Positions 1-64,000 of a stretch of DNA of 64,000 bases are shown here, one piece after another (the first letter of the stretch is position 1; the number at the start of each line of letters is the position of its first letter). Source of the stretch: Actinomadura physcomitrii. Lineage in GTDB: Bacteria > Actinomycetota > Actinomycetes > Streptosporangiales > Streptosporangiaceae. The DNA is taken from contig NZ_WBMS02000004.1 in assembly GCF_008923205.2 (NCBI RefSeq), forward strand, positions 1 to 64,000, in the 5' to 3' direction. The notes under the pieces are model-generated. The model had not been told where the DNA came from, did not search any database, and worked only from the letters and a program-made list of their open reading frames with translations. A program made the translations under genes and the position numbers.

Positions 1-1284
1 GGCGCCGGCGAGCGCCTCGCGGACGCGGCGGCGCGGCGGCATCGCCGGCTCGGCGCCGCCGGACGGGCCCGGCGCGGCGGGCTCCATCAGCGAGATGGCC
101 TGCGCGACGACGCCGACGCCGTCCGCGACGACGTGGTGCATCAGGAACACCAGCGTGGTGCGGCCGGGCGCGGCCCCGCCGACCAGGATCATCCGCCACA
201 GCGGCCGGTCGCGGGGCAGCGGCTCGGCCTGGATCTCGGCGATCAGCGCGCGCAGGCCGTCCATCCCGTCGACGCCGCGCTCGGTGACGTGCCACGACCA
301 GTCGAGGGCGGGATGGTCGCGCCAGACCGGGCGCCGCCACCGGCCGCCGTCCTCGAGCCGCTGCCGGAACCGCGGCAGCCGGTCGAGCCGGTCGCCGATC
401 AGCCGGACCAGGTCGAGCCGGCCGAGCGCGCGGCGGGACGTGTCGAGCATGATGACGCCGCCCGTGTGCTGCGGCGCGGCGGCGCTCTCCACCGCGAGGA
501 AGAACGCGTCCTGCGCCGGAACGCGCTCGGCGGCCGGGGGGCGCGCGGCCAACCGCTCGGCGGTGGCCACCGACAGCGCCACCAGCGGCACCGCCGCGAC
601 CGCGTCCAGCACGTAGTGGTTGGCCGTCGCGACGATGACGCAGGCGGTCACCGCGATGTGCGCGCCGTTCAGGATCCGCGCCGGCCGCGGCGCGCCCGCC
701 CGCGCGAGCTGCGCCCCGGCCCATAAAGCCCAGGCCATGTGCAGGGACGGGACGGCCGCGAACCGGTCCGCGTGCTCGATCACCGGCGAGCCCCACGACC
801 CCCACGTCCGGCCGAGCCGGACGGTGTCGACGAAGCCGAGGCCGCCCAGCAGCCGCGGCGGCATCACCGGGTACAGCGCGAAGCAGGCGATCGCGGCGAC
901 GTTCAGCATGACGAACGCGTTGCGCGCCGTCCGGTACCGGTCGGGGTGGCGCAGGTACAGCCAGGCCAGCACCGCGAACGTGACCGCGAGGTAGGCGGTC
1001 GCGTACTCGTAGTCGGCGAGGGCGCGCCAGGCGGGGCGTCCGGCGAGCCAGCCGTTGAGGGCCGGCTCCACGTCCAGGTGCAGGGCCCGCTCCAGCGCGA
1101 GCACCGACTCCCCGCGCCGGCGGGCCGCGTCCTGCCTGACCTGCTCCGGCAGCATCGCCACCAGGGAGTACAGCCCGAACAGCGCCAGCCCGAGCAGCAC
1201 CTCGCCGCCGGCCCGCCCCCGCGTCCCGGCGCCGCCCCCGGTGAGGGCCGCGTCCCGCACGGTCACCGCGTCCTGAGTCCCCAT
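1..1284 (-). CDS. PAP2-like / WS-DGAT O-acyltransferase fusion protein (partial)
   Basis: The frame starts at ATG 1284 and runs off the left edge, so the C terminus is missing. The N-terminal half (about residues 20-220) is hydrophobic and carries PAP2_3-type motifs, VPSLHMAW and later NHYVLD, as in inositolphosphotransferase/phosphatidic acid phosphatase-like proteins. After about residue 235 it changes to a wax ester synthase/diacylglycerol acyltransferase domain that includes the active-site HHVVADG (HHxxxDG). The fusion would place a phosphatase or lipid head-group transferase and an O-acyltransferase on one membrane protein, presumably acting on a lipid intermediate. The substrate cannot be inferred. 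Fusions of this architecture are known in actinomycetes. Confidence 0.82.
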   Translation of the reverse strand, partial: MGTQDAVTVRDAALTGGGAGTRGRAGGEVLLGLALFGLYSLVAMLPEQVRQDAARRRGESVLALERALHLDVEPALNGWLAGRPAWRALADYEYATAYLAVTFAVLAWLYLRHPDRYRTARNAFVMLNVAAIACFALYPVMPPRLLGGLGFVDTVRLGRTWGSWGSPVIEHADRFAAVPSLHMAWALWAGAQLARAGAPRPARILNGAHIAVTACVIVATANHYVLDAVAAVPLVALSVATAERLAARPPAAERVPAQDAFFLAVESAAAPQHTGGVIMLDTSRRALGRLDLVRLIGDRLDRLPRFRQRLEDGGRWRRPVWRDHPALDWSWHVTERGVDGMDGLRALIAEIQAEPLPRDRPLWRMILVGGAAPGRTTLVFLMHHVVADGVGVVAQAISLMEPAAPGPSGGAEPAMPPRRRVREALAGA

Positions 1285-1430
1285 CGTCCCCCCGACCGGC
1301 TGCTACCCAGCATTTCCGCCGGTCAGACGGCCATGACCGGAATCGAGGAGCATGTCCGGGATGCGCGCGGGGGGCCGGCCGGGGATCCGGTCCGCGATTC
1401 CGGGAACCATCTGGCACAGCGAGCCGTCTT

Positions 1431-1440
1431 CGATATATCG
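1431..1440. promoter_or_regulatory. Candidate PadR operator/promoter palindrome
   Basis: CGATATATCG is a perfect 10-bp palindrome lying 51 bases before the PadR gene, followed at once by the related TCGTATCGCGA. It is AT-rich in very GC-rich surroundings. PadR regulators often control their own promoters through short ATAT-containing palindromes. The assignment is inference. Confidence 0.4.
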
Positions 1441-1491
1441 TTGTCGTATCGCGAGGGATCAAAGAGAGATCTCAGAAGGAAGGTGCGGAAC

Positions 1492-2238
1492 ATGGGAGCG
1501 GCACACGCGCACGGCGGACCCGACTGGCGCTGGGCGTTCGCGGCGGCGGCGCTCGGAGCGAAGGCCGCGCACGCGGCGTCCCGGCACGGCCCCCACGCGC
1601 ACGGCCCCGGGCCGCGCGGCGAGTTCCCCGGCTTCGGCCCGATGTTCGGCGGCGGGCCCGGCCCCTGGGGACCGGGCGGATTCGGGCCCGGCCGGCCGCC
1701 GTGGGCGCGCGGGCGCGGCCCCTGGGGCCGCGGGCCCAAGGCGCGCAAGGGCAACGTCCGCGCGGCGATCCTCGTCCTGCTGGCCGAGGAGCCCCGCAAC
1801 GGCTACCAGATCATCCAGGAGATCAACGAGCGCAGCGGCGGCGCATGGAAACCCAGCCCCGGCGCGGTCTACCCGGCGCTGCAGCAGCTCGCCGACGAGG
1901 GCCTCATCGCGGGCGAGGAGGGCGGCGGCCGGCGCACCTTCCACCTCACCGACGAGGGCCGCGCGCACGTCGAGGAGAACGCCGACCGGCTCGCCGAGCC
2001 GTGGGCGGAGATGACGCCCGAGTTCGGCGAGGGCGTCCCCGACCTGTTCAAGCAGGCCGCGCAGACGGGGGCCGCGGTCATGCAGATCGTCCACTCCGGC
2101 AGCCCCGAGCAGGTCGCCCGGGCACGCGACGTCCTGTCGGACGCCCGCCGGAGCCTGTACCGGATCCTGGCCGACGACGCGCCCGGCGACGGCTCCGCCG
2201 CCGACGCGGGCCCCACGGCCGACGACGACGAGGAGTAG
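1492..2238 (+). CDS. PadR family transcriptional regulator with Gly/His/Pro-rich N-terminal extension
   Basis: This 248-residue protein has a PadR winged helix at about residues 85-165 (RAAILVLLAEEPRNGYQIIQ, PGAVYPALQQLADEGLI, TDEGRAHVEE) and a helical C-terminal dimerisation region. The first 80 residues are low complexity, rich in Gly, Pro and His (HGPHAHGPGP). The ATG at 1492 is chosen because AGAAGGAAGG lies just upstream; the frame stays open further 5' but without protein-like content. It is followed after 4 bases by a DUF1707 membrane protein, so the two are probably co-transcribed. PadR proteins generally repress and respond to small molecules or envelope stress. A metal-binding role for the His-rich tail is possible but unproven. 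Confidence 0.88.
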   Translation: MGAAHAHGGPDWRWAFAAAALGAKAAHAASRHGPHAHGPGPRGEFPGFGPMFGGGPGPWGPGGFGPGRPPWARGRGPWGRGPKARKGNVRAAILVLLAEEPRNGYQIIQEINERSGGAWKPSPGAVYPALQQLADEGLIAGEEGGGRRTFHLTDEGRAHVEENADRLAEPWAEMTPEFGEGVPDLFKQAAQTGAAVMQIVHSGSPEQVARARDVLSDARRSLYRILADDAPGDGSAADAGPTADDDEE

Positions 2239-2242
2239 ACCG

Positions 2243-2749
2243 ATGACTCGCCCGGACGACATCCGCATCGGCGACGCCGAGCGGGACGCCGTGATGGTCG
2301 CCCTGCACGACCACTTCGCGGCGGGGCGGCTCGACCGCGGTGAACTCGACGAGCGGCTCGACGCCGTGCTGGCCGCCAAGACGCGCGGCGACCTGCGCGC
2401 CCTCGTCCGCGACCTGCCCGCGCCGAACGGCCTGCCCGAACCGGAACGCCCCGCGGCGGCCTTCGCCGAGGGCCCCTGGGGCCACGGCCCCGCGCTGATG
2501 TTCGGCGGCCCGGGACACCCGATGCGCCGGCACCACCGCCATCACGGCCACCTGGCGCGCCGGCACGGGCCGCCCTTCCCGGCGTTCCCGCTGATGATCG
2601 CCGTGTTCCTCGCGCTCGCGTTCACGGTGGGCGTGGGGACGGCGGCGCTGGCCGTGCTGCACGTCGCGCTGGTGATCTGGCTGATCCGCGCGGCGATGCT
2701 GCTGGTCGGCGCCCGCCGCTCCCGCCGCCACCTCACCCCCGGCGCCTGA
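2243..2749 (+). CDS. DUF1707 domain membrane protein
   Basis: 168 residues. The N-terminal 55 residues match DUF1707 (RIGDAERDAVMVALHDHFAAGR, LDERLDAVLAAKTRGDL), a small helical domain common in actinobacterial membrane proteins. A His-rich linker follows (RRHHRHHGHLARRHG), then two hydrophobic segments (about 110-130 and 133-153) and a basic tail. It starts 4 bases after the PadR stop and is likely its regulatory target. The family has no established biochemical function. Confidence 0.82.
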   Translation: MTRPDDIRIGDAERDAVMVALHDHFAAGRLDRGELDERLDAVLAAKTRGDLRALVRDLPAPNGLPEPERPAAAFAEGPWGHGPALMFGGPGHPMRRHHRHHGHLARRHGPPFPAFPLMIAVFLALAFTVGVGTAALAVLHVALVIWLIRAAMLLVGARRSRRHLTPGA

Positions 2750-2773
2750 GCCGGGGGCACGCCTCGGGGGAGG

Positions 2774-3169
2774 TCACGCGTCGAGCGTCAGCTCGTAGTG
2801 CAGGGTCTTGTAGCGCTTCATCTTGTGGAAGAGCGGGACGGCGAAGCCCTGCTGGAAGCGGTGCTTGCGCGCCAGCAGCCGGCGGATCGGCTTCGCCTCC
2901 TCCTCGGTCAGCGGCCGGACGCGGCCGTGCACCGCGGGGCCGGTGACCTTGCCGCGGTAGGTGCTCGGCGCGACCTCGACCTCGGGGTTGCGGGCCATCC
3001 GCTTGACCTTGTACGCCTTGTCGTAGGTGCGGAAGTAGGCGCGGTCGCCGCGGACGACGACGTTCACCGGCGTCCCGACCGGCGTGCCGTCCTTGCGGTA
3101 GGTGGTCAGCAGGACGGTGCGCTGCCGGGCCAGGGCGTCGAGCGTCTCGCGGATGTTCGCGGTCTCCAT
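2774..3169 (-). CDS. PPOX-class F420/flavin-dependent oxidoreductase
   Basis: 131 residues with the split-barrel fold of the pyridoxamine-phosphate-oxidase-like superfamily: LTTYRKDGTPVGTPV, then YFRTYDKAYKVKRMARNPEVEVAP, then GRVRPLTEEE. Actinobacterial members of this size (about 130 residues) usually bind coenzyme F420, some bind FMN, and they reduce unsaturated small molecules. The ATG at 3169 has GGGAGG about 7 bases upstream; an in-frame start at 3232 would add 21 low-complexity residues and is less likely. It lies 62 bases after eda on the same strand and may be read through from that operon. Confidence 0.85.
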   Translation of the reverse strand: METANIRETLDALARQRTVLLTTYRKDGTPVGTPVNVVVRGDRAYFRTYDKAYKVKRMARNPEVEVAPSTYRGKVTGPAVHGRVRPLTEEEAKPIRRLLARKHRFQQGFAVPLFHKMKRYKTLHYELTLDA

Positions 3170-3231
3170 TGCGGGCCTCCCTTGTTCTTGTTCTCGCCCA
3201 GGAGACTGGGGGGAGGCCCGCGAATGTGACA

Positions 3232-3858
3232 TCAGGCCGGGCGCAGTTCTGCGGCCTCGGCGGCGAGGCCGCGGATCCGGTCCCAGTCCCCCGCGCCGAC
3301 GGCGTCGGACGGGGTCAGCCAGGTGCCGCCGACGCAGCCGACGTTCGGCAGCGCGAGGTACTCGGCGGCGTTGCCGGGCCGGATCCCGCCGGTCGGGCAG
3401 AACGTGATCTGCGGCAGCGGCCCGCCGAGCGCCTTCAGGTAGGGGACGCCGCCCGCCGGCTCGGCCGGGAAGAACTTCATCGCGGTGACGCCGTCCTCCA
3501 GCAGCGCCATCGCCTCGGACGCGCTGGAGACGCCCGGCAGGAACGGCAGGCCGGTGTCCGCCATCGCGGCCCGCAGCCGGGGCATGCAGCCGGGGCTGAC
3601 CAGGAACCGCGCGCCCGCCTTCAGCGACCGCTCGGCGTCCCGCGCGGTGACGACCGTGCCGGCGCCGACGACGGCGTCCGGCACCTCGGCGGCGATCCGC
3701 TCGATCGACTCGGCGGCGGCGGGCGTGCGCAGCGTCACCTCGATCGCGGGGAGGCCGCCCTCGACCAGGGCGCGGGCCAGCGGGACCGCGTGGTCGGCGT
3801 CGTCGAGGACGACGACCGGGACGACGGGCGCGAGGCCGAGCAGCTCTTCGGTGTTCAT
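3232..3858 (-). CDS. eda: 2-keto-3-deoxy-6-phosphogluconate aldolase
   Basis: This 208-residue protein splits KDPG into pyruvate and glyceraldehyde-3-phosphate, the last step specific to the Entner-Doudoroff route. Family motifs are visible: IEVTLRTPAA (the Glu that assists catalysis), VGAGTVVTARDAE, then MKFFPAEPAGG with the Schiff-base lysine, and FCPTGGIRPGNAAEYL for phosphate binding. The ATG overlaps the glk stop as ATGA, showing translational coupling in an edd-glk-eda operon. Length is normal for the family. Confidence 0.95.
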   Translation of the reverse strand: MNTEELLGLAPVVPVVVLDDADHAVPLARALVEGGLPAIEVTLRTPAAAESIERIAAEVPDAVVGAGTVVTARDAERSLKAGARFLVSPGCMPRLRAAMADTGLPFLPGVSSASEAMALLEDGVTAMKFFPAEPAGGVPYLKALGGPLPQITFCPTGGIRPGNAAEYLALPNVGCVGGTWLTPSDAVGAGDWDRIRGLAAEAAELRPA

Positions 3859-4859
3859 ACGTGCTCCAGGTTCTCCAGGGCGGCCGGGGTCTGCGCCAGC
3901 CGGACGGCGGCGCCGACGAGGGCCGGGCCGGGGTGGACGATCAGCGAGGTCGGGATGGGCCGCAGGTAGTCCTCGACGGGCGGCTTGGCCTCGAAGCGGG
4001 CACGGAAGTCGCTGCCGCGCAGCGCGCCGGCGATGCGCGGCAGGATGCCGCCGCCGAGGTGGACGCCGCCGCGGGCGCCGAGGGTCAGCGCGACGTTCCC
4101 GGCGAGCGAGCCGAGGAGCGCGCAGAACATCGCGACGGCCTCCGCGCACAGCGGGTCGCCGTCGCGGGCGCAGATCCCCGCGGGGTCCAGCGGCTCGGCC
4201 TTCACACCGTCGAGTATCGCCAGGTAGCGGTGGATGCGGGCGAGGCCCGTCCCCGACAGCAGGGACTCGGCGCGGGCGGTGCCGTGCTCGGCGCGCAGCA
4301 GCCGCGCGACCGCCAGCTCCCGGTCGGTCGCGGCGGGCACGTCGACCTGCCCGCCCTCGCCGGCCAGCGGCACCCACCCGGCGGGCGTCGGGACGAGCCC
4401 GGCGACGCCGAGCCCGGTCCCGGGGCCGAGGACGGCGAGCGGCGCGGGACCGGCGGCGGGATCGGGCGCGGGACCGATCTGAATCAGGTCATCGGGGCCC
4501 AGGCGGGGCAGCGCGAGGGCGAGCGCCTCGAAGTCGTTGAGGATCTCCAGGTGCGGGACGCCGAGACGCTCGCGCACCGACTCCGCGGTGCCCTTCGGCC
4601 AGCCCGCGTTGGTCAGGTGGTAGGCCCCGTCGTGGACGGGACCCGCCACCGCCAGGCACGCGGCCGCAGGCCGGACGTCCGGGGCGTGCCGTCCGAGGTA
4701 GGCGGCGGCGGCCTCGGCCAGCCCGGCGTGGTCGCGGGTGGGCAGCGACTCGACCCGCTCCGGGACGCCGTCCGGGCCGTCGACGAGGGCGAAGCGGGCG
4801 TTCGTGCCGCCGACGTCGGCGACCAGCCAGGCCGTGCCCGCTCCAGTACTCAGGCTCAC
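3855..4859 (-). CDS. glk: Glucokinase (bacterial Glk family)
   Basis: ATP-dependent glucose phosphorylation feeding the Entner-Doudoroff enzymes encoded beside it. Motifs are LVADVGGTNARFALVDG (phosphate 1), LEILNDFEALALALP (catalytic Asp), LGPGTGLGVAGLVP and GGVHLGGGILPRI. GTG 4859 is taken as the start because GGAG sits 6-10 bases upstream. A second in-frame ATG at 4914 also has a GGAG, because the same 40-bp element occurs twice; using it would add 18 residues encoded by the repeat. Without the extension the protein is 334 residues, normal for the family. The stop overlaps the eda start. Confidence 0.92.
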   Translation of the reverse strand: MSLSTGAGTAWLVADVGGTNARFALVDGPDGVPERVESLPTRDHAGLAEAAAAYLGRHAPDVRPAAACLAVAGPVHDGAYHLTNAGWPKGTAESVRERLGVPHLEILNDFEALALALPRLGPDDLIQIGPAPDPAAGPAPLAVLGPGTGLGVAGLVPTPAGWVPLAGEGGQVDVPAATDRELAVARLLRAEHGTARAESLLSGTGLARIHRYLAILDGVKAEPLDPAGICARDGDPLCAEAVAMFCALLGSLAGNVALTLGARGGVHLGGGILPRIAGALRGSDFRARFEAKPPVEDYLRPIPTSLIVHPGPALVGAAVRLAQTPAALENLEHV

Positions 4860-4953
4860 GCGAGTCTCCTGTGAGGGGGCGACCCCCCACACCCCCCGGT
4901 TCGCTTCGCTCATGCGAGTCTCCTGTGAGGGGGCGACCCCCCACACCCCCCGG
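4860..4953 (-). repeat. Two exact 40-bp copies of an intercistronic hairpin/RBS element
   Basis: Copies occupy 4860-4899 and 4914-4953, separated by 14 bases (54-base period). Read on the minus strand each copy has a G-rich run, a hairpin GTGGGGGG-TCGC-CCCCTCAC, then the ribosome-binding sequence ACAGGAGACTCGC directly followed by a start codon (ATG after the first, GTG after the second). The edd stop abuts the first copy. The frame through both copies is open and joins glk. Confidence 0.85.
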
Positions 4954-4954
4954 C

Positions 4955-6772
4955 TCACGCGAATACCCCGGCGCCCAGCTCGGCGGCGGCCACGGAGCGG
5001 CGGAACGCGTCGAACAGCTCGCGGCCGGTGCCCGTCCACTCCTCCGCGGACGGTGCCGCGCCGCCGGGGATGCGCGCGTCGAACTCCTCGTCGGGGACGA
5101 GCACCTCGAGCAGCCCCTTGTCGGCGTCGAGCCGGACGATGTCGCCGTCGCGGACGCGGGCGAGCGGCCCGCCCGCCGCCGCCTCCGGCGACACGTGGAT
5201 CGCGGCGGGCACCGCCCCCGAGGCGCCCGACATGCGCCCGTCCGTGACGAGCGCGACCCGGAACCCGCGGTCCTGGAGCACCGACAGCGGCGGGGTGAGG
5301 CGGTGCAGCTCCGGCATGCCGTTGGCGCGCGGGCCCTGGTGCCGGACGACCGCGACGACGTCCCGGTCCAGCTCGCCGGCGGCGAACGCCTCCTGCAGCG
5401 CCTCCTGCGACTCGAACACCCGGGCGGGCGCCTCCACCGTGCGGTGCTCGGGCCGCACCGCCGACACCTTGATCACCGCGCGGCCGAGGTTGCCGGACAC
5501 GGTGTGCAGGCCTCCGTGGGTGTCGAACGGCTCGTCCGCCGGGCGCAGGACGTCGGTGTCGCCGGACTCGGCGGGCGCCTCGTCCCACACGACCCTGCCG
5601 CCGTCGAGCCGCGGCGCCTTCCGGTACGCGTCGAGGGTGGCGCCGCCGACGGTTCGCGCGTCCTCGTGCAGCAGCCCCGCGTCGATCAGCTCGCCGATGA
5701 GGAACGCGGTGCCGCCCGCGGCGTGGAAGTGGTTCACATCGGCGGTCCCGTTCGGGTAGAGCCGGGTGAGCAGCGGCGTCACCTTCGACAGCTCGTCGAA
5801 GTCGTCCCAGGTCAGCTCGATGCCGGCGGCGGCGGCCATCGCGACCAGGTGCAGCGTGTGGTTGGTGGACCCGCCGGTCGCGAGCAGCGCGGTGATCGCG
5901 TTGGCGAACGCCCGCTCGTCCAGCAGCTCGCCGATCGGGGTGTACTCGTCGGCGAGGTCGGTCAGCTTGAGGATGCGCCGCCCGGCCGCCTCGGTCAGCC
6001 CGTCGCGCAGCGGGGTCCCCGGCGGGACGAAGCTGGCGCCCGGCAGGTGCAGGCCCATGACCTCCATGAGCAGCTGGTTGGAGTTGGCCGTCCCGTAGAA
6101 GGTGCAGGTGCCGGGCGAGTGGTAGGACGCGGCCTCCGCGGCGAGCAGCTCGTCCCGGCCGATCTCCCCCGCCGCGTACCGCTTGCGGACCCTGGCCTTC
6201 TGCGCGTTCGGCAGCCCCGACGCCATCGGCCCGGCCGGCACCAGGATCACCGGCAGGTGCCCGAACGCCAGCGCCCCGATCACCAGCCCCGGGACGATCT
6301 TGTCGCAGACCCCGAGCAGCAGCGCGCCGTCGAACATGTCGTGCGACAGCGCCACCGCCGTCGCCATCGCCACCACGTCCCGGCTGAACAGCGACAGCTC
6401 CATGCCCGCGCGGCCCTGCGTGATGCCGTCGCACATCGCCGGGACGCCGCCCGCGAACTGCGCGGTGCCGCCCGCCCGCCGGATCGCGGCCTTCAGGATG
6501 TCCGGGTAGTCCTTCAACGGCTGGTGCGCGGAGAGCATGTCGTTGTACGCCGACACGATCGCGATGTTCGGCGTGGCGTTCCCGCGCAGCCACAGCTTGT
6601 CCTGGACGCCGCAGGCCGCGAACCCGTGCGCCAGGTTCGCGCACCCCATGCCGCCGCGCGCCGGGCCCTGCGTGCGGGCGGCGGAGACGCGGTCGAGGTA
6701 GGCGGTGCGCCGGGCGGCGCTCCGCTCGGCGATCCGCTGTGTGACACGTTCCAGGACGGGGTGCAAGGCCAT
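4955..6772 (-). CDS. edd: 6-phosphogluconate dehydratase
   Basis: 605 residues, normal for Edd of the IlvD/Edd iron-sulfur dehydratase family. It dehydrates 6-phosphogluconate to KDPG. Visible motifs include [13 protein letters not shown], the ligand segment [11 protein letters not shown] (CDK), [15 protein letters not shown] with a third ligand cysteine, [12 protein letters not shown] and [21 protein letters not shown] precedes ATG 6772. It is the first gene of edd-glk-eda, divergent from a ROK regulator across an AT-rich 148-base promoter region. Confidence 0.95.
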
Positions 6773-6920
6773 CGCGAGCTCCAGACCAGGGGGATCAATA
6801 GATCGCCAAACTATCGAGACATAGGTCACCCGTACAAGCCGACTTATGAACTTCAACTAACAAAAGTCCGTCTGTTCGGCTAACTGGACGTACTGAACGG
6901 GGCCGTGCTTGACTGGCCGG
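6773..6920. promoter_or_regulatory. Divergent edd / ROK regulator promoter region
   Basis: The 148 bases between edd and the ROK gene include an AT-rich core (6795-6875) unlike the surrounding DNA. GATCAATAGATCG at 6792-6804 and CTGTTCGGCTAACTG near 6871-6885 are imperfect inverted repeats that could serve as ROK operators. No single operator stands out. Confidence 0.45.
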
Positions 6921-8039
6921 ATGCCGCGTCCCGTGACCCGCCCGTGCACGACCGGCGACGTGCTGCGCCTCATCCGCGAGGACGGCGTCGCCACCCGCGC
7001 CGACCTGGGCCGCGTCACCGGCCTGTCCCGGCCCGCCGTCGCGTCCCGCGTCGCCGACCTGATCGCCCGCGGCCTCGTCGTCGAGCGCGCCGACGGCCCG
7101 TCCACCGGCGGGCGGCCCCCGGCCCGCCTCGCGTTCAACGCCGCCGGCGGCACCGTGCTCGTCGCCAACCTCGGCCAGTCCCGCGGCCAGGTCGCCGTCT
7201 GCGACCTCGCCGGCCGCGTCCTCGCCCAGGCCGACGCGCCGCCCGCCGGCCCCACCGCGGGCGAGACCCTGCCCCGCCTCATCGACCAGTGGACCGACCT
7301 GCTCGCCGGATCCGGCATCGACCCGGCGTCCGTCCGGGGCGTCGGCCTCGGCGTGCCCGACGCCGTCGAGCACGTCGCCGGACGCTGGGACCGCGTCGAG
7401 GTCGGCCCGCCCGTCCAGGAGCGCTTCGGCGTCCCCGCCCACCTCGACAACGAGGTCAACACCGCCGCGCTCGGCGAGCACCAGGCCCACCCCGGCGTCC
7501 GCGACCTGCTGTTCGTCAAGGTGTCCACCGGCATCGGCGCGGGCGTGATCGCGGGCGGCGCCATCCAGCGCGGCGCGCTCGGCGCGGCCGGCGAGATCGG
7601 CCACGTGCCCGTCCCGGCCGCCGGGGACGCCCCGTGCCGCTGCGGCAACACCGGCTGCGTCGAGGCCGTCGCCGGCGGCACCGCGCTGCTCGCCCGCTCG
7701 TCCGCCGCGGACCTGCCCGCCCTCGCCGCGATGGCCCGCGCCGGCGACCCCGCCACCGTCGCGCTGCTGCGCGAGGCGGGCCGCCGCATCGGCGAGGTCG
7801 TCGCCACCGCCGTGAACCTGCTCAACCCCGCCGTCGTCGTCCTCGGCGGCGACCTCGTCGGCGCCGACGAACCGCTCATCGCGGGCCTGCGCGAGGTCGT
7901 CTACCAGCGCTCCACCGTGCTCGCGACGCGCAGCCTGCGCATCGAGCCGAGCCGCCTCGGCGAGAGCGCCGGCCTCACCGGCTGCGCCGCCATGGTCCTC
8001 GGCAACGTCCTGTCCCCCGAGGCCGTCGACGCCCTGTGA
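6921..8039 (+). CDS. ROK family transcriptional regulator
   Basis: About 372 residues: an N-terminal winged helix (GDVLRLIREDGVATRADLGRVTG, SRPAVASRVADLI) followed by a ROK sugar-kinase-like domain with HLDNEVNTAALGEHQ, GAAGEIGHVPV and the zinc-binding CRCGNTGCVEA. Being divergent from edd-glk-eda it is the likely regulator of that operon, sensing a sugar or sugar phosphate. ATG 6921 is preferred; TTG 6909 is an in-frame alternative and neither has a clear ribosome-binding site, so a leaderless start is possible. Confidence 0.88.
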   Translation: MPRPVTRPCTTGDVLRLIREDGVATRADLGRVTGLSRPAVASRVADLIARGLVVERADGPSTGGRPPARLAFNAAGGTVLVANLGQSRGQVAVCDLAGRVLAQADAPPAGPTAGETLPRLIDQWTDLLAGSGIDPASVRGVGLGVPDAVEHVAGRWDRVEVGPPVQERFGVPAHLDNEVNTAALGEHQAHPGVRDLLFVKVSTGIGAGVIAGGAIQRGALGAAGEIGHVPVPAAGDAPCRCGNTGCVEAVAGGTALLARSSAADLPALAAMARAGDPATVALLREAGRRIGEVVATAVNLLNPAVVVLGGDLVGADEPLIAGLREVVYQRSTVLATRSLRIEPSRLGESAGLTGCAAMVLGNVLSPEAVDAL

Positions 8040-8048
8040 CCTGGGCGG

Positions 8049-9701
8049 TCAGCCCGCGGTGGGGGCGAGGTCGTCGGCGACGCGGCCGCCGGCCACGGTG
8101 AGGCGGCGGGTGGTGCGGACGGCCCGCAGCATCCGCCGGTCATGCGTGACCAGCAGCAGCGTGCCCGGGTAGGACTCCAGCGCGGACTCCAGCTGCTCGA
8201 TCGCCGGGAGGTCCAGGTGGTTGGTCGGCTCGTCCAGCACCAGCAGGTTGACGCCCTTGCCCTGGAGCAGGGCCAGCGCGGCGCGGGTCCGCTCGCCGGG
8301 CGACAGCGTCGCCGCAGGGCGCAGCACGTGGTCGGCGCGCAGCCCGAACTTCGCCAGCAGCGTCCGGACGGGCTCGGGCTCCAGCCCCGACGCGGCGGCG
8401 AACGCGTCCAGCAGCGGCTCGTCCCCGAGGAACAGGCCGCGCGCCTGGTCGACCTCCCCGACGACCACGCCGGGGCCGAGCGCCGCGTCGCCCTCGTCCG
8501 GGACGATCCGGCCGAGCAGCGCGCCCAGCAGCGTGGTCTTGCCCGCGCCGTTCGCCCCGGTGATCGCGACCCGGTCGGCCCAGCCGATCTCCAGGTCCAC
8601 CGGCCCCAGCGTGAACGCGCCGCGCCGCACGACAGCGCCGCGCAGCGTCGCCACCACCGCCCCGGACCGGGGCGCCGCGGCGATCTCCATCCGCAGCTCC
8701 CACTCCTTGCGGGGCTCCTCGACGGCGTCGAGCCGCTCGATGGCCCGCTCGGTCTGCCGCGCCTTCGCCGCCTGCTTCTCGCTCGCCTCCGACCGGAACC
8801 TGCGCCCGATCTTGTCGTTGTCGGTGGCCTTGCGGCGCGCGTTGCGGACGCCCTTGTCCATCCACGCGCGCTGCATCCGGCCGCGCTCCCGCAGCGCGGA
8901 CAGCTTCCCGGCGTACTCCTCGTACTCGGCCCGCGCGTGCCGCCGGGCGACCTCGCGTTCGGCCAGGTAGGCGTCGTATCCGCCGCCGTAGAGGTTGATC
9001 TGGTGCTGGGCGAGGTCGAGCTCCAGGACGGACGTCACCGTCCGGGCCAGGAACTCGCGGTCATGGCTGACGACCACGGTCCCGGCGCGCAGGCCGGTGA
9101 CGAAGCGCTCCAGCCGCTCCAGGCCGTCCAGGTCGAGATCGTTGGTGGGCTCGTCCAGCAGGAACACGTCGTACCGGCTGAGCAGCAGCGACGCCAGCCC
9201 GGCCCGGGCCGCCTGCCCGCCCGACAGCGCCGTCATCGGCCGGTCCAGCCCGACGCCGAGCCCGAGGTCGGCCGCGACCTCCCCCGCCCGGTCCTCCAGG
9301 TCGGCGCCGCCGAGGGCGAGCCAGCGCTCCAGGGCCGCGGCGTAGGCGTCGTCGGCGCCCGCGCGCCCCTCCACGAGGCCTTCGGTCGCCGCGTCCAGGT
9401 CGGCCTGGGCCCGCGCCACGCCCGTCCGGCGGGCGAGGAACGCCGCGACGGTCTCGTCCGGCCGCCGCTCCGGCTCCTGCGGCAGGTACCCGACGACCGC
9501 CGACGCCGGGCTGAGCTGGACGGCGCCCGACTCGGGCGTCCCGAGCCCGGCCAGCAGCCGCAGCAGCGTCGACTTCCCGGCCCCATTGCCGCCGACCAGC
9601 CCGACGACGTCGCCGGGCGCGACGACGAGATCGAGACCGTCGAACAGCGCCCGGTCCCCATGCCCGGCCGCGAGATCCTTGACGACGAGAGTGGCGCTCA
9701 T
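8049..9701 (-). CDS. ABC-F family ATP-binding protein
   Basis: 550 residues with two ABC ATPase domains and no transmembrane segments: Walker A GGNGAGKST and GANGAGKTT, signatures LSGGQAARAGL and LSPGERTRAAL, Walker B VFLLDEPTNDLDL and LLVLDEPTNHLDL. The charged linker between domains (about 240-320, many Arg/Lys/Glu) is the ribosome-reaching arm of ABC-F factors. These act on stalled or drug-bound ribosomes, either housekeeping (Etta/Uup-like) or antibiotic-protecting. No antibiotic pathway lies nearby, so the sub-role is open. Confidence 0.92.
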   Translation of the reverse strand: MSATLVVKDLAAGHGDRALFDGLDLVVAPGDVVGLVGGNGAGKSTLLRLLAGLGTPESGAVQLSPASAVVGYLPQEPERRPDETVAAFLARRTGVARAQADLDAATEGLVEGRAGADDAYAAALERWLALGGADLEDRAGEVAADLGLGVGLDRPMTALSGGQAARAGLASLLLSRYDVFLLDEPTNDLDLDGLERLERFVTGLRAGTVVVSHDREFLARTVTSVLELDLAQHQINLYGGGYDAYLAEREVARRHARAEYEEYAGKLSALRERGRMQRAWMDKGVRNARRKATDNDKIGRRFRSEASEKQAAKARQTERAIERLDAVEEPRKEWELRMEIAAAPRSGAVVATLRGAVVRRGAFTLGPVDLEIGWADRVAITGANGAGKTTLLGALLGRIVPDEGDAALGPGVVVGEVDQARGLFLGDEPLLDAFAAASGLEPEPVRTLLAKFGLRADHVLRPAATLSPGERTRAALALLQGKGVNLLVLDEPTNHLDLPAIEQLESALESYPGTLLLVTHDRRMLRAVRTTRRLTVAGGRVADDLAPTAG

Positions 9702-9749
9702 AGGCTTCCCACGCTATCGGCCGCACGCCCCTGCGCCGGCCGTGCGGCC

Positions 9750-10736
9750 TCACCTGAGGCGGGCCACGTACTTGCCGGTGCCGTGGCCTTCCGCGAGCAG
9801 CTGATGGACGCCGGCCACCTCGGCGAGCGACCCGACCTCGGTGACCTCGACGTCCAGCCGCCCATCGGCGACCAGATCCAGAACACGGCGCACGGCCTCG
9901 GCCACGCGCGCGGGAGCCGAGGCCGACAGGCCGCTGATGCTGAAGCCGGCGATCGCGACGTTCCCCGCGAGGAGCCGCTTCATCGGCGGCAGGGGCGCGG
10001 GCCGTCCGCCGGCGGCGTTGCCGAAGAGCACGATCCGCGCGCCCGGTGCCGCGACGGCGAGATCGACGTCGAGCATGTCGGTTCCCAGCGGGTCCAGTAC
10101 GACGTCCACACCGGCGTCGACGGTCTTCATGACCTCGGCCGCTATGTCCTCGTCCCGCGCCAGCGCGACGTCGTAGCCGCGCTTGCGGGCTTCGGCGACC
10201 TTGCCGGCGCGACCCACGGTGCCGATGCGGAGCCCGCCGCCGAGCGCGGGCACGAGCTGCGCGACCGCGGCGCCGATACCGCCGCTCGCCGAGTGCACCA
10301 GGACGCTCTCCCCGGGGCTGAAGCGCCCGGCCTGGGTGAGCAGGAGCAGCGCGCTCGCCAGCATGAGCGGGGCCGCCGCCGCGACGGGCATCGGGACCCC
10401 GTCGGGTACCGGCACGGTGAGCGCCGCCGGTGCGACCGCGACCTCCGCCAGGCCGCCGCCCGCCAGGGTGAGAGCCGCCACCTTCGTCCCGGGACGCAGG
10501 CCGGTGACGCCGTCGCCCACCTCGCGGACGATTCCCGCGACCTCCTTGCCGGGCGCGTAGGGCCAGGCGGGGACGTAACCGGGGTCGTCCCGGCGGGCCA
10601 TCACATCGAGGAAGTTGATCCCGGCGTCGACGACCTCGATGGCCACCTCGGCCGGTCCCGGCCGGGGCGCGGGGAGCTCGACGACCTCGGTCCGGTCCGC
10701 GTTCCGGGCGGGACCGGTGAACATCAGCGTCCGCAT
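9750..10736 (-). CDS. Zinc-independent MDR alcohol dehydrogenase / quinone oxidoreductase
   Basis: 328 residues of the medium-chain dehydrogenase family, quinone-reductase subgroup. There is a GroES-like N-terminal half (VVDAGINFLDVMARRD, APGKEVAGIV) and a Rossmann half with VLVHSASGGIGAAVAQL as NADPH site. Structural zinc cysteines are absent, as usual for quinone oxidoreductases. GAAGGAG precedes ATG 10736. It is divergent from an ArsR regulator, and both starts flank one large inverted repeat, so it is the regulator's probable target, for example in electrophile or quinone detoxification. Confidence 0.9.
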   Translation of the reverse strand: MRTLMFTGPARNADRTEVVELPAPRPGPAEVAIEVVDAGINFLDVMARRDDPGYVPAWPYAPGKEVAGIVREVGDGVTGLRPGTKVAALTLAGGGLAEVAVAPAALTVPVPDGVPMPVAAAAPLMLASALLLLTQAGRFSPGESVLVHSASGGIGAAVAQLVPALGGGLRIGTVGRAGKVAEARKRGYDVALARDEDIAAEVMKTVDAGVDVVLDPLGTDMLDVDLAVAAPGARIVLFGNAAGGRPAPLPPMKRLLAGNVAIAGFSISGLSASAPARVAEAVRRVLDLVADGRLDVEVTEVGSLAEVAGVHQLLAEGHGTGKYVARLR

Positions 10737-10754
10737 GGGCCTCTCCTTCTTCGA

Positions 10755-10799
10755 CGTTCGTAGTACAACGAAAGTAGTACCACAGTTGTACGATGTTCG
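10755..10799. promoter_or_regulatory. Inverted-repeat operator between MDR gene and ArsR regulator
   Basis: Left arm CGTTCGTAGTACAAC (10755-10769) and right arm GTTGTACGATGTTCG (10785-10799) are near-perfect reverse complements around a 15-base centre. The similarity continues outward through TTCGACG/CGTCGAA. The site covers the whole divergent promoter, as expected for an ArsR/HxlR-type dimer that represses both genes. Confidence 0.75.
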
Positions 10800-10815
10800 T
10801 CGAAGGAGGACGAAG

Positions 10816-11172
10816 ATGCCCCGATCACAGGGCCGCCGCCTGGCGCCGCAACACCCCGACGTCGACCGGATGGACCTGCTCGACGTCCTGCACGCGCTGG
10901 CCGACCCGACCCGCATGACCATCGTCCTGACCCTGCACGCGCAGCCGGAGCGCCCGTGCGGCACGTTCCCGGTGGACGTCGCGCCCTCGACCCTCTCCCA
11001 CCACTTCCGGGTACTGCGCGAAGCGGGCGTCATCCGGCAACGCGACGACGGCAACCGCCGCTGGACGACCCTGCGCCACGAGGACCTCGAGCACCGCTTC
11101 CCCGGCCTGCTCGAGACCGTCGTCACCGCCTACCACCAGCAGCAAAGGCACACTCCCGGCGCCCATCGTTGA
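10816..11172 (+). CDS. ArsR-type winged-helix transcriptional regulator
   Basis: 118 residues. The winged helix covers about 20-95: LLDVLHALADPTRMTIVLTL, then APSTLSHHFRVLREAGVIRQRDDGNRRWTTLR, the typical ArsR recognition helix and wing. No paired metal-binding cysteines are present, so the signal is probably organic or oxidative. GAAGGAGGACGAAG precedes ATG 10816. Divergent from the quinone-reductase-like gene. Confidence 0.9.
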   Translation: MPRSQGRRLAPQHPDVDRMDLLDVLHALADPTRMTIVLTLHAQPERPCGTFPVDVAPSTLSHHFRVLREAGVIRQRDDGNRRWTTLRHEDLEHRFPGLLETVVTAYHQQQRHTPGAHR

Positions 11173-11214
11173 TCACCAGGAGTCATCCGGTCCTTGCCGG
11201 ACGTTGGGTTAGAC

Positions 11215-11910
11215 ATGAACCCGCTTTACCTGCAGACCGGAACGGCTCGGCCCCCGGATGCCCCGGCTCCGGCAGAGATCCGGCCGTTCACCGAGAGTGA
11301 CCGCGCGGAGCTGCTCGCCCTGTTCGCCCGCGCCCGCGAGGGCTCCCCCTCGGCGTCCCTGTGGGGCCACGAGGAATCCGAGGCGGCGATCTACCTCACC
11401 CCCTATATGGACCTGGAGCCGGAGTCGATCTTCGTCGCCGAGTCCGGGGGACGGCTCGTGGGCTGCCTGACCGGGTGCCGCGACTCCTCCCGCCTTCCCA
11501 GCGAGGAAGCCCGCACGCTGGAGGCCATCCGGAGGCACCGCCTCATGCTGCGCCCCCGCCTGACCGCCTTCTTCGCGCGCAGCACGGCCGACCTGCTGTG
11601 GGCCGCGGCCCGCCGCCGTCCGAGGGCCGGGGCCTTCGAGGACGCCCGATGGCCCGCGCACCTGCACATCAACCTCGTCCCCGAGGCGCGCGGCACCGGA
11701 GCCGCCGAGAACCTCATGACCGTCTGGTTCGACCGGCTCCGATCCACCGGCTCCCCCGGCTGCCACCTGCAGACCCTCTGCGAGAACACCCGCGCCCTCG
11801 CGTTCTTCCGGCGGATGGGCTTCACCGAGCACGGCCCGGCCCGCCTCGTCCCCGGCGCCCGCTACCGCGGCGGACGCCTCCACCAGCGCACCATGACCTG
11901 GACCCCCTGA
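11215..11910 (+). CDS. GNAT family N-acetyltransferase
   Basis: 231 residues. The acetyl-CoA binding motif is visible at LHINLVPEARGTGAAENLM (R/QxxGxG/A), followed by CHLQTLCENTRALAFFRRMGF, the beta-strand/helix that ends most GNAT domains. The middle region (RHRLMLRPRLTAFFARSTADLLW) is longer than in a minimal GNAT. ATG 11215 lacks a good ribosome-binding site; an in-frame TTG at 11194 has AGGAG about 11 bases upstream and could be the real start. Substrate unknown. Confidence 0.82.
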   Translation: MNPLYLQTGTARPPDAPAPAEIRPFTESDRAELLALFARAREGSPSASLWGHEESEAAIYLTPYMDLEPESIFVAESGGRLVGCLTGCRDSSRLPSEEARTLEAIRRHRLMLRPRLTAFFARSTADLLWAAARRRPRAGAFEDARWPAHLHINLVPEARGTGAAENLMTVWFDRLRSTGSPGCHLQTLCENTRALAFFRRMGFTEHGPARLVPGARYRGGRLHQRTMTWTP

Positions 11911-12053
11911 CCTCAACCTCCTCTCAGGCCGGTTGGCGAACCTCGCTCGGGTGAGTCTCCACGTTCCTCAGGGCGGAGAGCACCATGTCCTCGGTCGAGT
12001 GCAGGGCGGCCATGGACTTTCGCTGATCATCACTTGAACAACCCCGGAGACCG

Positions 12054-12073
12054 GGTCCGGCATGCGCCGGACC
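12054..12073. terminator. Hairpin after the acetyltransferase gene
   Basis: GGTCCGGC-ATGC-GCCGGACC is an 8-bp perfect stem with a 4-base loop in the gap between the acetyltransferase and the phosphoesterase. No U-tract follows, which is common in actinomycetes. Confidence 0.5.
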
Positions 12074-12084
12074 GGGGCAGGGCA

Positions 12085-12111
12085 GATCACCAGCGGCTTT
12101 GTCGGGTGATC
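12085..12111. promoter_or_regulatory. Inverted repeat upstream of phosphoesterase
   Basis: GATCACC and GGTGATC (7-bp arms, 13-base spacer) lie 55-80 bases before the phosphoesterase start. A possible operator; no matching regulator is identified. Confidence 0.35.
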
Positions 12112-12165
12112 AACCGCAGTCCACCGCTATGGACCGCTCAATGCCGAACAGGGGAAGTCGGAGTG

Positions 12166-13647
12166 ATGTCACGCCTCGCACTCGTGGCCCTGGCGGTCGC
12201 CGGCGCGCTTGCCGCCGCGATCACCGGGCCGCTGCGTCCCCCGTCACAGCCCGTCCGGGCGGCGTCCTCGCCACCGCCTCCAGCGGGCGCCAAGAACGGT
12301 GAGGCGTGGGCGTGGACGCAACTGGTCAACGGCGCCTCGCACACGACCGAGATCCGGTTCGCCACCACCGAGCAGCCCTCCGGCCAGTGCCCCACCGCGC
12401 AGTACAGGCAGGCGGGCCAGACCCGCACCGCGCCGATGCGGAAGGTGAGCGACCCCTACGTCACCGCGGGCGGGCTCCAGCAGTTCCCGACCACGCTCTG
12501 CACGCTGCAGGTCCCCGACGGGTCCACCGACGCGCTGATCGAGCCGAATACCACCAGCGCGGCGACCGTCCACCCCGGCAACCTGCAGCTCCCGCTGCCG
12601 GACTGGCCCGTCACCGGCCGCCCCCGGCGGATCGCCGTGATCGGCGACGCCGGCTGCGAGGTCGCCTCCCCCGTCTCCGGGTCCGCCGCCAACCAGGACT
12701 GCCTCAAGAGCTGGTCGTTGCACACCCTCGCCACGCACGCCGCCGCCCAGTCCCGCCCGGACCTCGTCGTCCACGTCGGCGACTACGTCTACCGCGAGCA
12801 GCCGCAGGCGGCGAACGACGCCTCGGCGGGCTGCAACGCCCAAGGCCAGGCGGCCGACTGGGGCTGCCTCGTCAAGGACTTCCTGCGGCCCGCCGAACCC
12901 CTGCTCGGGGAGGCGCCGTTCGTCTTCGCGCGGGGCAACCACGAGGTCTGCACATCGGGAAAGGTGGGGCGGGGCGCCGAATGGTTCCGCTACCTCGCCA
13001 CCACCCCGCAGAAGGACAACGAGTGCTACACACTCCCGCAGACCCAGGTCGAACCGGAGCAGATCAACGCGGGCACGCTGCACTTCGTCCTGTTCGACTC
13101 GTCCGCCGCCGACGACGGAACCCAGCCCGACAAGGCCCAGGCGGGCCGTTACGCGAAGTGGTTCGACGAGGTGAACCGCCTGGCCGCCAACCACCCGCTG
13201 CACGACTACTTCCTCATCACCCACAAACCCTTGTGGACGGTCAAGCAGGCCTCGTCCACCGCCGTGACGTGGACGAACCCGACCCTGGCGAGCGGGGTCG
13301 CCCAGTCGGCGAGCAAGGCGCTGGCGCCCAACGTCCGCCTGGTGCTCTCCGGCCACCTGCACCTTTACCAGATGCTCGACTTCACTAAGAGCACACGTCC
13401 CCCGCAAGTGACCGTGGGCTCCTCGGGGACCACGCTCGACACCGCCCCGGACGACACCAAGGTGATGGGCAAGACCGTTGACGGCAAGACGGTCAAGAAC
13501 TCGATCTCGCATGACGTGCACGGCTACGCGCTGCTGACCGACAAGGCCGGCCGGTGGCACCTGACGTTCCACGACGGTTCCGGAACGGCCTGGCCCCCGG
13601 ACTGCACGCTGGGCAACGGCACCATCGAGGGCTTCACCTGCAAGTGA
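12166..13647 (+). CDS. Secreted calcineurin-like metallophosphoesterase
   Basis: 493 residues. ATG 12166 gives a clean signal peptide (MSRLALVALAVAGALAAAI then PVRAASS). The metallophosphoesterase core runs from about 190 to 470 with all metal motifs: IGDAGCE, VHVGDYVYRE, FARGNHEV, LITHKPLW and LSGHLHLY. The N-terminal 150 residues contain several cysteines and a possible beta-sandwich as in purple-acid-phosphatase-like proteins. It probably releases phosphate from organic phosphates outside the cell. Confidence 0.88.
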   Translation: MSRLALVALAVAGALAAAITGPLRPPSQPVRAASSPPPPAGAKNGEAWAWTQLVNGASHTTEIRFATTEQPSGQCPTAQYRQAGQTRTAPMRKVSDPYVTAGGLQQFPTTLCTLQVPDGSTDALIEPNTTSAATVHPGNLQLPLPDWPVTGRPRRIAVIGDAGCEVASPVSGSAANQDCLKSWSLHTLATHAAAQSRPDLVVHVGDYVYREQPQAANDASAGCNAQGQAADWGCLVKDFLRPAEPLLGEAPFVFARGNHEVCTSGKVGRGAEWFRYLATTPQKDNECYTLPQTQVEPEQINAGTLHFVLFDSSAADDGTQPDKAQAGRYAKWFDEVNRLAANHPLHDYFLITHKPLWTVKQASSTAVTWTNPTLASGVAQSASKALAPNVRLVLSGHLHLYQMLDFTKSTRPPQVTVGSSGTTLDTAPDDTKVMGKTVDGKTVKNSISHDVHGYALLTDKAGRWHLTFHDGSGTAWPPDCTLGNGTIEGFTCK

Positions 13648-13661
13648 GCGCTCGCCGCGCC

Positions 13662-13868
13662 TCAGCGGCCGCCCCGCTCGTCAAGGTCAAGCTTTCCGAG
13701 CTTGATACGCGCCAGCAACCCGCCGAAGTCCCGAGCACTGACCCCGAGCCGAGGCCCCTCAGGATCCTTGGAATCCCGCACGCCAATCCGTCCGCCCAGG
13801 TCAGCCACCTCGACGCAAGCGTCGTCATTCCCGCCGCCGCTATGAGAGCTCTTACGCCACTTGGTCAC
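13662..13868 (-). CDS. DUF397 domain protein
   Basis: 68 residues matching DUF397: TKWRKSSHSGGGNDDACVEVA, GRIGVRDSKDPEGP, FGGLLARIK. These small proteins pair with XRE-DUF5753 regulators in actinomycetes and modulate development or antibiotic production. The GTG start overlaps the stop of the upstream regulator as GTGA, so it depends on translation of that gene, which is frameshifted here. Confidence 0.9.
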   Translation of the reverse strand: MTKWRKSSHSGGGNDDACVEVADLGGRIGVRDSKDPEGPRLGVSARDFGGLLARIKLGKLDLDERGGR

Positions 13869-14678
13869 TCGTAAGTCCTCATCGTCTGCTCGATCAGTTC
13901 CCTCGAAGCGTCCCTGGAAAGGGCAAACGCCCCGATCTGCTCGAACCGTATCGCGACGGTGGCAACCTCGTCACCGGCCTCGATCAGCCGTCCGCCGATC
14001 TGCGCTCCCGCGTAAGCCAGCTCCCTCGAGCGGATCTTGTAGATCTGAAGAGGGCCATCATGGCCTGGATGCCATCCCACCGATCTGGCCACGACGCGAA
14101 TCATGGTGCGCGGATTCTCCCCCATCTTGAGAAGGTGACCAAGCTGATCCCGCATCACCGCGTGGTCGCCGATACGGCACTCGAGCACCTCTTGGTCGAG
14201 CAGGATCCACAGATATGGCGGCTCCTTGCGAAGCAGAATCTCCTGACGCTTCATCCGTGCCTTGGTCTCACGCTTCTGCTTCACGCATCCGCCCGGCAGC
14301 CCGCAGAAGCGCGAGAGCATAGTCCTCGGTCTGCGCCAGCAGCGGGATCGTCTTCCCATGATAAACCCGGACAACCTCTGCACTTTTCTCATACTGGATG
14401 AATTGCTTGAACCAGTCTGGATCGTGGCCCGTGCGGGCATAATGCATCAGCCGCTGGAAGTGCCCGCCGGTGTTCCACGCCTCGTCGAGAAGAGCAAGGT
14501 GATCGTCATTAGGACGAAACCTGCCGGCCTCCCAATTCGATACGGTCCCCCTCGTGGCCTTGACGATACGTGCCACCTGGGCGAGCGATAGACCTCGCTG
14601 GGTACGGTAAAACCACAGGTCAAAGGCCAGCCAGCCCCAAAGCGACGAGTTCGGGTCGATCGTTTCGCGCACCGACAT
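13865..14678 (-). pseudogene. XRE family regulator with DUF5753, frameshifted
   Basis: The first frame (14678-14268) encodes an XRE helix-turn-helix (RGLSLAQVARIVKATRGTVSNWEAG) and the beginning of DUF5753 (IPLLAQTEDYALALLRAAG), then stops after GRMREAEA. The rest of DUF5753 continues in the +1 frame from about 14285 (RETKARMKRQEILLRKEPPYLWILLDQEVL to EQIGAFALSRDASRELIEQTMRTYE) and ends at 13865. Joining the frames restores a normal protein of about 270 residues. The shift lies in the repetitive stretch CGTGAAGCAGAAGCGTGAG. It may be real decay, programmed +1 shifting, or a base error. Confidence 0.8.
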
Positions 14679-14776
14679 GACAGCTCCTCGCGTATCGCAT
14701 GCTTTGCAATCCAGTGCAGGCTAACCCCCGAGCGCCAATCCTGTGAAGCGGATCACACACGAACAGGACGGCGACC

Positions 14777-15213
14777 ATGAACGATCAAGTACCGACCCTC
14801 CAAGTGCATAAATCAGGTGAAATCCGGATGACTCTACTCGCGGTGGAGTCTTCGGTCGCACTCGCTCGCGAAATCGTCCGTTACGCGCTCTACAACTGGG
14901 GCTACGGCCGATCCCTGGCGGACGACTCGATCCTCGTCATGAGCGAAATCACGACAAATGCAGTCGTTGTGGCCCGCGGTCAGCACATCCGGATTCGCAT
15001 CGCCACGCACAACGGCGCACCCCTGCTCGAGTGCTGGGACCCGGTCCCAGAACTCCCGCTGCACCGCGACGCCGACGCAGAAGCAGAGAACGGACGCGGC
15101 CTCACGATCATCGCCGCCCATGCCAAGGACACGGGCGTCCGACCGTCCGCCACCGGCCAGGCAAGATCATCTGGGCCCTCATGCCGCCTGCCGACGCCCA
15201 TCCACCACCATGA
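14777..15213 (+). pseudogene. Anti-sigma-type ATP-binding protein (HATPase_c_2), frameshifted
   Basis: The frame starts at ATG 14777 and shows RsbW/SpoIIAB-like motifs: SILVMSEITTNAVVVA (N box), LLECWDPVPELP (G1) and ENGRGLTIIAAHAKDTGVRPSATGQ (G2). Family members end with GKxxWA, but here the frame continues into unrelated sequence. The expected ending, GKIIWALMPPADAHPPP, sits in the next frame, so one G appears missing near 15163 (GGCCAGGCAAG where GGCCAGGGCAAG is expected). Divergent from the broken XRE gene, its normal partner. Confidence 0.75.
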
Positions 15214-15478
15214 CCCCTATGGCCTCTCACGCAGCCCGGAGCATCCAGGCCCCAGATCTCCGCAAGCCTTACTCCGAGGCAAGGAGGCTATAACCACAGG
15301 CCCGAGAAACCCCAAGCCCCTCACCAGAGGGCCGCCCAGCACAACCCTGGTTTCCAACTCCACAGATCACCGTCCAGGCATCTCCAGCTCAACTCGTCCA
15401 CCAAAGGCACCTCTTGTCGCTTTTGCTCCGCGATGCGAGAGTTTCAGCGCAGTGTCGGCGACCGGAAGCGAGTGCCTC

Positions 15479-15748
15479 ATGACGAGACCATGGGAAGCGG
15501 ACCATCAAGCGGAGTTCCGGCGGAGGCTGGGCAAGACTGCCGCGGAAGTCGGCGACAGCCGCACCACGCAGGACTGCCCCGAGATCTGGGAGCTGGACAA
15601 CGGCGACATCGCGGTGATCGGCCGTGACGCCACGGCCGCATATGCCGGCCGACTTCCATCCGGAGTCAGCATGGGCGCCGACGAGCGCCTCGTGATCATC
15701 TCAGGACGTCTGCTCTCGGCCGCCAAGCCGGACATCCGCGACGCCTGA
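15479..15748 (+). CDS. Small conserved actinomycete protein of unknown function
   Basis: 89 residues from ATG 15479, preceded by CCGGAAGCG. The sequence is compact and protein-like (CPEIWELDNGDIAVIGRDATAAYAG, ERLVIISGRLL), with a likely beta-rich fold. The frame is accidentally continuous with the frameshifted ATPase upstream but a separate start is evident. Such short proteins accompany XRE/DUF397 clusters in actinomycetes. No function is assigned. Confidence 0.65.
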   Translation: MTRPWEADHQAEFRRRLGKTAAEVGDSRTTQDCPEIWELDNGDIAVIGRDATAAYAGRLPSGVSMGADERLVIISGRLLSAAKPDIRDA

Positions 15749-16136
15749 CCCCCGCCGAACGACGTTCACTTGCGGCGTGTCGTCCTTATCAGCGCCGTTT
15801 TAAGGACGACTCGCCGCAACTCAACGTCGACGGGCGAGGAGGTGGTCGAGGGCGGCGCCAGCGAGGGTGAAGGCACCTCCGGCGAGCAACGCGGCGACCA
15901 TCGGCACCCTGCCCGGCTTGACGGCTCTGCAAGCACCACCCGACTGCCGCTGATCTGCGCCACAAAGTTCGCTAAGATGCGATCACATCACGTCCTACAC
16001 TCATACTCACCACCTAATCCCCCATTCGTCACACAAAACACAATAAGCCAGTTTCCAGCCATTCAGCATTCGCAACGCATTTCGATTTTTCCGCGATCGA
16101 GGGTCCGTCGACCGCGAATCCACTTATCATTTGCGC
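15749..16136. other. 388-base gap: long stem-loop, then AT-rich leaderless promoter
   Basis: Apart from the stem-loop at 15761-15828, no credible gene is present. From 15960 the DNA becomes clearly AT-richer than the rest of the window, ending in TATCAT at 16125-16130, 6 bases before the next ATG, as in a leaderless promoter. The AT-rich block may mark transferred DNA. Confidence 0.5.
15761..15828. repeat. Long imperfect palindrome (stem-loop)
   Basis: TTGCGGCGTGTCGTCCTTA (15770-15788) is almost perfectly complementary to TAAGGACGACTCGCCGCAA (15801-15819), with one mismatch around a short loop. The match continues outward as GACGTT/AACGTC with two mismatches. The total stem is about 28 bp. 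It could terminate the small gene ending at 15748 or be a remnant of a small inverted-repeat element. Confidence 0.7.
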
Positions 16137-16838
16137 ATGCCCCTCAGTCGCAGCAAACGTGCTACCGGAAGCGCGTTTCTCTCAGCGCTCGGCGCACTAC
16201 TCGTCATCGGCCTCGTCGTCACTCTCGCATTCAGTACGGCGATCATCTATCAAGAGCGTTCAGGGCACAGCGGCAATCGCTACGGCCTGGCGTGTATGGC
16301 TGCCTTCGCCGTCGCCGCTCTCGCAGGCGTCGCTGCCTTCCTCGTCATCCAAGCGCGCAGCGTCCGAATCACCAGAGAGGAGGCTCGGCGCATCGCGATT
16401 GCGGAGCTGCTCAAGATGGCGATGGACGATCCGGCGCTGGACGAGGCGTGGGGGCCGGTTCCGGAAGGCGAGGACCGGACGGCCCGCCGGCAGCTCATGT
16501 ACATCAACATGATCGTCTCTGAGTGGCAGATGTCGTACGAGACGAAGGCCCTCCCAGAAGTGCGTCTGCGAGCCATCTCCCGCGAGATGTTCAGCGGCCG
16601 TCCCGGACGCGCCTACTGGCAGGAGGCCCGCCAGGTTCGTTTGAAGACGTCCGCCGACAAGCGGTCGCGCCGCTTTCACGAGATCCTGGACGAGGAGTAC
16701 CGCCGAGCCCCCGCTCCCCCGCCCGAGACTCGGCGCTCCCGCCGCCGTCCGTGGGCGCTCCTCGCCGCCACAGCTGCCGGCGCCCTGGCCCTGGCCCCCA
16801 TCCTCCGCCGCGCCCTGACCCGGCGCGGCACACGCTGA
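16137..16838 (+). CDS. DUF6082 family membrane protein
   Basis: 233 residues. Two transmembrane segments near the N terminus (about 15-37 and 47-70) are followed by a cytoplasmic domain resembling DUF6082: ELLKMAMDDPALDEAWGP, RRQLMYINMIVSEWQMSYE, REMFSGRPGRAYWQEAR. The C terminus has another short hydrophobic stretch between Arg-rich runs. The ATG is 6 bases after a TATCAT hexamer, so translation is probably leaderless. The family is frequent in Streptomyces and relatives and its role is not established. Confidence 0.75.
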   Translation: MPLSRSKRATGSAFLSALGALLVIGLVVTLAFSTAIIYQERSGHSGNRYGLACMAAFAVAALAGVAAFLVIQARSVRITREEARRIAIAELLKMAMDDPALDEAWGPVPEGEDRTARRQLMYINMIVSEWQMSYETKALPEVRLRAISREMFSGRPGRAYWQEARQVRLKTSADKRSRRFHEILDEEYRRAPAPPPETRRSRRRPWALLAATAAGALALAPILRRALTRRGTR

Positions 16839-16858
16839 GATACCTGACCACGTGCGGC

Positions 16859-16897
16859 GGCCCCGGTTCCGCGCGGTTCGCGCGCGGGACCGGGGCC
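16859..16897. terminator. Bidirectional terminator between DUF6082 and sortase genes
   Basis: A 17-bp stem (GGCCCCGGTTCCGCGCG against CGCGCGGGACCGGGGCC, one wobble pair) with a 5-base loop lies between two convergent genes. Confidence 0.8.
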
Positions 16898-16906
16898 GTT
16901 GCCTGG

Positions 16907-17593
16907 TCAGCCTTCTGCGTGGGCTCCCTGGGCGGTGCGCTGGGCACCGGGGATCAGGGACGCGTAGACGATGATGTTGTCGACGTAGTGCCCGCGCCGG
17001 TGGTCGAACCTGCCGCCGCACGTGATGAGGCGCAGCTCCGGCCCGCCCTCGCGTCCGTAGACGCTGCCGGTCGGGAACTTGTCCTTGTCGACGCGCTGGA
17101 TGCGGTCGATGCGGAAGGCGGGGACGGTCCCGTCCTTGCGGACGACCTCGATCCACCGTCCCGGACGGAGCGCGCCGAGCTTGTAGAACACGCCCGGCTG
17201 GGTCTTGGAGTCGACGTGGCCGACGAGGACGCTGCGGCCGTTCTCGCCGGGCGTCGGCCCCTCCTGGTACCAGCCGACCTGGTCGACCCGGCTGAGCGGC
17301 GGCACCTCCAGCTCCCCGTCCGACTTGGTGGAGACCCGGATGACCGGGGCGTCCACCTTGATGGACGGGATCCGGACCCGTTCGGGCACCGACGGCGCGA
17401 GCGCCTGCTCCGGGTTCGGCGCCGTGACGTCGGGCGCCTTCTCCACCAGGTTCGACGAAGGCGGCTGCGGCGGCGCGTCGGGGCCGGTCAGCCGGAACCC
17501 GACCACGCACATGGTGGCCCCTGTCGCGATGAGGACGGCGGCCAGCCAATACCACAGATGCATTGGCCGGCCGCTGCGCCTTGCTCTGCTCAT
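16907..17593 (-). CDS. Class F sortase
   Basis: 228 residues. An N-terminal signal anchor (LWYWLAAVLIATGATMCVVGF) and a Pro-rich linker precede the sortase domain. Catalytic His is in VLVGHVDSK, Cys in RLITCGGRF, and the following Arg lies in FDHRRGHYVDN. The TCGG form and small size fit class F. Sortases cleave a C-terminal sorting signal and join the protein to the cell wall. It starts 4 bases after the stop of an SH3-repeat surface protein, and a paralogous protein follows upstream, so these are the likely clients. ATG 17563 is an alternative start. Confidence 0.88.
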   Translation of the reverse strand: MSRARRSGRPMHLWYWLAAVLIATGATMCVVGFRLTGPDAPPQPPSSNLVEKAPDVTAPNPEQALAPSVPERVRIPSIKVDAPVIRVSTKSDGELEVPPLSRVDQVGWYQEGPTPGENGRSVLVGHVDSKTQPGVFYKLGALRPGRWIEVVRKDGTVPAFRIDRIQRVDKDKFPTGSVYGREGGPELRLITCGGRFDHRRGHYVDNIIVYASLIPGAQRTAQGAHAEG

Positions 17594-17597
17594 CGGC

Positions 17598-18290
17598 TCA
17601 GGAGAGCTCCGGCGCCCTGCGGCGGAACGCCGCGATCGCGACCCCGCCGCCCAGCGCGATGACGCCAAGGCCGGCGCCGGCCAGCAGCGGGTTGCCGGAC
17701 GCGGCGGAGGTACCGCCGGCACCGGCCATGACACCGCCGCGAGCCGAGCGGATCGGCTTCAGGTACGCGCCGAAGGACCACTTGCCGACCTGGTTCGCCG
17801 GCACGCTCTGGCGGAGCGCCCGCCAGCCGGCCTCGCTGGCCCGGCAGTCAGCCGTGATGTGCTGGCCGCGGTGCAGCTGCGGCGGCGAGGTGTTGTATCC
17901 CGTGCTCGGGCCCGTCCGAACGTTCAGCCTGCTCGCGGTGACCTCGTACCGGCAGCTCCGGCCGCTGTGGCTGAGCAGGCGCAGGTACTGGCCGGAGACC
18001 CACTTGCCGACCTGGTTCGAGCGGAGCTGGTGCCAGCCCGACTGGCTGGTGATGCAGTCGGCGCCGAGGTGCTTGGCGTGCTGCAGCGGCGGCGGCACCG
18101 TCTCCCACCTCGTGCCCGGGCCGGTGCGGACGTTCAGGGCGCTGGCGGTGACCTGGTAGCGGCAGATGGCCGGCGCGGCGGCCAGGTGCGGCGTGGCCGC
18201 CGCGTCGGCCGTGCCGGTGGTCAGCAGCATCAGGCCGCCGGCGGTCCCGGCGACCGCGAGCGCCATGCCAGTGCGCGCGCTTGAGCTCAT
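17598..18290 (-). CDS. Secreted SH3-repeat protein with C-terminal anchor, likely sortase client
   Basis: 230 residues. Signal peptide (LAVAGTAGGLMLLTTGTADAA), then two bacterial SH3-like repeats with CRYQVTASALNVRTGPGT and CRYEVTASRLNVRTGPST; repeat two contains paired cysteines. After a Gly/Ala/Ser linker comes a hydrophobic segment (LLAGAGLGVIALGGGVAIAAF) and RRR, the layout of a cell-wall sorting signal, but no LPXTG or LAXTG is present. The linker GAGGTSA and NPLLAGAGLG are shared with the paralogue at 18616-19095. GGGGGAAG precedes the ATG. Confidence 0.82.
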   Translation of the reverse strand: MSSSARTGMALAVAGTAGGLMLLTTGTADAAATPHLAAAPAICRYQVTASALNVRTGPGTRWETVPPPLQHAKHLGADCITSQSGWHQLRSNQVGKWVSGQYLRLLSHSGRSCRYEVTASRLNVRTGPSTGYNTSPPQLHRGQHITADCRASEAGWRALRQSVPANQVGKWSFGAYLKPIRSARGGVMAGAGGTSAASGNPLLAGAGLGVIALGGGVAIAAFRRRAPELS

Positions 18291-18615
18291 TCTTCCCCCA
18301 ACTAGTGATCTTGTTGATGCCGGAGGTGTCCGACTTCGTCGTGATCAAGCTGCCCCTAGTGCATTAGGCGCATGCCGTCGTGGTCGCAAACGTTGGGGAT
18401 AGCGATCGGTCGGCAGATCGAAATTCTCATTGTCGGACGACAAAGCGGAGTTCTATCTCGCGCGACAATGTCCGCTATCATCGACAATGCGTTCATGCAT
18501 GGCAAGGACGGAAATTCCCCCATTTTCGGGAGGCGGGTTCCCCAGGCCGCGCGGCGGCCGGCCGGTACCGCGAGGGTGCGTCGGCCGGCCGCTGCGAACG
18601 GCTCGAAGGTGCGGG
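18291..18615 (-). promoter_or_regulatory. Leader of the SH3-repeat gene plus terminator of the upstream paralogue
   Basis: No gene is seen. Bases 18300-18411 are homologous to 19107-19224 before the paralogue: AACTAGTGATCTTGTT, TGCCGGAGGTGTCCGAC and TCGCAAACrTTGGGrAyAGCG (plus-strand sense) recur in the same order. This is therefore a duplicated promoter/5' leader, read leftwards. The rest (18412-18553) shows only short repeats of GACAATG. Confidence 0.65.
18554..18592 (-). terminator. Terminator after the single-SH3 paralogue
   Basis: GCGGCCGGCCG and CGGCCGGCCGC form a perfect 11-bp stem with a 17-base loop, 24 bases after the stop at 18616. Confidence 0.7.
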
Positions 18616-19095
18616 TCAGGAGAGGCCCTTGAGCCGGCGGCGACGGGCCGCGACGGCGAGGCCGCCGCCCAGCGCGATCGCGCCGAGGCCGGCCCCGGCC
18701 AGCATCGGGTTCGCCGCAGCGGAAGTGCCGCCGGCACCGGCGGAGGCGCCGCCACTGGGGCTGATCGGCTTGAGGAACTGCCGGAAGACCCAGCCGTGCA
18801 GCTGGTTCCTCGGCACGCCCTCGTGCAGTTCGACCCAACCGCCGTCGCTCGCCTGGCAGTCCGCGCCGATGTGCAGGCCGAACTTCAGAGGCGGCGGGAT
18901 GAGCTTGCCGCGCGGCGTCTCGTGGACGTTCAGGCCGCTCCGCGCGATGACCTCGTACCGGCAGATGTCGCCGGCGCCGACGGGGCCGCCGTGCGGCGCG
19001 GTGGCCGCCAGGGCGGCGCCGCCGCTCAGCAGGGTCAGGCCGCTCGCCGCGCCGGCCACCGCGAGCTTCACGCCATTTCGCGCGCTTGTCATCAT
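18616..19095 (-). CDS. Secreted single-SH3 protein with C-terminal anchor, paralogue of 17598-18290
   Basis: 159 residues. A signal peptide (VAGAASGLTLLSGGAALAA) leads into one SH3-like repeat (CRYEVIARSGLNVHETPRG, LHIGADCQASDGGWVELH) with two cysteines. Then comes the same tail as its neighbour: GAGGTSAAANPMLAGAGLGAIALGGGLAVAARRRR. ATG 19092, directly after ATG 19095, is better spaced from GGGGAG and may be the true start. Its upstream leader is shared with the paralogue, implying recent duplication and co-regulation. It is likely attached by the adjacent class F sortase. Confidence 0.8.
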   Translation of the reverse strand: MMTSARNGVKLAVAGAASGLTLLSGGAALAATAPHGGPVGAGDICRYEVIARSGLNVHETPRGKLIPPPLKFGLHIGADCQASDGGWVELHEGVPRNQLHGWVFRQFLKPISPSGGASAGAGGTSAAANPMLAGAGLGAIALGGGLAVAARRRRLKGLS

Positions 19096-19403
19096 ACTTC
19101 TCCCCGAACTAGTGATCTTGTTCTTTGCCGGAGGTGTCCGACATCGTGTCGTTGATCACAGTTCCCGATTGATTTCTGCCGATGTCGCACTGATCGCAAA
19201 CATTGGGAACAGCGTGGGGCGCCGATCGTGAAGTCCGCGTCGGAGTAGTCCCAAGCTAAGATCTTCTGCGGCCGCCAGAAGCCCAGATAATGGACATGCT
19301 GATCATGTACGGCAAAGACGATAAGCAATACGAGTCGCGACGATCAGGTCATCCGGCGGGGTCCGCGGTCCCGGGCCGGGCGCGGGCGTGGCAGGGTGGG
19401 CGC
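19096..19403 (-). promoter_or_regulatory. Leader of the single-SH3 gene; shared with its paralogue
   Basis: Bases 19107-19224 carry the second copy of the conserved leader described at 18300-18411. On the minus strand it includes GTCGGACACCTCCGGCA close to the gene and GTTTGCGA further up, with GGGAAC that could be an ECF-type -35 element. The remaining 180 bases towards the creatininase gene show no gene. Confidence 0.55.
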
Positions 19404-20174
19404 ATGCTGCCGACGCACACGAGCACGGAGGAACGGGACGACGCCCGGGTGGCGCTGCTGCCCGTCGGGAGTTTCGAGCAGCACGGGCCGTTCCTGCCGC
19501 TGGCCACGGACACGGTGATCGCGTGCACCGTCGCCGACGCGATCGCCGAGCGGTATCCGGTGCGGGTGCTGCCGCCGGTGACGATCTCCTGCTCGCACGA
19601 GCACGCGGGCTGGCCCGGGACGGTCAGCATCTCGGCCGCGACCCTGTACGCGGTGGTGCGGGACGTGGCGGAGTCGCTGCGCAAGGCGGGCGTGCCGAAG
19701 CTGGTGCTGGTCAGCGGGCACGGCGGCAATTACGTGCTCGGGAACGTCGTCCAGGAGTCGGGCGGCGCCATGGCGCTGTTCCCCGGATTGGACGAATGGG
19801 AGGACGCGCGCGCCGCCGCCGGAATGGCGACGTCCGGCATCTCCGACATGCACGCCGGGGAGCTGGAGACGTCGATCCTGCTGCACGCGCACCCGGAGCT
19901 GGTGCGGCCCGGGTACGAGGGCGCCGACCACCTCGCCGACGACCGGCGCCACCTGCTGACGGCCGGGATGGCGGCCTACACCGCGTCCGGGGTCATCGGG
20001 CGGCCGTCACTGGCCTCCGCCCGCAAGGGCCGGGACGCGCTCGCCGGCCTCGCCGAGGCGTTCGGGAGCTGCCTCGCCGTTCTTGACCAGCAGGGCGAGG
20101 GCGCCCGGCAGCGCGGACACGAAGGTCAGCACGCCGTAGACGACGGAGATGGTGAGGCCCTCGGCCGAGCCTAG
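19404..20174 (+). CDS. Creatininase-family amidohydrolase, possible formamide (FAPy) deformylase
   Basis: 256 residues. Creatininase-fold metal motifs are GSFEQHGPFLPLATDT (Glu25, His27, Asp36), SGHGGN (His106) and DMHAGELETS (150-157). The archaeal family member ArfB removes the formyl group from FAPy made by GTP ring opening, and the operon facing this gene encodes a GTP cyclohydrolase II lacking the residue needed for deformylation, so that activity is a strong candidate here. ATG 19404 starts just before homology begins. The last 56 codons run antisense over the flippase gene and look unlike the family, as if a stop had been lost. Confidence 0.8.
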   Translation: MLPTHTSTEERDDARVALLPVGSFEQHGPFLPLATDTVIACTVADAIAERYPVRVLPPVTISCSHEHAGWPGTVSISAATLYAVVRDVAESLRKAGVPKLVLVSGHGGNYVLGNVVQESGGAMALFPGLDEWEDARAAAGMATSGISDMHAGELETSILLHAHPELVRPGYEGADHLADDRRHLLTAGMAAYTASGVIGRPSLASARKGRDALAGLAEAFGSCLAVLDQQGEGARQRGHEGQHAVDDGDGEALGRA

Positions 20175-20933
20175 GCCGGCCGCACCGAACGCCAGGGCGG
20201 TCACGGCCTCGCGCGGTCCCCAGCCGCCGACGTTGATCGGCAGGCCCATGACCAGCAGCGCCAGCAGCAGCAGCGGCAGCAGTTCGGTGACGGGCGCGTG
20301 CGAGCCGGCGGCGCGCGCGGCGACGACGAACAGGGCGAGGTGCCCGGCGAGCGCCGCGGCCGACAGCGCCGCGATGCCCGGCCAGGCCGCGAGGACGCCG
20401 CGGGCCTCCGCGAGCGCGGCGGCGACGGCGCGGTGCCGCCAGCGGGCCAGCGCGAGCAGGACGCTCAGCACCAGCGCGGCCGGGATCAGCGCGGGCGTCA
20501 GCGCCGCCAGCAGCGACGGGCGGGCCGGCAGCACGGCCAGGCACGCGAGCACGAGGACGATCTGCCCCGCGGCGCGTTCCAGCACGACCGCGCGGACGCC
20601 GCGGCCGACGTCCCCGGCGCGGTGGCCGTGGCTGACGGCGCGGTGCACGTCGCCGAGGACGCCGGCGGGCAGCACCGCGTTGAGGAACAGCGCCCGGTAG
20701 TAGGCGGTGACGGCGCCGGACAGCGGCAGCGGGAGGCCGAGCCGGCGGGCGATCAGCCGCCAGCGGGCCGCGGCGCACACGGTGCTGACCAGGCCGGCGG
20801 CCAGCGCCGCCGCGATGGACGGCCCGTCGACCGCCTTCAGCGCGGCGACGAACGCGGACGTGCTGTGCCACCACAGCAGCCCGGCGAGGATCGCCAGGGC
20901 GGCGGCGACGCGCAGCCAGGGACGGAGCTTCAC
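20007..20933 (-). CDS. Flippase-like (LPG synthase TM / UPF0104) integral membrane protein
   Basis: 308 residues with about seven or eight hydrophobic helices and the family motifs NAVLPAGVLGDVHRAV and LPINVGGWGPREAVT. Proteins of this class (AglD2/MprF membrane-domain relatives) are thought to flip or handle lipid-linked molecules. The GTG start overlaps the methyltransferase stop as GTGA. It is the last gene of the operon and overlaps 168 bases with the convergent creatininase gene. It suggests that the operon product is lipid-attached and moved across the membrane. Confidence 0.85.
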   Translation of the reverse strand: MKLRPWLRVAAALAILAGLLWWHSTSAFVAALKAVDGPSIAAALAAGLVSTVCAAARWRLIARRLGLPLPLSGAVTAYYRALFLNAVLPAGVLGDVHRAVSHGHRAGDVGRGVRAVVLERAAGQIVLVLACLAVLPARPSLLAALTPALIPAALVLSVLLALARWRHRAVAAALAEARGVLAAWPGIAALSAAALAGHLALFVVAARAAGSHAPVTELLPLLLLALLVMGLPINVGGWGPREAVTALAFGAAGLGSAEGLTISVVYGVLTFVSALPGALALLVKNGEAAPERLGEAGERVPALAGGGQ

Positions 20934-21727
20934 GTGGTTCCCCCGGGGAGTGCGAGCAGGTCGATGTGGTGGATCTCGGCGGTGAGGCGGCCGGCGGCGC
21001 AGTCGGCGAGCCGGCGGCGCAGGTACTCGGCGGCGGGTTCGGCGAGGTCGGGGCGCTGCTCGACGGCGGCGCCGACCCAGCCGCGCAGCCATTCGGCGGC
21101 CAGCTCGGCGCGGTCCGGGCCGAGCCGCCACAGGCTGGGGCGGGTCTGGACGGACGCCCCGCGGCGGCGGAACGCGGTAGCGGCCGCCGCGGCGGCGTCC
21201 GGTCCGAGCAGCCCGTCCCGCCGCTGGTGGGCGTCGAACGCGGCGCCGATCTCGGCGTCGAGCGGGTCGTGCGGGACGATCCGGACGCGTCCGGCGACGG
21301 TGAGGGTGAGCAGCGCGGGGCAGGACGCGGCGGCGGCGATCCCGTCGACCTGCTCGGCGGTGAGGACGTCCAGCAGCGCGGACGCGGTGACCAGGGACGC
21401 GCCGACGAGGTCGGCGGCGCGCAGGTCGGCGAGGTCGCCCTCGCGGGTCTCGAGGGTGGCGGGCGTGCCGTCGGCGGTGCGGTAGGTGTTGGCGCGGGCC
21501 TCCTCCAGCAGCGCGGGGTCGCCGTCGAACAGCACCCAGTGCTGGGGGCCGGGCAGGCGCGGGGCGAGCCAGCGGCCGAGGGCGCCGGTGCCGCAGCCGA
21601 GGTCCCAGATGACGAGCGGCTCGCCGGCGGGCAGGCGGGAGCGCAGCGGGGCGAGCAGCTCGCCGGCGCGGGCGGCGGCGTCGGCGTCCTCGCGCAGCGC
21701 CAGCCAGGCCGGGGCGAAAGCGGTCAT
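20930..21727 (-). CDS. SAM-dependent methyltransferase
   Basis: 265 residues. Class I Rossmann motif WDLGCGTGALGRWLAPRL (motif I), FDGDPALLEEAR (motif II), and a later TASALLDVLTAEQVD. The C-terminal 90 residues are helical. ATG 21727 overlaps the glycosyltransferase stop (ATGA) and its stop overlaps the flippase start, so it is translated as part of a coupled chain. The acceptor is unknown, possibly the pterin- or pyrimidine-derived product made by the operon. Confidence 0.88.
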   Translation of the reverse strand: MTAFAPAWLALREDADAAARAGELLAPLRSRLPAGEPLVIWDLGCGTGALGRWLAPRLPGPQHWVLFDGDPALLEEARANTYRTADGTPATLETREGDLADLRAADLVGASLVTASALLDVLTAEQVDGIAAAASCPALLTLTVAGRVRIVPHDPLDAEIGAAFDAHQRRDGLLGPDAAAAAATAFRRRGASVQTRPSLWRLGPDRAELAAEWLRGWVGAAVEQRPDLAEPAAEYLRRRLADCAAGRLTAEIHHIDLLALPGGTT

Positions 21728-22791
21728 GGTGTCTCCTCAGCGAGTCCGTCCAGGACGGCGGCCATGCGGCGGGACGTCTCGTCCCAGCCGGACAGGGTGT
21801 CGCGGCGCCGCCGGGCGGCGGCCCGCAGCCGGTCGCGCAGGCCGGGGTCCCGCAGCCAGCGGCGCAGGGCCGCGGCGAGTGCGGCGGGGTTGTCCGGGGG
21901 GACGAGCATGCCGGGGACGGTGCCGCCGGGCGCGTGCCCGAGGGTGCCGGGGACGCCGTCGACGTCGCTGGTCAGGACGGGGGTGCCGCGTGCGAGCGCC
22001 TCGGTGACGACCATGCCGTAGGTCTCCGAGCGGGTGGGCAGGACGGCGAGGTCGGCGGCGTCGTAGGCGGCGTCGAGGGCGCGCCCGGTGAGGGGCCCGG
22101 AGAGGTCGACGCGGTCGCCGAGGCCGTGCCGGTCGATGAGCCCGCGGACCCACGCGGTGTGGCCGGGGTCGCGGTCGAGGGGCCCGGCGCAGAGGCACGT
22201 CCACGGCAGGTCGGCGACGCGGCCGAGGGCCTCGGCGAGGACGTCGTGGCCCTTGCGCGGCGTCATGGACGCCACGCACAGCAGCCGGGACGCCCCGTCG
22301 GTGCCGGCGGCGAGCGGCGCGGGGTCCACGCCGGGCGGCACGGAGTGCACCCGGGCGGGATCGAGACCGTGCTGCCCGATCAGGCGCTTCATCGCCCACT
22401 GGCTGGTCGCGACGACCGCGGCGGCGGCGCGCAGCGTGTCGCGTTCGAGGGCGTCGAGATGCGCGTCGCCCTCGTCGACGAGCGGCATGTGGACGAGCAC
22501 GGCGAGCCGCAGCCGGGACGCGTGCGGGACGACGACGTCCGGGACCCCGCACGCGACCAGGCCGTCCATCAGCACGGTGGTGCCGTCGGGCAGGTCGGCC
22601 AACGACCGGTCGAGCTGCGCGCGGGCCCCGGTGCCGGGCCGCGGCCAGCCGCCGGGCGCGGTGATCTCCCGGACGGGCCGTCCCGCGGCGGCGAGCCCCC
22701 GGCAGAGCCGCCGGTCGTAGACGTTGCCGCCGCTCGGGACGTCCGGGTCGTCGATGCCGCCCGGGACGACGAACGCGACGCCGGAGGTCAT
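21724..22791 (-). CDS. GT-B glycosyltransferase, family 4 type
   Basis: 355 residues. N-terminal Rossmann half with [18 protein letters not shown]-terminal donor half with [17 protein letters not shown] and the nucleotide-sugar site [23 protein letters not shown], i.e. the EX7E motif of GT4. ATG 22791 overlaps the PTPS stop as ATGA. It would transfer a sugar to an intermediate of this pathway; sugar and acceptor cannot be read from sequence. Confidence 0.88.
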
Positions 22792-23186
22792 AGCGCCCGC
22801 TCGTAAGTCGCCCACGCGACGTGCGACTCGCGCAGCGTCACCTCGATCCCGGACAGCCCGCGCGCGCTCTCCCCCATCGCCCCGGCGTGGATCCGGTCGG
22901 CGAGCCGGTCGGCGACGACCTTCGCGAGGTACTCCGTCGTCGTGTTGACCCCGGCGAACTCGGGTTCGTCGTCCAGATTGCGGTAGTTCAGCTCCCGCAG
23001 CACCTCGCCGAGCTCGCGGGTGGCGAGCCCGATGTCGACGACGATGTTGTCGGCGTCGAGTTCCGCGCGGCGGAACGTCGCGTCCACGACGAAGGTGGCG
23101 CCGTGCAGCCGCCGTGCCGGTCCGAAGACCTCGCCGCGGAAGCTGTGCGCGACCATGAAGTGGTCGCGGACGGTGATGCCGAACAA
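22788..23186 (-). CDS. 6-pyruvoyltetrahydropterin synthase (PTPS/QueD) homologue with altered active site
   Basis: 132 residues with the PTPS fold order: [69 protein letters not shown]. True PTPS/QueD proteins bind zinc through one His plus HGH and use a Cys. Here HGH is HGA (His28, Ala30) and no Cys precedes it, so ordinary catalysis is doubtful. An orthologous gene beside a variant GTP cyclohydrolase exists in Streptomyces coelicolor (SCO6650). The TTG start has AGGGAGG about 6 bases upstream. Confidence 0.82.
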
Positions 23187-23234
23187 GTGTGCCCTCCCTG
23201 TTGCCGTGCGGTTCCTGCGAGCAAAGCGTTCGTG

Positions 23235-24215
23235 CTAGCCGTGCGGATAGTCGATCCGGTGGCAGAGCGCGGGCGTCTCCCCGCTCGCCAAGCGGGCCAT
23301 GGCCTGGGGAAGCTCCTCGAAGGGGCTGTTCCCCGTGATCAGCGCGTCGAAAGCCGGAGCGGCGAGCAGCCGCAGCGCCAGCGCGAGCCGGTCGCCGAAC
23401 GCGCGGCGGGACCGCCGGGCCGGCGCGACCATGCCGACCTGGCTGGCGCGGACGGCGAGCCGGCGCGAGTGGAAGAACTCGCCGAGCGGGACGCTCACCT
23501 TCCGGTCCCCGTACCAGCTCAGCTCGATCACCTCGCCCTCGGGCGCGAGCAGCTCCAGCGACCGGGCGAGCCCGTCCTCCGTCGCGCTGGCGTGGAAGAC
23601 CAGGTCCCGGCCGCCCTCGGCGTCGCCGGGCAGCGCGAACGAGACGCCGAGCGCGCGCGCCGTGCCCGCCCGCGCCGGGTCGACGTCGACGAGCTGGACG
23701 TCGCATCCCGGCAGCCCGGCCAGGACGCCCGCGACCGAGCAGCCGACCATGCCCGCGCCGACGACCGCGATCCGGTCGCCGACCAGCGGCGCCGCGTCCC
23801 ACAGCGCGTTCACCGCGGTCTCCACCGTCCCGGCGAGGACGGCCCGCTCGGGCGGGACGCCGTCCGGCACCGGGACGACCGCGCCCGCCGGGACCACGTA
23901 GCGGGTCTGGTGCGGGTAGAGGCAGAACACGTGCCGCCCGGCCAGCTCCGGCGGGCCGTGCTCGACGACCCCGACGTTCAGGTACCCGTACTTGACCGGC
24001 CCGGGGAACGCGCCGTCCTGGAACGGCGCCCGCATCACCGCGTACTGGTTCTCCGGGACGCCGCCGCGGAAGACGAGCGTCTCGGTCCCCCGGCTGACGC
24101 CCGAGAACACCGTCCGGACGACGACCTCGCCGGGCCCCGGCTCCGGCAGCTCCACCGGGCGGATCTCCCCCTCACCGGGCGACCGGATCCAGAACGCGCG
24201 CGCGTCGAGCTCCAT
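23235..24215 (-). CDS. Medium-chain dehydrogenase (BchC/Tdh-like MDR) of the pterin-type operon
   Basis: 326 residues. GroES-like N-terminal half (TVFSGVSRGTETLVFRGG, YGYLNVGVVE) and a Rossmann site IAVVGAGMVGCSVAGVLAGL. The usual catalytic zinc Cys/His pair is not evident, as in the bacteriochlorophyllide-dehydrogenase-like branch. Its 5' end overlaps the CDP-alcohol phosphatidyltransferase gene by 44 bases and the PTPS gene follows after 48 bases. It likely performs an NAD(P)-linked oxidation or reduction of a pathway intermediate. Confidence 0.85.
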   Translation of the reverse strand: MELDARAFWIRSPGEGEIRPVELPEPGPGEVVVRTVFSGVSRGTETLVFRGGVPENQYAVMRAPFQDGAFPGPVKYGYLNVGVVEHGPPELAGRHVFCLYPHQTRYVVPAGAVVPVPDGVPPERAVLAGTVETAVNALWDAAPLVGDRIAVVGAGMVGCSVAGVLAGLPGCDVQLVDVDPARAGTARALGVSFALPGDAEGGRDLVFHASATEDGLARSLELLAPEGEVIELSWYGDRKVSVPLGEFFHSRRLAVRASQVGMVAPARRSRRAFGDRLALALRLLAAPAFDALITGNSPFEELPQAMARLASGETPALCHRIDYPHG

Positions 24216-24960
24216 GAACCCCCCTTCCCCGGCGGGCCCGGCGGTGCCGGGCCGCCAGCGCCAGCACGTCCCGTCCGAACGACCAGGCCAGCAGCGCCAG
24301 CGCCGCCGCCGTGAACACCGCCGCGTACGGGACGGCGCCGGACGCGGCGGCCGTCAGCACGACGCCCTGCACCACCGCGACGGCCTTGCGCGCGAAGCTC
24401 GGCGGCAGCGGCGCCCGCAGCCACGGCAGCGCCCACGACGCCGCGACGAACGCGTACCGCATCGTCCCGATCGCCAGCACCCACAGCCCGGCGACCGCCG
24501 CGACCTGCACCGACAGCACCAGGATCAGCAGCGCGTCGACCTCCATGTCGAAGCGCGCGCCGAGCGCGGAGGTCGTCCCGGTGCGGCGCGCGACCTGGCC
24601 GTCCACCCCGTCCAGGACGAGCGCGGCGGCGGCGAGCGCGACCAGCGCCCCGGCCGGCCCGCCGTCCACGAGCCGTCCCGCGACGAGCGCGGCGACGCAT
24701 CCGACGAGCACGACCCGCACCAGCGTGACGTGGTCGGCGGGCCGCAGCGCGCGCCGCCCCCGGAACGCGAACTCGAGGACGCCCCACGCGGCGAGCGCGT
24801 AGCCGATGCCGACGGCGAGGCCCACCGCGCCCGGCCGCAGCAGCGCCACGGCCGCCATCTGGACGCACGCCGCGCCGGCCAGCTCCCATGCCCGCCACAC
24901 CACGGGCCCGCGCCATCCCGTCCGGAGCACGGGGCGCGACACCGTCATCGGCCGCGTCAT
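24172..24960 (-). CDS. CDP-alcohol phosphatidyltransferase
   Basis: 262 residues with about six transmembrane segments. The CDP-alcohol phosphotransferase signature is complete: LDGVDGQVARRTG followed by LGARFDMEVDA (DGxxAR...GxxxDxxxD). Such enzymes transfer a phospho-alcohol from a CDP donor to an alcohol, normally making phospholipid head groups. In this operon it may couple the pterin-like product or its glycoside to a lipid. ATG 24960 overlaps the cyclohydrolase stop (ATGA). Confidence 0.88.
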   Translation of the reverse strand: MTRPMTVSRPVLRTGWRGPVVWRAWELAGAACVQMAAVALLRPGAVGLAVGIGYALAAWGVLEFAFRGRRALRPADHVTLVRVVLVGCVAALVAGRLVDGGPAGALVALAAAALVLDGVDGQVARRTGTTSALGARFDMEVDALLILVLSVQVAAVAGLWVLAIGTMRYAFVAASWALPWLRAPLPPSFARKAVAVVQGVVLTAAASGAVPYAAVFTAAALALLAWSFGRDVLALAARHRRARRGRGVHGARRARVLDPVAR

Positions 24961-25622
24961 CGGCACGCCTCGCCGGCGTCGACCGCGGCGGCCTGCGCGG
25001 GCACCACGCCGTCCAGCTGCGGGAGGTCGTGGCCGAGGCGGTCGCGCTTGGCGGTCAGGTAGCGGATGTTGTCGTCGCTGACCGGGACGAGGAGGGGGAC
25101 CCGGGCGGCGACGTCGATGCCGTAGGACCGCAGCGCGCTGACCTTCGCGGGGTTGTTGGACAGCAGCCGCACCGACCCGACGCCGAGGTGGCGCAGCACC
25201 CGGGCGGCGGGCCCGTAGTCGCGGGTGTCGACCGGCAGCCCGATCGCGGTCGCGGAGTCGACGGTGTCGAGCCCCTGGTCCTGCAGGATGTGCGTGCGGA
25301 TCTTGGCCACCAGCCCGATCCCGCGGCCTTCGTGGCCGCGCAGGTAGACCAGGACGCCGGCGCCCTCCCGGACGACCGCGTCCAACGCCGCGTCCAACTG
25401 GTCGCCGCACTCGCAGCGGGTGGCGCCGAAGATGTCGCCGGTCATGCACTCGGAGTGCATCCGGACGAGGACGCGCGCGCGGCCCGCGACGTCGCCGCGG
25501 ACGAGCGCCATGTGCTCGTTCCCGTCGACCGGGTCCCGGAACGCGACGGCGCGGAACGTGCCGCGCCGCGTTCTCAGCTCCGCCTCCGCGATGTCCTCGC
25601 TGTCGATGCCCTGGTCGTGCAT
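24957..25622 (-). CDS. GTP cyclohydrolase II homologue with His in place of the switch Tyr (FAPy-forming type)
   Basis: 221 residues, RibA fold. Zinc ligands Cys59, Cys70 and Cys72 (SECMTGDIFGATRCECG) and the GTP-binding RGHEGRGIGL are intact. At the position of E. coli Tyr105 (KIRAYALQDQ) the sequence is KIRTHILQDQ, giving His111. In S. coelicolor SCO6655 a Met at this site makes the enzyme stop at the formylated product FAPy, and Met-to-Tyr restores deformylation. This enzyme therefore probably makes FAPy for the operon and not riboflavin precursor. GAGGAGGGG precedes ATG 25622. First gene of the operon. Confidence 0.88.
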   Translation of the reverse strand: MHDQGIDSEDIAEAELRTRRGTFRAVAFRDPVDGNEHMALVRGDVAGRARVLVRMHSECMTGDIFGATRCECGDQLDAALDAVVREGAGVLVYLRGHEGRGIGLVAKIRTHILQDQGLDTVDSATAIGLPVDTRDYGPAARVLRHLGVGSVRLLSNNPAKVSALRSYGIDVAARVPLLVPVSDDNIRYLTAKRDRLGHDLPQLDGVVPAQAAAVDAGEACR

Positions 25623-25721
25623 CTGCCCCTCCTCGGCTCGTGATCACCGTGCTCCGCAGCGATCGGTACGCAGCGGGCGCGGCGTGCGGTCGCGTCCCCG
25701 GCAATGAATCTGCCCGCGAAT

Positions 25722-25738
25722 CATTCAGGCTCTGAATG
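25722..25738. promoter_or_regulatory. Palindrome upstream of the cyclohydrolase operon
   Basis: CATTCAG-GCT-CTGAATG is a perfect 7-3-7 inverted repeat about 100 bases upstream of the first operon gene. It may be an operator or part of the promoter. No FMN-riboswitch-like structure is recognised. Confidence 0.4.
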
Positions 25739-25789
25739 GATCCTTCGGGCCGTTACACCGACTGGCACGGAGGGGAGGTACCCGAGGGT

Positions 25790-26269
25790 TCAGCGAATTC
25801 GCGCGCGGACCACGAGGTCGTGCAGGGCGCGCCGCGCCATGACGTGCTTCCACTTCGGCTCGCCGCGGTTGCGCAAGTCGCCTTGCAGCTTGCGGAACTG
25901 CGCGTCGGCGTAGCGGAGGAAGGTGCGGTGCGCGTGCCGGGACAGGAACGCGTCCCGGACGGCCAGCAGCTCCTCCCCGACCGGCGTGACCGTCTCGACG
26001 ATCGGCGACCACAGGCACTCCAGCACGGTCGGGTTCGCGGCCAGCGCCAGCTCGCAGAACCGCTCGAGCTCCCACGAGAACTGCTCGGGCAGCGGGCCGT
26101 CCAGATGGGTCGGCGGCTTGGTGAATCGCCAGAACAGCGGGGCCGGCGCGGCGAACACGCCGCGCCGGTCGGTGTCGCTGCCGCCGGTCGCGAGGCCGTA
26201 GGCGCGCGAGCCGGTCACGACCGACAGCACGGTGTGGTCGCGGACGAGCCGGAGATCTTCGGAGGTCAC
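25790..26269 (-). CDS. Predicted nucleotidyltransferase (YcgL/COG3541-like), probably shortened
   Basis: 159 residues from GTG 26269. The polymerase-beta-like active site VTGSRAYGLATGGSDTDRRGVF (GS...DxD) is followed by helices typical of the family (WELERFCELALAANPTVLECLW, AHRTFLRYADAQFRKLQGD). Relatives usually continue for another 70-90 residues after the conserved KxKH segment (here KWKHVM), so the C terminus looks truncated. No ribosome-binding site precedes the start. Function unknown. Confidence 0.7.
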   Translation of the reverse strand: MTSEDLRLVRDHTVLSVVTGSRAYGLATGGSDTDRRGVFAAPAPLFWRFTKPPTHLDGPLPEQFSWELERFCELALAANPTVLECLWSPIVETVTPVGEELLAVRDAFLSRHAHRTFLRYADAQFRKLQGDLRNRGEPKWKHVMARRALHDLVVRARIR

Positions 26270-26350
26270 GGACGAAGCCTGGCGCAGCCGCCCGCCGCCG
26301 CGCCACCGGGTTTGGCCGGCCGCTGCAAGGGGTTACAGCCTGGCAACGAG

Positions 26351-26371
26351 CTTGCAGAAACTTTCTGCAAG
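26351..26371. promoter_or_regulatory. LacI-family (MalR-type) operator of the alpha-glucoside operon
   Basis: Two 10-base arms, CTTGCAGAAA and TTTCTGCAAG, form a perfect 21-bp palindrome around one C. Related half-sites CTGCAAG occur at 26322-26328 and 26384-26390. It lies about 100 bases before the binding-protein gene and resembles the CTTGCAG-containing sites of actinobacterial MalR/AglR repressors. Confidence 0.8.
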
Positions 26372-26468
26372 CTATTTACGAGGCTGCAAGCCGTTGCTAG
26401 CGTCCCGGTCCAGCCACCCCAATCCCGGACCTGCGGGGCGACGTCCGCGCCCCGCGAAGGAGGACCCC

Positions 26469-27818
26469 ATGCGGCGCATCCCCCCGATCGGCGCCCCGAG
26501 AACCACCGGCCCCCTCGTCACCGGCCCCCTCGTCACCGGAACCGTCGTGTGCGCCGCCCTCGCGCTCACGCTCTCCGCGTGCGGCGGGGACGGCGGAGGC
26601 GGCTCGGACGGCGCCGCGAGCACGGCGAGCCTCACCGGCCGCGGGCCCATCACCTTCGTCACCGGCAAGGACCGCTCCGGCTACCTGCAGAAGCAGCTGG
26701 ACGGTTGGAACGCCGACCACCCGAAGGAGTCGGTCCGGGTCATCGAGCTGCCGGACGAGCCGAACGACCAGCGCCAGCAGATGATCCAGAACGCGACGAC
26801 GAAGTCCGACGCGTACACGGTGCTGAACCTGGACGTGGTGTGGACCGCGGAGTTCGCCGCGAACAGGTGGCTGACGCAAATACCGAAGGACAAGGTGGAC
26901 CTGTCGAAGATGCTGCCCGCGACCGTCACGACGGGGCAGTACCGCGGCAACCTGTACGCGGTGCCGTCCACGTCCGACGCCGGGATGCTGTACTACCGCA
27001 AGGACCTGCTCGCCAAGGCCGGGATCTCCGCGCCGCCGAAGACCTACGCCGAGATGTGGTCCGACTGCGACAAGGTCCAGAAGCTGCCCGAGGGCAAGGG
27101 CGTCGACTGCTTCTTCACCGAGGTCAACAAGACCGAGAGCATCACCATCAGCGCGGTCGAGGCGATCGGCAGCGCCGGCGGGTCCATCGTCGGCGCGGAC
27201 GGCAAGCCGACGCTGAACACGCCGCAGGCCGAGCAGGGCCTGGAGTTCCTGGTCGGCGCCAAGAAGGACGGCCGGATGCCGAAGGAGGCCGTCACCCTCG
27301 ACACCGAGGGCGGCCGCCGCTACTTCCAGTCGGGCAAGCTGCTGTTCCAGCGGCAGTGGCCCTACCAGTACGCGCTCGCCGACAAGAGCGACGGCTCGTC
27401 GAAGGTCGCGGGGAAGTTCGCCGTCGCGCAGCTGCCCGGCCCGAACGGCCCCGGCGTCGCCAACCTCGGCGGCCACAACCTCGCGATCTCCGCGTTCGCC
27501 AAGAACAAGGCGACGGCGCTCGACTTCATCCGCTACCTGACCGGTGAGCAGTCGCAGCGCGCGAACCTCCTCGCCACCTCGCAGGCGCCGACGCTCGCCT
27601 CGCTGTACGACGACCCGGAGATGACGAAGAAGTTCCCGTACCTTCCGGTGCTGAAGCAGGCCATCACCAACGCGAAGCCGCGCCCCGTCGCGGTGAAGTA
27701 CGGCGACGTCACCGCCGCGATCCAAGGCGAGGTGTACGACGCGGTGACCGGCAAGAAGTCCGTCGACCAGGCGCTGACCGACCTGCAGGGCAAGCTCGGT
27801 CCCCTGACCGCGCAGTGA
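26469..27818 (+). CDS. Sugar ABC transporter solute-binding lipoprotein (maltose/trehalose type)
   Basis: 449 residues. A lipoprotein signal ends in LSACGGDG (lipobox Cys), then a family 1 extracellular solute-binding fold (PITFVTGKDRSGYLQKQ, VLNLDVVWTAEFAANRWL, VPSTSDAGMLYYRKDLL, GGHNLAISAFAKNKATALDFI). CGAAGGAGG precedes the ATG. It is the first gene of an operon with two permeases, a GH13 glucosidase and a LacI regulator, so the substrate is probably maltose, trehalose or another alpha-glucoside. No ATPase is encoded; a shared MsiK-type subunit is expected elsewhere. Confidence 0.9.
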   Translation: MRRIPPIGAPRTTGPLVTGPLVTGTVVCAALALTLSACGGDGGGGSDGAASTASLTGRGPITFVTGKDRSGYLQKQLDGWNADHPKESVRVIELPDEPNDQRQQMIQNATTKSDAYTVLNLDVVWTAEFAANRWLTQIPKDKVDLSKMLPATVTTGQYRGNLYAVPSTSDAGMLYYRKDLLAKAGISAPPKTYAEMWSDCDKVQKLPEGKGVDCFFTEVNKTESITISAVEAIGSAGGSIVGADGKPTLNTPQAEQGLEFLVGAKKDGRMPKEAVTLDTEGGRRYFQSGKLLFQRQWPYQYALADKSDGSSKVAGKFAVAQLPGPNGPGVANLGGHNLAISAFAKNKATALDFIRYLTGEQSQRANLLATSQAPTLASLYDDPEMTKKFPYLPVLKQAITNAKPRPVAVKYGDVTAAIQGEVYDAVTGKKSVDQALTDLQGKLGPLTAQ

Positions 27819-27823
27819 CCGGC

Positions 27824-28845
27824 ATGACCACCACGTACGACGGCACGCCGCCCGCCGCGGACACCGCCGCGGCGGGCGCGGCGCGCCCGGGCGGGCGCGA
27901 CGTGCAGGGCACGAAGCGGCTCGCGGCGCTGCTGCTGTCCCCGACGCTGCTCGTGCTCGCGCTGGTCATCGGCTACCCGGTGCTCGCCGGGTTCCGCGAG
28001 TCGCTGTACGCGCGCGGCGAGGGCCTGGACGCGAACGGGTTCGTCGTGCAGGGCGAGCGGTTCGCGGGCCTGGACAACTACACCGCGATCTTCCACGGCG
28101 ACCGCGGCGACGCGTTCTGGAACGCGTTCGGCAACACGACGTTCTTCACCGTCACGACCGTCGTGCTGGAGACGGTGATCGGCGTCGGGATGGCGCTGAT
28201 CATGCAGCAGGCGTTCCGCGGCCGGGGGCTGGTGCGGGCGAGCATCCTCGTCCCGTGGGCGATCCCGACCGCGATCTCCGGCCTGCTGTGGCGATGGATC
28301 TTCCAGGCGGACGGCGCCGCGAACGCGGTGCTGCGGCACCAGATCCTGTGGACCGCCGACGGCTTCCAGGCCAAGATCGCCGTCGTCATCGCCGAGGTCT
28401 GGAAGACCTCCCCGTTCATCGGGCTGCTCGTCCTCGCCGGCCTGCAGATGATCCCGCGCGAGGTGCACGAGGCCGCGCGGGTGGACGGCGCCGGGCCGCT
28501 CCAGCGGTTCAGGCGGATCACGCTGCCGCTGGTCAGGCCCGCGCTGCTGGTCGCGGTGCTGTTCCGGATGCTGGACGTGCTGCGGATGTTCGACCTGCCC
28601 GCCGTGCTGATCGGGGTGAACCAGAAGTCGGTGGAGACCCTGACGATGATCGCCTGGTTCGAGGCGTCCAACCTGCGGTACGGGTCCGCGGCGGCGTACG
28701 CGACGATCCTGTTCCTGTACATCGCGCTGATCGCCTACCTGTTCGTCAAGCTGCTCGGCGCCGACATCATCGGCGAGGCGCGGCAGCATTCGAAGCGGAC
28801 CCGCAGGAACCGGCCCGTCAAAGGGCGCCGGAAGAAGGTGACCGC

Positions 28846-28849
<4 letters not shown>
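27824..28849 (+). CDS. Sugar ABC transporter permease (MalF type)
   Basis: 341 residues with six predicted transmembrane helices and the ATPase-contact EAA loop EVHEAARVDGAGPLQRFRRITLPLVRP. The start may be ATG 27824 or GTG 27815, which overlaps the binding-protein stop as GTGA. It ends by overlapping the next permease (ATGA). Forms the membrane channel with its neighbour. Confidence 0.92.
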
Positions 28850-29676
<827 letters not shown>

Positions 29677-29741
29677 ACCGGCACGTTGAACAGACCGGCA
29701 CGTCGCGTGCATCCGGCACGCACCCGAACCGAAGGACGTTC

Positions 29742-31379
29742 ATGACGCAGGACACCCTCGCCGTCCCCGCGCCGGGCTCTCCCACCGGGGAACCCGCCCG
29801 CTGGTGGCGCGACGCCGTCATCTACCAGGTGTACGTGCGCAGCTTCGCCGACTCGGACGGGGACGGCGTCGGCGACCTGCCGGGCATCCGGTCCCGGCTG
29901 CCGTACCTGGCCTCGCTCGGCGTGGACGCGCTGTGGCTGACCCCGTTCTACGTCTCGCCGATGGCCGACTTCGGCTACGACGTCGCCGACTACCGCGACG
30001 TCGACCCGCTGTTCGGCACGCTCGACGACGCCCGCGGCCTGATCACCGACGCGCACGACCGCGGCCTGCGGATCATCGTCGACGTCGTGCCGAACCACAC
30101 CTCCGACCGGCACGCCTGGTTCCGCGCGGCGCTCGCCGCCGCGCCCGGCTCGCCGGAGCGCGCCCGCTACGTCTTCCGCGACGGCCGCGGCCCCGGCGGT
30201 GCCGAGCCGCCCAACGACTGGGAGTCGGTGTTCGGCGGCCCCGCCTGGACGCGGGTGCCGGACGGGCAGTGGTACCTGCACCTGTTCGCCGCCGAGCAGC
30301 CCGACCTGGACTGGGAGAACCCCGAGGTCCGCGCCGAGTTCACCGGCATCCTGCGGTTCTGGCTCGACCTCGGCGTGGACGGGTTCCGGGTCGACGTCGC
30401 GCACGGCATGGCCAAGGCGCCCGGGCTGCCCGACGTCGGGCACCCGAACCAGGTCGAGATGCTCGGCACTGACGTCCTGCCGTACTTCGACCAGGACGCG
30501 GTCCACGGCATCCACCGCGAGTGGCGCCGCGTCCTGGACGGCTACGGCGGGCAGCGGATCGCGGTGGCGGAGGCGTGGGCGCCGACCCCCGAGCGGCTCG
30601 CGCTCTACACCCGCCCGGACGAGCTGCACCAGGCGTTCAACTTCCACTACCTGACCGCGCCGTGGGACGCGGCCGGGATGCGGGCGGTGGTCGAGGAGTC
30701 GCTGCGCACCGCGGGCGCGGTCGGCGCGCCCGCGACCTGGGTGCTGTCGAACCACGACGTGAAGCGGCACGTGACCCGCTACGGCGGCGGCGCCACCGGC
30801 CTGCGGCGCGCCCGCGCGGCGGCGCTGCTGACGCTCGCGCTGCCCGGCTCGGCGTACGTCTACCAGGGCGAGGAGCTGGGCCTTCCCGAGGTGCTCGACC
30901 TGCCGGAGGAGTTCCAGCAGGATCCGCAGCGGCTGCGCGGCGAGGGCCAGGGCCGCGACGGCTGCCGGGTGCCGCTGCCGTGGGAGGGCGAGGAGCCGCC
31001 GTTCGGCTTCGGCGCCGGCGGCTCGTCGTGGCTGCCGATCCCGACGTCCTGGCGCGACCTGACCGTCGCGGCGCAGAGCGAGGACCCCGGTTCGATGCTC
31101 GCGCTGTACCGGGCGGCGCTGCGCCTGCGCCGCGAGCATCCCGCGCTCGGCGACGGCCCGCTCCGCTGGCTGGACGGCCCCGAGGGCACGCTGTCGTTCG
31201 TCCGCGAGGACCCGGCGACCGGGCGCGCGTGCGCCTGCGTCGTGAACATGGGCGACCGCCCCGTCCGCGTCCCCGCCGAGGGCGGCCCGCTGCTCGCCAG
31301 CGGACCGGTCCACATCGACGGCGGCACGGCCGAGCTGCCGCCCGACACCGCGCTGTGGCAGAGCCGTGAAGAGGGATAA
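29742..31379 (+). CDS. GH13 alpha-glucosidase
   Basis: 545 residues, family 13 oligo-1,6/alpha-1,4-glucosidase type. All catalytic groups are visible: DGFRVDVAHG (nucleophile Asp218), VAEAW (acid/base Glu277) and LSNHDVKRH (Asp339), plus DVVPNHTSDRHAWF. No signal peptide, so it cleaves imported alpha-glucosides to glucose in the cytoplasm. GAAGGACGTTC precedes the ATG. It lies between the transporter and the LacI regulator; the downstream start is 10 bases after its stop. Confidence 0.93.
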   Translation: MTQDTLAVPAPGSPTGEPARWWRDAVIYQVYVRSFADSDGDGVGDLPGIRSRLPYLASLGVDALWLTPFYVSPMADFGYDVADYRDVDPLFGTLDDARGLITDAHDRGLRIIVDVVPNHTSDRHAWFRAALAAAPGSPERARYVFRDGRGPGGAEPPNDWESVFGGPAWTRVPDGQWYLHLFAAEQPDLDWENPEVRAEFTGILRFWLDLGVDGFRVDVAHGMAKAPGLPDVGHPNQVEMLGTDVLPYFDQDAVHGIHREWRRVLDGYGGQRIAVAEAWAPTPERLALYTRPDELHQAFNFHYLTAPWDAAGMRAVVEESLRTAGAVGAPATWVLSNHDVKRHVTRYGGGATGLRRARAAALLTLALPGSAYVYQGEELGLPEVLDLPEEFQQDPQRLRGEGQGRDGCRVPLPWEGEEPPFGFGAGGSSWLPIPTSWRDLTVAAQSEDPGSMLALYRAALRLRREHPALGDGPLRWLDGPEGTLSFVREDPATGRACACVVNMGDRPVRVPAEGGPLLASGPVHIDGGTAELPPDTALWQSREEG

Positions 31380-31389
31380 TTTGAGGCCT

Positions 31390-32436
31390 ATGACGACACG
31401 CCTGGCGGACATCGCCGCGCACGCCGGGGTGAGCGAGGCGACCGTGAGCCGGGTCCTGAACGGCAAGCCGGGCGTGTCGCCGTCCACCCGCCAGGCGGTG
31501 CTGACCGCGCTGGACGTGCTCGGCTACGAGCGGCCGGCCCGGCTGCGCCAGCGGCGGGCCGGGCTGATCGGGCTGATCATCCCGGAGCTGACCAACCCGA
31601 TCTTCCCGGCGTTCGCCGAGGTCATCGAGAGCGCGCTGGCCCGGCACGGGTACATGGCGGTGCTGTGCTCGCAGGCGCCGGGCGGCATCGCCGAGGACGA
31701 CTACATCGAGATGCTGCTGGAGCGCGGGGTCGCCGGGATCATCTTCGTCAACGGGCTGCACGCCAACGCGCGCTCGGACCGGGCCCGGTACGTCCGGCTG
31801 ATCGAGCAGGCGCTGCCGGTCGTGCTGGTGAACGGGTACCGGCCCGACATCGACGCGCCGTTCATCTCCAATGACGACGTCGCGTCGCTGGAGGCGATCG
31901 TCGCGCATCTGGCCGCAATGGGCCACCGCCGGATCGGGCTGGCGATCGGGCAGGACGTGTACGTGCCGACGCGGCGCAAGACCGAGGGGTTCCGGCGGGC
32001 GATGGCGGCGCACACCGGGCTGCCGGCCGCCGAGGTCGACGAGCTGGTCGTCAACACGATGTACACGGTCGAGGGCGGGCAGGCGGCGGCGGCGAAGCTG
32101 CTGGACGCCGGGTGCACGGCGATCTGCGGCGGCAACGACATCATGGCGCTCGGCGCGATCCGCGCGGCCCGGGCGCGCGGCCTGCGGGTGCCCGAGGACG
32201 TGTCGGTGACCGGCATGGACGACTCGCTGCTGACCGCCTACCTCGACCCGCCGCTGACGACGATCCGGCAGGCCGTGCGGGAGATGTCGATGGCGGCGGT
32301 GAGCACGGTGCTGGACGAGATCCGGGGCGCGCGGTCGCCCCGGACGGAGATGCTGTTCCGTCCGGAACTGGTGGTGCGGCGGTCCACGGCGCCGGTCCCG
32401 GCGGGCCGGCGGCTGTCCACGGTACCGGAGGGCTGA
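31390..32436 (+). CDS. LacI family regulator of the alpha-glucoside operon (MalR-like)
   Basis: 348 residues: LacI helix-turn-helix RLADIAAHAGVSEATVSRVLNGKPGVS with hinge ERPARLRQRRAG, then a periplasmic-binding-type effector domain (LIGLIIPELTNPIFPAFAEVIE, GVAGIIFVNG, GNDIMALGAIRAA, VTGMDDSLLTAYLDPPLTTIRQ). GAGG lies 4 bases before the ATG. As the last gene of the operon it likely binds the palindrome at 26351-26371 and is released by an imported alpha-glucoside. Confidence 0.9.
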   Translation: MTTRLADIAAHAGVSEATVSRVLNGKPGVSPSTRQAVLTALDVLGYERPARLRQRRAGLIGLIIPELTNPIFPAFAEVIESALARHGYMAVLCSQAPGGIAEDDYIEMLLERGVAGIIFVNGLHANARSDRARYVRLIEQALPVVLVNGYRPDIDAPFISNDDVASLEAIVAHLAAMGHRRIGLAIGQDVYVPTRRKTEGFRRAMAAHTGLPAAEVDELVVNTMYTVEGGQAAAAKLLDAGCTAICGGNDIMALGAIRAARARGLRVPEDVSVTGMDDSLLTAYLDPPLTTIRQAVREMSMAAVSTVLDEIRGARSPRTEMLFRPELVVRRSTAPVPAGRRLSTVPEG

Positions 32437-32497
32437 GCCGGGTCCCGGCCGGGTCCCGGCCGGTCTGTCCGAGTTGTAACGGTTGTGTTGCGGCGGA

Positions 32498-32544
32498 TTG
32501 ACAGTGAGGCGGCTCACGGTCTTTCCTTCGTGGGAGCGCTCCCA
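32498..32544 (+). promoter_or_regulatory. ceb promoter with CebR box
   Basis: TTGACA at 32498-32503 is a good -35 element; the -10 is poorly conserved. TGGGAGCGCTCCCA at 32531-32544 is exactly the 14-bp palindrome bound by the cellobiose repressor CebR of Streptomyces. Repression would be lifted by cellobiose or cellotriose. Confidence 0.88.
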
Positions 32545-32578
32545 CGCAATGGAAGACACAACCTGAGAGGGGTCCGCC

Positions 32579-33880
32579 ATGAGGGCCATCATGCGGCGCG
32601 GACTGGGTACGGCGATGGCGGTCCTGCTCGCCGGCGGTCTCGCGGCCGCCTGCGGCGGGGACGACAAGAAGGACTCGGACTCGGGGCCGGTGACGCTCAC
32701 CGTCGACGTGTTCGGCGAGGTCGGCTACGACCAGCTGTACAAGCAGTACGAGCAGTCCCACCCCGGCGTGACCATCAAGCAGCGCAAGGTCTCCGACCTG
32801 GACACCTACAAGCCGCGCATCCAGCAGTGGATGGCCACGGGCAGCGGCGCCGGCGACGTGGTGATGCTGGAGGAGGGCATCCTCCCGCTCTACATGCAGC
32901 AGCGGACCAAGTTCCTCAACCTGTTCGACTACGGCGGCAAGGCCCTGCAGGACAAGTTCCTGCCCTGGAAGTGGCAGATGGGCATCAGCCCCGACGGCAA
33001 GCAGCTCGTCGGGCTCGGCACCGACGTGGGCCCCCTCGCCATGTGCTACCGCAAGGACCTGTTCAAGAAGGCCGGCCTGCCCACCGAGCGCGACGAGGTC
33101 GGCAGGCTCTGGCCGACGTGGGACGCGTTCCTGCAGACCGGGCAGAAGTTCCAGCAGAAGGTGTCCGGCCCCAAGTGGCTCGACGGCCCGACCGGGCTCT
33201 TCCGCGCCACCGTCCTGCAGAACGCCGGCGCCGGCCCCGGCTACAGCTTCTTCGACAAGGACGACAAGTTCGTCTTCGACACCAACCCGGCGGTGAAGCA
33301 GGCGTTCGACACCGCGCTGAAGTTCGAGCAGAACAAGCTCACCGCCGACACGTCGATCTTCACGCCGCCGTGGCAGACCGGCCTGAAGCGCGACACGTTC
33401 GCGACCGTGCCCTGCCCGTCCTGGATGCTCGGCGGCATCGAGCAGTTCTCCGGCGCGTCCGGCAAGGGCAAGTGGGACGTGGCCACCACGCCGGGCGGCT
33501 CGGGCTACTGGGGCGGCTCGTGGCTCGCCGTCCCCAAGCAGACCAAGCACCCGAAGCAGGCCGCCGCGCTCGCCGAGTTCCTGACCTCCCCGCAGGGCCA
33601 GATCGGCGCGTACAAGGCCGCCAACACCTTCCCGTCGTCGCCCCAGGCGGAGCAGGACCCGGCCGTCGCCGGCTCCACCAGCGCGTACTTCAACGACGCG
33701 CCCGCCGGCAAGATCTTCGGTTCCCTCGTCGCCGCGGTGAAGCCGGTCCACCTCGGCCCGAAGAACGAGGACGTCCGGGCGGCCGTGGAGAACGTGCTGA
33801 TCTCGGTCGGCCAGGGCAAGGTCAAGCCGGACGAGGCCTGGTCCAAGGCCGTCGACGCGGCCAAGAAGGCCGCCAGGTAG
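32579..33880 (+). CDS. cebE: Cello-oligosaccharide ABC transporter binding lipoprotein
   Basis: 433 residues. Signal and lipobox LAGGLAAACGGDD, then a CebE-type fold: VTLTVDVFGEVGYDQLYKQYE, IQQWMATGSGAGDVVMLEEG, GLGTDVGPLAMCYRKDLF, GYWGGSWLAVPKQTKHPKQAAALAEFL. It is led by a CebR box and followed by two permeases and a GH1 beta-glucosidase, the standard ceb order. It captures cellobiose and cellotriose outside the cell. A large hairpin follows the stop. Confidence 0.93.
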   Translation: MRAIMRRGLGTAMAVLLAGGLAAACGGDDKKDSDSGPVTLTVDVFGEVGYDQLYKQYEQSHPGVTIKQRKVSDLDTYKPRIQQWMATGSGAGDVVMLEEGILPLYMQQRTKFLNLFDYGGKALQDKFLPWKWQMGISPDGKQLVGLGTDVGPLAMCYRKDLFKKAGLPTERDEVGRLWPTWDAFLQTGQKFQQKVSGPKWLDGPTGLFRATVLQNAGAGPGYSFFDKDDKFVFDTNPAVKQAFDTALKFEQNKLTADTSIFTPPWQTGLKRDTFATVPCPSWMLGGIEQFSGASGKGKWDVATTPGGSGYWGGSWLAVPKQTKHPKQAAALAEFLTSPQGQIGAYKAANTFPSSPQAEQDPAVAGSTSAYFNDAPAGKIFGSLVAAVKPVHLGPKNEDVRAAVENVLISVGQGKVKPDEAWSKAVDAAKKAAR

Positions 33881-33894
33881 CCGCCTCCCGCCGC

Positions 33895-33937
33895 GGCGGC
33901 GGCGCCGTGCCCCACCTCCCCGTACGGCGCCGCCGCC
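33895..33937 (+). terminator. Intercistronic hairpin between cebE and cebF
   Basis: Arms GGCGGCGGCGCCGT and ACGGCGCCGCCGCC form a perfect 14-bp stem with a 15-base loop, directly after the binding-protein gene. No U-tract follows. It probably stabilises cebE mRNA or attenuates transcription so that binding protein exceeds permeases. Confidence 0.7.
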
Positions 33938-33985
33938 GTTCCCTTCCCCCGCTCAGTCCCGTCCTCGGAAAGGAGGCGCCAGGCC

Positions 33986-34972
33986 ATGGCCACCGAACTG
34001 CGCCCCAGCCGGAACGGCCCCCAACACCCCCCGGCGAAGGCTCCTCCGGCGGCCCGCCGCTCCCTGCGGTCCCGGCTGACCCGGCTCGACGTGAAGGGCG
34101 CGCCGTACGCCTTCATCTCGCCGTTCTACCTCATCTTCGCGATCTTCGGCGCGTTCCCGCTGGTCTACACGCTGTGGGTGTCGCTGCACGACTGGGGGCT
34201 CGCCTCGGGCACCCGCAAGTGGGTCGGCTTCGACAACTACAAGTACCTGTGGAGCGACGCGGACTTCTGGCACGCGACGGTCAATACGGTCGCCATCTTC
34301 GTGCTGTCGACCGTGCCGCAGCTGCTGATCGCGCTGTTCATCGCCAACGCGCTCAACCGGCGGATGCGGATGCCGACCCTGTTCCGGATCGGCATGGTCG
34401 CGCCGCTGATCACCTCGACCGCCGCCGTCGCGATCGTGTTCACCGAGATGTTCGACCACGACTGGGGCATGATCAACTGGGCGCTCGGGCTGGTGGGCGT
34501 CGACCCGATCGCCTGGAGCACCAGCCGCGGCTGGTCCTGGGTGGCGATCGCCACCATGGTCGACTGGCGCTGGACGGGCTACAACGCGCTCATCTACCTC
34601 GCCGCGATGCAGGCGATCCCGAAGGACCTGTACGAGGCCGCCGCGATCGACGGCGCGTCCCGGATCCGGCAGTTCTGGCAGATCACCGTGCCGATGCTGC
34701 GCCCGACGATCATCTTCACCACGATCATCGCGACCATCGGCGGGCTGCAGCTGTTCACCGAGCCGGTCCTGTTCAGCGTGGGGACGCCCAACAAGATGGA
34801 CGGCGGCCCGCTGCACCAGTTCCAGACGCTGACGATGTACATGTACGACAACGCCTTCGGCCATGACCGGTACGGCTACGGCGCCACGGTCGCGTGGGCC
34901 CTGTTCCTGATGATCATCCTGTTCTCGCTGATCAACTTCCTGTTCGTGCGGCGCACGGGAGGCACCAAGTGA
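33986..34972 (+). CDS. cebF: Cello-oligosaccharide ABC transporter permease
   Basis: 328 residues with six transmembrane helices after a basic N-terminal arm. EAA loop: [37 protein letters not shown] precedes the ATG, so translation restarts strongly after the hairpin. Overlaps cebG as GTGA. Confidence 0.93.
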
Positions 34973-35862
34973 CCACGCTCCTGGCCGGCCCCGGCGACGC
35001 CCGGCACGCCCGCGACCAGCGCCCGGGCCGGCTGCGCGGGCTGTGGAACGCCAGCCCGCTGACCTACCTCACCCTGATCGTCGCGCTCGCCCTGTCGGTC
35101 TTCCCGATCTACTGGATGATCGCGGTGGCGACCCGCACCAACGACGTCGTCGCCGACGTCCCGCCGCCGCTGCTGCCCGGCGGGCACGGCGGCACCAACG
35201 TGCGCCGGCTGTTCGACAACCCCGACGCCTACTTCGCCAAGGGCCTGCTGAACTCCGCGATCGTCTCGGCGTGCGTGACCGTCTCCACCGTGTTCTTCGC
35301 CTCGCTGGCCGGCTTCGCGTTCGCCAAGCTGCGCTTCCGCGGCAAGAACGCGCTGCTGGTGACGATCATCGGGACGATGATGATCCCGGTGCAGATGGGC
35401 ATCATCCCGCTCTACATGATCATGGTGAAGCTGGGCTGGCAGAACCACCTGCAGGCGGTGATCGTCCCGTTCCTCGTCACCGGGTTCGGCGTGTTCATGA
35501 TGCGGCAGTACGCCGACCAGGCCGTCCCCGACGAGCTGATCGAGGCGGCCCGCGTGGACGGCTGCACGACGTTCGGCATCTACTGGCGCGTCGTGCTGCC
35601 CGCGCTGCGCCCCGCCGCGGGCGTCCTCGGCCTGTTCACGTTCATGCAGTCCTGGAACGACTTCATGTGGCCGCTGGCGACGCTCAGCCCCGAGAACCCC
35701 ACGGTGCAGCTGTCGATCAACAACCTGGCGAACGCCTACTTCAACGACTACACGCTCATGTTCGCCGGAACCACCGTGGCGGTCCTGCCGCTGCTCGTGG
35801 TGTTCATCGTGTTCGGCCGCCAGATCATCGGCGGAATCATGGAAGGTGCAGTGAAGGCGTGA
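34969..35862 (+). CDS. cebG: Cello-oligosaccharide ABC transporter permease
   Basis: 297 residues from GTG 34969, which overlaps the cebF stop; a longer upstream frame is antisense-like and has no better start. Six transmembrane helices; EAA loop [27 protein letters not shown]. The stop overlaps the bglC GTG. Pairs with CebF to form the channel. Confidence 0.92.
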
Positions 35863-37301
35863 CCTCTCTGGAATCCAGCGCCGTTCAGGACGACGCCGGC
35901 GCCCGCGACGCCGGCCCGCGGTTCCCCACCGGGTTCCGGTGGGGCGCCGCCACGGCCGCCTACCAGATCGAGGGGGCCGCCGCCGAGGACGGCCGCGGCC
36001 CGTCGGTCTGGGACACCTTCGCGCGCACCCCGGGCAAGGTCCTCGGCGGCGACACAGGGGACGTCGCCGTGGACCACTACCACCGGTACCCCGAGGACGT
36101 CGCGCTGATGCGGGAGCTCGGGCTGTCCGCCTACCGGTTCTCGGTCTCCTGGTCCCGGGTGCAGCCGGCCGGGGCCGGGGCCGCCAACGAGCGGGGGCTC
36201 GACTTCTACCGGCGCCTCGTCGACGAGCTGCTGGAGGCGGGGATCGAGCCCTGGCCGACGCTCTACCACTGGGACCTGCCGCAGCCGCTGGAGGACGCGG
36301 GCGGCTGGCCCGAGCGGGAGACCGCGTACCGGTTCGCCGACTACGCGGTGCTCGTGCACGAGGCCGTCGGCGACCGGGTGAAGCACTGGACGACGGTGAA
36401 CGAGCCGTGGTGCGCGGCGTTCCTCGGGTACGCGTCGGGGGACCACGCGCCGGGCCGCCTCGACCCGGCCGGGTCGCTGCTGGCGGCGCACCACCTGATG
36501 CTGGCGCACGGCCTGGCGGTGCAGGCGCTGCGGGCCCGCCGCCCGGACGAGCTGTTCGGCGCGGCCGTCAACCTGTACGCGGTCTCCCCCGCGACCGACG
36601 ACCCCGCCGACGTGGACGCGGCGCGCCGCATCGACGGCCTGCAGAACCGGCTGTTCCTCGATCCGCTGCTGCTCGGCCGCTACCCCGAGGACGTCCTCGC
36701 CGACACGGCCCGGCACGGGTTCGAGCCCGACGCCGCGGACCTCGCCGTCATCAACCAGCCGATCGACCAGCTCGGCATCAACTACTACACGCGGCACACG
36801 GTCGCGGGGACCCCCGGGGAGGCGGCGCAGACGGCGTCGGGGCCGTTCGCCGTGCACTCGCCGTGGGTGGGCAGCGAGCACGTCCGGTTCGTCCCGGCGG
36901 GCCGGCCGACGACCGGGATGGGCTGGGAGATCGACGAGGGCGGGCTGCACGAGGTGCTGACCCGGGTGCACCGCGAGTACCCGGCCGTCCCGCTGTACAT
37001 CACCGAGAACGGCGCGGGCTACGACGAGGTGCCGGACGGCGATGGCACGGTCCACGACGCGGGGCGCATCGCCTACATCGACGCGCACCTGCGCGCGTGC
37101 CACGCCGCCATCGCCGACGGCGTCCCGCTGGCGGGCTATTTCACATGGTCGCTGCTGGATAATTTCGAGTGGGCCTGGGGCTACTCCAAGCGCTTCGGGC
37201 TGGTCCACGTGGACTACGCGACGCAGCGCCGGACGCCGAAGGACAGCGCGCGCTGGTACTCGGAGGTGATCCGGCGGGGCGGCCTGCCGGGGGCCGGCTG
37301 A
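35859..37301 (+). CDS. bglC: GH1 beta-glucosidase (cellobiose hydrolysing)
   Basis: 480 residues from GTG 35859 (GTGA overlap with cebG). Family 1 signatures: [35 protein letters not shown] with acid/base Glu182, YITENG with nucleophile Glu383, and [23 protein letters not shown]. No signal peptide, so it splits imported cellobiose to glucose in the cytoplasm, feeding glucokinase. Homologous to the second GH1 at 39827-41200 but in a different operon. Confidence 0.94.
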
Positions 37302-37321
37302 CGCGTCGCCGGATACCCCCC

Positions 37322-37347
37322 CCGGCCGGGCGGGACCGCCCGGCCGG
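37322..37347 (+). terminator. Terminator of the ceb operon
   Basis: CCGGCCGGGCGG and CCGCCCGGCCGG make a perfect 12-bp stem separated by GA, 21 bases after bglC. It separates bglC from cebR, which then has its own promoter or partial read-through. Confidence 0.7.
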
Positions 37348-37436
37348 CCGGGCCGGCGCCCCGGTGGCCGCCGGCCCGGCGGGACGGCGGCGACGCCGCA
37401 GGAACGACGACGCCGCAGGAACGACGGAGGGGCCTG

Positions 37437-38447
37437 ATGACGCAGAGGGGCACGCGCCCGACCCTGGAGGAGGTCGCGGCGCGCGCCGGGGTCGGCCGCG
37501 GCACGGTGTCCCGGGTGGTCAACGGGTCGCCGCGGGTCAGCGAGCGGGCCCGGCAGGCGGTGCTGAAGGCGATCGACGAGCTCGGGTACGTGCCCAACCG
37601 GGCGGCCCGCACGCTGGTCACCCGGCGCACCGACACGGTGGCGCTGGTGGTCGCCGAGTCCGACCAGCGGCTGTTCGGCGAGCCGTACTTCGCCGGGATC
37701 ATCCGCGGGATCAGCAACGGCCTCGGCGACACCGGCCTGCAGTTGCTGCTCGCCCTCGCCCGCTCCCCCGCCGAGTACGCGCGCCTGGAGCACTACCTGA
37801 CCACCCAGCACGTGGACGGGGTGCTGCTGACCTCGCTGCACGCCGAGGACCCGCTGCCCGCCAAGCTGGAGGCCAACGGGGTGCCGACGGTGCTCGGCGG
37901 CCGGCCGCCGGGGCTGTCGCCGGTCAGCTACGTCGACGTCGACAACCGGCTCGGCGCGCGCGAGGCCGTCGGGCACCTCATCGCCGGGGGGCGGCGCCGC
38001 ATCGCGACGATCGCCGGCCCGCAGGACATGGGGGTGGGCATCGACCGGCTCGCCGGCTACCGGGAGGCGCTCGGCGAGGCGGGGCTGCCGGAGTACGTCG
38101 CGTTCGGCGACTTCGGCGAGGCCACCGGCATCGCCGCCGCCGAGCGGCTGCTCGCGGGCGAGCCCGCGGTGGACGCGGTGTTCGCCGCGAGCGACCCGAT
38201 GGCGCTCGGCACGCTGCGGGTGCTGCGCCGGCTCGGCCGCCGCGTCCCCGACGACGTCGCGGTGATCGGTTTCGACGACTCGGCCGCCGCGCCGCTGGCC
38301 GACCCGCCGCTGAGCAGCGTGCACCAGTCGCCGGAGGAGATGGGCGTGGCGATGGCGCGGCTGCTGGTGTCCCGGATCCGCGGCGAGGCCGTCGCCGACC
38401 CGGTGGTCATCATGCGCCCGCACCTGGTGCTGCGCGAGTCGGCCTAG
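37437..38447 (+). CDS. cebR: LacI family repressor of cello-oligosaccharide genes
   Basis: 336 residues. HTH PTLEEVAARAGVGRGTVSRVVNGSPRVS and hinge VPNRAARTLVTRR, effector domain VALVVAESDQRLFGEPYFAGIIRGI, FAASDPMALGTLRVLRRLG, VIGFDDSAAAPLADPPLSSVHQ. This is very like CebR, and CebR boxes exist at 32531 and 46811. ACGGAGGGG precedes the ATG. A 17-bp direct duplication (37391-37424) lies just upstream. Confidence 0.92.
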   Translation: MTQRGTRPTLEEVAARAGVGRGTVSRVVNGSPRVSERARQAVLKAIDELGYVPNRAARTLVTRRTDTVALVVAESDQRLFGEPYFAGIIRGISNGLGDTGLQLLLALARSPAEYARLEHYLTTQHVDGVLLTSLHAEDPLPAKLEANGVPTVLGGRPPGLSPVSYVDVDNRLGAREAVGHLIAGGRRRIATIAGPQDMGVGIDRLAGYREALGEAGLPEYVAFGDFGEATGIAAAERLLAGEPAVDAVFAASDPMALGTLRVLRRLGRRVPDDVAVIGFDDSAAAPLADPPLSSVHQSPEEMGVAMARLLVSRIRGEAVADPVVIMRPHLVLRESA

Positions 38448-38599
38448 CCCGGCGGCCCGGCGGCGCGGCGCCCTGTCATGAGCCCCGCCTATGATCGCTC
38501 ATGACATCCCCGGACCCAGAGGGCCGACCTGCGGGCGGCGGCCCCGTCCCGGCCGGACCGGGACGGGGCCGTGGACGTCACCGGCCGAGTGAGGGCGGA

Positions 38600-38719
38600 C
38601 AGGCGGGCCTCGCCGGTGAAGACCAAGTAGAGGTCGTGGCGGCCGGTGGCGTGCAGGGCGGCCGTCACGTCCTTGTAGGCGTACCTGTCGCCGGTGGACG
38701 GGACGGTGAGGGTCGCGTG
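38600..38719 (-). pseudogene. Remnant of a CBM6-like carbohydrate-binding domain
   Basis: About 40 codons read HATLTVPSTGDRYAYKDV then GRHDLYLVFTGEARL, which resembles the C-terminal strand pair of family 6 carbohydrate-binding modules in secreted glycoside hydrolases. There is no signal peptide, start site or catalytic domain. It seems to be the tail of a lost hydrolase gene next to sugar-uptake operons. Confidence 0.5.
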
Positions 38720-38721
38720 GG

Positions 38722-38739
38722 TGTCGAAGCGCTTCGACA
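38722..38739. promoter_or_regulatory. Perfect 18-bp LacI-type operator
   Basis: TGTCGAAGCGCTTCGACA is a perfect palindrome. Its core TCGAAGCGCTTCGA also sits in the promoter of the xyloglucan-type operon at 46705-46718. It lies 57 bases beyond the end of the LacI gene at 38796-39830, which probably recognises both. Confidence 0.8.
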
Positions 38740-38795
38740 ACCGGGCCGCGCGGGCCCGGACGCATGCCTCCTTCGGGTCCGGCGGGGCGGGACGG

Positions 38796-39830
38796 TCAGC
38801 GCGGCGCCGGGGCGGAACTCGCGCGCGGGGTCAGGGCCGGCGGCAGCAGCGTCGCGGCCGGGACGGACTCGCCGCCGAGCTTGCCCATCAGCAGCTCGAC
38901 GGCGCGCGCGCCGACCTCCTGGGCGGGGATCGCGACGCCCGACAGCGGCGGCTCGGCGTGCTCGGCCATCTCGTCCGGGCAGATCGCGACGACCGACACG
39001 TCCTGCGGGACGGCGCGCCCGTTCGCGCGCAGCGCCCGCACGACCGTGTCCGCGACCGGCTCGTTGTGCACGAGGATCCCCGACAGCCCGGGACGCTCGG
39101 CGAGCAGCCGGGCGACCAGCGCGCGGGCCGCCTCCGGCGTCGCCTCGCACGGGTGGACGCCGCCGGACAGGCCGTGCTCGCGGACGGCCGCGCCGAACCC
39201 GTCCGCGACCCGCTGCGCGAACCCGGTCCGCCGCGCGTACACCTCGGGCGGCGAGCCGATCAGCGCGACCTCGCGGTGACCGAGCCCGGCCAGGTGCTCC
39301 ACGCAGACCGCGCCGGCCGCGTGGAAGTCCAGGTCGATGCAGGTCAGGTCGCCGGCGTCGGCGGGGAAGCCGATGAGCACGCTCGGCCGGTCGAGGGAGC
39401 GCAGGAGCGGCAGCCGCGGGTCCTCCATCTGGACGTCCATGACGATCAGCGCGTCCACGAGCGCGCTGCCGGCGACGCGGCTCAGGCCGTCCTCGCCCTC
39501 CTCCTGCGTCAGCAGCAGCACGTCGTGGTCGTGCCGCCGCGCGGCGGTCACCACCGACATGGCGAACTGCATCACGACGGGCACCGCGATGCCCGAGCGG
39601 AGCGGGATCATCAGCGCGAGGACGTTGGAGCGGCTGCTCGCCAGCGCGCGGGCGCCGGCGTGCGGGCGGTAGCCGAGCTCGCGGATGCTGTCGCGGACCC
39701 GCTGCCGGGTCTCCTCGGAGATCGTCCGCTTGCCGCTCAGCACGTAGGACACCGTGCTCGGGGACACCCCGGCGTGCCGGGCCACGTCGGTGATCTTGAC
39801 CACGGACCGTCCCGCCGTCGAGCGGTTCAT
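38796..39830 (-). CDS. LacI family regulator of the alpha-xyloside operon
   Basis: 344 residues. [31 protein letters not shown], hinge [15 protein letters not shown], effector domain with [25 protein letters not shown] and [23 protein letters not shown] 39830 overlaps the GH1 stop (ATGA); GTG 39800 just before the HTH is an alternative. As last gene of the operon starting at 46644 it likely binds TCGAAGCGCTTCGA at 46705 and 38722. Confidence 0.9.
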
Positions 39831-41200
39831 CGCGCGTCCGATCCCGGCGGCGTGCGGATCGCGTCGCGGTACCAGAACGCGCTGTCCTTCCAGGTGCGCT
39901 CGCCCGTCGGATAGTCGACGTGGATCAGCCCGAAGCGCCGGTCGTAGCCGTAGGCCCACTCGAAGTTGTCGAGCAGCGACCAGGCGAAGTACCCGCGCAG
40001 GTCGACGCCCCCGTCGACGGCGCGCCCGGCCGCGGCGATGTGGTCGCGCAGGTAGCCGATGCGGCGGTCGTCGCGGACGCGGCCGTCCACCACCTCGTCG
40101 TCGAACGCGGCGCCGTTCTCGGTGACCATCAGCGGCACGTCCGGGTACTCGCGGTGCAGCCGCAGCAGCAGCTCCTCCAACCCGGACGGGTCGATCGGCC
40201 AGCCCATCGCCGTGTACGGGCCGGGCTGCTTCACGAACTCCAGGCCCTCGCAGCCGACGAACGGGGTCGCGGCGCCCTGCTTGTGGCCGTCGTCGTTCTC
40301 GCGCGGCGACGTCCCGTCCCACACGCGGACGAGCGTCGGCGAGTAGTAGTTGACGCCGAGGACGTCGAGCGGCGCCGCGATGACGTCGGCGTCGCCGTCG
40401 CGGACGAACCCCCAGTCGGTGACGGCGGCGGTGTCGGCGAGCAGGTCGGCGGGGTAGCCGCGCCCGAGCATCGGGTCGAGGAAGATCCGGTTGGCGACCG
40501 CGTCGGCCCGCCGGACGGCCTCGGCGTCGCCGCGCAGGTGGTGCAGGTTGAGGGTGACCGAGTGCCGCGCGGACGGCGGCACGACCCCGCGCAGCGCCCG
40601 GACGGCCAGGCCGTGCGCGAGGTTGAGGTGGTGCGCGGCGGCGAGCGCGTCCGCCGGGTCGGTGCGGCCCGGCGCGTGCACGCCGGCGGCGTAGCCGAGG
40701 AACGCCGAGCACCACGGCTCGTTCAGGGTCGTCCACGTCTCGACGCGGTCGCCGAGGACGCGGCCGACGCGTTCGGCGTAGTCGGCGAAGCGGCGGGCGG
40801 TGTCGCGCTCCGGCCAGCCGCCCGCGTCCTCCAACTCCTGCGGAAGGTCCCAGTGGTAGAGGGTCGCGACGGGCGAGATGCCGTGGTCGAGGAGCTCGTC
40901 GACGAGCCGGGAGTAGAAGTCGAAGCCCTTCTGGTTCGGCTTCCCCTCCGGCAGGACACGCGACCACGAAATGGAGAACCGGTAGGCGCCGAGTCCGAGC
41001 CGCGCCATGGACGCGACGTCCTCTTTCCAGCGGTGGTAATGGTCGGTGGCGACGTCGCCGGTGTCGCCGTTCAGCACCTTTCCCGGCGTGCGGCTGAAGG
41101 TGTCCCAGATGGAGGGCGTGCGGCCGTCCTCGTCCGCGGCACCCTCGATCTGGTAGGACGCGGTCGCCGCGCCCCACAGGAAACCCTCGGGAAAGCCCAT
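39827..41200 (-). CDS. GH1 beta-glucosidase of the xyloglucan-oligosaccharide operon
   Basis: 457 residues. [41 protein letters not shown] (acid/base Glu161), VTENG (nucleophile Glu361), and [23 protein letters not shown]. Cytoplasmic. The start overlaps the alpha-xylosidase stop. The pairing of alpha-xylosidase with beta-glucosidase is what is needed to strip xyloglucan oligosaccharides alternately from the non-reducing end. Confidence 0.92.
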
Positions 41201-43491
41201 CAGTTCTCCTCTTCCAGGGTGATGGCGAGTTCGCCGCCGGCCGCTTTCACCAGGACCCCCTGCGGATGGCCGGACGCCTCGCCTCCCTCCACCGCCGCGA
41301 CGCGCGCGTTCACCAGGAGGACGTTCCAGGAGCCCGCGCCGGTCATCCGCAGCGTCGCACCATCGCGCACCGTGGTGAAGGACGTTTCGCCGATCTGCGT
41401 GAGGACGTTCATCCCGTCGTACGGTTCGTAGACGCGCAACGTCACCCCGTCGGCGTGGTCATAGTCGGGACGGTCGTCCACCGAGCCCTCGGGAATGACC
41501 GCGCCGGGACGGGCCAGCAGCGGCACGCTGCCGAATCCGTGCCGTTCCTTCACCCACCGGCCGCCGTGCACGCGCTCACCGGTGAGGAAATGCGTCCACA
41601 CGCCGTCCGGGACGTAGTAGGAGACGTCGCCGCCGGCCGAGAACACGGGCGCGACGAGCAGGTCGTCGCCGAGCATGTACTGGCGTTCCAGGTGCGTGCA
41701 GGCCGGGTCGTCGGGGAATTGCAGGATCATCGCCCGCATCATCGGCAGGCCCTCGCCGTACGCCTGCCGCGCCGCCCCCGAAAGGTAGGGCATCAGCCGC
41801 ATCTTCAGTTTCGTGAAGTCGCGCAGGACGTCCACCGACTCCTCGTCGAACAGCCACGGCACCCGGTAGGAATGGCTTCCGTGCAGCCGGCTGTGCGAGG
41901 ACAGCAACCCGAACGCGATCCACCGCTTGAACAGCGCCGGATCGGGCGTCCCCTCGAACCCGCCTATGTCGTGGCTCCAGTAGCCGAACCCCGACAGGCC
42001 GAGGGAGAGGCCGCCGCGAAGGCTCTCCCCCATCGCCTCGAACGTCGATTCGCAGTCGCCGCCCCAGTGCACCGGGAACCGCTGCCCGCCGGTCGTCGCG
42101 GACCGGGCGAACACCACCGCCTCGCCCTCGCCGCGCTTCTTGCGCAGCAGCTCGAAGACGGTCTGGTTGTAGAGGTAGGTGTAGTAGTTGTGCGCGCGTT
42201 CCGGGTCGGAGCCGTCGTGGTAGACGACGTCGGTCGGGATCCGCTCGCCGAAGTCGGTCTTGAAGCAGTCCACGCCCATGTCCATGAGCGCCTCCAACTT
42301 CGCCGAGTACCATTCCCGGGCCTCGGGATTGGTGAAGTCGACCACCGCGAGGCCGGGCTGCCACTTGTCCCACTGCCACACGCCGCCGTCCGCCCTGGTC
42401 AGCAGGTAGCCGCGGGCGCGCCCCTCCGCGAACAGCGGCGAGCGCTGCCCGATATAGGGGTTGATCCACACGCAGATCCGCAGGCCGCGCTCCTTGAGCC
42501 GGCGCAGCATCCCGGCCGGGTCCGGGAACACGCGCGGGTCCCATTCGAAGTCGCACCACTGGAACTCGCGCATCCAGAAGCAGTCGAAATGGAACACGCT
42601 CAGCGGCAGGTCCCGCTCCGCCATCCCGTCGATGAACGAGGAGACGGTCGCCTCGTCGTAGTCGGTGGTGAACGAGGTCGACAGCCACAGCCCGAACGAC
42701 CAGTCCGGCAGCCGCGCCGGCCGCCCGGTCAGCGCCGTGTACTTGCGCAGGATCTCCCGCGGCGACGGCCCGTAGATGACGAAGTACCGCATCGACTGGC
42801 CCGCGACGCTGAACTGCGTCCGCGCGACGGCCTCGGACGCGACCTCGAACGACACGTGCCCGGGGTGGTCGACGAAGACGCCGTATCCCGCGTTCGTCAG
42901 GAAGAACGGCACGTTCTTGTACGCCTGCTCGCTGGCGGTGCCGCCGTCGGCGTTCCAGATGTCGACGGACTGGCCGTTCTTCACCAGCGGCCCGAACCGT
43001 TCCCCGAGCCCGTACACGAAATGGTCGACGCCGAGGTCGAGCTGCTCGCGCACGTAATGCCCGCCGTCGTCGGTGTCGATGACGGCCGTCGACTTCGGCG
43101 CCGTGCCGGTCAGCCGCCGGCCGTCCGCGAGGAAGTCGACGCCCCATTCCCCGCCGCGCTTCACCCGCACGGTCAGCGCGCCGGACGTCAGTTCCACGGC
43201 GTCGTCGCCGACGCGCACGTCGCCGGTCGGTGCCGCGGCGAGCTCGAATTCCGGGCCGCGCCGCCTCTCCCCCGCGAAATGGGTGATGGTGACGCCGATG
43301 ACGTCCGGCATGGGCGACGCGCAGTCGATCGTCACCACCGGCCCCTTGAGCAGGTCGCCCCGGTGCCGAATCCGCTGGACGGGCGCCTGCACCGAGAACG
43401 AGCCCGGCCCTTCCGCGACGTCGAGGACCTCCACCGGATGGACGGCGTGCACACCCTCGCGCATCATCCAGTAGCCGTCACTGAACTTCAT
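41200..43491 (-). CDS. GH31 alpha-xylosidase (YicI type)
   Basis: 763 residues, full length for YicI. Catalytic nucleophile Asp413 in [15 protein letters not shown]; acid/base Asp in [11 protein letters not shown]; sugar-recognition [20 protein letters not shown] is the YicI signature that selects xylose over glucose. No signal peptide. It removes alpha-1,6-xylose from isoprimeverose and xyloglucan oligosaccharides. ATG 43491 overlaps the permease stop (ATGA). Confidence 0.93.
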
Positions 43492-44384
43492 TTGATGGCT
43501 CCTGCGGTGAGTCCGCGCGACAGGGTGCGCTGGAAGATGAGGAAGAACACGACGGTCGGGAGGAGGCCGAGGAGCGCGGCGGCGCTGGACATGGTGGCGT
43601 CCATGAGGCGCTGTCCCTGCAGCACGCCGAGCGCGACGGAGACCGTCTGGTTCTCGTTGGAGATGAGGAAGACCAGGGGGATGAGGAACTCGTTCCACGT
43701 CCACACGAAGAAGAAGACGAGCAGCACGCTCAGCGTCGGCCGGACGACCGGGACGACCACCCGCCACAGGATCTGCCAGCGGTTCGCGCCGTCGATGCGG
43801 GCGGCCTCCAGCAGCGGGCGCGGGAACGCCGACATCACCGAGGACAGCAGGTAGGTGCCGAACGCGCTCTGCACCACCGTGAACACGATGATCACGCTGA
43901 GCCGGGTGTCGTAGATCCCGAACCGCTTCGCCAGGTAGTACAGCGGGTAGACGAGCGCCTCCTGCGGCAGCGTGTTCGCCAGCAGCAGCAGCGCGAGCAG
44001 CCAGATGCGGCCCTTGATGCGGCCGATGCCGAGCGCGTAGGCGTTGAACACCGACACCAGGACGGCCAGCACCGCGACCGAGCCGCTGATCAGCGCGCTG
44101 TTGAGCAGCACGTGCCCGAAGTCGACGCGGTCCCAGAAGTCGCTGATGGCGTCGGAGTTGAAGCCGGACGGCGGCGCGAGCGGCCCCTTGGAGGTGTACT
44201 CCTCCGGCGTCTTCAGCGCGTTGAACACCACGACCAGGAACGGGATCAGCATGACCCCGGCCAGCGCCGCCAGCGCGACGAACACCGCGTAGGCGGACGG
44301 GCCGCGGCGGCGCCCGCGGCGTGTCCGGGCGCCGCTCCGCCGGCCGCGCGCCGGCGCGCCCGGCTTGGTCATCGTCACGGTCAT
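43488..44384 (-). CDS. Sugar ABC transporter permease (xyloglucan-type operon)
   Basis: 298 residues with six transmembrane helices after a strongly basic N-terminal stretch. EAA loop: PLLEAARIDGANRWQILWRVVVPVVRP. ATGA overlaps at both ends (with the other permease and alpha-xylosidase). Confidence 0.92.
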   Translation of the reverse strand: MTVTMTKPGAPARGRRSGARTRRGRRRGPSAYAVFVALAALAGVMLIPFLVVVFNALKTPEEYTSKGPLAPPSGFNSDAISDFWDRVDFGHVLLNSALISGSVAVLAVLVSVFNAYALGIGRIKGRIWLLALLLLANTLPQEALVYPLYYLAKRFGIYDTRLSVIIVFTVVQSAFGTYLLSSVMSAFPRPLLEAARIDGANRWQILWRVVVPVVRPTLSVLLVFFFVWTWNEFLIPLVFLISNENQTVSVALGVLQGQRLMDATMSSAAALLGLLPTVVFFLIFQRTLSRGLTAGAIK

Positions 44385-45361
44385 CGCTCCTCCCCCAGGT
44401 CACGTCCTTGCAGCCGCAGGAAGACGACGGTGAGCGCGATGATGACGAGCGTCAGCACGGTCGCGATCGCCGAGCCGTAGCCGACGTCGGACTTCTCGAA
44501 GAAGTTGACGTAGGAGTAGTACGACGGGACGTTCGTGGCGCCGCCCGGCCCGCCCTTCGTCAGCACGAAGATCTGCGGGAACGCCTTGAGCGCCGCGATC
44601 GTCGTCCACAGCAGCACGACGAAGATCTCCGGGCGGATCTGCGGGACCGTGATGTGCCAGAACCGCCGCGCCCACGTCGCGCCGTCGATCTCGGCCGCCT
44701 CGTACAGCGACGGGTCGACGCGCTGCAGCCCCGACATGAACACCACCAGCGGGAACCCGATCTGCATCCACACCATGACGCCGAGGACGGACCACAGCGC
44801 GGTGGCCGGGTCGCCGAGCCAGTCGTGCGCGAGCGAGCCGAGCCCGACGTCCTTCAGCAGCGTGTTCACCGCGCCGTTCTCCGGCGCGAGCAGCCAGCTC
44901 CACACGACGCCGGCGATGACGACCGGCAGCACCTGCGGCAGGTACAGGCAGGCGCGCAGGACCGAGGCGGCGCGCGGCCCGAAGTGCCGGCCGATCAGGT
45001 CGGTGAGGGCCGCCGCGAGCACCAGCCCGATCGCGGTCGGGACGATCGCCATGCCGACGATGACCAGGACGTTGTGCCGGAACGAGGCCCAGAACTCCCC
45101 GTCCTTCGCCAGCTCCCGGTAGTTGCCGAGGCCGGCCCAGGACGGGCTGCCGACGCCGGACCAGTCGGTGAAGCTCGTCCCGACGTTCATCAGGAACGGC
45201 ACGCCGATGACGGCGGCGAACAGCAGCAGCCCGGGGACCAGGTACGGCAGGTAGGCGAGCTGCTCGCGCGCCCTCCCCCGGCCGTCCGGGCGGGACGCGG
45301 CGCCGGTGGCGGCGCCGGTGGCGGCGCCGCGTCCCTTCCGGGCGCGGTGGTGCGTCGTCAC
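44381..45361 (-). CDS. Sugar ABC transporter permease (xyloglucan-type operon)
   Basis: 326 residues from GTG 45361, overlapping the binding-protein stop (GTGA). Six transmembrane helices; EAA loop SLYEAAEIDGATWARRFWHITVPQIRP. The N terminus contains a short GAATGAATGAA repeat without apparent function. Confidence 0.91.
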   Translation of the reverse strand: MTTHHRARKGRGAATGAATGAASRPDGRGRAREQLAYLPYLVPGLLLFAAVIGVPFLMNVGTSFTDWSGVGSPSWAGLGNYRELAKDGEFWASFRHNVLVIVGMAIVPTAIGLVLAAALTDLIGRHFGPRAASVLRACLYLPQVLPVVIAGVVWSWLLAPENGAVNTLLKDVGLGSLAHDWLGDPATALWSVLGVMVWMQIGFPLVVFMSGLQRVDPSLYEAAEIDGATWARRFWHITVPQIRPEIFVVLLWTTIAALKAFPQIFVLTKGGPGGATNVPSYYSYVNFFEKSDVGYGSAIATVLTLVIIALTVVFLRLQGRDLGEER

Positions 45362-46644
45362 TTCGGCAGGCCGTCGTCGTAGGTCTTCTGGAGCGCGCCG
45401 AGCGCGTCGCCGGGCGCGGTGCCGTTCATGATCTTCTGGGTCTGCGCGACCCAGGCGTCGTAGAAGCCGGAGACCGGCCAGTCCGGGTAGTAGGCGAGCT
45501 GGTTGTTCTGCGCCAGCGTGGTGAAGTCGTCGGTGAGCTTCTTGACCTTCGGGTCGGTGATCGCCGAGGCGTCGGCCGCGACGGGGATGCCGCCGAGGTC
45601 GCCGAGCATGTTCTGCACCTTCTTCTTCATCGTGATGTCGATGAAGTCGTAGGCGAGGTCCTTGTTCTTGGAACCCTTCGGGACGACCCACAGGTTGCCG
45701 CTGGAGCCGAGCGTCATCTTCGCGCCGGGCCAGACGGACGTCTCCCAGTCGAACTTGGCCGCCTTGGCGACCCGCCCGTACCACCAGGACCCGGAGAACA
45801 TCATCGGGAACTTGCCGCTCATGAAGGCGACGCCCGCGTCCTCGGCCTTCCGGCTCACCGAGTTCTTGGCGATGTAGCCCTTCTTCACCCAGTCGGCGAA
45901 GGTGGCGGCGCCGTAGGTCCAGGCGGCGTCCTTGAAGTCCGGCTTGGCGGTGTAGCGCTGGTAGGCGTCGACCCAGGAGCGGTCGGGCGCCTTGTCGAGG
46001 GCGAGCTGGTAGACGAACTGCTGCGCCATGTACTCGGCGCCGGCGTTGGTCAGCGGTGTGACGCCCTTGGCGACGAACTTGTCCATCGCGGCGGTCAGTT
46101 CGGCGAACGTCGTCGGGATCTGGACGCCGTTCTTCTTGAACAGGTCCTTGTTGTAGTAGACCTGCAGGTACTCGCCGTAGTTGGGGACGCCGTACCACTT
46201 GTCGCCGCCCATGGTGCCCTTGGCGTCGTACTTGGCGGTGACCTGGACGCCCGGGCTGATCAGCTTGTCCCAGCCGCGCTCGGTGACCTCCGGGGTGAGG
46301 TCCTGGAGGAGGCCCTGCTTGGAGAGCATCCCGGCGGTCGCGTTGCCCTTGTTGTACTCCAGGACGTCGGGGGCGTCCTTGGAGTTGAGGACCATCGGCG
46401 CCGTCTTCTGGATCTGCTCGAAGCCCTTCTCCTCGAACTTCACCTTCACGCCGGGGTGGGCGGCCTCGAACTCCTTGATCGCCTCGTTCCACGCCGCGCC
46501 CATGGCGCTGTCGGGGGCCTCGTAGTGCCAGAGCTTGAGCACCTTGCCGTCGGAGCCGCCGCCGTCGCCGCCGCAGGCGGACAGCGACAGGGCCGCGGCG
46601 GCGAGGGCGGCGAGCAGCGCCGCGCTCCTGCCTGCCTTGAACAT
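45358..46644 (-). CDS. Sugar ABC transporter solute-binding lipoprotein (xyloglucan-type operon)
   Basis: 428 residues. Lipobox LSLSACGGDG, then a family 1 solute-binding fold (LKLWHYEAPDSAMGAAWNEAIKEFEAAHPGVKVKF, NKDLFKKNGVQIPTTFAEL, FSGSWWYGRV). GAAGGA precedes ATG 46644. First gene of an operon with two permeases, GH31, GH1 and LacI. From the enzymes the ligand is inferred to be isoprimeverose or xyloglucan oligosaccharides. Confidence 0.92.
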   Translation of the reverse strand: MFKAGRSAALLAALAAAALSLSACGGDGGGSDGKVLKLWHYEAPDSAMGAAWNEAIKEFEAAHPGVKVKFEEKGFEQIQKTAPMVLNSKDAPDVLEYNKGNATAGMLSKQGLLQDLTPEVTERGWDKLISPGVQVTAKYDAKGTMGGDKWYGVPNYGEYLQVYYNKDLFKKNGVQIPTTFAELTAAMDKFVAKGVTPLTNAGAEYMAQQFVYQLALDKAPDRSWVDAYQRYTAKPDFKDAAWTYGAATFADWVKKGYIAKNSVSRKAEDAGVAFMSGKFPMMFSGSWWYGRVAKAAKFDWETSVWPGAKMTLGSSGNLWVVPKGSKNKDLAYDFIDITMKKKVQNMLGDLGGIPVAADASAITDPKVKKLTDDFTTLAQNNQLAYYPDWPVSGFYDAWVAQTQKIMNGTAPGDALGALQKTYDDGLPK

Positions 46645-46704
46645 GGGGGATCCTTCGGGGGTGGGACCCGGGGGTCGGATCGATGGGGGGAGTCGATGCG
46701 GGGT

Positions 46705-46757
46705 GTCGAAGCGCTTCGATTGACGGGGATGCTAAGCCCTCGCAAGCCGCCGCACAA
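46705..46757 (-). promoter_or_regulatory. Promoter and LacI operator of the alpha-xyloside operon
   Basis: On the minus strand: -35 TTGTGC (46757-46752), 17-base spacer, -10 TAGCAT (46734-46729), then the perfect palindrome TCGAAGCGCTTCGA (46718-46705) just downstream, where a bound repressor would block initiation or early elongation. Confidence 0.7.
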
Positions 46758-46810
46758 TAGGCCGATCAGCCTTGGCCGTCGAAATTGGGCGCTGACCTGC
46801 GGGAACTTTT

Positions 46811-46824
46811 TGGGAGCGCTCCCA
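46811..46824. promoter_or_regulatory. CebR box upstream of the alpha-xyloside operon
   Basis: TGGGAGCGCTCCCA, identical to the box before cebE, is located about 55 bases upstream of the -35 element and 14 bases from the end of the kinase gene. CebR could therefore influence this operon as well. Confidence 0.8.
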
Positions 46825-46837
46825 TCGACGGACGGGC

Positions 46838-48292
46838 CTAGCGGCACTCCCCGCCGTTCAGCGTGAACCGGGACGGCCGCCCGCCGCCCCCGTCCCGCCT
46901 GCCGAGGAACCCGAACTCGACCGTCCCGCGCGGCGGGATCGACCGGTTCCAGTCCGCGGCGGTGACCGTCACCGACGCGCCGTCCTGCCGCTGCCCGGCG
47001 TTCCACACCTGCGTGATCGACTGGCCGTCGGGGAGGTCGAAGCCGAGCCGCCAGCCGTCGATCGCGGCCGTCCCGAGGTTGGTGATCCGCACCGTCGCCT
47101 GGAAGCCCTGCGGCCACGACCCGTCGATCCGGTACGCCACCGAGCACGCGGTGACCGCCGCGGTCGCGGAGGTTCCGGACGGGGCGGGCCCCTTGGACGG
47201 GCCGGCGGCGTCCGGCGAGGAGTCCGGCGTGAGCACGCCGATCAGCAGCGCCGCCAGGCCTGCCGCGCCGACCGCCGCGCCCGCGATGACCAGCGGCCTG
47301 CGCGACGGTACCGGCCGACCGCCCGGCGGCGGCCCGGTCTGAGGCGGCCCGGCCTGCGGCGCCTCGCCCAGCACGGGCGCGCTCGCTGCGGCGGATTCCC
47401 CGGACGGCTCCGGGAGCGGCTCGTCCAGTACGCGCGTCGGCGAATCCCCGGCTCCTTCCCGCCGCTCGTCGGCGACCTGCGCGTGCTGCGGGAAGGCGGC
47501 GAGCTGGACGCCCGCCGCGGCCGCGAGGATCCGGGCCGCCTCCGGCGCCGCCGGACGGGCGCCGGGGTCCTCGTCCAGGCAGCGGCGGCACAGGTCCGCG
47601 ACCTGCGCGGGGACGCCGTCCGGCAGCGCGCCGGCGACCGGTGCGGGCGCGTCGCCGGTCAGCGCCTGGTTCAGCACGACGCCGAGCGAGAACACGTCGG
47701 CGGACGGTCCCGGCTCCGCGCCGGCGAGCAGTTCGGGGGCGACGTAGGCGGGGGTCCCGAGGACGGGCCCGCCGGGCGTCCCGGTGAACGCGATGCCGAA
47801 GTCGAGGACCTTCACCCCGACCGGCGTCAGGAACACGTTCGCGGGCTTGATGTCGCGGTGCACGATCCCGGCGGCGTGCGCGGCGGCGAGCGCGTCGGCG
47901 ATCCGCGCGCACACCGCCGCCGCCTCCCGCCACGGCATCGGGCCGCGCTCGAGCCGCGCCGCCAGGGTCTCGCCGTCGAGCAGCTCCATCACCACGTACG
48001 GGACGCGCCGCCGCTGCGCGTACCGGCCCGTCCGCGGCGTGACGTCGTCCTCGCCGTAGTCGTAGACGCCGGTGATGCTCGGGTGGGCGAGGCCGGCGGC
48101 GGCCTTGGCCTCCTCGCGGAACCGGCGGGCGAGGTCCTCCGGCCAGCCCTCGGCCGGGACCTTCACCGCGACGGCGCGGTCCAGGACGAGGTCGGTGGCG
48201 CGCCAGACGGTGGCCATCCCGCCGGCTCCCAGCGGCGCCTCCAGCAGGTAGCGCTCGCCGAGCCGGTCGCCGGGGGCGACGATCTCGGGCAT
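46838..48292 (-). CDS. Transmembrane Ser/Thr protein kinase with extracellular cellulose-binding module (CBM2)
   Basis: 484 residues. Kinase domain 15-265: P-loop LGAGGMATV, Lys44, catalytic HRDIKPAN (145-152), DFG (164-166), GTPAYVAPE. A Pro-rich juxtamembrane stretch leads to one transmembrane helix (333-354). The outer domain (383-483) is a family 2 carbohydrate-binding module: Cys383/Cys483 disulfide pair and the three surface tryptophans Trp393 (GSWPQGF), Trp430 (VWNAG) and Trp448 (DWNRS) that bind crystalline cellulose. It resembles a PknB-type receptor whose sensor is a cellulose binder, beside cellulose- and xyloglucan-sugar operons. Confidence 0.92.
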   Translation of the reverse strand: MPEIVAPGDRLGERYLLEAPLGAGGMATVWRATDLVLDRAVAVKVPAEGWPEDLARRFREEAKAAAGLAHPSITGVYDYGEDDVTPRTGRYAQRRRVPYVVMELLDGETLAARLERGPMPWREAAAVCARIADALAAAHAAGIVHRDIKPANVFLTPVGVKVLDFGIAFTGTPGGPVLGTPAYVAPELLAGAEPGPSADVFSLGVVLNQALTGDAPAPVAGALPDGVPAQVADLCRRCLDEDPGARPAAPEAARILAAAAGVQLAAFPQHAQVADERREGAGDSPTRVLDEPLPEPSGESAAASAPVLGEAPQAGPPQTGPPPGGRPVPSRRPLVIAGAAVGAAGLAALLIGVLTPDSSPDAAGPSKGPAPSGTSATAAVTACSVAYRIDGSWPQGFQATVRITNLGTAAIDGWRLGFDLPDGQSITQVWNAGQRQDGASVTVTAADWNRSIPPRGTVEFGFLGRRDGGGGRPSRFTLNGGECR

Positions 48293-48312
48293 GGAGGCAG
48301 CCTATGCCGGAC

Positions 48313-49104
48313 TCAGGGCACGATGTAGCGGGTGTCGCGGGCGTCGGTGATCGCCATGTGCCCGGGCGCGTGGCCGATCGCGAGCTTCGGGCGGGACGCC
48401 ATGACCGCGGCCTGCGGCGTCACCCCGCACGCCCAGAACACCGGGATCTCGTCCACCCGGACCTCGACCGGGTCGCCGAAGTCCGGTGCGTCCAGGTCGG
48501 CGATGCCGAGCTCGAGGGGGTCGCCGACGTGCACGGGCGCGCCGTGCACGGACGGGTACCGCGCCGTGACGCGGACGGCGTCGGCGACCTGCGCGGCGGG
48601 GACGGGCCGCATGGACACCACCAGCGGTCCGCCGAACTCGCCGGCGCGGCGGCACATCCGGTTCGTCCGGTACATCGGGACGTTGGTGTTCTGCTCGATG
48701 TGCCGGACCGGGACGCCCGCCTCGCGCAGCGCGTCCTCGAAGGTGAAGCTGCACCCGATCAGGAACGACACCAGGTCGTCGCGCCAGTGCGCGGTGACGT
48801 CGGACACCTCGGCGACCGGCTCGCCGTTCTCGTAGACGATGTAGCCGGGCAGGTCGGTGCGCAGGTCGCCGGCGAACAGCGACGCGCAGGTCTCGCCCGG
48901 CTCGGTGACGTCCAGCACGGGGCACGGCTTGGGGTTGCGCTGCGCGAACAGCAGCAGGTCGTAGGCCTGGTCGCGGGGGACGGCGATGAGGTTCGCCTGC
49001 GTCCAGCCGGAGCACCAGCCGGCCGTGGGGACGCGCAGCCCGGCGCGGAACAGCGCCCTGGCCTGGTCCGGGCTGAGCGAGCCCGGGTCGATCGGATTCG
49101 TCAC
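48313..49104 (-). CDS. DUF1445 putative hydro-lyase / D-glutamate-cyclase-like (YcsI)
   Basis: 263 residues, normal for DUF1445. Conserved segments [74 protein letters not shown]. Family members hydrolyse or cyclise D-glutamate/5-oxoproline-like compounds. The GTG start overlaps the pxpC stop, matching the B. subtilis ycsFGI-kipIA context. Confidence 0.88.
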
Positions 49105-50006
49105 GGTCCCTCCTGTCGGGGTCGCGGTCCTGCGAGCGGGGGCGCGGGGTGCGGGCGGAACCGCAGCCGCTGCCCGGGGCGCGCCTGCGCGGCGCGCCCG
49201 ACGTCGGCGGAGACGACCACCGCGATCACCGGGTAGCCGCCGGTGACCGGGTGGTCGGCGAGGAACAGCACGGGCAGCCCGGACGGCGGGACCTGCAGCG
49301 CGCCGGTGACGGTGCCCTCGCTGGGCAGCTCGCCGCGTCCGGCGTGCTCCAGGCGGGGGCCGTCGAGCCGCATGCCGACCCGGTCGATCTCGCTGGTCAC
49401 CGCGTAGGGCGAGGCGAACAGCGCGTCCAGGGCGCCGGGGGCGAGCCAGTCGGCGCGGGGGCCGGGGATCGCGCGCAGCTCGACGTCCCGGGCGGGCGGC
49501 GCCGCGACGGGCAGGACGTCGAGGCGCGGGTGCTCGCGCGGCGGCGGGCCGACCGGGAGCAGGTCGCCGGGTTTGAGCGGGGCCGGGCCGAGGCCGGACA
49601 GCGTGTCGGTGGAGCGGGAGCCGAGGACGGGCGGGACGGCGATGCCGCCGCGGACGGCCAGGTAGCTGCGCAGGCCGCTGGGCGGCGTGCCCATGCGCAG
49701 CTCGGCGCCGTCCGGGACGTGGAAGACCGAGAAGGGGGCGACGGCGCGGCCGTCGACGGTGAGGGGCGCGGGCGCTCCGGTGACGGCCGCGAACGCTCCC
49801 CCGCGGAAGCGGACGTGGAGCCCACCGAAGGTGGCCTCGATGGCGGCGGCGTCCTCGGCGTTGCCGACGGCGCGGTTCGCGAGCCGGAACGAATCCGGGT
49901 CCGCGGCGCCCGCCACCCCCACGCCGAGCGCCGCGTGACCCGGACGTCCCAGATCCTGAACGGTCGCCAGGAGTCCTGACTGGAGAACGTCCAGGCCCCG
50001 CTTCAT
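49101..50006 (-). CDS. pxpC: 5-oxoprolinase subunit PxpC (KipA family)
   Basis: 301 residues. Biotin-carboxylase-like KipA motifs: [73 protein letters not shown]. PxpC works with PxpA and PxpB to open 5-oxoproline with ATP. Starts overlapping pxpB (ATGA). No pxpA (LamB/YcsF family) is in the window, so the enzyme needs a partner encoded elsewhere. Confidence 0.92.
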
Positions 50007-50611
50007 GGTTCCCTCCGGACGAAACGAACTTCGACTCCAGGTCTGAGCAGGGCGGGAGGGTCGCGGTCGAGGTCCCATAGGACGGCCTCCGTGCGCCCTA
50101 TGAGCTGCCATCCGCCCGGCGAGTCGACGGGGTAGACGCCGCTGAAGCGGCCCGCGAGCCCGACCGCGCCGGCCGGGACGCGGACGCGCGGGGTGCCGCG
50201 GCGCGGGACGTCCAGCCGCGGGTCGCCGCCGTCCAGGTAGCCGAATCCGGGGGCGAACCCGGTGAACGCGACCCGCCACGGCGTGCCGGTGTGGGCGGCG
50301 ACGACCTCGCCCGGGGTGAGCCCGGTGCGGGCGGCGACGTCGGCGAGGTCGGGTCCGTCGTAGACGACGGGGACCTCGACAGCCGCCGCGGACCCGGCCG
50401 CCGCGCCGGGCCGCGCGCCGCGCACGGCGGCGGCGATCCGGACGGGGTCGGCGGACGGGCCGAGCAGCAGGGTCAGGGTGCGGGCCGCCGGGACGACGTC
50501 GGTGACGCCGGGCGGCGGGGCGGCGGCGAGCGCGGTGTACAGGCCGAGCATCGCCTCCTGGCCGGGCAGCTCGACGAGCAGCGCCCGGTCGCCGTTCGGC
50601 AGGATCCGCAC
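50003..50611 (-). CDS. pxpB: 5-oxoprolinase subunit PxpB (KipI family)
   Basis: 202 residues from GTG 50611 (GAGGGA just upstream). KipI signatures: [83 protein letters not shown]. Lies 8 bases after the transporter gene and overlaps pxpC. Confidence 0.92.
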
Positions 50612-50619
50612 CCGTTCCC

Positions 50620-51849
50620 TCAGTTCCACAGGTCTTCTATGCCCGAAAGCGAGTTCCAGCCGAGGTACAGCGACAGCAGCCAGGCCGCGACGCCGAGGCC
50701 GAGCAGCCAGACCGGGTACCGGTAGCCGCCGAGCAGGTCGCGGCGGCGGGCGGCGACCCATAGCAGCACGGCCAGCCCGAACGGCAGGATGAGCCCGTTC
50801 AGCGCGCCGGCGAGGATCAGCAGCTTCGCCGGAGTCGTGCCCATGGCCAGGTAGATGGCGGTGGAGACGACGATGAACGCGACGACGAGCCGGTTGCGGT
50901 GCCGTTCGATCCAGCCGGAGAACGAGACCAGGAACGACACCGAGGTGTAGGACGCGCCGATCACCGAGGTGATCGCGGCGGACCACATGATCAGGCCGAA
51001 CACGCGCAGCCCGGTCTCGCCGGCGGCGTGCTGGAAGGCCGACGGCGCCGGGTTGTCCTTGGCGAGCGCGACGCCGCCGGCGACGACGCCGAGCACGGCG
51101 AGGAACAGCAGCACGCGCATCACGCCGGTGACGAGGATGCCGGTGATCGCGCTGCGGTTGATCTCGCGGACGTTGCCCGGCCCGGTGAGGCCGGACTCGA
51201 TCATGCGGTGCGCGCCGGCGTAGGTGATGTAGCCGCCGACGGTGCCGCCGATGAGCGTGGTGATGACGAGGAAGTCGACCTGCTCGGGCGCGACGGTCTG
51301 GCGGAGCGCGTCGCCGACCGGCGGCCCCGACTTCACCGCCACGTACAGCGTCATGATGATCATGACGGCGCCGAGCACCACCACGATCCGGTCCATCGCG
51401 ACGCCGGCCCGCCGGATCAGGAAGATCGCGATGGCGACCAGCGCGGACAGCGCACCGCCGATCTTGACGTCCAGGTCGAGCAGCGCGTTCAGGCCGAGCG
51501 CGCAGCCGGCCACGTTGCCGATGTTGAACACCAGCCCGCCGAAGACGTCGAGGGCGGCCAGCGCGTAGCCGCCGCCGGGCACCACCGAGTTGCCGAGGTC
51601 CTGGGCGCGCCGCCCGGAGACGCCGACGATCCGCCACACGTTGAGCTGGATCGCGATGTCCACCAGTACCGACACCAGGATCGCGAACGCCATCGCGGCG
51701 CCGAGCTTGGCGGTGAAGGTCGTGGTCTGGGTGATGAACCCGGGGCCGATGGCGCTGGTGGCCATCAGGAACATGGCGCCGAGGAGGGCGCCGCGGCGCG
51801 ACGAGGTGGGCTGGGAGGCGGGCGTGTGGTCGAGGGTGGTTTCCGTCAT
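50620..51849 (-). CDS. NRAMP-related transporter without the metal-binding DPGN motif (YcsG type)
   Basis: 409 residues, about eleven transmembrane helices. TM1 reads SAIGPGFITQTTTF, lacking the DPGN of manganese/iron NRAMPs, and TM6 (VGGYITYAGAHRM) lacks the usual MPH. It is therefore an NRAMP-fold carrier that probably moves an organic acid or lactam such as 5-oxoproline, as suggested by its place in front of pxpBC and by the analogous ycsG gene. GGAAGGGG precedes the ATG. First gene of a four-gene operon divergent from a GntR regulator. Confidence 0.85.
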   Translation of the reverse strand: MTETTLDHTPASQPTSSRRGALLGAMFLMATSAIGPGFITQTTTFTAKLGAAMAFAILVSVLVDIAIQLNVWRIVGVSGRRAQDLGNSVVPGGGYALAALDVFGGLVFNIGNVAGCALGLNALLDLDVKIGGALSALVAIAIFLIRRAGVAMDRIVVVLGAVMIIMTLYVAVKSGPPVGDALRQTVAPEQVDFLVITTLIGGTVGGYITYAGAHRMIESGLTGPGNVREINRSAITGILVTGVMRVLLFLAVLGVVAGGVALAKDNPAPSAFQHAAGETGLRVFGLIMWSAAITSVIGASYTSVSFLVSFSGWIERHRNRLVVAFIVVSTAIYLAMGTTPAKLLILAGALNGLILPFGLAVLLWVAARRRDLLGGYRYPVWLLGLGVAAWLLSLYLGWNSLSGIEDLWN

Positions 51850-51895
51850 GGCTGCCCCTTCCGGGGTATCGGCTTTCCGACAGCGTAGATTTCGT

Positions 51896-51922
51896 TCAAC
51901 AATCCATCAATCCCCCTGTTGA
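51896..51922. promoter_or_regulatory. Inverted repeat in the NRAMP / GntR divergent promoter
   Basis: TCAACA (51896-51901) and TGTTGA (51917-51922) are complementary arms 15 bases apart in an AT-rich patch between the divergent genes. A likely operator for the FadR-type regulator. Confidence 0.5.
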
Positions 51923-52010
51923 GAAATTCTTCGCGGAAGGGGCTACGCTGGTCTCGGACGAGTTCCGCGCGCGCCCGGGCGGCGCCGCGCCACCCCGGGA
52001 GGACGGGCCG

Positions 52011-52706
52011 ATGCCGGCGCAGGAGTCGTGGCTGGAGACCATCGCGGCGGCACGGGACGACATCGGCCGGCACAGCACCGCCGACCGCGTCGCCCACCAG
52101 CTCCGCGAGCAGATCACCGACGGCCGCCTCGTCCCCGGCCAACGGGTCCCCGAGGAGGACCTCGGCCGCGCCGCCAAGGTCTCCCGCAACACCGTCCGCG
52201 AGGCGTTCCGGCTGCTCATCAACGAGCGGCTGCTCGTGCACGAGTTCAACCGGGGCGTGTTCGTCCGCCGCGTCACCGCCGACGGGCTCGCCGACCTGTA
52301 CCGGGTCCGCCGGATCCTGGAGTGCGAGGGCGTGCGGTGCGCGCCGTCCGCCCCGCGCGAGGCGCTCGCCCGGGTGGAGGCGGCGGTGGCCGACGGCGAG
52401 CGCGCCGCGGCCGGCGACGACTGGCCGCGGGTCGGCACCGCCGACATCCGCTTCCACCAGGCGCTCGCCGCCCTCGTCGGCAGCCCCCGGGTGGACGAGA
52501 TGATCCAGCACCTGCTGGCCGAGATGCGGCTGGTCTTCCACGAGATGGGCTCGCCGCGCGAGTTCCACGAGCCGTACCTCGCCCGCAACCGGCGCCTGTG
52601 CGACCTGCTGGAGCGCGGCGACACCGAGGCCGCCGAGGCCGAACTGCGCTCCTACCTCGACGACGCCGAGGCACAGCTCACCAAGGCCTACCGCGAGAAG
52701 GAGTGA
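52011..52706 (+). CDS. GntR/FadR-type regulator of the 5-oxoproline operon
   Basis: 231 residues. N-terminal GntR winged helix (TADRVAHQLREQITDGRLVPGQRVPEEDLGRAAKVSRNTVREAFRLL) and an FCD ligand domain (DLYRVRRILECEGVR, DIRFHQALAALVGSPRVDEM, HRLCDLLERGD-like). It is divergent from the transporter-pxpBC-DUF1445 operon and presumably responds to 5-oxoproline or a related acid. GGGAGGA precedes the ATG. Confidence 0.9.
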   Translation: MPAQESWLETIAAARDDIGRHSTADRVAHQLREQITDGRLVPGQRVPEEDLGRAAKVSRNTVREAFRLLINERLLVHEFNRGVFVRRVTADGLADLYRVRRILECEGVRCAPSAPREALARVEAAVADGERAAAGDDWPRVGTADIRFHQALAALVGSPRVDEMIQHLLAEMRLVFHEMGSPREFHEPYLARNRRLCDLLERGDTEAAEAELRSYLDDAEAQLTKAYREKE

Positions 52707-52741
52707 GCCGGAGCGGGGGGCGCCCTACGGCGCGCGGCCCA

Positions 52742-53392
52742 TCATGCGCCCTCCGGCGCGTAGTTCATGACGTGGTCGTGCAGCAGCTGCGGGGCCTGCG
52801 GGTCGCGGCGGCGGAACGCCTCGATCAGCTCGGCGTGCTCGGCCGACTTTGAGTAGATCTCGGTGTGGTGCAGCCGCAGCGACAGCGTCGTCCACAGCTC
52901 GATGCCGAGGCCCTCCCACACCGAGAACAGCAGCCGGTTGCCCGCCGCCTCGACGATCTCGCGGTGGAAGGCGATGCTGAGCCGCATCTGCTCGTGCAGG
53001 TCGCCGCCGCGCGCCGCCTCGCTCAGCTGCCGGTTGCGCTCCTCCAGCGCGTCCAGGCAGCCGGCGATGCGGGCCATGCCGAGCTCGGCGGCGGTGCGCT
53101 CCAGCCCGGCCCGGACGGGGAAGATCTCGGCGAGGTCCTGCTCGGTGAACGCCCGGACGCGGGCGCCCCGGTTCGGCAGCGACTCGATCAGCCGCTGCGC
53201 CTCCAGCTGGCGCAGCGCCTCGCGCACCGGCCCCTGGCTGACGCCGAGCTCGGTGGCGATGCGGCGCTCGACGATGCGCTCGCCCGGCTCCCACCGGCCC
53301 GAGCTGATGCCCTCCACGATGAACTCGCGGATCTGGTCGGCGAGCCCGGTGCGCAGCAGCTGGGCGGGGACGGGCGTGTTCACGGGAGCCAA
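52742..53392 (-). CDS. GntR/FadR-type regulator beside the 2-oxoacid dehydrogenase operon
   Basis: 216 residues. GntR HTH GLADQIREFIVEGISSGRWEPGERIVERRIATELGVSQGPVREALRQLEA, FCD domain with IFPVRAGLERTAAELG, SIAFHREIVEAAGNRLLF and a C-terminal HDHVMNYA. Start is TTG 53392 or GTG 53383; neither has a ribosome-binding site, so a leaderless mRNA is likely. Divergent from pdhABC across the perfect palindrome at 53455-53470. Confidence 0.88.
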   Translation of the reverse strand: MAPVNTPVPAQLLRTGLADQIREFIVEGISSGRWEPGERIVERRIATELGVSQGPVREALRQLEAQRLIESLPNRGARVRAFTEQDLAEIFPVRAGLERTAAELGMARIAGCLDALEERNRQLSEAARGGDLHEQMRLSIAFHREIVEAAGNRLLFSVWEGLGIELWTTLSLRLHHTEIYSKSAEHAELIEAFRRRDPQAPQLLHDHVMNYAPEGA

Positions 53393-53454
53393 TATTAGAC
53401 GGGACGACGGTAAGTGAGTCTTGACGCCCGACGAGATAGACTCGAATATGATCG

Positions 53455-53470
53455 ATCATTGATCAATGAT
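53455..53470. promoter_or_regulatory. Palindromic operator upstream of the dehydrogenase operon
   Basis: ATCATTGATCAATGAT is a perfect 16-bp palindrome, flanked on both sides by further GATCG. TTGACG at 53421-53426 is a possible -35 element. The flanking GntR regulator is the obvious candidate binder. Confidence 0.75.
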
Positions 53471-53527
53471 GATCGGTGAGCGTCGTGGCGATCCTACGGC
53501 GTTCCCCCGGACTTAGGAAGGTCGCCG

Positions 53528-54706
53528 ATGGCTGAGACCACCCGGTCAGCTACCAAGGCCGCTCCGGCTCGCACGACCCGGAGAGCGCGCGGCACAAAGG
53601 CTTCCGGGCCGACGGCCGCCGCCGCGGCGGACGCCGGCGCCGCGCGCGAGGGCGCGGTCAACGGCGCCGCGCCCGGCGGCCCGGCGGAGAGCGCCGAGAC
53701 GCTCGTGGCGTACTACCGCCAGATGCTGCTGATCCGCCGCTTCGAGGAGCGCGCCGCGCGCGCCTACACCGAGGCCAAGATCGGGGGCTACTGCCACCTG
53801 AACCTCGGCGAGGAGGCGACCGTCGTCGGCCTGATGGCCGCGCTGCGCCCCACCGACTACCTGTTCACCAACTACCGCGAGCACGGCTACGCCCTCGCCA
53901 AGGGCATCTCCGCCGAGCGCGTGATGGCCGAGCTCTACGGGCGCTCCACCGGCGTGTCCAAGGGCTGGGGCGGGTCCATGCACCTGTTCGACGCCGAGGC
54001 GCGGCTGCTCGGCGGGTACGGCATCGTCGGCGGGCAGGTCCCGCTCGCGGCCGGCGCCGCCCTCGCCGTCTCCTACAAGGGCGGCGACGAGGTCGTCATG
54101 TGCCACATGGGCGACGGCACCACCGCGATCGGCGCGTTCCACGAGTCGCTGAACATCGCCGGCCTCTGGGACCTCCCGGTCGTCTTCGTAGTGATCAACA
54201 ACGGGCTGGGCATGGGCACCACCGTGGAGCACTCCGCCGCCGAGCCCGAGCTGTACCGGCGCGGCGCCGCCTACCGGATGCAGAGCGTCCGGGTGGACGG
54301 CACCGACGTGGTCGCCGTGCGGGACGCCGCGCGCGTCGCCGTCGAGCGCGCCCGCGCCGAGAGCAAGCCGTACCTGCTGGAGACCACCAGCCCCCGGCTC
54401 AAGGGCCACTCGGTCGTCGACCCGGCCCGCTACCGGTCCAAGGAGGAGAAGGAGGCCCTGAAGGCCGCCGACCCCCTCGCCCGGATGGCGCTGGAGCTGG
54501 AGGAGGCGGGGATCCTCTCGCACGACGACCGCGACCGCCTCGACGCCGAGGTCACCGCCGAGATCGACGCCGCCGCCGCGTTCGCCGACGAGAGCCCGGC
54601 CCCCGAGGTCTCCACCCTGTTCGACTACACCTACGCCACCCCGGTCCCGGGCGAGCTGCGCCGCCTGCCCGCCGACCCGGTATTCGGTTCCGGAGGAGCA
54701 CGCTGA
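53528..54706 (+). CDS. pdhA: 2-oxoacid (pyruvate-type) dehydrogenase E1 component, alpha subunit
   Basis: 392 residues. A 50-residue Ala/Thr/Arg-rich N-terminal arm precedes the E1alpha fold. Thiamine-diphosphate motif GDGTTAIGAFHESLNIAGLWDLPVVFVVINN (GDG to NN), phosphorylation-loop region RYRSKEEKE. GGAAGG precedes the ATG. It overlaps the E1beta start (TGATG). Pyruvate is the most likely substrate; acetoin dehydrogenase is an alternative because this is a stand-alone, regulator-linked set without E3. Confidence 0.88.
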   Translation: MAETTRSATKAAPARTTRRARGTKASGPTAAAAADAGAAREGAVNGAAPGGPAESAETLVAYYRQMLLIRRFEERAARAYTEAKIGGYCHLNLGEEATVVGLMAALRPTDYLFTNYREHGYALAKGISAERVMAELYGRSTGVSKGWGGSMHLFDAEARLLGGYGIVGGQVPLAAGAALAVSYKGGDEVVMCHMGDGTTAIGAFHESLNIAGLWDLPVVFVVINNGLGMGTTVEHSAAEPELYRRGAAYRMQSVRVDGTDVVAVRDAARVAVERARAESKPYLLETTSPRLKGHSVVDPARYRSKEEKEALKAADPLARMALELEEAGILSHDDRDRLDAEVTAEIDAAAAFADESPAPEVSTLFDYTYATPVPGELRRLPADPVFGSGGAR

Positions 54707-55725
54707 TGGCACCCGTCACCTACCGCCAGGCGCTCCGGGACACGCTGCGCGCGGAGATGCTCCGCGACGAGAACGTCTTCCTGATGGGCGAGGAGATCGG
54801 GCTCTTCGAGGGCTCGTACAAGATCACCGAAGGGCTGCTGAAGGAGTTCGGGCCGAAACGGGTCCGCGACACCCCCATCGCCGAGGAGGGCTTCGTCGGC
54901 GCCGCGATCGGCGCCGCCATGCTCGGCCTGCGCCCCGTCGTGGAGATCATGACGATCAACTTCTCGCTGCTCGCGCTGGACCAGATCGTCAACCACGCCG
55001 CCAAGATCTACGGCATGTTCGGCGGCCAGGCCAGCGTGCCGATGGTGATCCGCACCCCGGGCGGCGGCGGGCAGCAGCTCGGCGCCACCCACTCGCAGAA
55101 CGTCGAGCTGTTCTACTCGTTCATCCCGGGGCTGAAGGTCGTCGCGCCGAGCACGCCCGCCGAGGCGTCGGCGATGCTGAAGGCCGCGATCCGCGACGAC
55201 GACCCGGTGCTGTTCCTGGAGAACCTCGCCCTCTACAACACCAAGGGCGAGCTGCCGGCCCCGGTGGAGGAGATCGAGCCCGCCGAGATCGGCCGCGCCG
55301 CGGTCACCCGTCCCGGCACCGACATCACGATCATCGGCTACTCCCGGATGGCGCGGGTCGCGGGCGAGGTCGCCGAGACCCTCGCCGCCGAGGGCGTGTC
55401 CGCCGAGGTCGTCGACCTGCGCAGCCTGCGCCCGCTGGACCGCGCGACCGTCGTCGAGTCGGTCCGCAGGACCGGCTGCGCCGTCGTCGCCGAGGACGAC
55501 TGGCTCACCTACGGCATCGGCGCGGAGATCGCCGCGACGATCCAGGAGGGCGCCTTCGACTGGCTGGACGCGCCGGTCCGCCGCGTCGCGATGGCCGAGG
55601 TGCCGCTGCCCTACGCCAAGTCCCTGGAGACGGCGGCGCTGCCGTCCGCCGAATCCCTGCTCACCGCCGTCCGCGACACGCTCCGCGCGACCGGCCGCAT
55701 CCCGACTCTGGAGCCCGCCCGATGA
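54706..55725 (+). CDS. pdhB: 2-oxoacid (pyruvate-type) dehydrogenase E1 component, beta subunit
   Basis: 339 residues. E1beta motifs: LMGEEIGLFEGSYKITEGL, DTPIAEEGFVGAAIGAAMLGLRPV, MTINFSLLALDQIVNHAAK, HSQNVELFYSFIPGLKVVAPSTPAEA, VVDLRSLRPLD. GGAGGAGC precedes the ATG. Stop overlaps the E2 start as ATGA. Confidence 0.92.
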   Translation: MAPVTYRQALRDTLRAEMLRDENVFLMGEEIGLFEGSYKITEGLLKEFGPKRVRDTPIAEEGFVGAAIGAAMLGLRPVVEIMTINFSLLALDQIVNHAAKIYGMFGGQASVPMVIRTPGGGGQQLGATHSQNVELFYSFIPGLKVVAPSTPAEASAMLKAAIRDDDPVLFLENLALYNTKGELPAPVEEIEPAEIGRAAVTRPGTDITIIGYSRMARVAGEVAETLAAEGVSAEVVDLRSLRPLDRATVVESVRRTGCAVVAEDDWLTYGIGAEIAATIQEGAFDWLDAPVRRVAMAEVPLPYAKSLETAALPSAESLLTAVRDTLRATGRIPTLEPAR

Positions 55726-57035
55726 CCGAGATCCTCATGCCGCGCCTCTCCGACACCATGGAGGAGGGCGTCATCAGCTCCTGGCAGAAGCAGCCGGGCG
55801 ACGAGGTGGCGGTCGGCGACGTCCTGGTGGACATCGAGACCGACAAGGCGGTCATGGAGTACGAGGCCTACGAGGCCGGCGTGCTCGAGAAGATCCTCGT
55901 CGGCGAGGGCGAGACCGCCGCGATCGGCGCGCCGATCGCCGTGGTCGCCCCGAAGGGCGGTGCGCGTCCCGAGGCGGCGGCGGCCGAACCGGCCCCGGCG
56001 CCCGCCGCGCCCGCAGAGCCCGCGCAGCCCGCCGCCGCACCGGCTCCCGCGCCTGAGCCCGCGCCGGCCGCCGCGCACCCGGCGCCGGCCCCGGCCGAGC
56101 GCCGGACCGGCGCGTCCCGGCCGCCGTCGTCGCCGCTGGCGCGCCGGCTGGCCCGCGACCACGGGCTCGACCTCGCGACGCTGACCGGCTCCGGGCCGGG
56201 CGGGCGGATCGTCCGCGCCGACATCGAGGCCGCGATCCGCGACGGCGCCCCCGCCGCCGCACCGGCCGCACCGGTCGCGGCCCCGGCGGCTCCGGCCGCC
56301 CCGGCGCAGGCGCCCGCACCCGCCGCCGCGCGCCCGCAGGCCGCCGAGGACCCGGACGTCGAGGCCGTCCCGCTGAACCGCTTCCGCAAGGTCGCGGCGC
56401 GGCGGCTCACCGAGAGCAAGCAGAACGCGCCGCACTTCTACCTCAACCGGGAGGTGGACGCCGAAGCGCTGCTGGCGTTCCGCGCCACCCTCAACGAGGC
56501 GCTCGCCCCGGCGAAGGTCAGCGTGAACGACCTGGTCGTCAAGGCGGTGGCCACGGCGCTGCGCGAGCATCCCGAGGTCAACGTCTCCTACACCGAGGAG
56601 AACCTGCTCTTCCACAAGCGGGTGCACGTCGGCGTCGCCGTCGCCGTCCCGGACGGCCTGGTCGTCCCGGTCGTGAAGGACGCCGACCGCAAGAGCGTCT
56701 CGCAGATCGGCGCGGAGACCCGCGAGCTGGCCGGCAAGGCGCGCGACGGGAAGCTGTCCGTGCAGGAGATGAGCGGCGGCACGTTCAGCGTCAGCAACCT
56801 CGGCATGTTCGGCGTCGACTCGTTCTCCGCGGTGATCAACCCGCCGGAGGCGGCGATCCTCGCGGTCGGCGCGGTGCGCGACGAGCCGGTGGTGCGCGAC
56901 GGGCAGGTCGTCCCCGGCAAGCGGATGGCGGTGACGCTCTCGGTCGACCACCGCGCCTGCGACGGCGCGACGGCCGCGAAGTTCCTCGCCCGCCTTGCCG
57001 AGCTGCTGCAGAATCCGCTGCTGATCGTGGCGTGA
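55722..57035 (+). CDS. pdhC: 2-oxoacid dehydrogenase E2 dihydrolipoyl acyltransferase
   Basis: 437 residues. Lipoyl domain 1-76 with IETDKAVMEYEA (lipoylated Lys), Ala/Pro linker, peripheral subunit-binding domain (SPLARRLARDHGLDLATLTGSGPGGRIVRADIEAA), second Ala/Pro linker, then the catalytic domain ending with SVDHRACDGATAAKFL (DHRxxDG). A single lipoyl domain. No E3 (lipoamide dehydrogenase) gene follows, so E3 is supplied elsewhere. Confidence 0.94.
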   Translation: MTEILMPRLSDTMEEGVISSWQKQPGDEVAVGDVLVDIETDKAVMEYEAYEAGVLEKILVGEGETAAIGAPIAVVAPKGGARPEAAAAEPAPAPAAPAEPAQPAAAPAPAPEPAPAAAHPAPAPAERRTGASRPPSSPLARRLARDHGLDLATLTGSGPGGRIVRADIEAAIRDGAPAAAPAAPVAAPAAPAAPAQAPAPAAARPQAAEDPDVEAVPLNRFRKVAARRLTESKQNAPHFYLNREVDAEALLAFRATLNEALAPAKVSVNDLVVKAVATALREHPEVNVSYTEENLLFHKRVHVGVAVAVPDGLVVPVVKDADRKSVSQIGAETRELAGKARDGKLSVQEMSGGTFSVSNLGMFGVDSFSAVINPPEAAILAVGAVRDEPVVRDGQVVPGKRMAVTLSVDHRACDGATAAKFLARLAELLQNPLLIVA

Positions 57036-57061
57036 GCCTGGCGGCGGGCCCGGTCGTGAGC

Positions 57062-57089
57062 GCGGCCCCGGTGACGTCACCGGGGCCGC
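57062..57089 (+). terminator. Terminator of the pdhABC operon
   Basis: GCGGCCCCGGTGAC and GTCACCGGGGCCGC form one uninterrupted 28-bp palindrome 27 bases after the E2 stop. Confidence 0.75.
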
Positions 57090-57099
57090 ACACCCCTTG

Positions 57100-57114
57100 T
57101 CGTCCCTATGACGA
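57100..57114. promoter_or_regulatory. Inverted repeat before pnuC
   Basis: TCGTC-CCTAT-GACGA lies about 20 bases before the pnuC start. NAD-salvage genes are usually repressed through short palindromes (NrtR, NiaR, NadQ), but this site matches none with certainty. Confidence 0.35.
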
Positions 57115-57132
57115 TATGTGATCATTGCCGGC

Positions 57133-57777
57133 ATGGCGGTCAACGTTCCGCTGGGTCCCCTGCTGGACCCGGCGTTCCACCTCGGAACCGTGCCCACGAC
57201 GTGGGCGGAGCTGCTCGGCTTCGCCACCGGCGCGGTGAACGTCTGGCTGGTCGTCCGGCAGAACATCCTCAACTGGCCGGTCGGGATCGCCAACGTCGTC
57301 CTGCTGGGCCTGGTGTTCCTGGACGGCGGCCTCTACGCCGACGCCGGGCTCCAGGTCGTCTACGTCGTGCTCCAGCTGTACGGGTGGTGGGTGTGGCTGT
57401 ACGCCGGCGACGGGCGCGACGAGCTGCCCGTCCGGCGCACCGCGCGCACCGAATGGTGCGCGCTCGCCGCCGCCGGAGCGGCCGGGACGGCGCTGCTGAC
57501 CTGGATGCTGTCGGCCTGGACCGACTCGACCGTCCCGTTCTGGGACGCGCTGACCACCGCGCTGTCGCTCGTCGCGACCTACGGGCAGTCCCGCAAGCTG
57601 CTGGAGTCGTGGTGGCTGTGGATCGCCGCCGACCTGATCTACATCCCGCTGTACTTCTACAAGGAGCTGAAGCTGACCGGCGCGCTGTACGTGCTGTTCC
57701 TCGCGCTGTGCGTCGCGGGCCTGGTCGCCTGGCGCCGCGACCTGCGGGAGCGGGAGACGGCCCCGGTGGCGGCATGA
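57133..57777 (+). CDS. pnuC: Nicotinamide riboside/mononucleotide transporter PnuC
   Basis: 214 residues, seven predicted helices. PnuC motifs ILNWPVGIANVVLLGLVFLDGGLYADAGLQVVYVVLQLYGWWVW and LWIAADLIYIPLYFYKELKLTGALY. ATG 57133 is preferred over GTG 57118. The stop overlaps nadR as ATGA: uptake and phosphorylation of nicotinamide riboside are coupled, since PnuC works by facilitated diffusion trapped by NadR kinase. Confidence 0.93.
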   Translation: MAVNVPLGPLLDPAFHLGTVPTTWAELLGFATGAVNVWLVVRQNILNWPVGIANVVLLGLVFLDGGLYADAGLQVVYVVLQLYGWWVWLYAGDGRDELPVRRTARTEWCALAAAGAAGTALLTWMLSAWTDSTVPFWDALTTALSLVATYGQSRKLLESWWLWIAADLIYIPLYFYKELKLTGALYVLFLALCVAGLVAWRRDLRERETAPVAA

Positions 57778-58883
57778 CCCACGATCACGGGCTCGTCATC
57801 GGCAAGTTCTATCCGCCGCACGCGGGCCACCACCATCTGATCGACACGGCCGCCGCCGTGTGCGCGCGGGTGACCGTCGTCGTCGCGGCGTCCACCGTGG
57901 AGAGCGTCCCGCTCGCGCTGCGCACCGCCTGGCTGCGGGAGGCGCACCCGCAGCCGCACGTGGAGATCGTCCCGGTGGTGGACGACGCCGAGATCGACTA
58001 CGACTCCGACGAGATCTGGTCGGCGCACGTCGCGGCGTTCCGGGCCGGGCTCGCGCTGCGGTCCGGGCTCGGCGTGACCGTCCCGCCGGTGGACGCGGTG
58101 TTCAGCTCCGAACCGTACGGCGCCGAGCTGGCGGCGCGGTTCTCGGCCGTCCACGTGCCGGTGGACCCGCCGCGCGAGCGGTTCCCGGTCAGCGGCACCG
58201 CCGTCCGCGCGGACCCGGTGGCGGCGTGGGAGTGGCTGTCGCCGCCCGTCCGCGCGTACCTGGCGCGGCGCGTCGTGGTGACCGGCGCCGAGTCGACCGG
58301 CACGACGACGCTGGCGCGCGCGCTCGCCGCGCACTACGCGCAGCGCGGCGGGGTGTGGGCGGCGACGCGGTGGGTGCCGGAGTACGGGCGCACCTTCACC
58401 GAGGAGAAGCTCGCCGCCGCGCGCCGCGCCGCGTCCGACCCGTCGCTGTGGCTGGACGGCCTGGCGTGGGAGTCCGCCGAGTTCACCGCGATCGCCGAGC
58501 GGCACGCCGCGCTGGAGGACGCCGCCGCCCGCACCGGTTCGCCGCTGCTGGTCTGCGACACCGACGCGTTCGCGACCGCGCTCTGGCACGAGCGCTACCT
58601 CGGCGCGCCCGCCCCGGACGTCGAGGCCGTCCACGCGCGGGTGCCGCACCACCTGTGGATCCTGACCTCGCCGGACGGCGTGCCGTTCGAGCAGGACGGC
58701 TGGCGGGACGGCGCGTCGATCCGCGCCTGGATGTCGGGCCGCTTCCAGGAGGAACTAGCGAAGCGGGACCTCCCGCACATCGTGGTGACCGGCCCGCACG
58801 AGGAGCGGCTGGCCGCCGCGGTCGAGGCCGCCGACGCGCTGCTCGCGCGCGGCTGGTCGTTCAGCGCCCCGCTGGCTCCGTAG
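57774..58883 (+). CDS. nadR: NadR-like NMN adenylyltransferase / nicotinamide riboside kinase
   Basis: 369 residues. N-terminal nucleotidyltransferase domain with LVIGKFYPPHAGHHHLI (HxGH) and VSGTAVRADP; C-terminal kinase with Walker A VVTGAESTGTTTLARAL and the substrate loop RTFTEEK. The N-terminal helix-turn-helix of enterobacterial NadR is absent, so it is enzymatic only. It makes NMN from nicotinamide riboside and then NAD. Overlaps the convergent ROK gene by 23 bases. Confidence 0.92.
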   Translation: MTHDHGLVIGKFYPPHAGHHHLIDTAAAVCARVTVVVAASTVESVPLALRTAWLREAHPQPHVEIVPVVDDAEIDYDSDEIWSAHVAAFRAGLALRSGLGVTVPPVDAVFSSEPYGAELAARFSAVHVPVDPPRERFPVSGTAVRADPVAAWEWLSPPVRAYLARRVVVTGAESTGTTTLARALAAHYAQRGGVWAATRWVPEYGRTFTEEKLAAARRAASDPSLWLDGLAWESAEFTAIAERHAALEDAAARTGSPLLVCDTDAFATALWHERYLGAPAPDVEAVHARVPHHLWILTSPDGVPFEQDGWRDGASIRAWMSGRFQEELAKRDLPHIVVTGPHEERLAAAVEAADALLARGWSFSAPLAP

Positions 58884-60126
58884 CCGCGGGCGGATCCGTG
58901 GCGGCGGGGGCGCGGTCGACGCGGAAGAGGTCCTCGTCGATGCGGTCGAGGGCCAGCCGGACGGCGCCGAGCCCGATCGCCTCGTCGCCCAGCCGCGACG
59001 CCTCGATGCGGACCGGGCTCAGGCACAGCGGCAGGACGTGCCGGCGCAGCGACTCCACCAGCGGCGCGCCCGCCCCGACCAGCGGGCCGCCGACGACGAT
59101 CATCTCCGGGTCCAGCGCGAGGGCCATCGCGGCGACGCCGCGGGACATGCGCGCGGCGAGCCGGTCGACGGCCCGCAGCGCGTCCGGGTCGCGCCGCCCG
59201 GCCGCGGCGAGCACGCGTGCGGCGTCCTCCAGCGCGGGCCCGGCGGAGGCGAGGCCGGCGAGCTCCGCGCCCGCCGCCCCCGGCCCGGGCCCGGCACCGC
59301 TGATCAGCACGACGGTCGTGTCGCGCAGGCCCAGCTCGGGCAGCATCCCGATCTCGCCCGCCGCGCCCCACCGGCCGCGGTGCAGGCGCCCGCCGATCAG
59401 CGCGCCGGCGCCGGTGTGCAGCCCGGCGTGCACGCAGACGACGTCGTCGGCCGCGCGGGCCGCACCGCGCCACCGCTCGGCCAGCGCGGCGAGGTTCGCG
59501 TCGTTCTCCACCAGGACGGGGCAGGCGAACGAGCGGCCGAGCTCGCGGCCGAGCGCGACGCCCTCCCAGCCGGGCACCGCGGCGCAGCGGGTGACGGTGC
59601 CGTCGGGGCCGACGACGCCGGGGGTCCCGGCGGCGACGGCGCGCAGCGACCGCCGGTCGATCCCGGCCTCGGCCAGGCACGCCTTGACGGCGGCGCGGAC
59701 GGCACTGATGCGGGCGTCCGGCCGGGCATGGGTGTCCAGGCTCGCGCGGTGGCCGCCGACGGCCTCGCCGGACAGGTCCGTGACGAGCAGCCGCACGTGG
59801 TGGGCGTCGATCTCGACGCCGAGCGCGTGGCCGGCCTCGGCGCGGAACCGGTAGCGGCGCGCGGGACGGCCGAGGCCGCTGCCCGGGCGCGGCGCGACCT
59901 CGGCGACCAGGCCTCGGCCGATCAGGTCGCCGAGCACGCCCTCGGTGGTGGGGCGCGACAGCCCGACCCGGCGGGCCAGCCCCGACAGCGTCGACTCGCC
60001 GCCGTCGCGCAGCTCGCGCAGCGTCGCGGCGGAGTTCAGGCGGCGCAGCACCGAGAGGTCGCCTCCGTGCAGCGAGCGTTCGGACACGTCATCCCTCGAC
60101 GGCGATCTGCGGACCGGCGGCACCAT
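58861..60126 (-). CDS. ROK family protein with HTH, lacking the zinc motif
   Basis: 421 residues. Winged helix ATLRELRDGGESTLSGLARRVGLSRPTTEGVLGDLIGRGLV, then a ROK domain with VENDANLAALAE and GRWGAAGEIGMLPE. The ExGH His is Met here and the CxCGxxGCxE zinc site is entirely missing, so sugar binding is likely altered. ATG 60126 has no ribosome-binding site. A 23-bp imperfect palindrome directly upstream (60137-60159) suggests autoregulation. Target genes are not evident. Confidence 0.85.
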   Translation of the reverse strand: MVPPVRRSPSRDDVSERSLHGGDLSVLRRLNSAATLRELRDGGESTLSGLARRVGLSRPTTEGVLGDLIGRGLVAEVAPRPGSGLGRPARRYRFRAEAGHALGVEIDAHHVRLLVTDLSGEAVGGHRASLDTHARPDARISAVRAAVKACLAEAGIDRRSLRAVAAGTPGVVGPDGTVTRCAAVPGWEGVALGRELGRSFACPVLVENDANLAALAERWRGAARAADDVVCVHAGLHTGAGALIGGRLHRGRWGAAGEIGMLPELGLRDTTVVLISGAGPGPGAAGAELAGLASAGPALEDAARVLAAAGRRDPDALRAVDRLAARMSRGVAAMALALDPEMIVVGGPLVGAGAPLVESLRRHVLPLCLSPVRIEASRLGDEAIGLGAVRLALDRIDEDLFRVDRAPAATDPPAATEPAGR

Positions 60127-60136
60127 GGCCGCTCTA

Positions 60137-60159
60137 CTTAGGGAAGGTACCTGCATAAG
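60137..60159. promoter_or_regulatory. Imperfect palindrome before the ROK gene
   Basis: CTTA...AGGTACCT...TAAG is centred on GGTACC (60145-60150) and begins 11 bases upstream of the start codon, overlapping the expected promoter. Confidence 0.5.
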
Positions 60160-60253
60160 TGGGCCGGACGGCGCCCACGATACCCCGGACCGGCGGCGCG
60201 GCCCCCTCAGCCGCCCGAGCCGAGCCCGGCGGCGGCCATTTCCGATGCCAAGC

Positions 60254-60274
60254 GGCCGGCAATATCTGCCGGCC
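60254..60274 (-). terminator. Terminator after the tRNA array
   Basis: GGCCGGCA and TGCCGGCC form a perfect 8-bp stem with loop AATAT, 33 bases downstream of tRNA-His on the minus strand. Confidence 0.65.
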
Positions 60275-60307
60275 ACCGCCCGACCAATCCTGCTATTTCC
60301 TATTAAG

Positions 60308-60381
60308 GGCGACCGCCCGGGATCGAACCGAGGACCTCCAGGACCACAACCTGGCGTGCAGACCACCACACCACGGACGCC
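60308..60381 (-). tRNA. tRNA-His (GTG), divergent
   Basis: 74 bases. Anticodon arm CCAGG-TTGTGGT-CCTGG gives anticodon GTG. The 5' extra G pairs with C73, the hallmark of tRNA-His. T arm CTCGG-TTCGATC-CCGGG is normal. Oddities: a T4-T69 mismatch in the acceptor stem and G at position 14 where A is nearly universal. CCA is not encoded. It starts 1 base after tRNA-Arg. Confidence 0.8.
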
Positions 60382-60382
60382 G

Positions 60383-60455
60383 TGTCTCCGACAGGACTCG
60401 AACCTGTGCCCTCCGGGTCCGCAACCCGGCGCGCTCTCCACTGCGCCACGGAGAC
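60383..60455 (-). tRNA. tRNA-Arg (GCG anticodon)
   Basis: 73 bases with a complete cloverleaf: acceptor GTCTCCG/CGGAGAC, D stem GCGC/GCGC, anticodon arm CCGGG-TTGCGGA-CCCGG, T arm ACAGG-TTCGAGT-CCTGT, discriminator A. The anticodon GCG reads CGC/CGU. Bacteria normally use an inosine-modified ACG tRNA for these codons, so a GCG isoacceptor is unusual. Confidence 0.85.
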
Positions 60456-60476
60456 TCGATATTCGGTTGCCGTGCG

Positions 60477-60549
60477 TACTGGGCGCAGGAATCGAACCTG
60501 CCTGATGCGGGATATGAATCCGCCGGATGCACCAGCATCCCTGCCCAGC
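60477..60549 (-). tRNA. tRNA-Met-like (CAT), divergent
   Basis: 73 bases. Acceptor GCTGGGC/GCCCAGT (one wobble), anticodon loop TTCATAT with CAT, T arm GCAGG-TTCGATT-CCTGC, discriminator A. Position 8 is A and 14 is G, so the normal U8-A14 contact is missing, and the last pair of the anticodon stem is A-C. It lacks the features of an initiator tRNA. Could also act as tRNA-Ile2 if its C34 is modified. Confidence 0.7.
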
Positions 60550-60554
60550 CTGCG

Positions 60555-60639
60555 CGGAGGGTGCGAGATTCGAACTCGCGCAGGGTGACCCCTGACGACG
60601 GCTTAGCAAGCCGCTGCCTTTCCGCTCGGCCAACCCTCC
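60555..60639 (-). tRNA. tRNA-Ser (GCT)
   Basis: 85 bases with long variable arm. Acceptor GGAGGGT/ACCCTCC, D stem GCC/GGC, anticodon arm GCGGC-TTGCTAA-GCCGT giving GCT, T arm GCGAG-TTCGAAT-CTCGC, discriminator G as needed for seryl-tRNA synthetase. Reads AGC/AGU. First tRNA of the array, 15 bases after the end of the terminator U-tract. Confidence 0.9.
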
Positions 60640-60654
60640 GGGAAACGTTCGGGG

Positions 60655-60687
60655 AAAGAAAAGACCGCCCGTTCTGCTCGGGCGGTC
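60655..60687 (-). terminator. Intrinsic terminator (attenuator) in front of the tRNA array
   Basis: On the minus strand GACCGCCCG-AGCAGAA-CGGGCGGTC (60687-60663) is a perfect 9-bp stem followed by TTTTCTTT (60662-60655). This is a full rho-independent terminator, rare in this GC-rich window, and sits between the leader ORF and the first tRNA. Confidence 0.85.
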
Positions 60688-60692
60688 GGCGT

Positions 60693-60715
60693 CAGGACGC
60701 GACGGTCACGTCCTG
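60693..60715 (-). promoter_or_regulatory. Hairpin enclosing the leader stop codon
   Basis: CAGGACG and CGTCCTG pair (7 bp) around a loop that holds the TGA stop of the leader ORF. A ribosome finishing the leader would melt this hairpin; one stalled earlier would let it form, a layout typical of ribosome-mediated attenuation. Confidence 0.65.
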
Positions 60716-60768
60716 CGGCGGCTCCCGAGGCCGGAGTGGCTGCTGCGGTGCATTCGGTGATGGCGCAT
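60706..60768 (-). CDS. 20-residue leader peptide rich in Arg, His, Ser and Met
   Basis: The ORF begins at ATG 60768, 8 bases after the strong ribosome-binding sequence AAGGAG. It encodes MRHHRMHRSSHSGLGSRRRT: six Arg, four His, four Ser and two Met, i.e. 16 of 20 residues. Codons are mainly CGC (Arg), CAC/CAT (His), AGC (Ser) and ATG, those read by the tRNA-Arg(GCG), tRNA-His(GTG), tRNA-Ser(GCT) and tRNA-Met(CAT) encoded just downstream. A stop-codon hairpin and an intrinsic terminator follow. It is best explained as a sensing leader for tRNA shortage. No homologue is recalled. Confidence 0.7.
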   Translation of the reverse strand: MRHHRMHRSSHSGLGSRRRT

Positions 60769-60806
60769 CGTTCCCTCTCCTTCCGGCCTCGTTCCGTTCA
60801 ACGCCC

Positions 60807-60835
60807 ATACTGTCCAAGCGATTCCGCTGCGGCAA
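60807..60835 (-). promoter_or_regulatory. Promoter of the leader/tRNA array
   Basis: Minus strand -35 TTGCCG (60835-60830), 17-base spacer, -10 CAGTAT (60812-60807). The predicted start near 60800 gives a 5' leader of about 32 bases to the ORF. Confidence 0.55.
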
Positions 60836-60847
60836 CCCATTATTTCC

Positions 60848-60876
60848 GGGGCGGCCCGCCCGGTGCGGGCCGCCCC
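60848..60876 (-). terminator. Terminator after the SDR fragment
   Basis: GGGGCGGCCCGC and GCGGGCCGCCCC form a perfect 12-bp stem with loop CCGGT, 8 bases beyond the stop of the SDR remnant. It insulates the tRNA-array promoter from upstream transcription. Confidence 0.75.
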
Positions 60877-60883
60877 GATTTCC

Positions 60884-60997
60884 CTACTCGTCGAAATCGG
60901 TGCTGCGGATCAGCGGCTCCCAGGCGGCGAACTCCTTGCGGAGGCCGTCCAGGCTCGCGGCGACCGCGTCGGCGGCGTCGCCGCCGAGCGGCAGCCG
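60884..60997 (-). pseudogene. C-terminal fragment of a short-chain dehydrogenase
   Basis: About 35 codons end the minus-strand frame: LPLGGDAADAVAASLDGLR then FAAWEPLIRSTDFDE, the usual C terminus of actinobacterial SDR oxidoreductases. The reading frame upstream is antisense noise, because the sequence switches to an SDR N terminus on the other strand. Confidence 0.65.
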
Positions 60998-61183
60998 GCG
61001 ACCTCGGGGTTCGGGCGGGCGATCGCGGAGGCGGCGCTCGCGGCGGGCGACACCGTCGTCGCGGCGGCGCGCCGCCCGCAGGCCCTCGACGACCTCGCCG
61101 AGCGCCACCCGGGGCGCGTGAACGCGGTCGCGCTGGACGTCACCGACCACGGCCGGATCGCCGACGTGGTGGCGGACGTGCTG
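60998..61183 (+). pseudogene. N-terminal fragment of a short-chain dehydrogenase (inverted relative to its C terminus)
   Basis: About 60 codons in one frame read GFGRAIAEAALAAGDTVVAAARR, ALDDLAERHPGRV and VALDVTDHGRIADVVADVL, covering the nucleotide-binding start of an SDR but lacking the first residues (start Met and TGAS). The rest of the catalytic domain (SxxxY, K) is missing. It joins directly to a LysR fragment. Confidence 0.65.
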
Positions 61184-61854
61184 CTGTCCGCCAGGCCGAG
61201 CGGGTGGCCGCAGCAGCGGAGCGGCACCGGCGCGCCAAGACCGGAGTGCTGCGCGTCGGGTTCGAGGCGAGCGGCGCCGGGGAGCTGACGACGCGGGCGC
61301 GCGCCGAGTTCGCCCGCACCCATCCCGGCGTCCGGGTCGAGCCGAAGCGGTTCGACTGGGGCGGCGAGGCCGACGCGCTGCGGTCCGGTGACGTGGACGT
61401 GGCGTTCGTATGGCTGCCCGCCGACCTGTCCGGCCTGCACGCCGAGATCGTCCACACCGAGCCGCGGATCGTCGGGCTGCCGGCCGGGCACCGGCTCGCC
61501 GGGAACGCCTCAGTCGGCATCCTCGACGTCGGCGACGAGCCGCTGATGTGGACGGAGCGGGCCCCGCGCGAGTGGGTGGACTGGTGGGCGGTCAACCCTC
61601 GCCCGGACGGGTCGGAGCCGCGGTGGGGGCCGACCAACGACAACGTCGAGGAGATGCTCGAGCAGGTCGCCGAGGGCGTCGCGATCTGCTTCGCGCCGTC
61701 CAGCATGGCGCTGTACTACACGCGGCCCGGCATGGTGTGGGTGCCGCTCACCGGCGTCGAGCCGCTGCGGGTCGCGCTCGCCTGGGCGGACGGCGCGGAC
61801 GGCCCGCTGGTGCGGTCGTTCGCGCGGATCGTCCGCGGCCTGGTCACCGGGTGA
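61184..61854 (+). pseudogene. LysR-type regulator, C-terminal effector domain only
   Basis: About 223 codons match a LysR substrate-binding domain: GVLRVGFEASGAGELTTRARAEFARTHPGVRVEPKRFDWGGE, DVAFVWLPADLSGLHAEIVHTEPRIVGLPAGHRLAG, TNDNVEEMLEQVAEGVAICFAPSSMALYYTRPG. The N-terminal helix-turn-helix is absent and replaced by SDR sequence in another frame; no good start exists. Overlaps the convergent sigma-like gene by 11 bases. Confidence 0.75.
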
Positions 61855-62092
61855 CGGGAGCGCCCAGGGTCGCGTGCAGCGCGCGCAGCGCCTGGTAGAC
61901 GCGGACCTTGACCACGTCGACCGGCACCCCCAGCAGGGCGGCGGCCTCGTTGACCGAGCGCTCCCGGAAGACCGTCTCGGTGAGGATCTCGCGGTGCGCC
62001 GACGGCAGCGCCTGGAAGGCCCGGGCGACCGCCGCGGAGCGCGTCCGCTCCCCCGGTGCGCCGGGGGCGAACGAACCGGTGTGCTTGCCCAT
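61844..62092 (-). CDS. Stand-alone sigma-70 region 4-like protein
   Basis: 82 residues from ATG 62092. Only sigma region 4 is present: ARAFQALPSAHREILTETVFRERSVNEAAALLGVPVDVVKVRVYQALRAL, a typical ECF HTH. Region 2 (core and -10 binding) is absent and is not found upstream. It may be a decayed ECF sigma factor or a small regulator that pairs with a separate region 2 protein. Confidence 0.7.
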   Translation of the reverse strand: MGKHTGSFAPGAPGERTRSAAVARAFQALPSAHREILTETVFRERSVNEAAALLGVPVDVVKVRVYQALRALHATLGAPVTR

Positions 62093-62166
62093 TCGCAGTG
62101 CCACGCAACGAACTTGGCACCACACCGCCCGCCCGGCGCCTCCCTTATGCCGCCTTTAAGGAAGAG

Positions 62167-63348
62167 CTAACGGTGGAGTGAGGGGCGGGGGGCGTCGGAC
62201 GGGGTGGCGGGGGTCTCGAGGGGGGCGGGTTCTTGAAGAAGGCGTGCCAGGAGCCAGGCGACGGCGGGGACGGCGATGAGCGGGAGCAGGGCGGCGCGGG
62301 GGGACGCGGCGTCGGCGAGCGCGCCGACGGCGGGGCTCGCGATGCCGCCCGCGCTGACGGCGAGGCCGAGGGTGACGCCGCTGGCGGTGCCGACGCGGCG
62401 GGGCAGGTAGTCCTGGCCGAGCGTCACCTGGATCGAGAACGGGATGTAGAGGGCGATCGCGATGAGGGCGACGAACGCGTAGATCGTGTAGGAGGGGGCG
62501 AGCGCGACGCCCGCGACCGCGGGGACGGCGAGCAGGTAGGACGCGCGGAGCGTGCGGACGCGGCCCAGCGTCGCGGCGAGCCGTCCGCCGAGGACCGTGC
62601 CGGCGGCGCCGCCGGCGAACAGGACGAACAGGGCGGCGGCCCCGGCGTCGGCGCCGCCGCCGGTCCGCTGGCGCGCGACGACGGCGAGCAGGGTGCTGAG
62701 GCCGAAGAAGACGACCGAGCGGCACAGCACGACCAGGGAGAGCCGGACGAACATCGGCCAGTCGTCGCGGCCGTGCGCGGCGCTCTTCTTCGCCGCCGCG
62801 CCGGACGTGCGGCGGCGCATGGCGGTGAGGCTGAGCGCGGTCCCGAGGACGGCCGGGGCCGCCAGCCACGGCGTGGCGTGCAGGCCGCCCGCCGCGAGGA
62901 CGGGCGTGACCAGCAGCGGGGCGGCGGCGAAGCCGATGTTGCCGCCGAGCGAGAACCAGCTCATCCCGGCGTGGTCGCTGCCGGTGACGGCGCGCGCGAT
63001 CCGCGCGGACTCGGGGTGGTAGGCGGCCACGCCGAGGCCCGACACGGCGATCGCGGCCCAGGTCAGGGCGTAGGCGTCGGACACTCCGGACAGCGCGACG
63101 CCGAGGCCGGCGGCGCCCGTCCCGGCGGGCACGAGCCACGGCATCGCCCAGCGGTCGGTCAGCATCCCGAAGGCGGGCTGGACGACGGAGGACAGCAGCG
63201 TGGCGGCCAGCACGATCCCGGACGCGGCGACGTAGCTGTAGTGCCGCCCGGTGACGAGGAACGGGACGATCGCGGGGACGGCGCCCTGGTAGACGTCGAC
63301 GCAGGCGTGTCCGGCCGACAGCAGCGCGACGGGGCCTCGGCGGTTCAT
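62167..63348 (-). CDS. MFS transporter, fosmidomycin-resistance (Fsr) type
   Basis: 393 residues with about eleven or twelve helices. ALLSAGHACVDVYQGAVPAIVPFL, GVAAYHPESARIARA and SWFSLGGNIGFAAAPLLV are typical of the Fsr subgroup of exporters. ATG 63348 begins at the first helix; ATG 63399 would add 17 basic residues. It is divergent from an AraC regulator with an EAL-like cupin sensor, which probably controls it. Confidence 0.9.
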   Translation of the reverse strand: MNRRGPVALLSAGHACVDVYQGAVPAIVPFLVTGRHYSYVAASGIVLAATLLSSVVQPAFGMLTDRWAMPWLVPAGTGAAGLGVALSGVSDAYALTWAAIAVSGLGVAAYHPESARIARAVTGSDHAGMSWFSLGGNIGFAAAPLLVTPVLAAGGLHATPWLAAPAVLGTALSLTAMRRRTSGAAAKKSAAHGRDDWPMFVRLSLVVLCRSVVFFGLSTLLAVVARQRTGGGADAGAAALFVLFAGGAAGTVLGGRLAATLGRVRTLRASYLLAVPAVAGVALAPSYTIYAFVALIAIALYIPFSIQVTLGQDYLPRRVGTASGVTLGLAVSAGGIASPAVGALADAASPRAALLPLIAVPAVAWLLARLLQEPAPLETPATPSDAPRPSLHR

Positions 63349-63448
63349 ACCGGCAGCCTCGCGTCCGAGGCGCCTGTCGCGCTTCCGATATTTGGCCATC
63401 TTGTATCGCTGTTCCGCCACTGTCGGTGGCCGTGCGTACGCTGAACCG

Positions 63449-64000
63449 ATGACCCGCTACACCCCGCGCGCGAGCACGGGCCTGCGGCTGCTGCCGCCCG
63501 GCGGCGAGATCGACGCGCACCGCCACGACGACCACCAGCTCGCCTACGCCGGCTCCGGTGTCCTGTCGGTCACGACCGACGCCGGGATCTGGCTGGCGTC
63601 GCCGGCGCGCGCGCTGTGGATCCCGGCGGGGACCGTCCACGAGCACCGCTCGTTCGGCGGCGCCGGCCTGCGGCTCGTCGGGATCCCCGCGCCGCGCGAC
63701 CCGCTCGGCCTCGCCCGGCCCGCCGTCCTCGGGGTGGACGCGCTGCTCCGCGAGCTGATCGCGGCCTGCACCGACGTCCCCGAAGCCGAACGGGACGGCG
63801 CCGAATGGCTGCGGCTGCGGGACGTGCTGCTCGACCGCGTCGCGCGCGCCCCCCGGTACGCCGACTACGTCCCCTCCGCCCGCGACCCGCGGCTCGCCGC
63901 CGTGTGCCGGATGCTGTGCGACGACCCCGCCGACGACCGGACGCTCGCCGAACTCGGCGCGCGCGCCGGAGCGGGCGAGCGCACGCTCACCCGGCTGTTC
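63449..64000 (+). CDS. AraC family regulator with cupin sensor domain (partial)
   Basis: 184 codons are visible before the window ends. The N-terminal cupin (GEIDAHRHDDHQLAYAGSGVLSVTTDAG, ALWIPAGTVHEHRSFGG) is followed by the beginning of the AraC helix-turn-helix (DRTLAELGARAGAGERTLTRLF). The second HTH lies outside. This subtype commonly sits next to and controls MFS exporters, as here. Confidence 0.88.
   Translation, partial: MTRYTPRASTGLRLLPPGGEIDAHRHDDHQLAYAGSGVLSVTTDAGIWLASPARALWIPAGTVHEHRSFGGAGLRLVGIPAPRDPLGLARPAVLGVDALLRELIAACTDVPEAERDGAEWLRLRDVLLDRVARAPRYADYVPSARDPRLAAVCRMLCDDPADDRTLAELGARAGAGERTLTRLF

Follow-up and report, generated by a model that had tools for sequence, protein, structure and literature searches.

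An extra tRNA operon of Actinomadura physcomitrii lies behind a short leader whose codons match the very tRNAs that the operon encodes. It is predicted, with a probability of about 85%, that this self-matched leader switches the operon on by ribosome-mediated attenuation when one of the tRNAs is short. The operon is located in a stretch of 64,000 nucleotides (the window) of the 10.0 Mb genome. Ribosome-mediated transcription attenuation is well supported as the predicted mode of control, and operons of this kind are likely to be a self-matched backup against tRNA loss.

Organization of the locus

The features of the locus are as follows.

60839..60845, minus strand: AT-rich box AAATAAT of the WhiB7/WblC type, 3 nt upstream of the -35
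60807..60835, minus strand: promoter-like sequence read by eye (-35 TTGCCG at 60835-60830, 17 nt, -10 CAGTAT at 60812-60807)
60783..60790, minus strand: RNA strand 1, GAGGCCGG, partner of strand 2 (anti-antiterminator)
60777..60782, minus strand: Shine-Dalgarno sequence AAGGAG
60706..60768, minus strand: leader ORF MRHHRMHRSSHSGLGSRRRT of 20 codons, ATG at 60768, stop TGA
60736..60768, minus strand: sensor part of the leader, codons 1-11 (Arg, His, Met, Ser), wholly before strand 2
60724..60734, minus strand: RNA strand 2, CCGGCCTCGGG, partner of strand 1 or strand 3
60695..60713, minus strand: hairpin at the leader stop codon, 7 pairs, 96.5% of cells paired in 46 aligned leaders
60673..60682, minus strand: RNA strand 3, apical half of the terminator 5' arm plus loop, forming the antiterminator with strand 2
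60655..60687, minus strand: intrinsic terminator, GACCGCCCG-loop-CGGGCGGTC (60687-60663) followed by TTTTCTTT
60554..60639, minus strand: extra tRNA-Ser(GCT), ARAGORN
60476..60549, minus strand: extra tRNA-Met(CAT), ARAGORN
60382..60455, minus strand: extra tRNA-Arg(GCG), ARAGORN
60307..60380, minus strand: extra tRNA-His(GTG), ARAGORN

The ARAGORN calls at 60307-60639 reproduce the four minus-strand tRNAs and the anticodons of an initial annotation of this DNA. Three of the four pass the Rfam tRNA cut-off in the scan of the window and tRNA-Met lies above it in the genome scan (33.5 bits). No T-box was matched by Rfam in the window, where tRNAs were the only matches at gathering score. The same annotation described a 20-codon leader ORF with a strong AAGGAG site, a hairpin at its stop codon and an intrinsic terminator with a U-tract ahead of the tRNAs, and all three were recovered, the terminator at 60687-60655 by a terminator scan. 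It also placed a second terminator after tRNA-His. This one is unconfirmed because the scan of 60150-60950 gave 60687-60663 plus TTTTCTTT as the sole terminator-like site; by eye, a hairpin without a U-tract is seen 3' of tRNA-His at 60274-60254. The promoter that was claimed can be read by eye as TTGCCG-17-CAGTAT, and a comparable layout is found 5' of orthologous leaders, but a sigma-70 scan called no promoter at its threshold. The annotation was silent on the WhiB7/WblC-type box and on two sister operons in the same genome. The same operon is present in named records of Actinomadura rudentiformis and A. hibisca.

Leader codons and the tRNAs of the operon

Of the 19 non-start leader codons, 12 have an exact reader among the four anticodons, 9 of these within the first 11 non-start codons, in line with an earlier count of 13 of 20 that included the start ATG. 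The chance rate, taken from the codon usage of three coding sequences in the window (1073 codons), is 8.7% per codon, giving a binomial p of 5e-9 for the window leader. By this measure the predicted leader matches its tRNAs more than chance would allow, and orthologues retrieved from other Actinomadura genomes have an ORF of this kind as well. In 46 aligned loci of the Ser-Met-Arg-His (SMRH) type, cognate codons make up 301 of the 484 non-start codons that start before strand 2 versus 85 of the 365 from strand 2 on. The putative leader has the short ORF and the operon-linked codons of a transcription attenuator, Arg excepted. The tRNA-Arg is not tracked by Arg codons (a mean of 3.26 codons in leaders with the tRNA and 2.64 in those without), CGY is not enriched among Arg codons, and CGA is frequent (47/111). 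A CGA that is conserved may serve to monitor the main inosine tRNA.

A. physcomitrii has two further leader-tRNA operons of the same plan, the leaders of which differ, each matching its own tRNAs.

L151 (G000:C23): Leu-Leu-Tyr (LLY) operon with tRNA-Leu(CAG), tRNA-Leu(GAG) and tRNA-Tyr(GTA), leader MAMQRLRLRLPSASHARPGRYPLS
L162 (G000:C62): Cys-Arg (CR) operon with tRNA-Cys(GCA) and tRNA-Arg(CCG), leader MTCRPGGRARTCSRSTRRAAP

L162 is followed by a terminator-like GGCCGCC/GGCGGCC-TTTCC, read by eye. No clear U-tract terminator was seen in the LLY operons, so their switch may differ. A candidate acceptor-stem decoy in LLY leaders, in which GAGCCGC copies the 3' strand of tRNA-Leu, is present in close relatives and gone from most of the diverged LLY loci, and was rejected. 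No leader was seen at a fourth array, L152, which encodes Trp, Ala and Ser(CGA) tRNAs.

The extra tRNAs are divergent. Their identity to tRNAs for the same codon among the fetched loci of their own genome is 0.61-0.79 in the eight of nine that were comparable, with Arg-GCG compared to an ACG tRNA and no partner for Leu-CAG. In the window operon, tRNA-Ser(GCT) is 0.67 identical to the other tRNA-Ser(GCT) found, tRNA-Met(CAT) 0.69 and 0.64 identical to two other CAT tRNAs, tRNA-Arg(GCG) 0.61 identical to tRNA-Arg(ACG), the other CGC reader seen in the genome, and tRNA-His(GTG) 0.63 identical to the other tRNA-His found.

Conservation and covariation of leaders and tRNA sets

The window locus is matched in 60 of 65 Actinomadura genomes (E<=1e-15) and the LLY operon in 64 of 65 (E<=1e-9). 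All 65 have matches to the Cys-Arg operon, many of them ordinary Arg tRNAs. Among 298 sampled genomes of the family, 67 match the window locus (E<=1e-9), 35 of these from its own genus. A scan with the LLY start region gave 49 stretches; of 12 that were opened, six from Actinomadura and one from Thermomonospora are LLY operons, and three Kribbella stretches, one Micromonospora stretch and one Mycobacterium stretch are not.

The tRNA sets vary among relatives and the leaders vary likewise. L100 has Ser and Arg tRNAs only, and its leader MRRSSSALSGLGSSRRS is without His and without internal Met. His is absent from both the tRNA set and the leader of L026. L029 and L097 have neither tRNA-Met nor an internal ATG; L094 keeps the ATG in the absence of tRNA-Met. 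L144 and L241, with Met and Arg tRNAs alone, have the leaders MRLRRRMNMPRWARM and MRIRRRMTMPGWARM. Asp and Cys codons are both found in the leaders of Asp-Cys-Arg loci, and the leaders of L222 to L224, which encode Asp and Arg tRNAs (DR), have Asp codons and no Cys codons. In L121 the anticodon of the second tRNA is GAT versus CAT in its relative L119, and the L121 leader has ATC twice and no internal ATG.

Presence and absence were counted over 170 loci, including those of the Asp-Cys-Arg type (DCR). The four numbers are loci that have both the tRNA and its codon, the tRNA alone, the codon alone, or neither; the p values ignore relatedness.

Met (SMRH): 71, 1, 3, 5; p 1.4e-5
His (SMRH): 67, 0, 6, 8; p 9e-8
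Ser AGY (SMRH): 65, 0, 7, 9; p 4e-8
Cys (DCR): 23, 0, 1, 7; p 3e-6
Asp (DCR): 11, 0, 7, 13; p 4e-4
Tyr (all four families): 46, 0, 3, 121

The association runs mainly one way. Loci with a tRNA nearly always have its codon, and the codon is sometimes found at loci that lack the tRNA (of such loci, His 6/14, Ser 7/16, Met 3/8, Asp 7/20, Cys 1/8). The SMRH-type loci L034, L099, L136, L138, L139, L140, L143, L147, L245 and L246 (incomplete, other arrays or repeats), the duplicates L073 and L074, and the LLY locus L269 are omitted from the counts, and the SMRH Met count is without L082, which has an insertion in its tRNA-Met. In 14 loci where ARAGORN missed or miscalled tRNA-Met it was scored as present by hand, 13 by reading and L247 by likeness to L248. 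Leaders were picked mechanically by best Shine-Dalgarno sequence, length and distance; a few may be wrong, and that of L233 looks unrelated. Under this rule 9 of 40 DCR-type loci have no leader ORF, including L238, which has a leader containing Cys and Asp. L240 has no called tRNA.

Relatedness was taken into account with trees built from the LLY or the SMRH loci themselves, the latter being circular for SMRH characters. For His, two of three tRNA changes coincide with a codon change on the same branch, a level that none of 300 label shuffles reaches on either tree. For Cys, four of five tRNA changes are shared (0/300 shuffles on both trees); two of these four are on deep branches where the direction depends on the rooting. 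Shared Met changes are 2/5 on the LLY tree (5/300 shuffles) and 1/3 on the SMRH tree (40/300). Shared Asp changes are 1/4 (91/300) or none and are not significant. The trees therefore hold few independent tRNA/codon events within the genus. The covariation between leader codons and tRNAs that was first proposed holds at the level of anticodon and isoacceptor; it fails for Arg, and for Asp once relatedness is counted. A codon matrix across families sets the SMRH leaders (49% own set) and LLY leaders (22%) apart from the other small sets. It fails to separate the CR, DR and Ser-only leaders, on which the SMRH set scores as high or nearly so.

The genus g73 belongs to the same family and has arrays with 11 to 12 called tRNAs, which lie behind the leaders MNTALWHLSQRMRYELRAVLAETSG, MNTERWLTSQRYELHSVLLMGASG and MNTAHWQMSQGTRYELLHVLLRGSSG. 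Of the 11 tRNAs behind MNTALWHLSQRMRYELRAVLAETSG, 10 have an exact codon among the 24 of that leader (simulation, 8e-4). No such leader is seen at the fourth g73 locus, L143. Matches to a lone tRNA-Ser(GCT) were found in 10 of 394 genomes of the class outside the family, all of them in the genus g20 of another family. Nine of the 10 have a short Ser-rich leader such as MTDTSSSRSSSPSSSLQGGAP, and in L353 no short ORF was seen near the tRNA. Four of the nine leaders also have Met and His codons, the corresponding tRNAs being absent. The trees cover loci of the genus; the cross-genus cases L121 and L129, the Met-Arg arrays and the g73 and g20 arrays add independent events.

A putative RNA switch

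An alternative antiterminator, the search for which had been recommended in the initial annotation, was found, and its strands covary. The alignment (A1) consists of 46 leaders out of 55 candidates, omitting L019, L020, L028, L086, L087, L089, L093, L098 and L100. The helix between strands 1 and 2 has 8 pairs with 88.6% of cells paired, and 11 cells are changed on both sides, a number reached in 2 of 500 shuffles. The helix between strands 2 and 3, formed by leader GGUCUCGGG with the terminator apex CCCGNAGACC, has 9 pairs with 89.5% of cells paired and 14 cells changed on both sides (0/500 shuffles). The stop-codon hairpin and the terminator together have 97.3% of cells paired. The cells and the score are above the shuffles, but the number of base pairs that show double changes does not exceed them (203/500 for 1:2 and 76/500 for 2:3). 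Related sequences can beat shuffles without any structure, and controls in which the partners were slid by 1 to 3 columns are important for this reason. In these controls pairing falls to 18.5-60.3% for 1:2 and 36.8-55.3% for 2:3. In L013 and L084 the three strands change together, from GACC/GGUC/GACC to GAUC/GAUC/GAUC. When strands are swapped between leaders, mean pairing is below that of a leader's own strands in 31 of 46 cases for 1:2 and 30 of 46 for 2:3.

In the window the complementarity of strands 2 and 3 is limited to CUCGGG/CCCGAG, a shorter match than that of relatives. At many loci the distance from Ser codons to strand 2 is 7 to 10 nt, and only 24 of 46 have a Ser codon at least 12 nt ahead of it; a ribosome stalled at a near Ser codon may cover the first bases of strand 2. 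Single-sequence folds with the 5' part removed were made for 12 loci. Several give an antiterminator-like fold at early stalls (L007, L029, L119, L131); others, the window locus among them, keep the terminator at all the listed stall positions (L001, L002, L005, L011). The argument relies on covariation because the single-sequence folds lack the switch in some loci. RNAalifold on A1 proposes other outer pairs (columns 16-20 with 175-179) between strand 1 and the terminator 3' arm, a possible further alternative fold. For loci of the window type, a terminator and a mutually exclusive antiterminator are thus predicted from covariation in 46 sequences.

Promoter elements and alternative explanations

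The WblC-activated promoters of Streptomyces coelicolor have, in the portion of the source available, a GAAAWY motif 3 bp ahead of a -35 of the form TKGMNN, and the WblC regulon includes six directly regulated tRNA genes (PMC7157823). The mycobacterial WhiB7 motif is described, in the sections available, as an AT-rich stretch at a distance of 3 nt from the -35 (PMC10727445; also PMC3905903). Boxes were counted upstream of the leaders, giving loci with at least 5/6 matches, the number expected from base shuffles, and loci at 4/6.

SMRH: 42/81; expected 1.5; at 4/6, 74/81
DCR: 27/31; expected 0.2; at 4/6, 29/31
LLY: 21/49; expected 0.4; at 4/6, 39/49
Ser-only: 3/9; expected 0.1; at 4/6, 3/9
Other tRNA loci of the same genome: 0/39; expected 0.5; at 4/6, 3/39

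In the window the box at the likely -35 matches GAAAWY at 4/6 by eye, with relatives reaching 6/6; the scan's best hit is a different TTGG site. A WhiB protein with a C-terminal RGRPR (AT-hook) is encoded at G000:C40:61806-61946, and upstream of its gene an A-rich run is located ahead of TTGATT. Judged by motif, the leader-tRNA operons often carry the box of the WhiB7/WblC regulon and the genome encodes a WhiB7-type protein. The S. coelicolor tRNAs share the box 3 bp upstream of the -35; unlike here, neither a leader peptide nor codon matching is mentioned in the part of the paper available (PMC7157823).

These boxes, the six S. coelicolor tRNA genes (PMC7157823, as far as the available part goes) and the fact that whiB7 itself is described in the available text as being under a uORF attenuator (PMC10727445) would also be expected of a general antibiotic or translation-stress operon, in which WhiB7 drives the tRNAs, any stall in the leader opens the terminator and codon identity is of minor importance. 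This is rather unlikely, as the codon identity of the leader shifts with the tRNA set. It overlaps with the self-matched attenuator in the promoter layer, and the likelihoods given to this and the following alternatives are not exclusive of that given to the main reading.

It could also be that the leader is an amino-acid starvation attenuator that senses shortage of Ser, Met, Arg or His, the tRNAs being bystanders or scavengers of scarce amino acids. In Streptomyces lividans, according to the available portion of the source, leaders of this type are found ahead of amino-acid genes and aminoacyl-tRNA synthetase genes (PMC8079986), and no isoacceptor is favoured among the Arg codons. In the 46 aligned SMRH loci, all 96 of the 96 Ser codons that end before strand 2 begins are AGC or AGT, a restriction that is needless for sensing starvation and points to the tRNA being sensed rather than the amino acid. 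The AGY share of Ser codons is 193/246 in whole SMRH leaders and 30/60 in Ser-only leaders (p 0.055). The comparison sets are the window coding sequences (16/51) and the LLY leaders (12/140), whose operons encode no Ser tRNA. Moreover, the anticodon change in L121 is followed by its leader codon, four unrelated amino acids share one leader, and extra tRNA genes would give no relief from a lack of amino acids. Starvation sensing is therefore improbable.

Decaying, unregulated tRNA arrays left by mobile elements would account for the truncated tRNAs or missing leaders at some loci and for the divergence of the tRNAs, but are very improbable given the matches in 60/65 and 64/65 Actinomadura genomes and the conserved regulatory helices. 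The least probable account is coincidence in GC-rich sequence that is rich in Arg, His and Ser, with an untranslated ORF and RNA hairpins that alone matter: Arg codons are frequent in any case and show no covariation, and RNA pairing can explain the codons from strand 2 on, but the p of 5e-9, the presence/absence tables, the concentration of matches before strand 2 and the fact that one genome pairs each tRNA set with a leader of its own argue strongly against it.

Proposed mechanism

For the self-matched attenuator the following sequence of events is proposed. Translation stress would raise WhiB7 and with it initiation at the leader promoter. In the normal state the ribosome would clear the leader, strand 2 would fold back on strand 1, and the terminator would halt transcription before the tRNAs. 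With a main tRNA absent or uncharged, the ribosome would halt at that tRNA's codon between strands 1 and 2 and part them. Strand 2, now free, would pair with strand 3 at the apex of the terminator, letting the polymerase read through. The divergent extra tRNAs may then restore decoding in place of those lost. The sensor codons for the four tRNAs are interleaved, so any one shortage would open the whole set, as in an OR gate.

The natural trigger, which is hypothetical, would probably be the depletion of tRNAs by toxins that cleave them or by severe stress on translation. Cleavage of tRNA is one of several causes of hungry codons; antibiotics and starvation are other candidate triggers. In Mycobacterium abscessus, the available part of one study reports, VapC5 cleaves tRNA-Ser(CGA), ribosomes stall at UCG and whiB7 is strongly induced (PMC10287673). 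An event of this type could feed both the promoter and the leader layer. The M. abscessus case shares the path from the loss of one tRNA through a stall at its codon to whiB7; unlike here, no replacement tRNA operon is described in what is available of that study (PMC10287673).

Relation to known systems and significance

Leader-peptide attenuation is classic and is known for biosynthetic, synthetase and resistance genes. The trp and his operons use a logic of 1:2, 2:3 and 3:4 helices, which the switch predicted here shares; the target and the multi-codon sensor are different. The whiB7/wblC uORF attenuator resembles the operon in being an actinobacterial system of translation stress with a short ORF and a rho-independent terminator, in which a stall leads to an antiterminator made of uORF and terminator sequence. 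It differs in that its target is a transcription factor gene, and no match to operon-encoded tRNAs is described in the available sections (PMC10727445). The alaS, thrS, trpS and leuS leaders of S. lividans, in the portion available, also have cognate regulatory codons, several with a terminator, and the synthetase genes, like the extra tRNAs here, restore charged tRNA; however, they respond to one amino acid and have a protein-coding target, whereas here several isoacceptors and tRNA genes are involved (PMC8079986). The mycobacterial tRNA array unit is defined, in the part of its description available, by high tRNA number and density, and the window with its four tRNAs falls outside it. Larger leader-preceded arrays exist in genus g73.

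No leader peptide matched to the tRNAs that it precedes was found in the literature, a provisional result, with preprints and most subscription papers outside the search. What sets these operons apart is that the product under the predicted control is the decoder itself, for several isoacceptors at once, and that the leader codons change with the downstream anticodons. In a broader and tentative view, to which we give somewhat less than even odds, actinomycetes would possess a modular, immune-like system of nuclease-evading replacement-tRNA operons, several per genome, each armed by WhiB7 and gated by a leader with the codons of its own tRNAs, in which cleavage of any main isoacceptor releases its own replacement.

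If the proposed attenuation is correct, bacteria would be able to sense when a single tRNA isoacceptor is lost. This would account for the divergent duplicate tRNAs that are kept by large actinomycete genomes, and the leaders would reveal which tRNAs were under attack. Part of the WhiB7 stress response would then be tied to specific tRNA damage.

Gene Context of the Leader

One ORF lies on the leader side of the window operon:

61844-62125, minus strand, ORF ending ...VDVVKVRVYQALRALHATLGAPVTR

By eye, the end of this ORF resembles that of an ECF sigma factor at its C-terminus. A similar ORF end lies directly 5' of the leader promoter in several relatives (e.g. L004, L012 and L014), whereas in the window it is about 1 kb from the leader promoter.

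Variations in the tRNA Genes

The long variable arm is usual in bacterial tRNA-Leu. The extra tRNA-Leu(CAG) and tRNA-Leu(GAG) of L151, the Leu-Leu-Tyr (LLY) operon of the source genome, are each about 75 nt long and are without it (noted together with the LLY operons L170-L199). In L263 (G027) and L266 (G018), relaxed ARAGORN places tRNA-Tyr 870 nt and 1129 nt, respectively, from the Leu-Leu array, and the leader of that array has no Tyr codon in either locus. An insertion of like kind, CATCTGGTTGGCCAGGGCT..., is found in the T-arm region of two different tRNAs from two genomes, tRNA-Arg of L016 and tRNA-Met of L082. A tRNA-Cys with the unusual anticodon ACA was called twice in the source genome (L153, G000:C41:49429; L154, G000:C33:115308); the two sequences are identical and, by eye, the 300-nt upstream flank is also the same.

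Arrays in Which No Related Leader Was Found

The Asp/Cys/Arg (DCR) loci L230, L232, L233, L234, L235 and L237 retain a single tRNA-Arg(CCG) or tRNA-Asp plus tRNA-Arg(CCG). The leader-calling rule found no leader ORF in five of them and gave only an unrelated ORF in L233; by pattern search, a box-like site is still present in L230, L233 and L235. This pattern suggests that the attenuator has been lost.

Trp-Ala-Ser(CGA) is a fourth type of small tRNA array, represented by L152 (G000:C33:27462-27745), L037 and L038, and no leader ORF was found at these three loci. The pattern search located an AAAT-N3-TTGC box about 60 nt 5' of tRNA-Trp in L152; the identical pattern found no box of this type in L037 or L038. 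With a box and no leader ORF found, the L152 array may be WhiB7-driven yet without attenuation.
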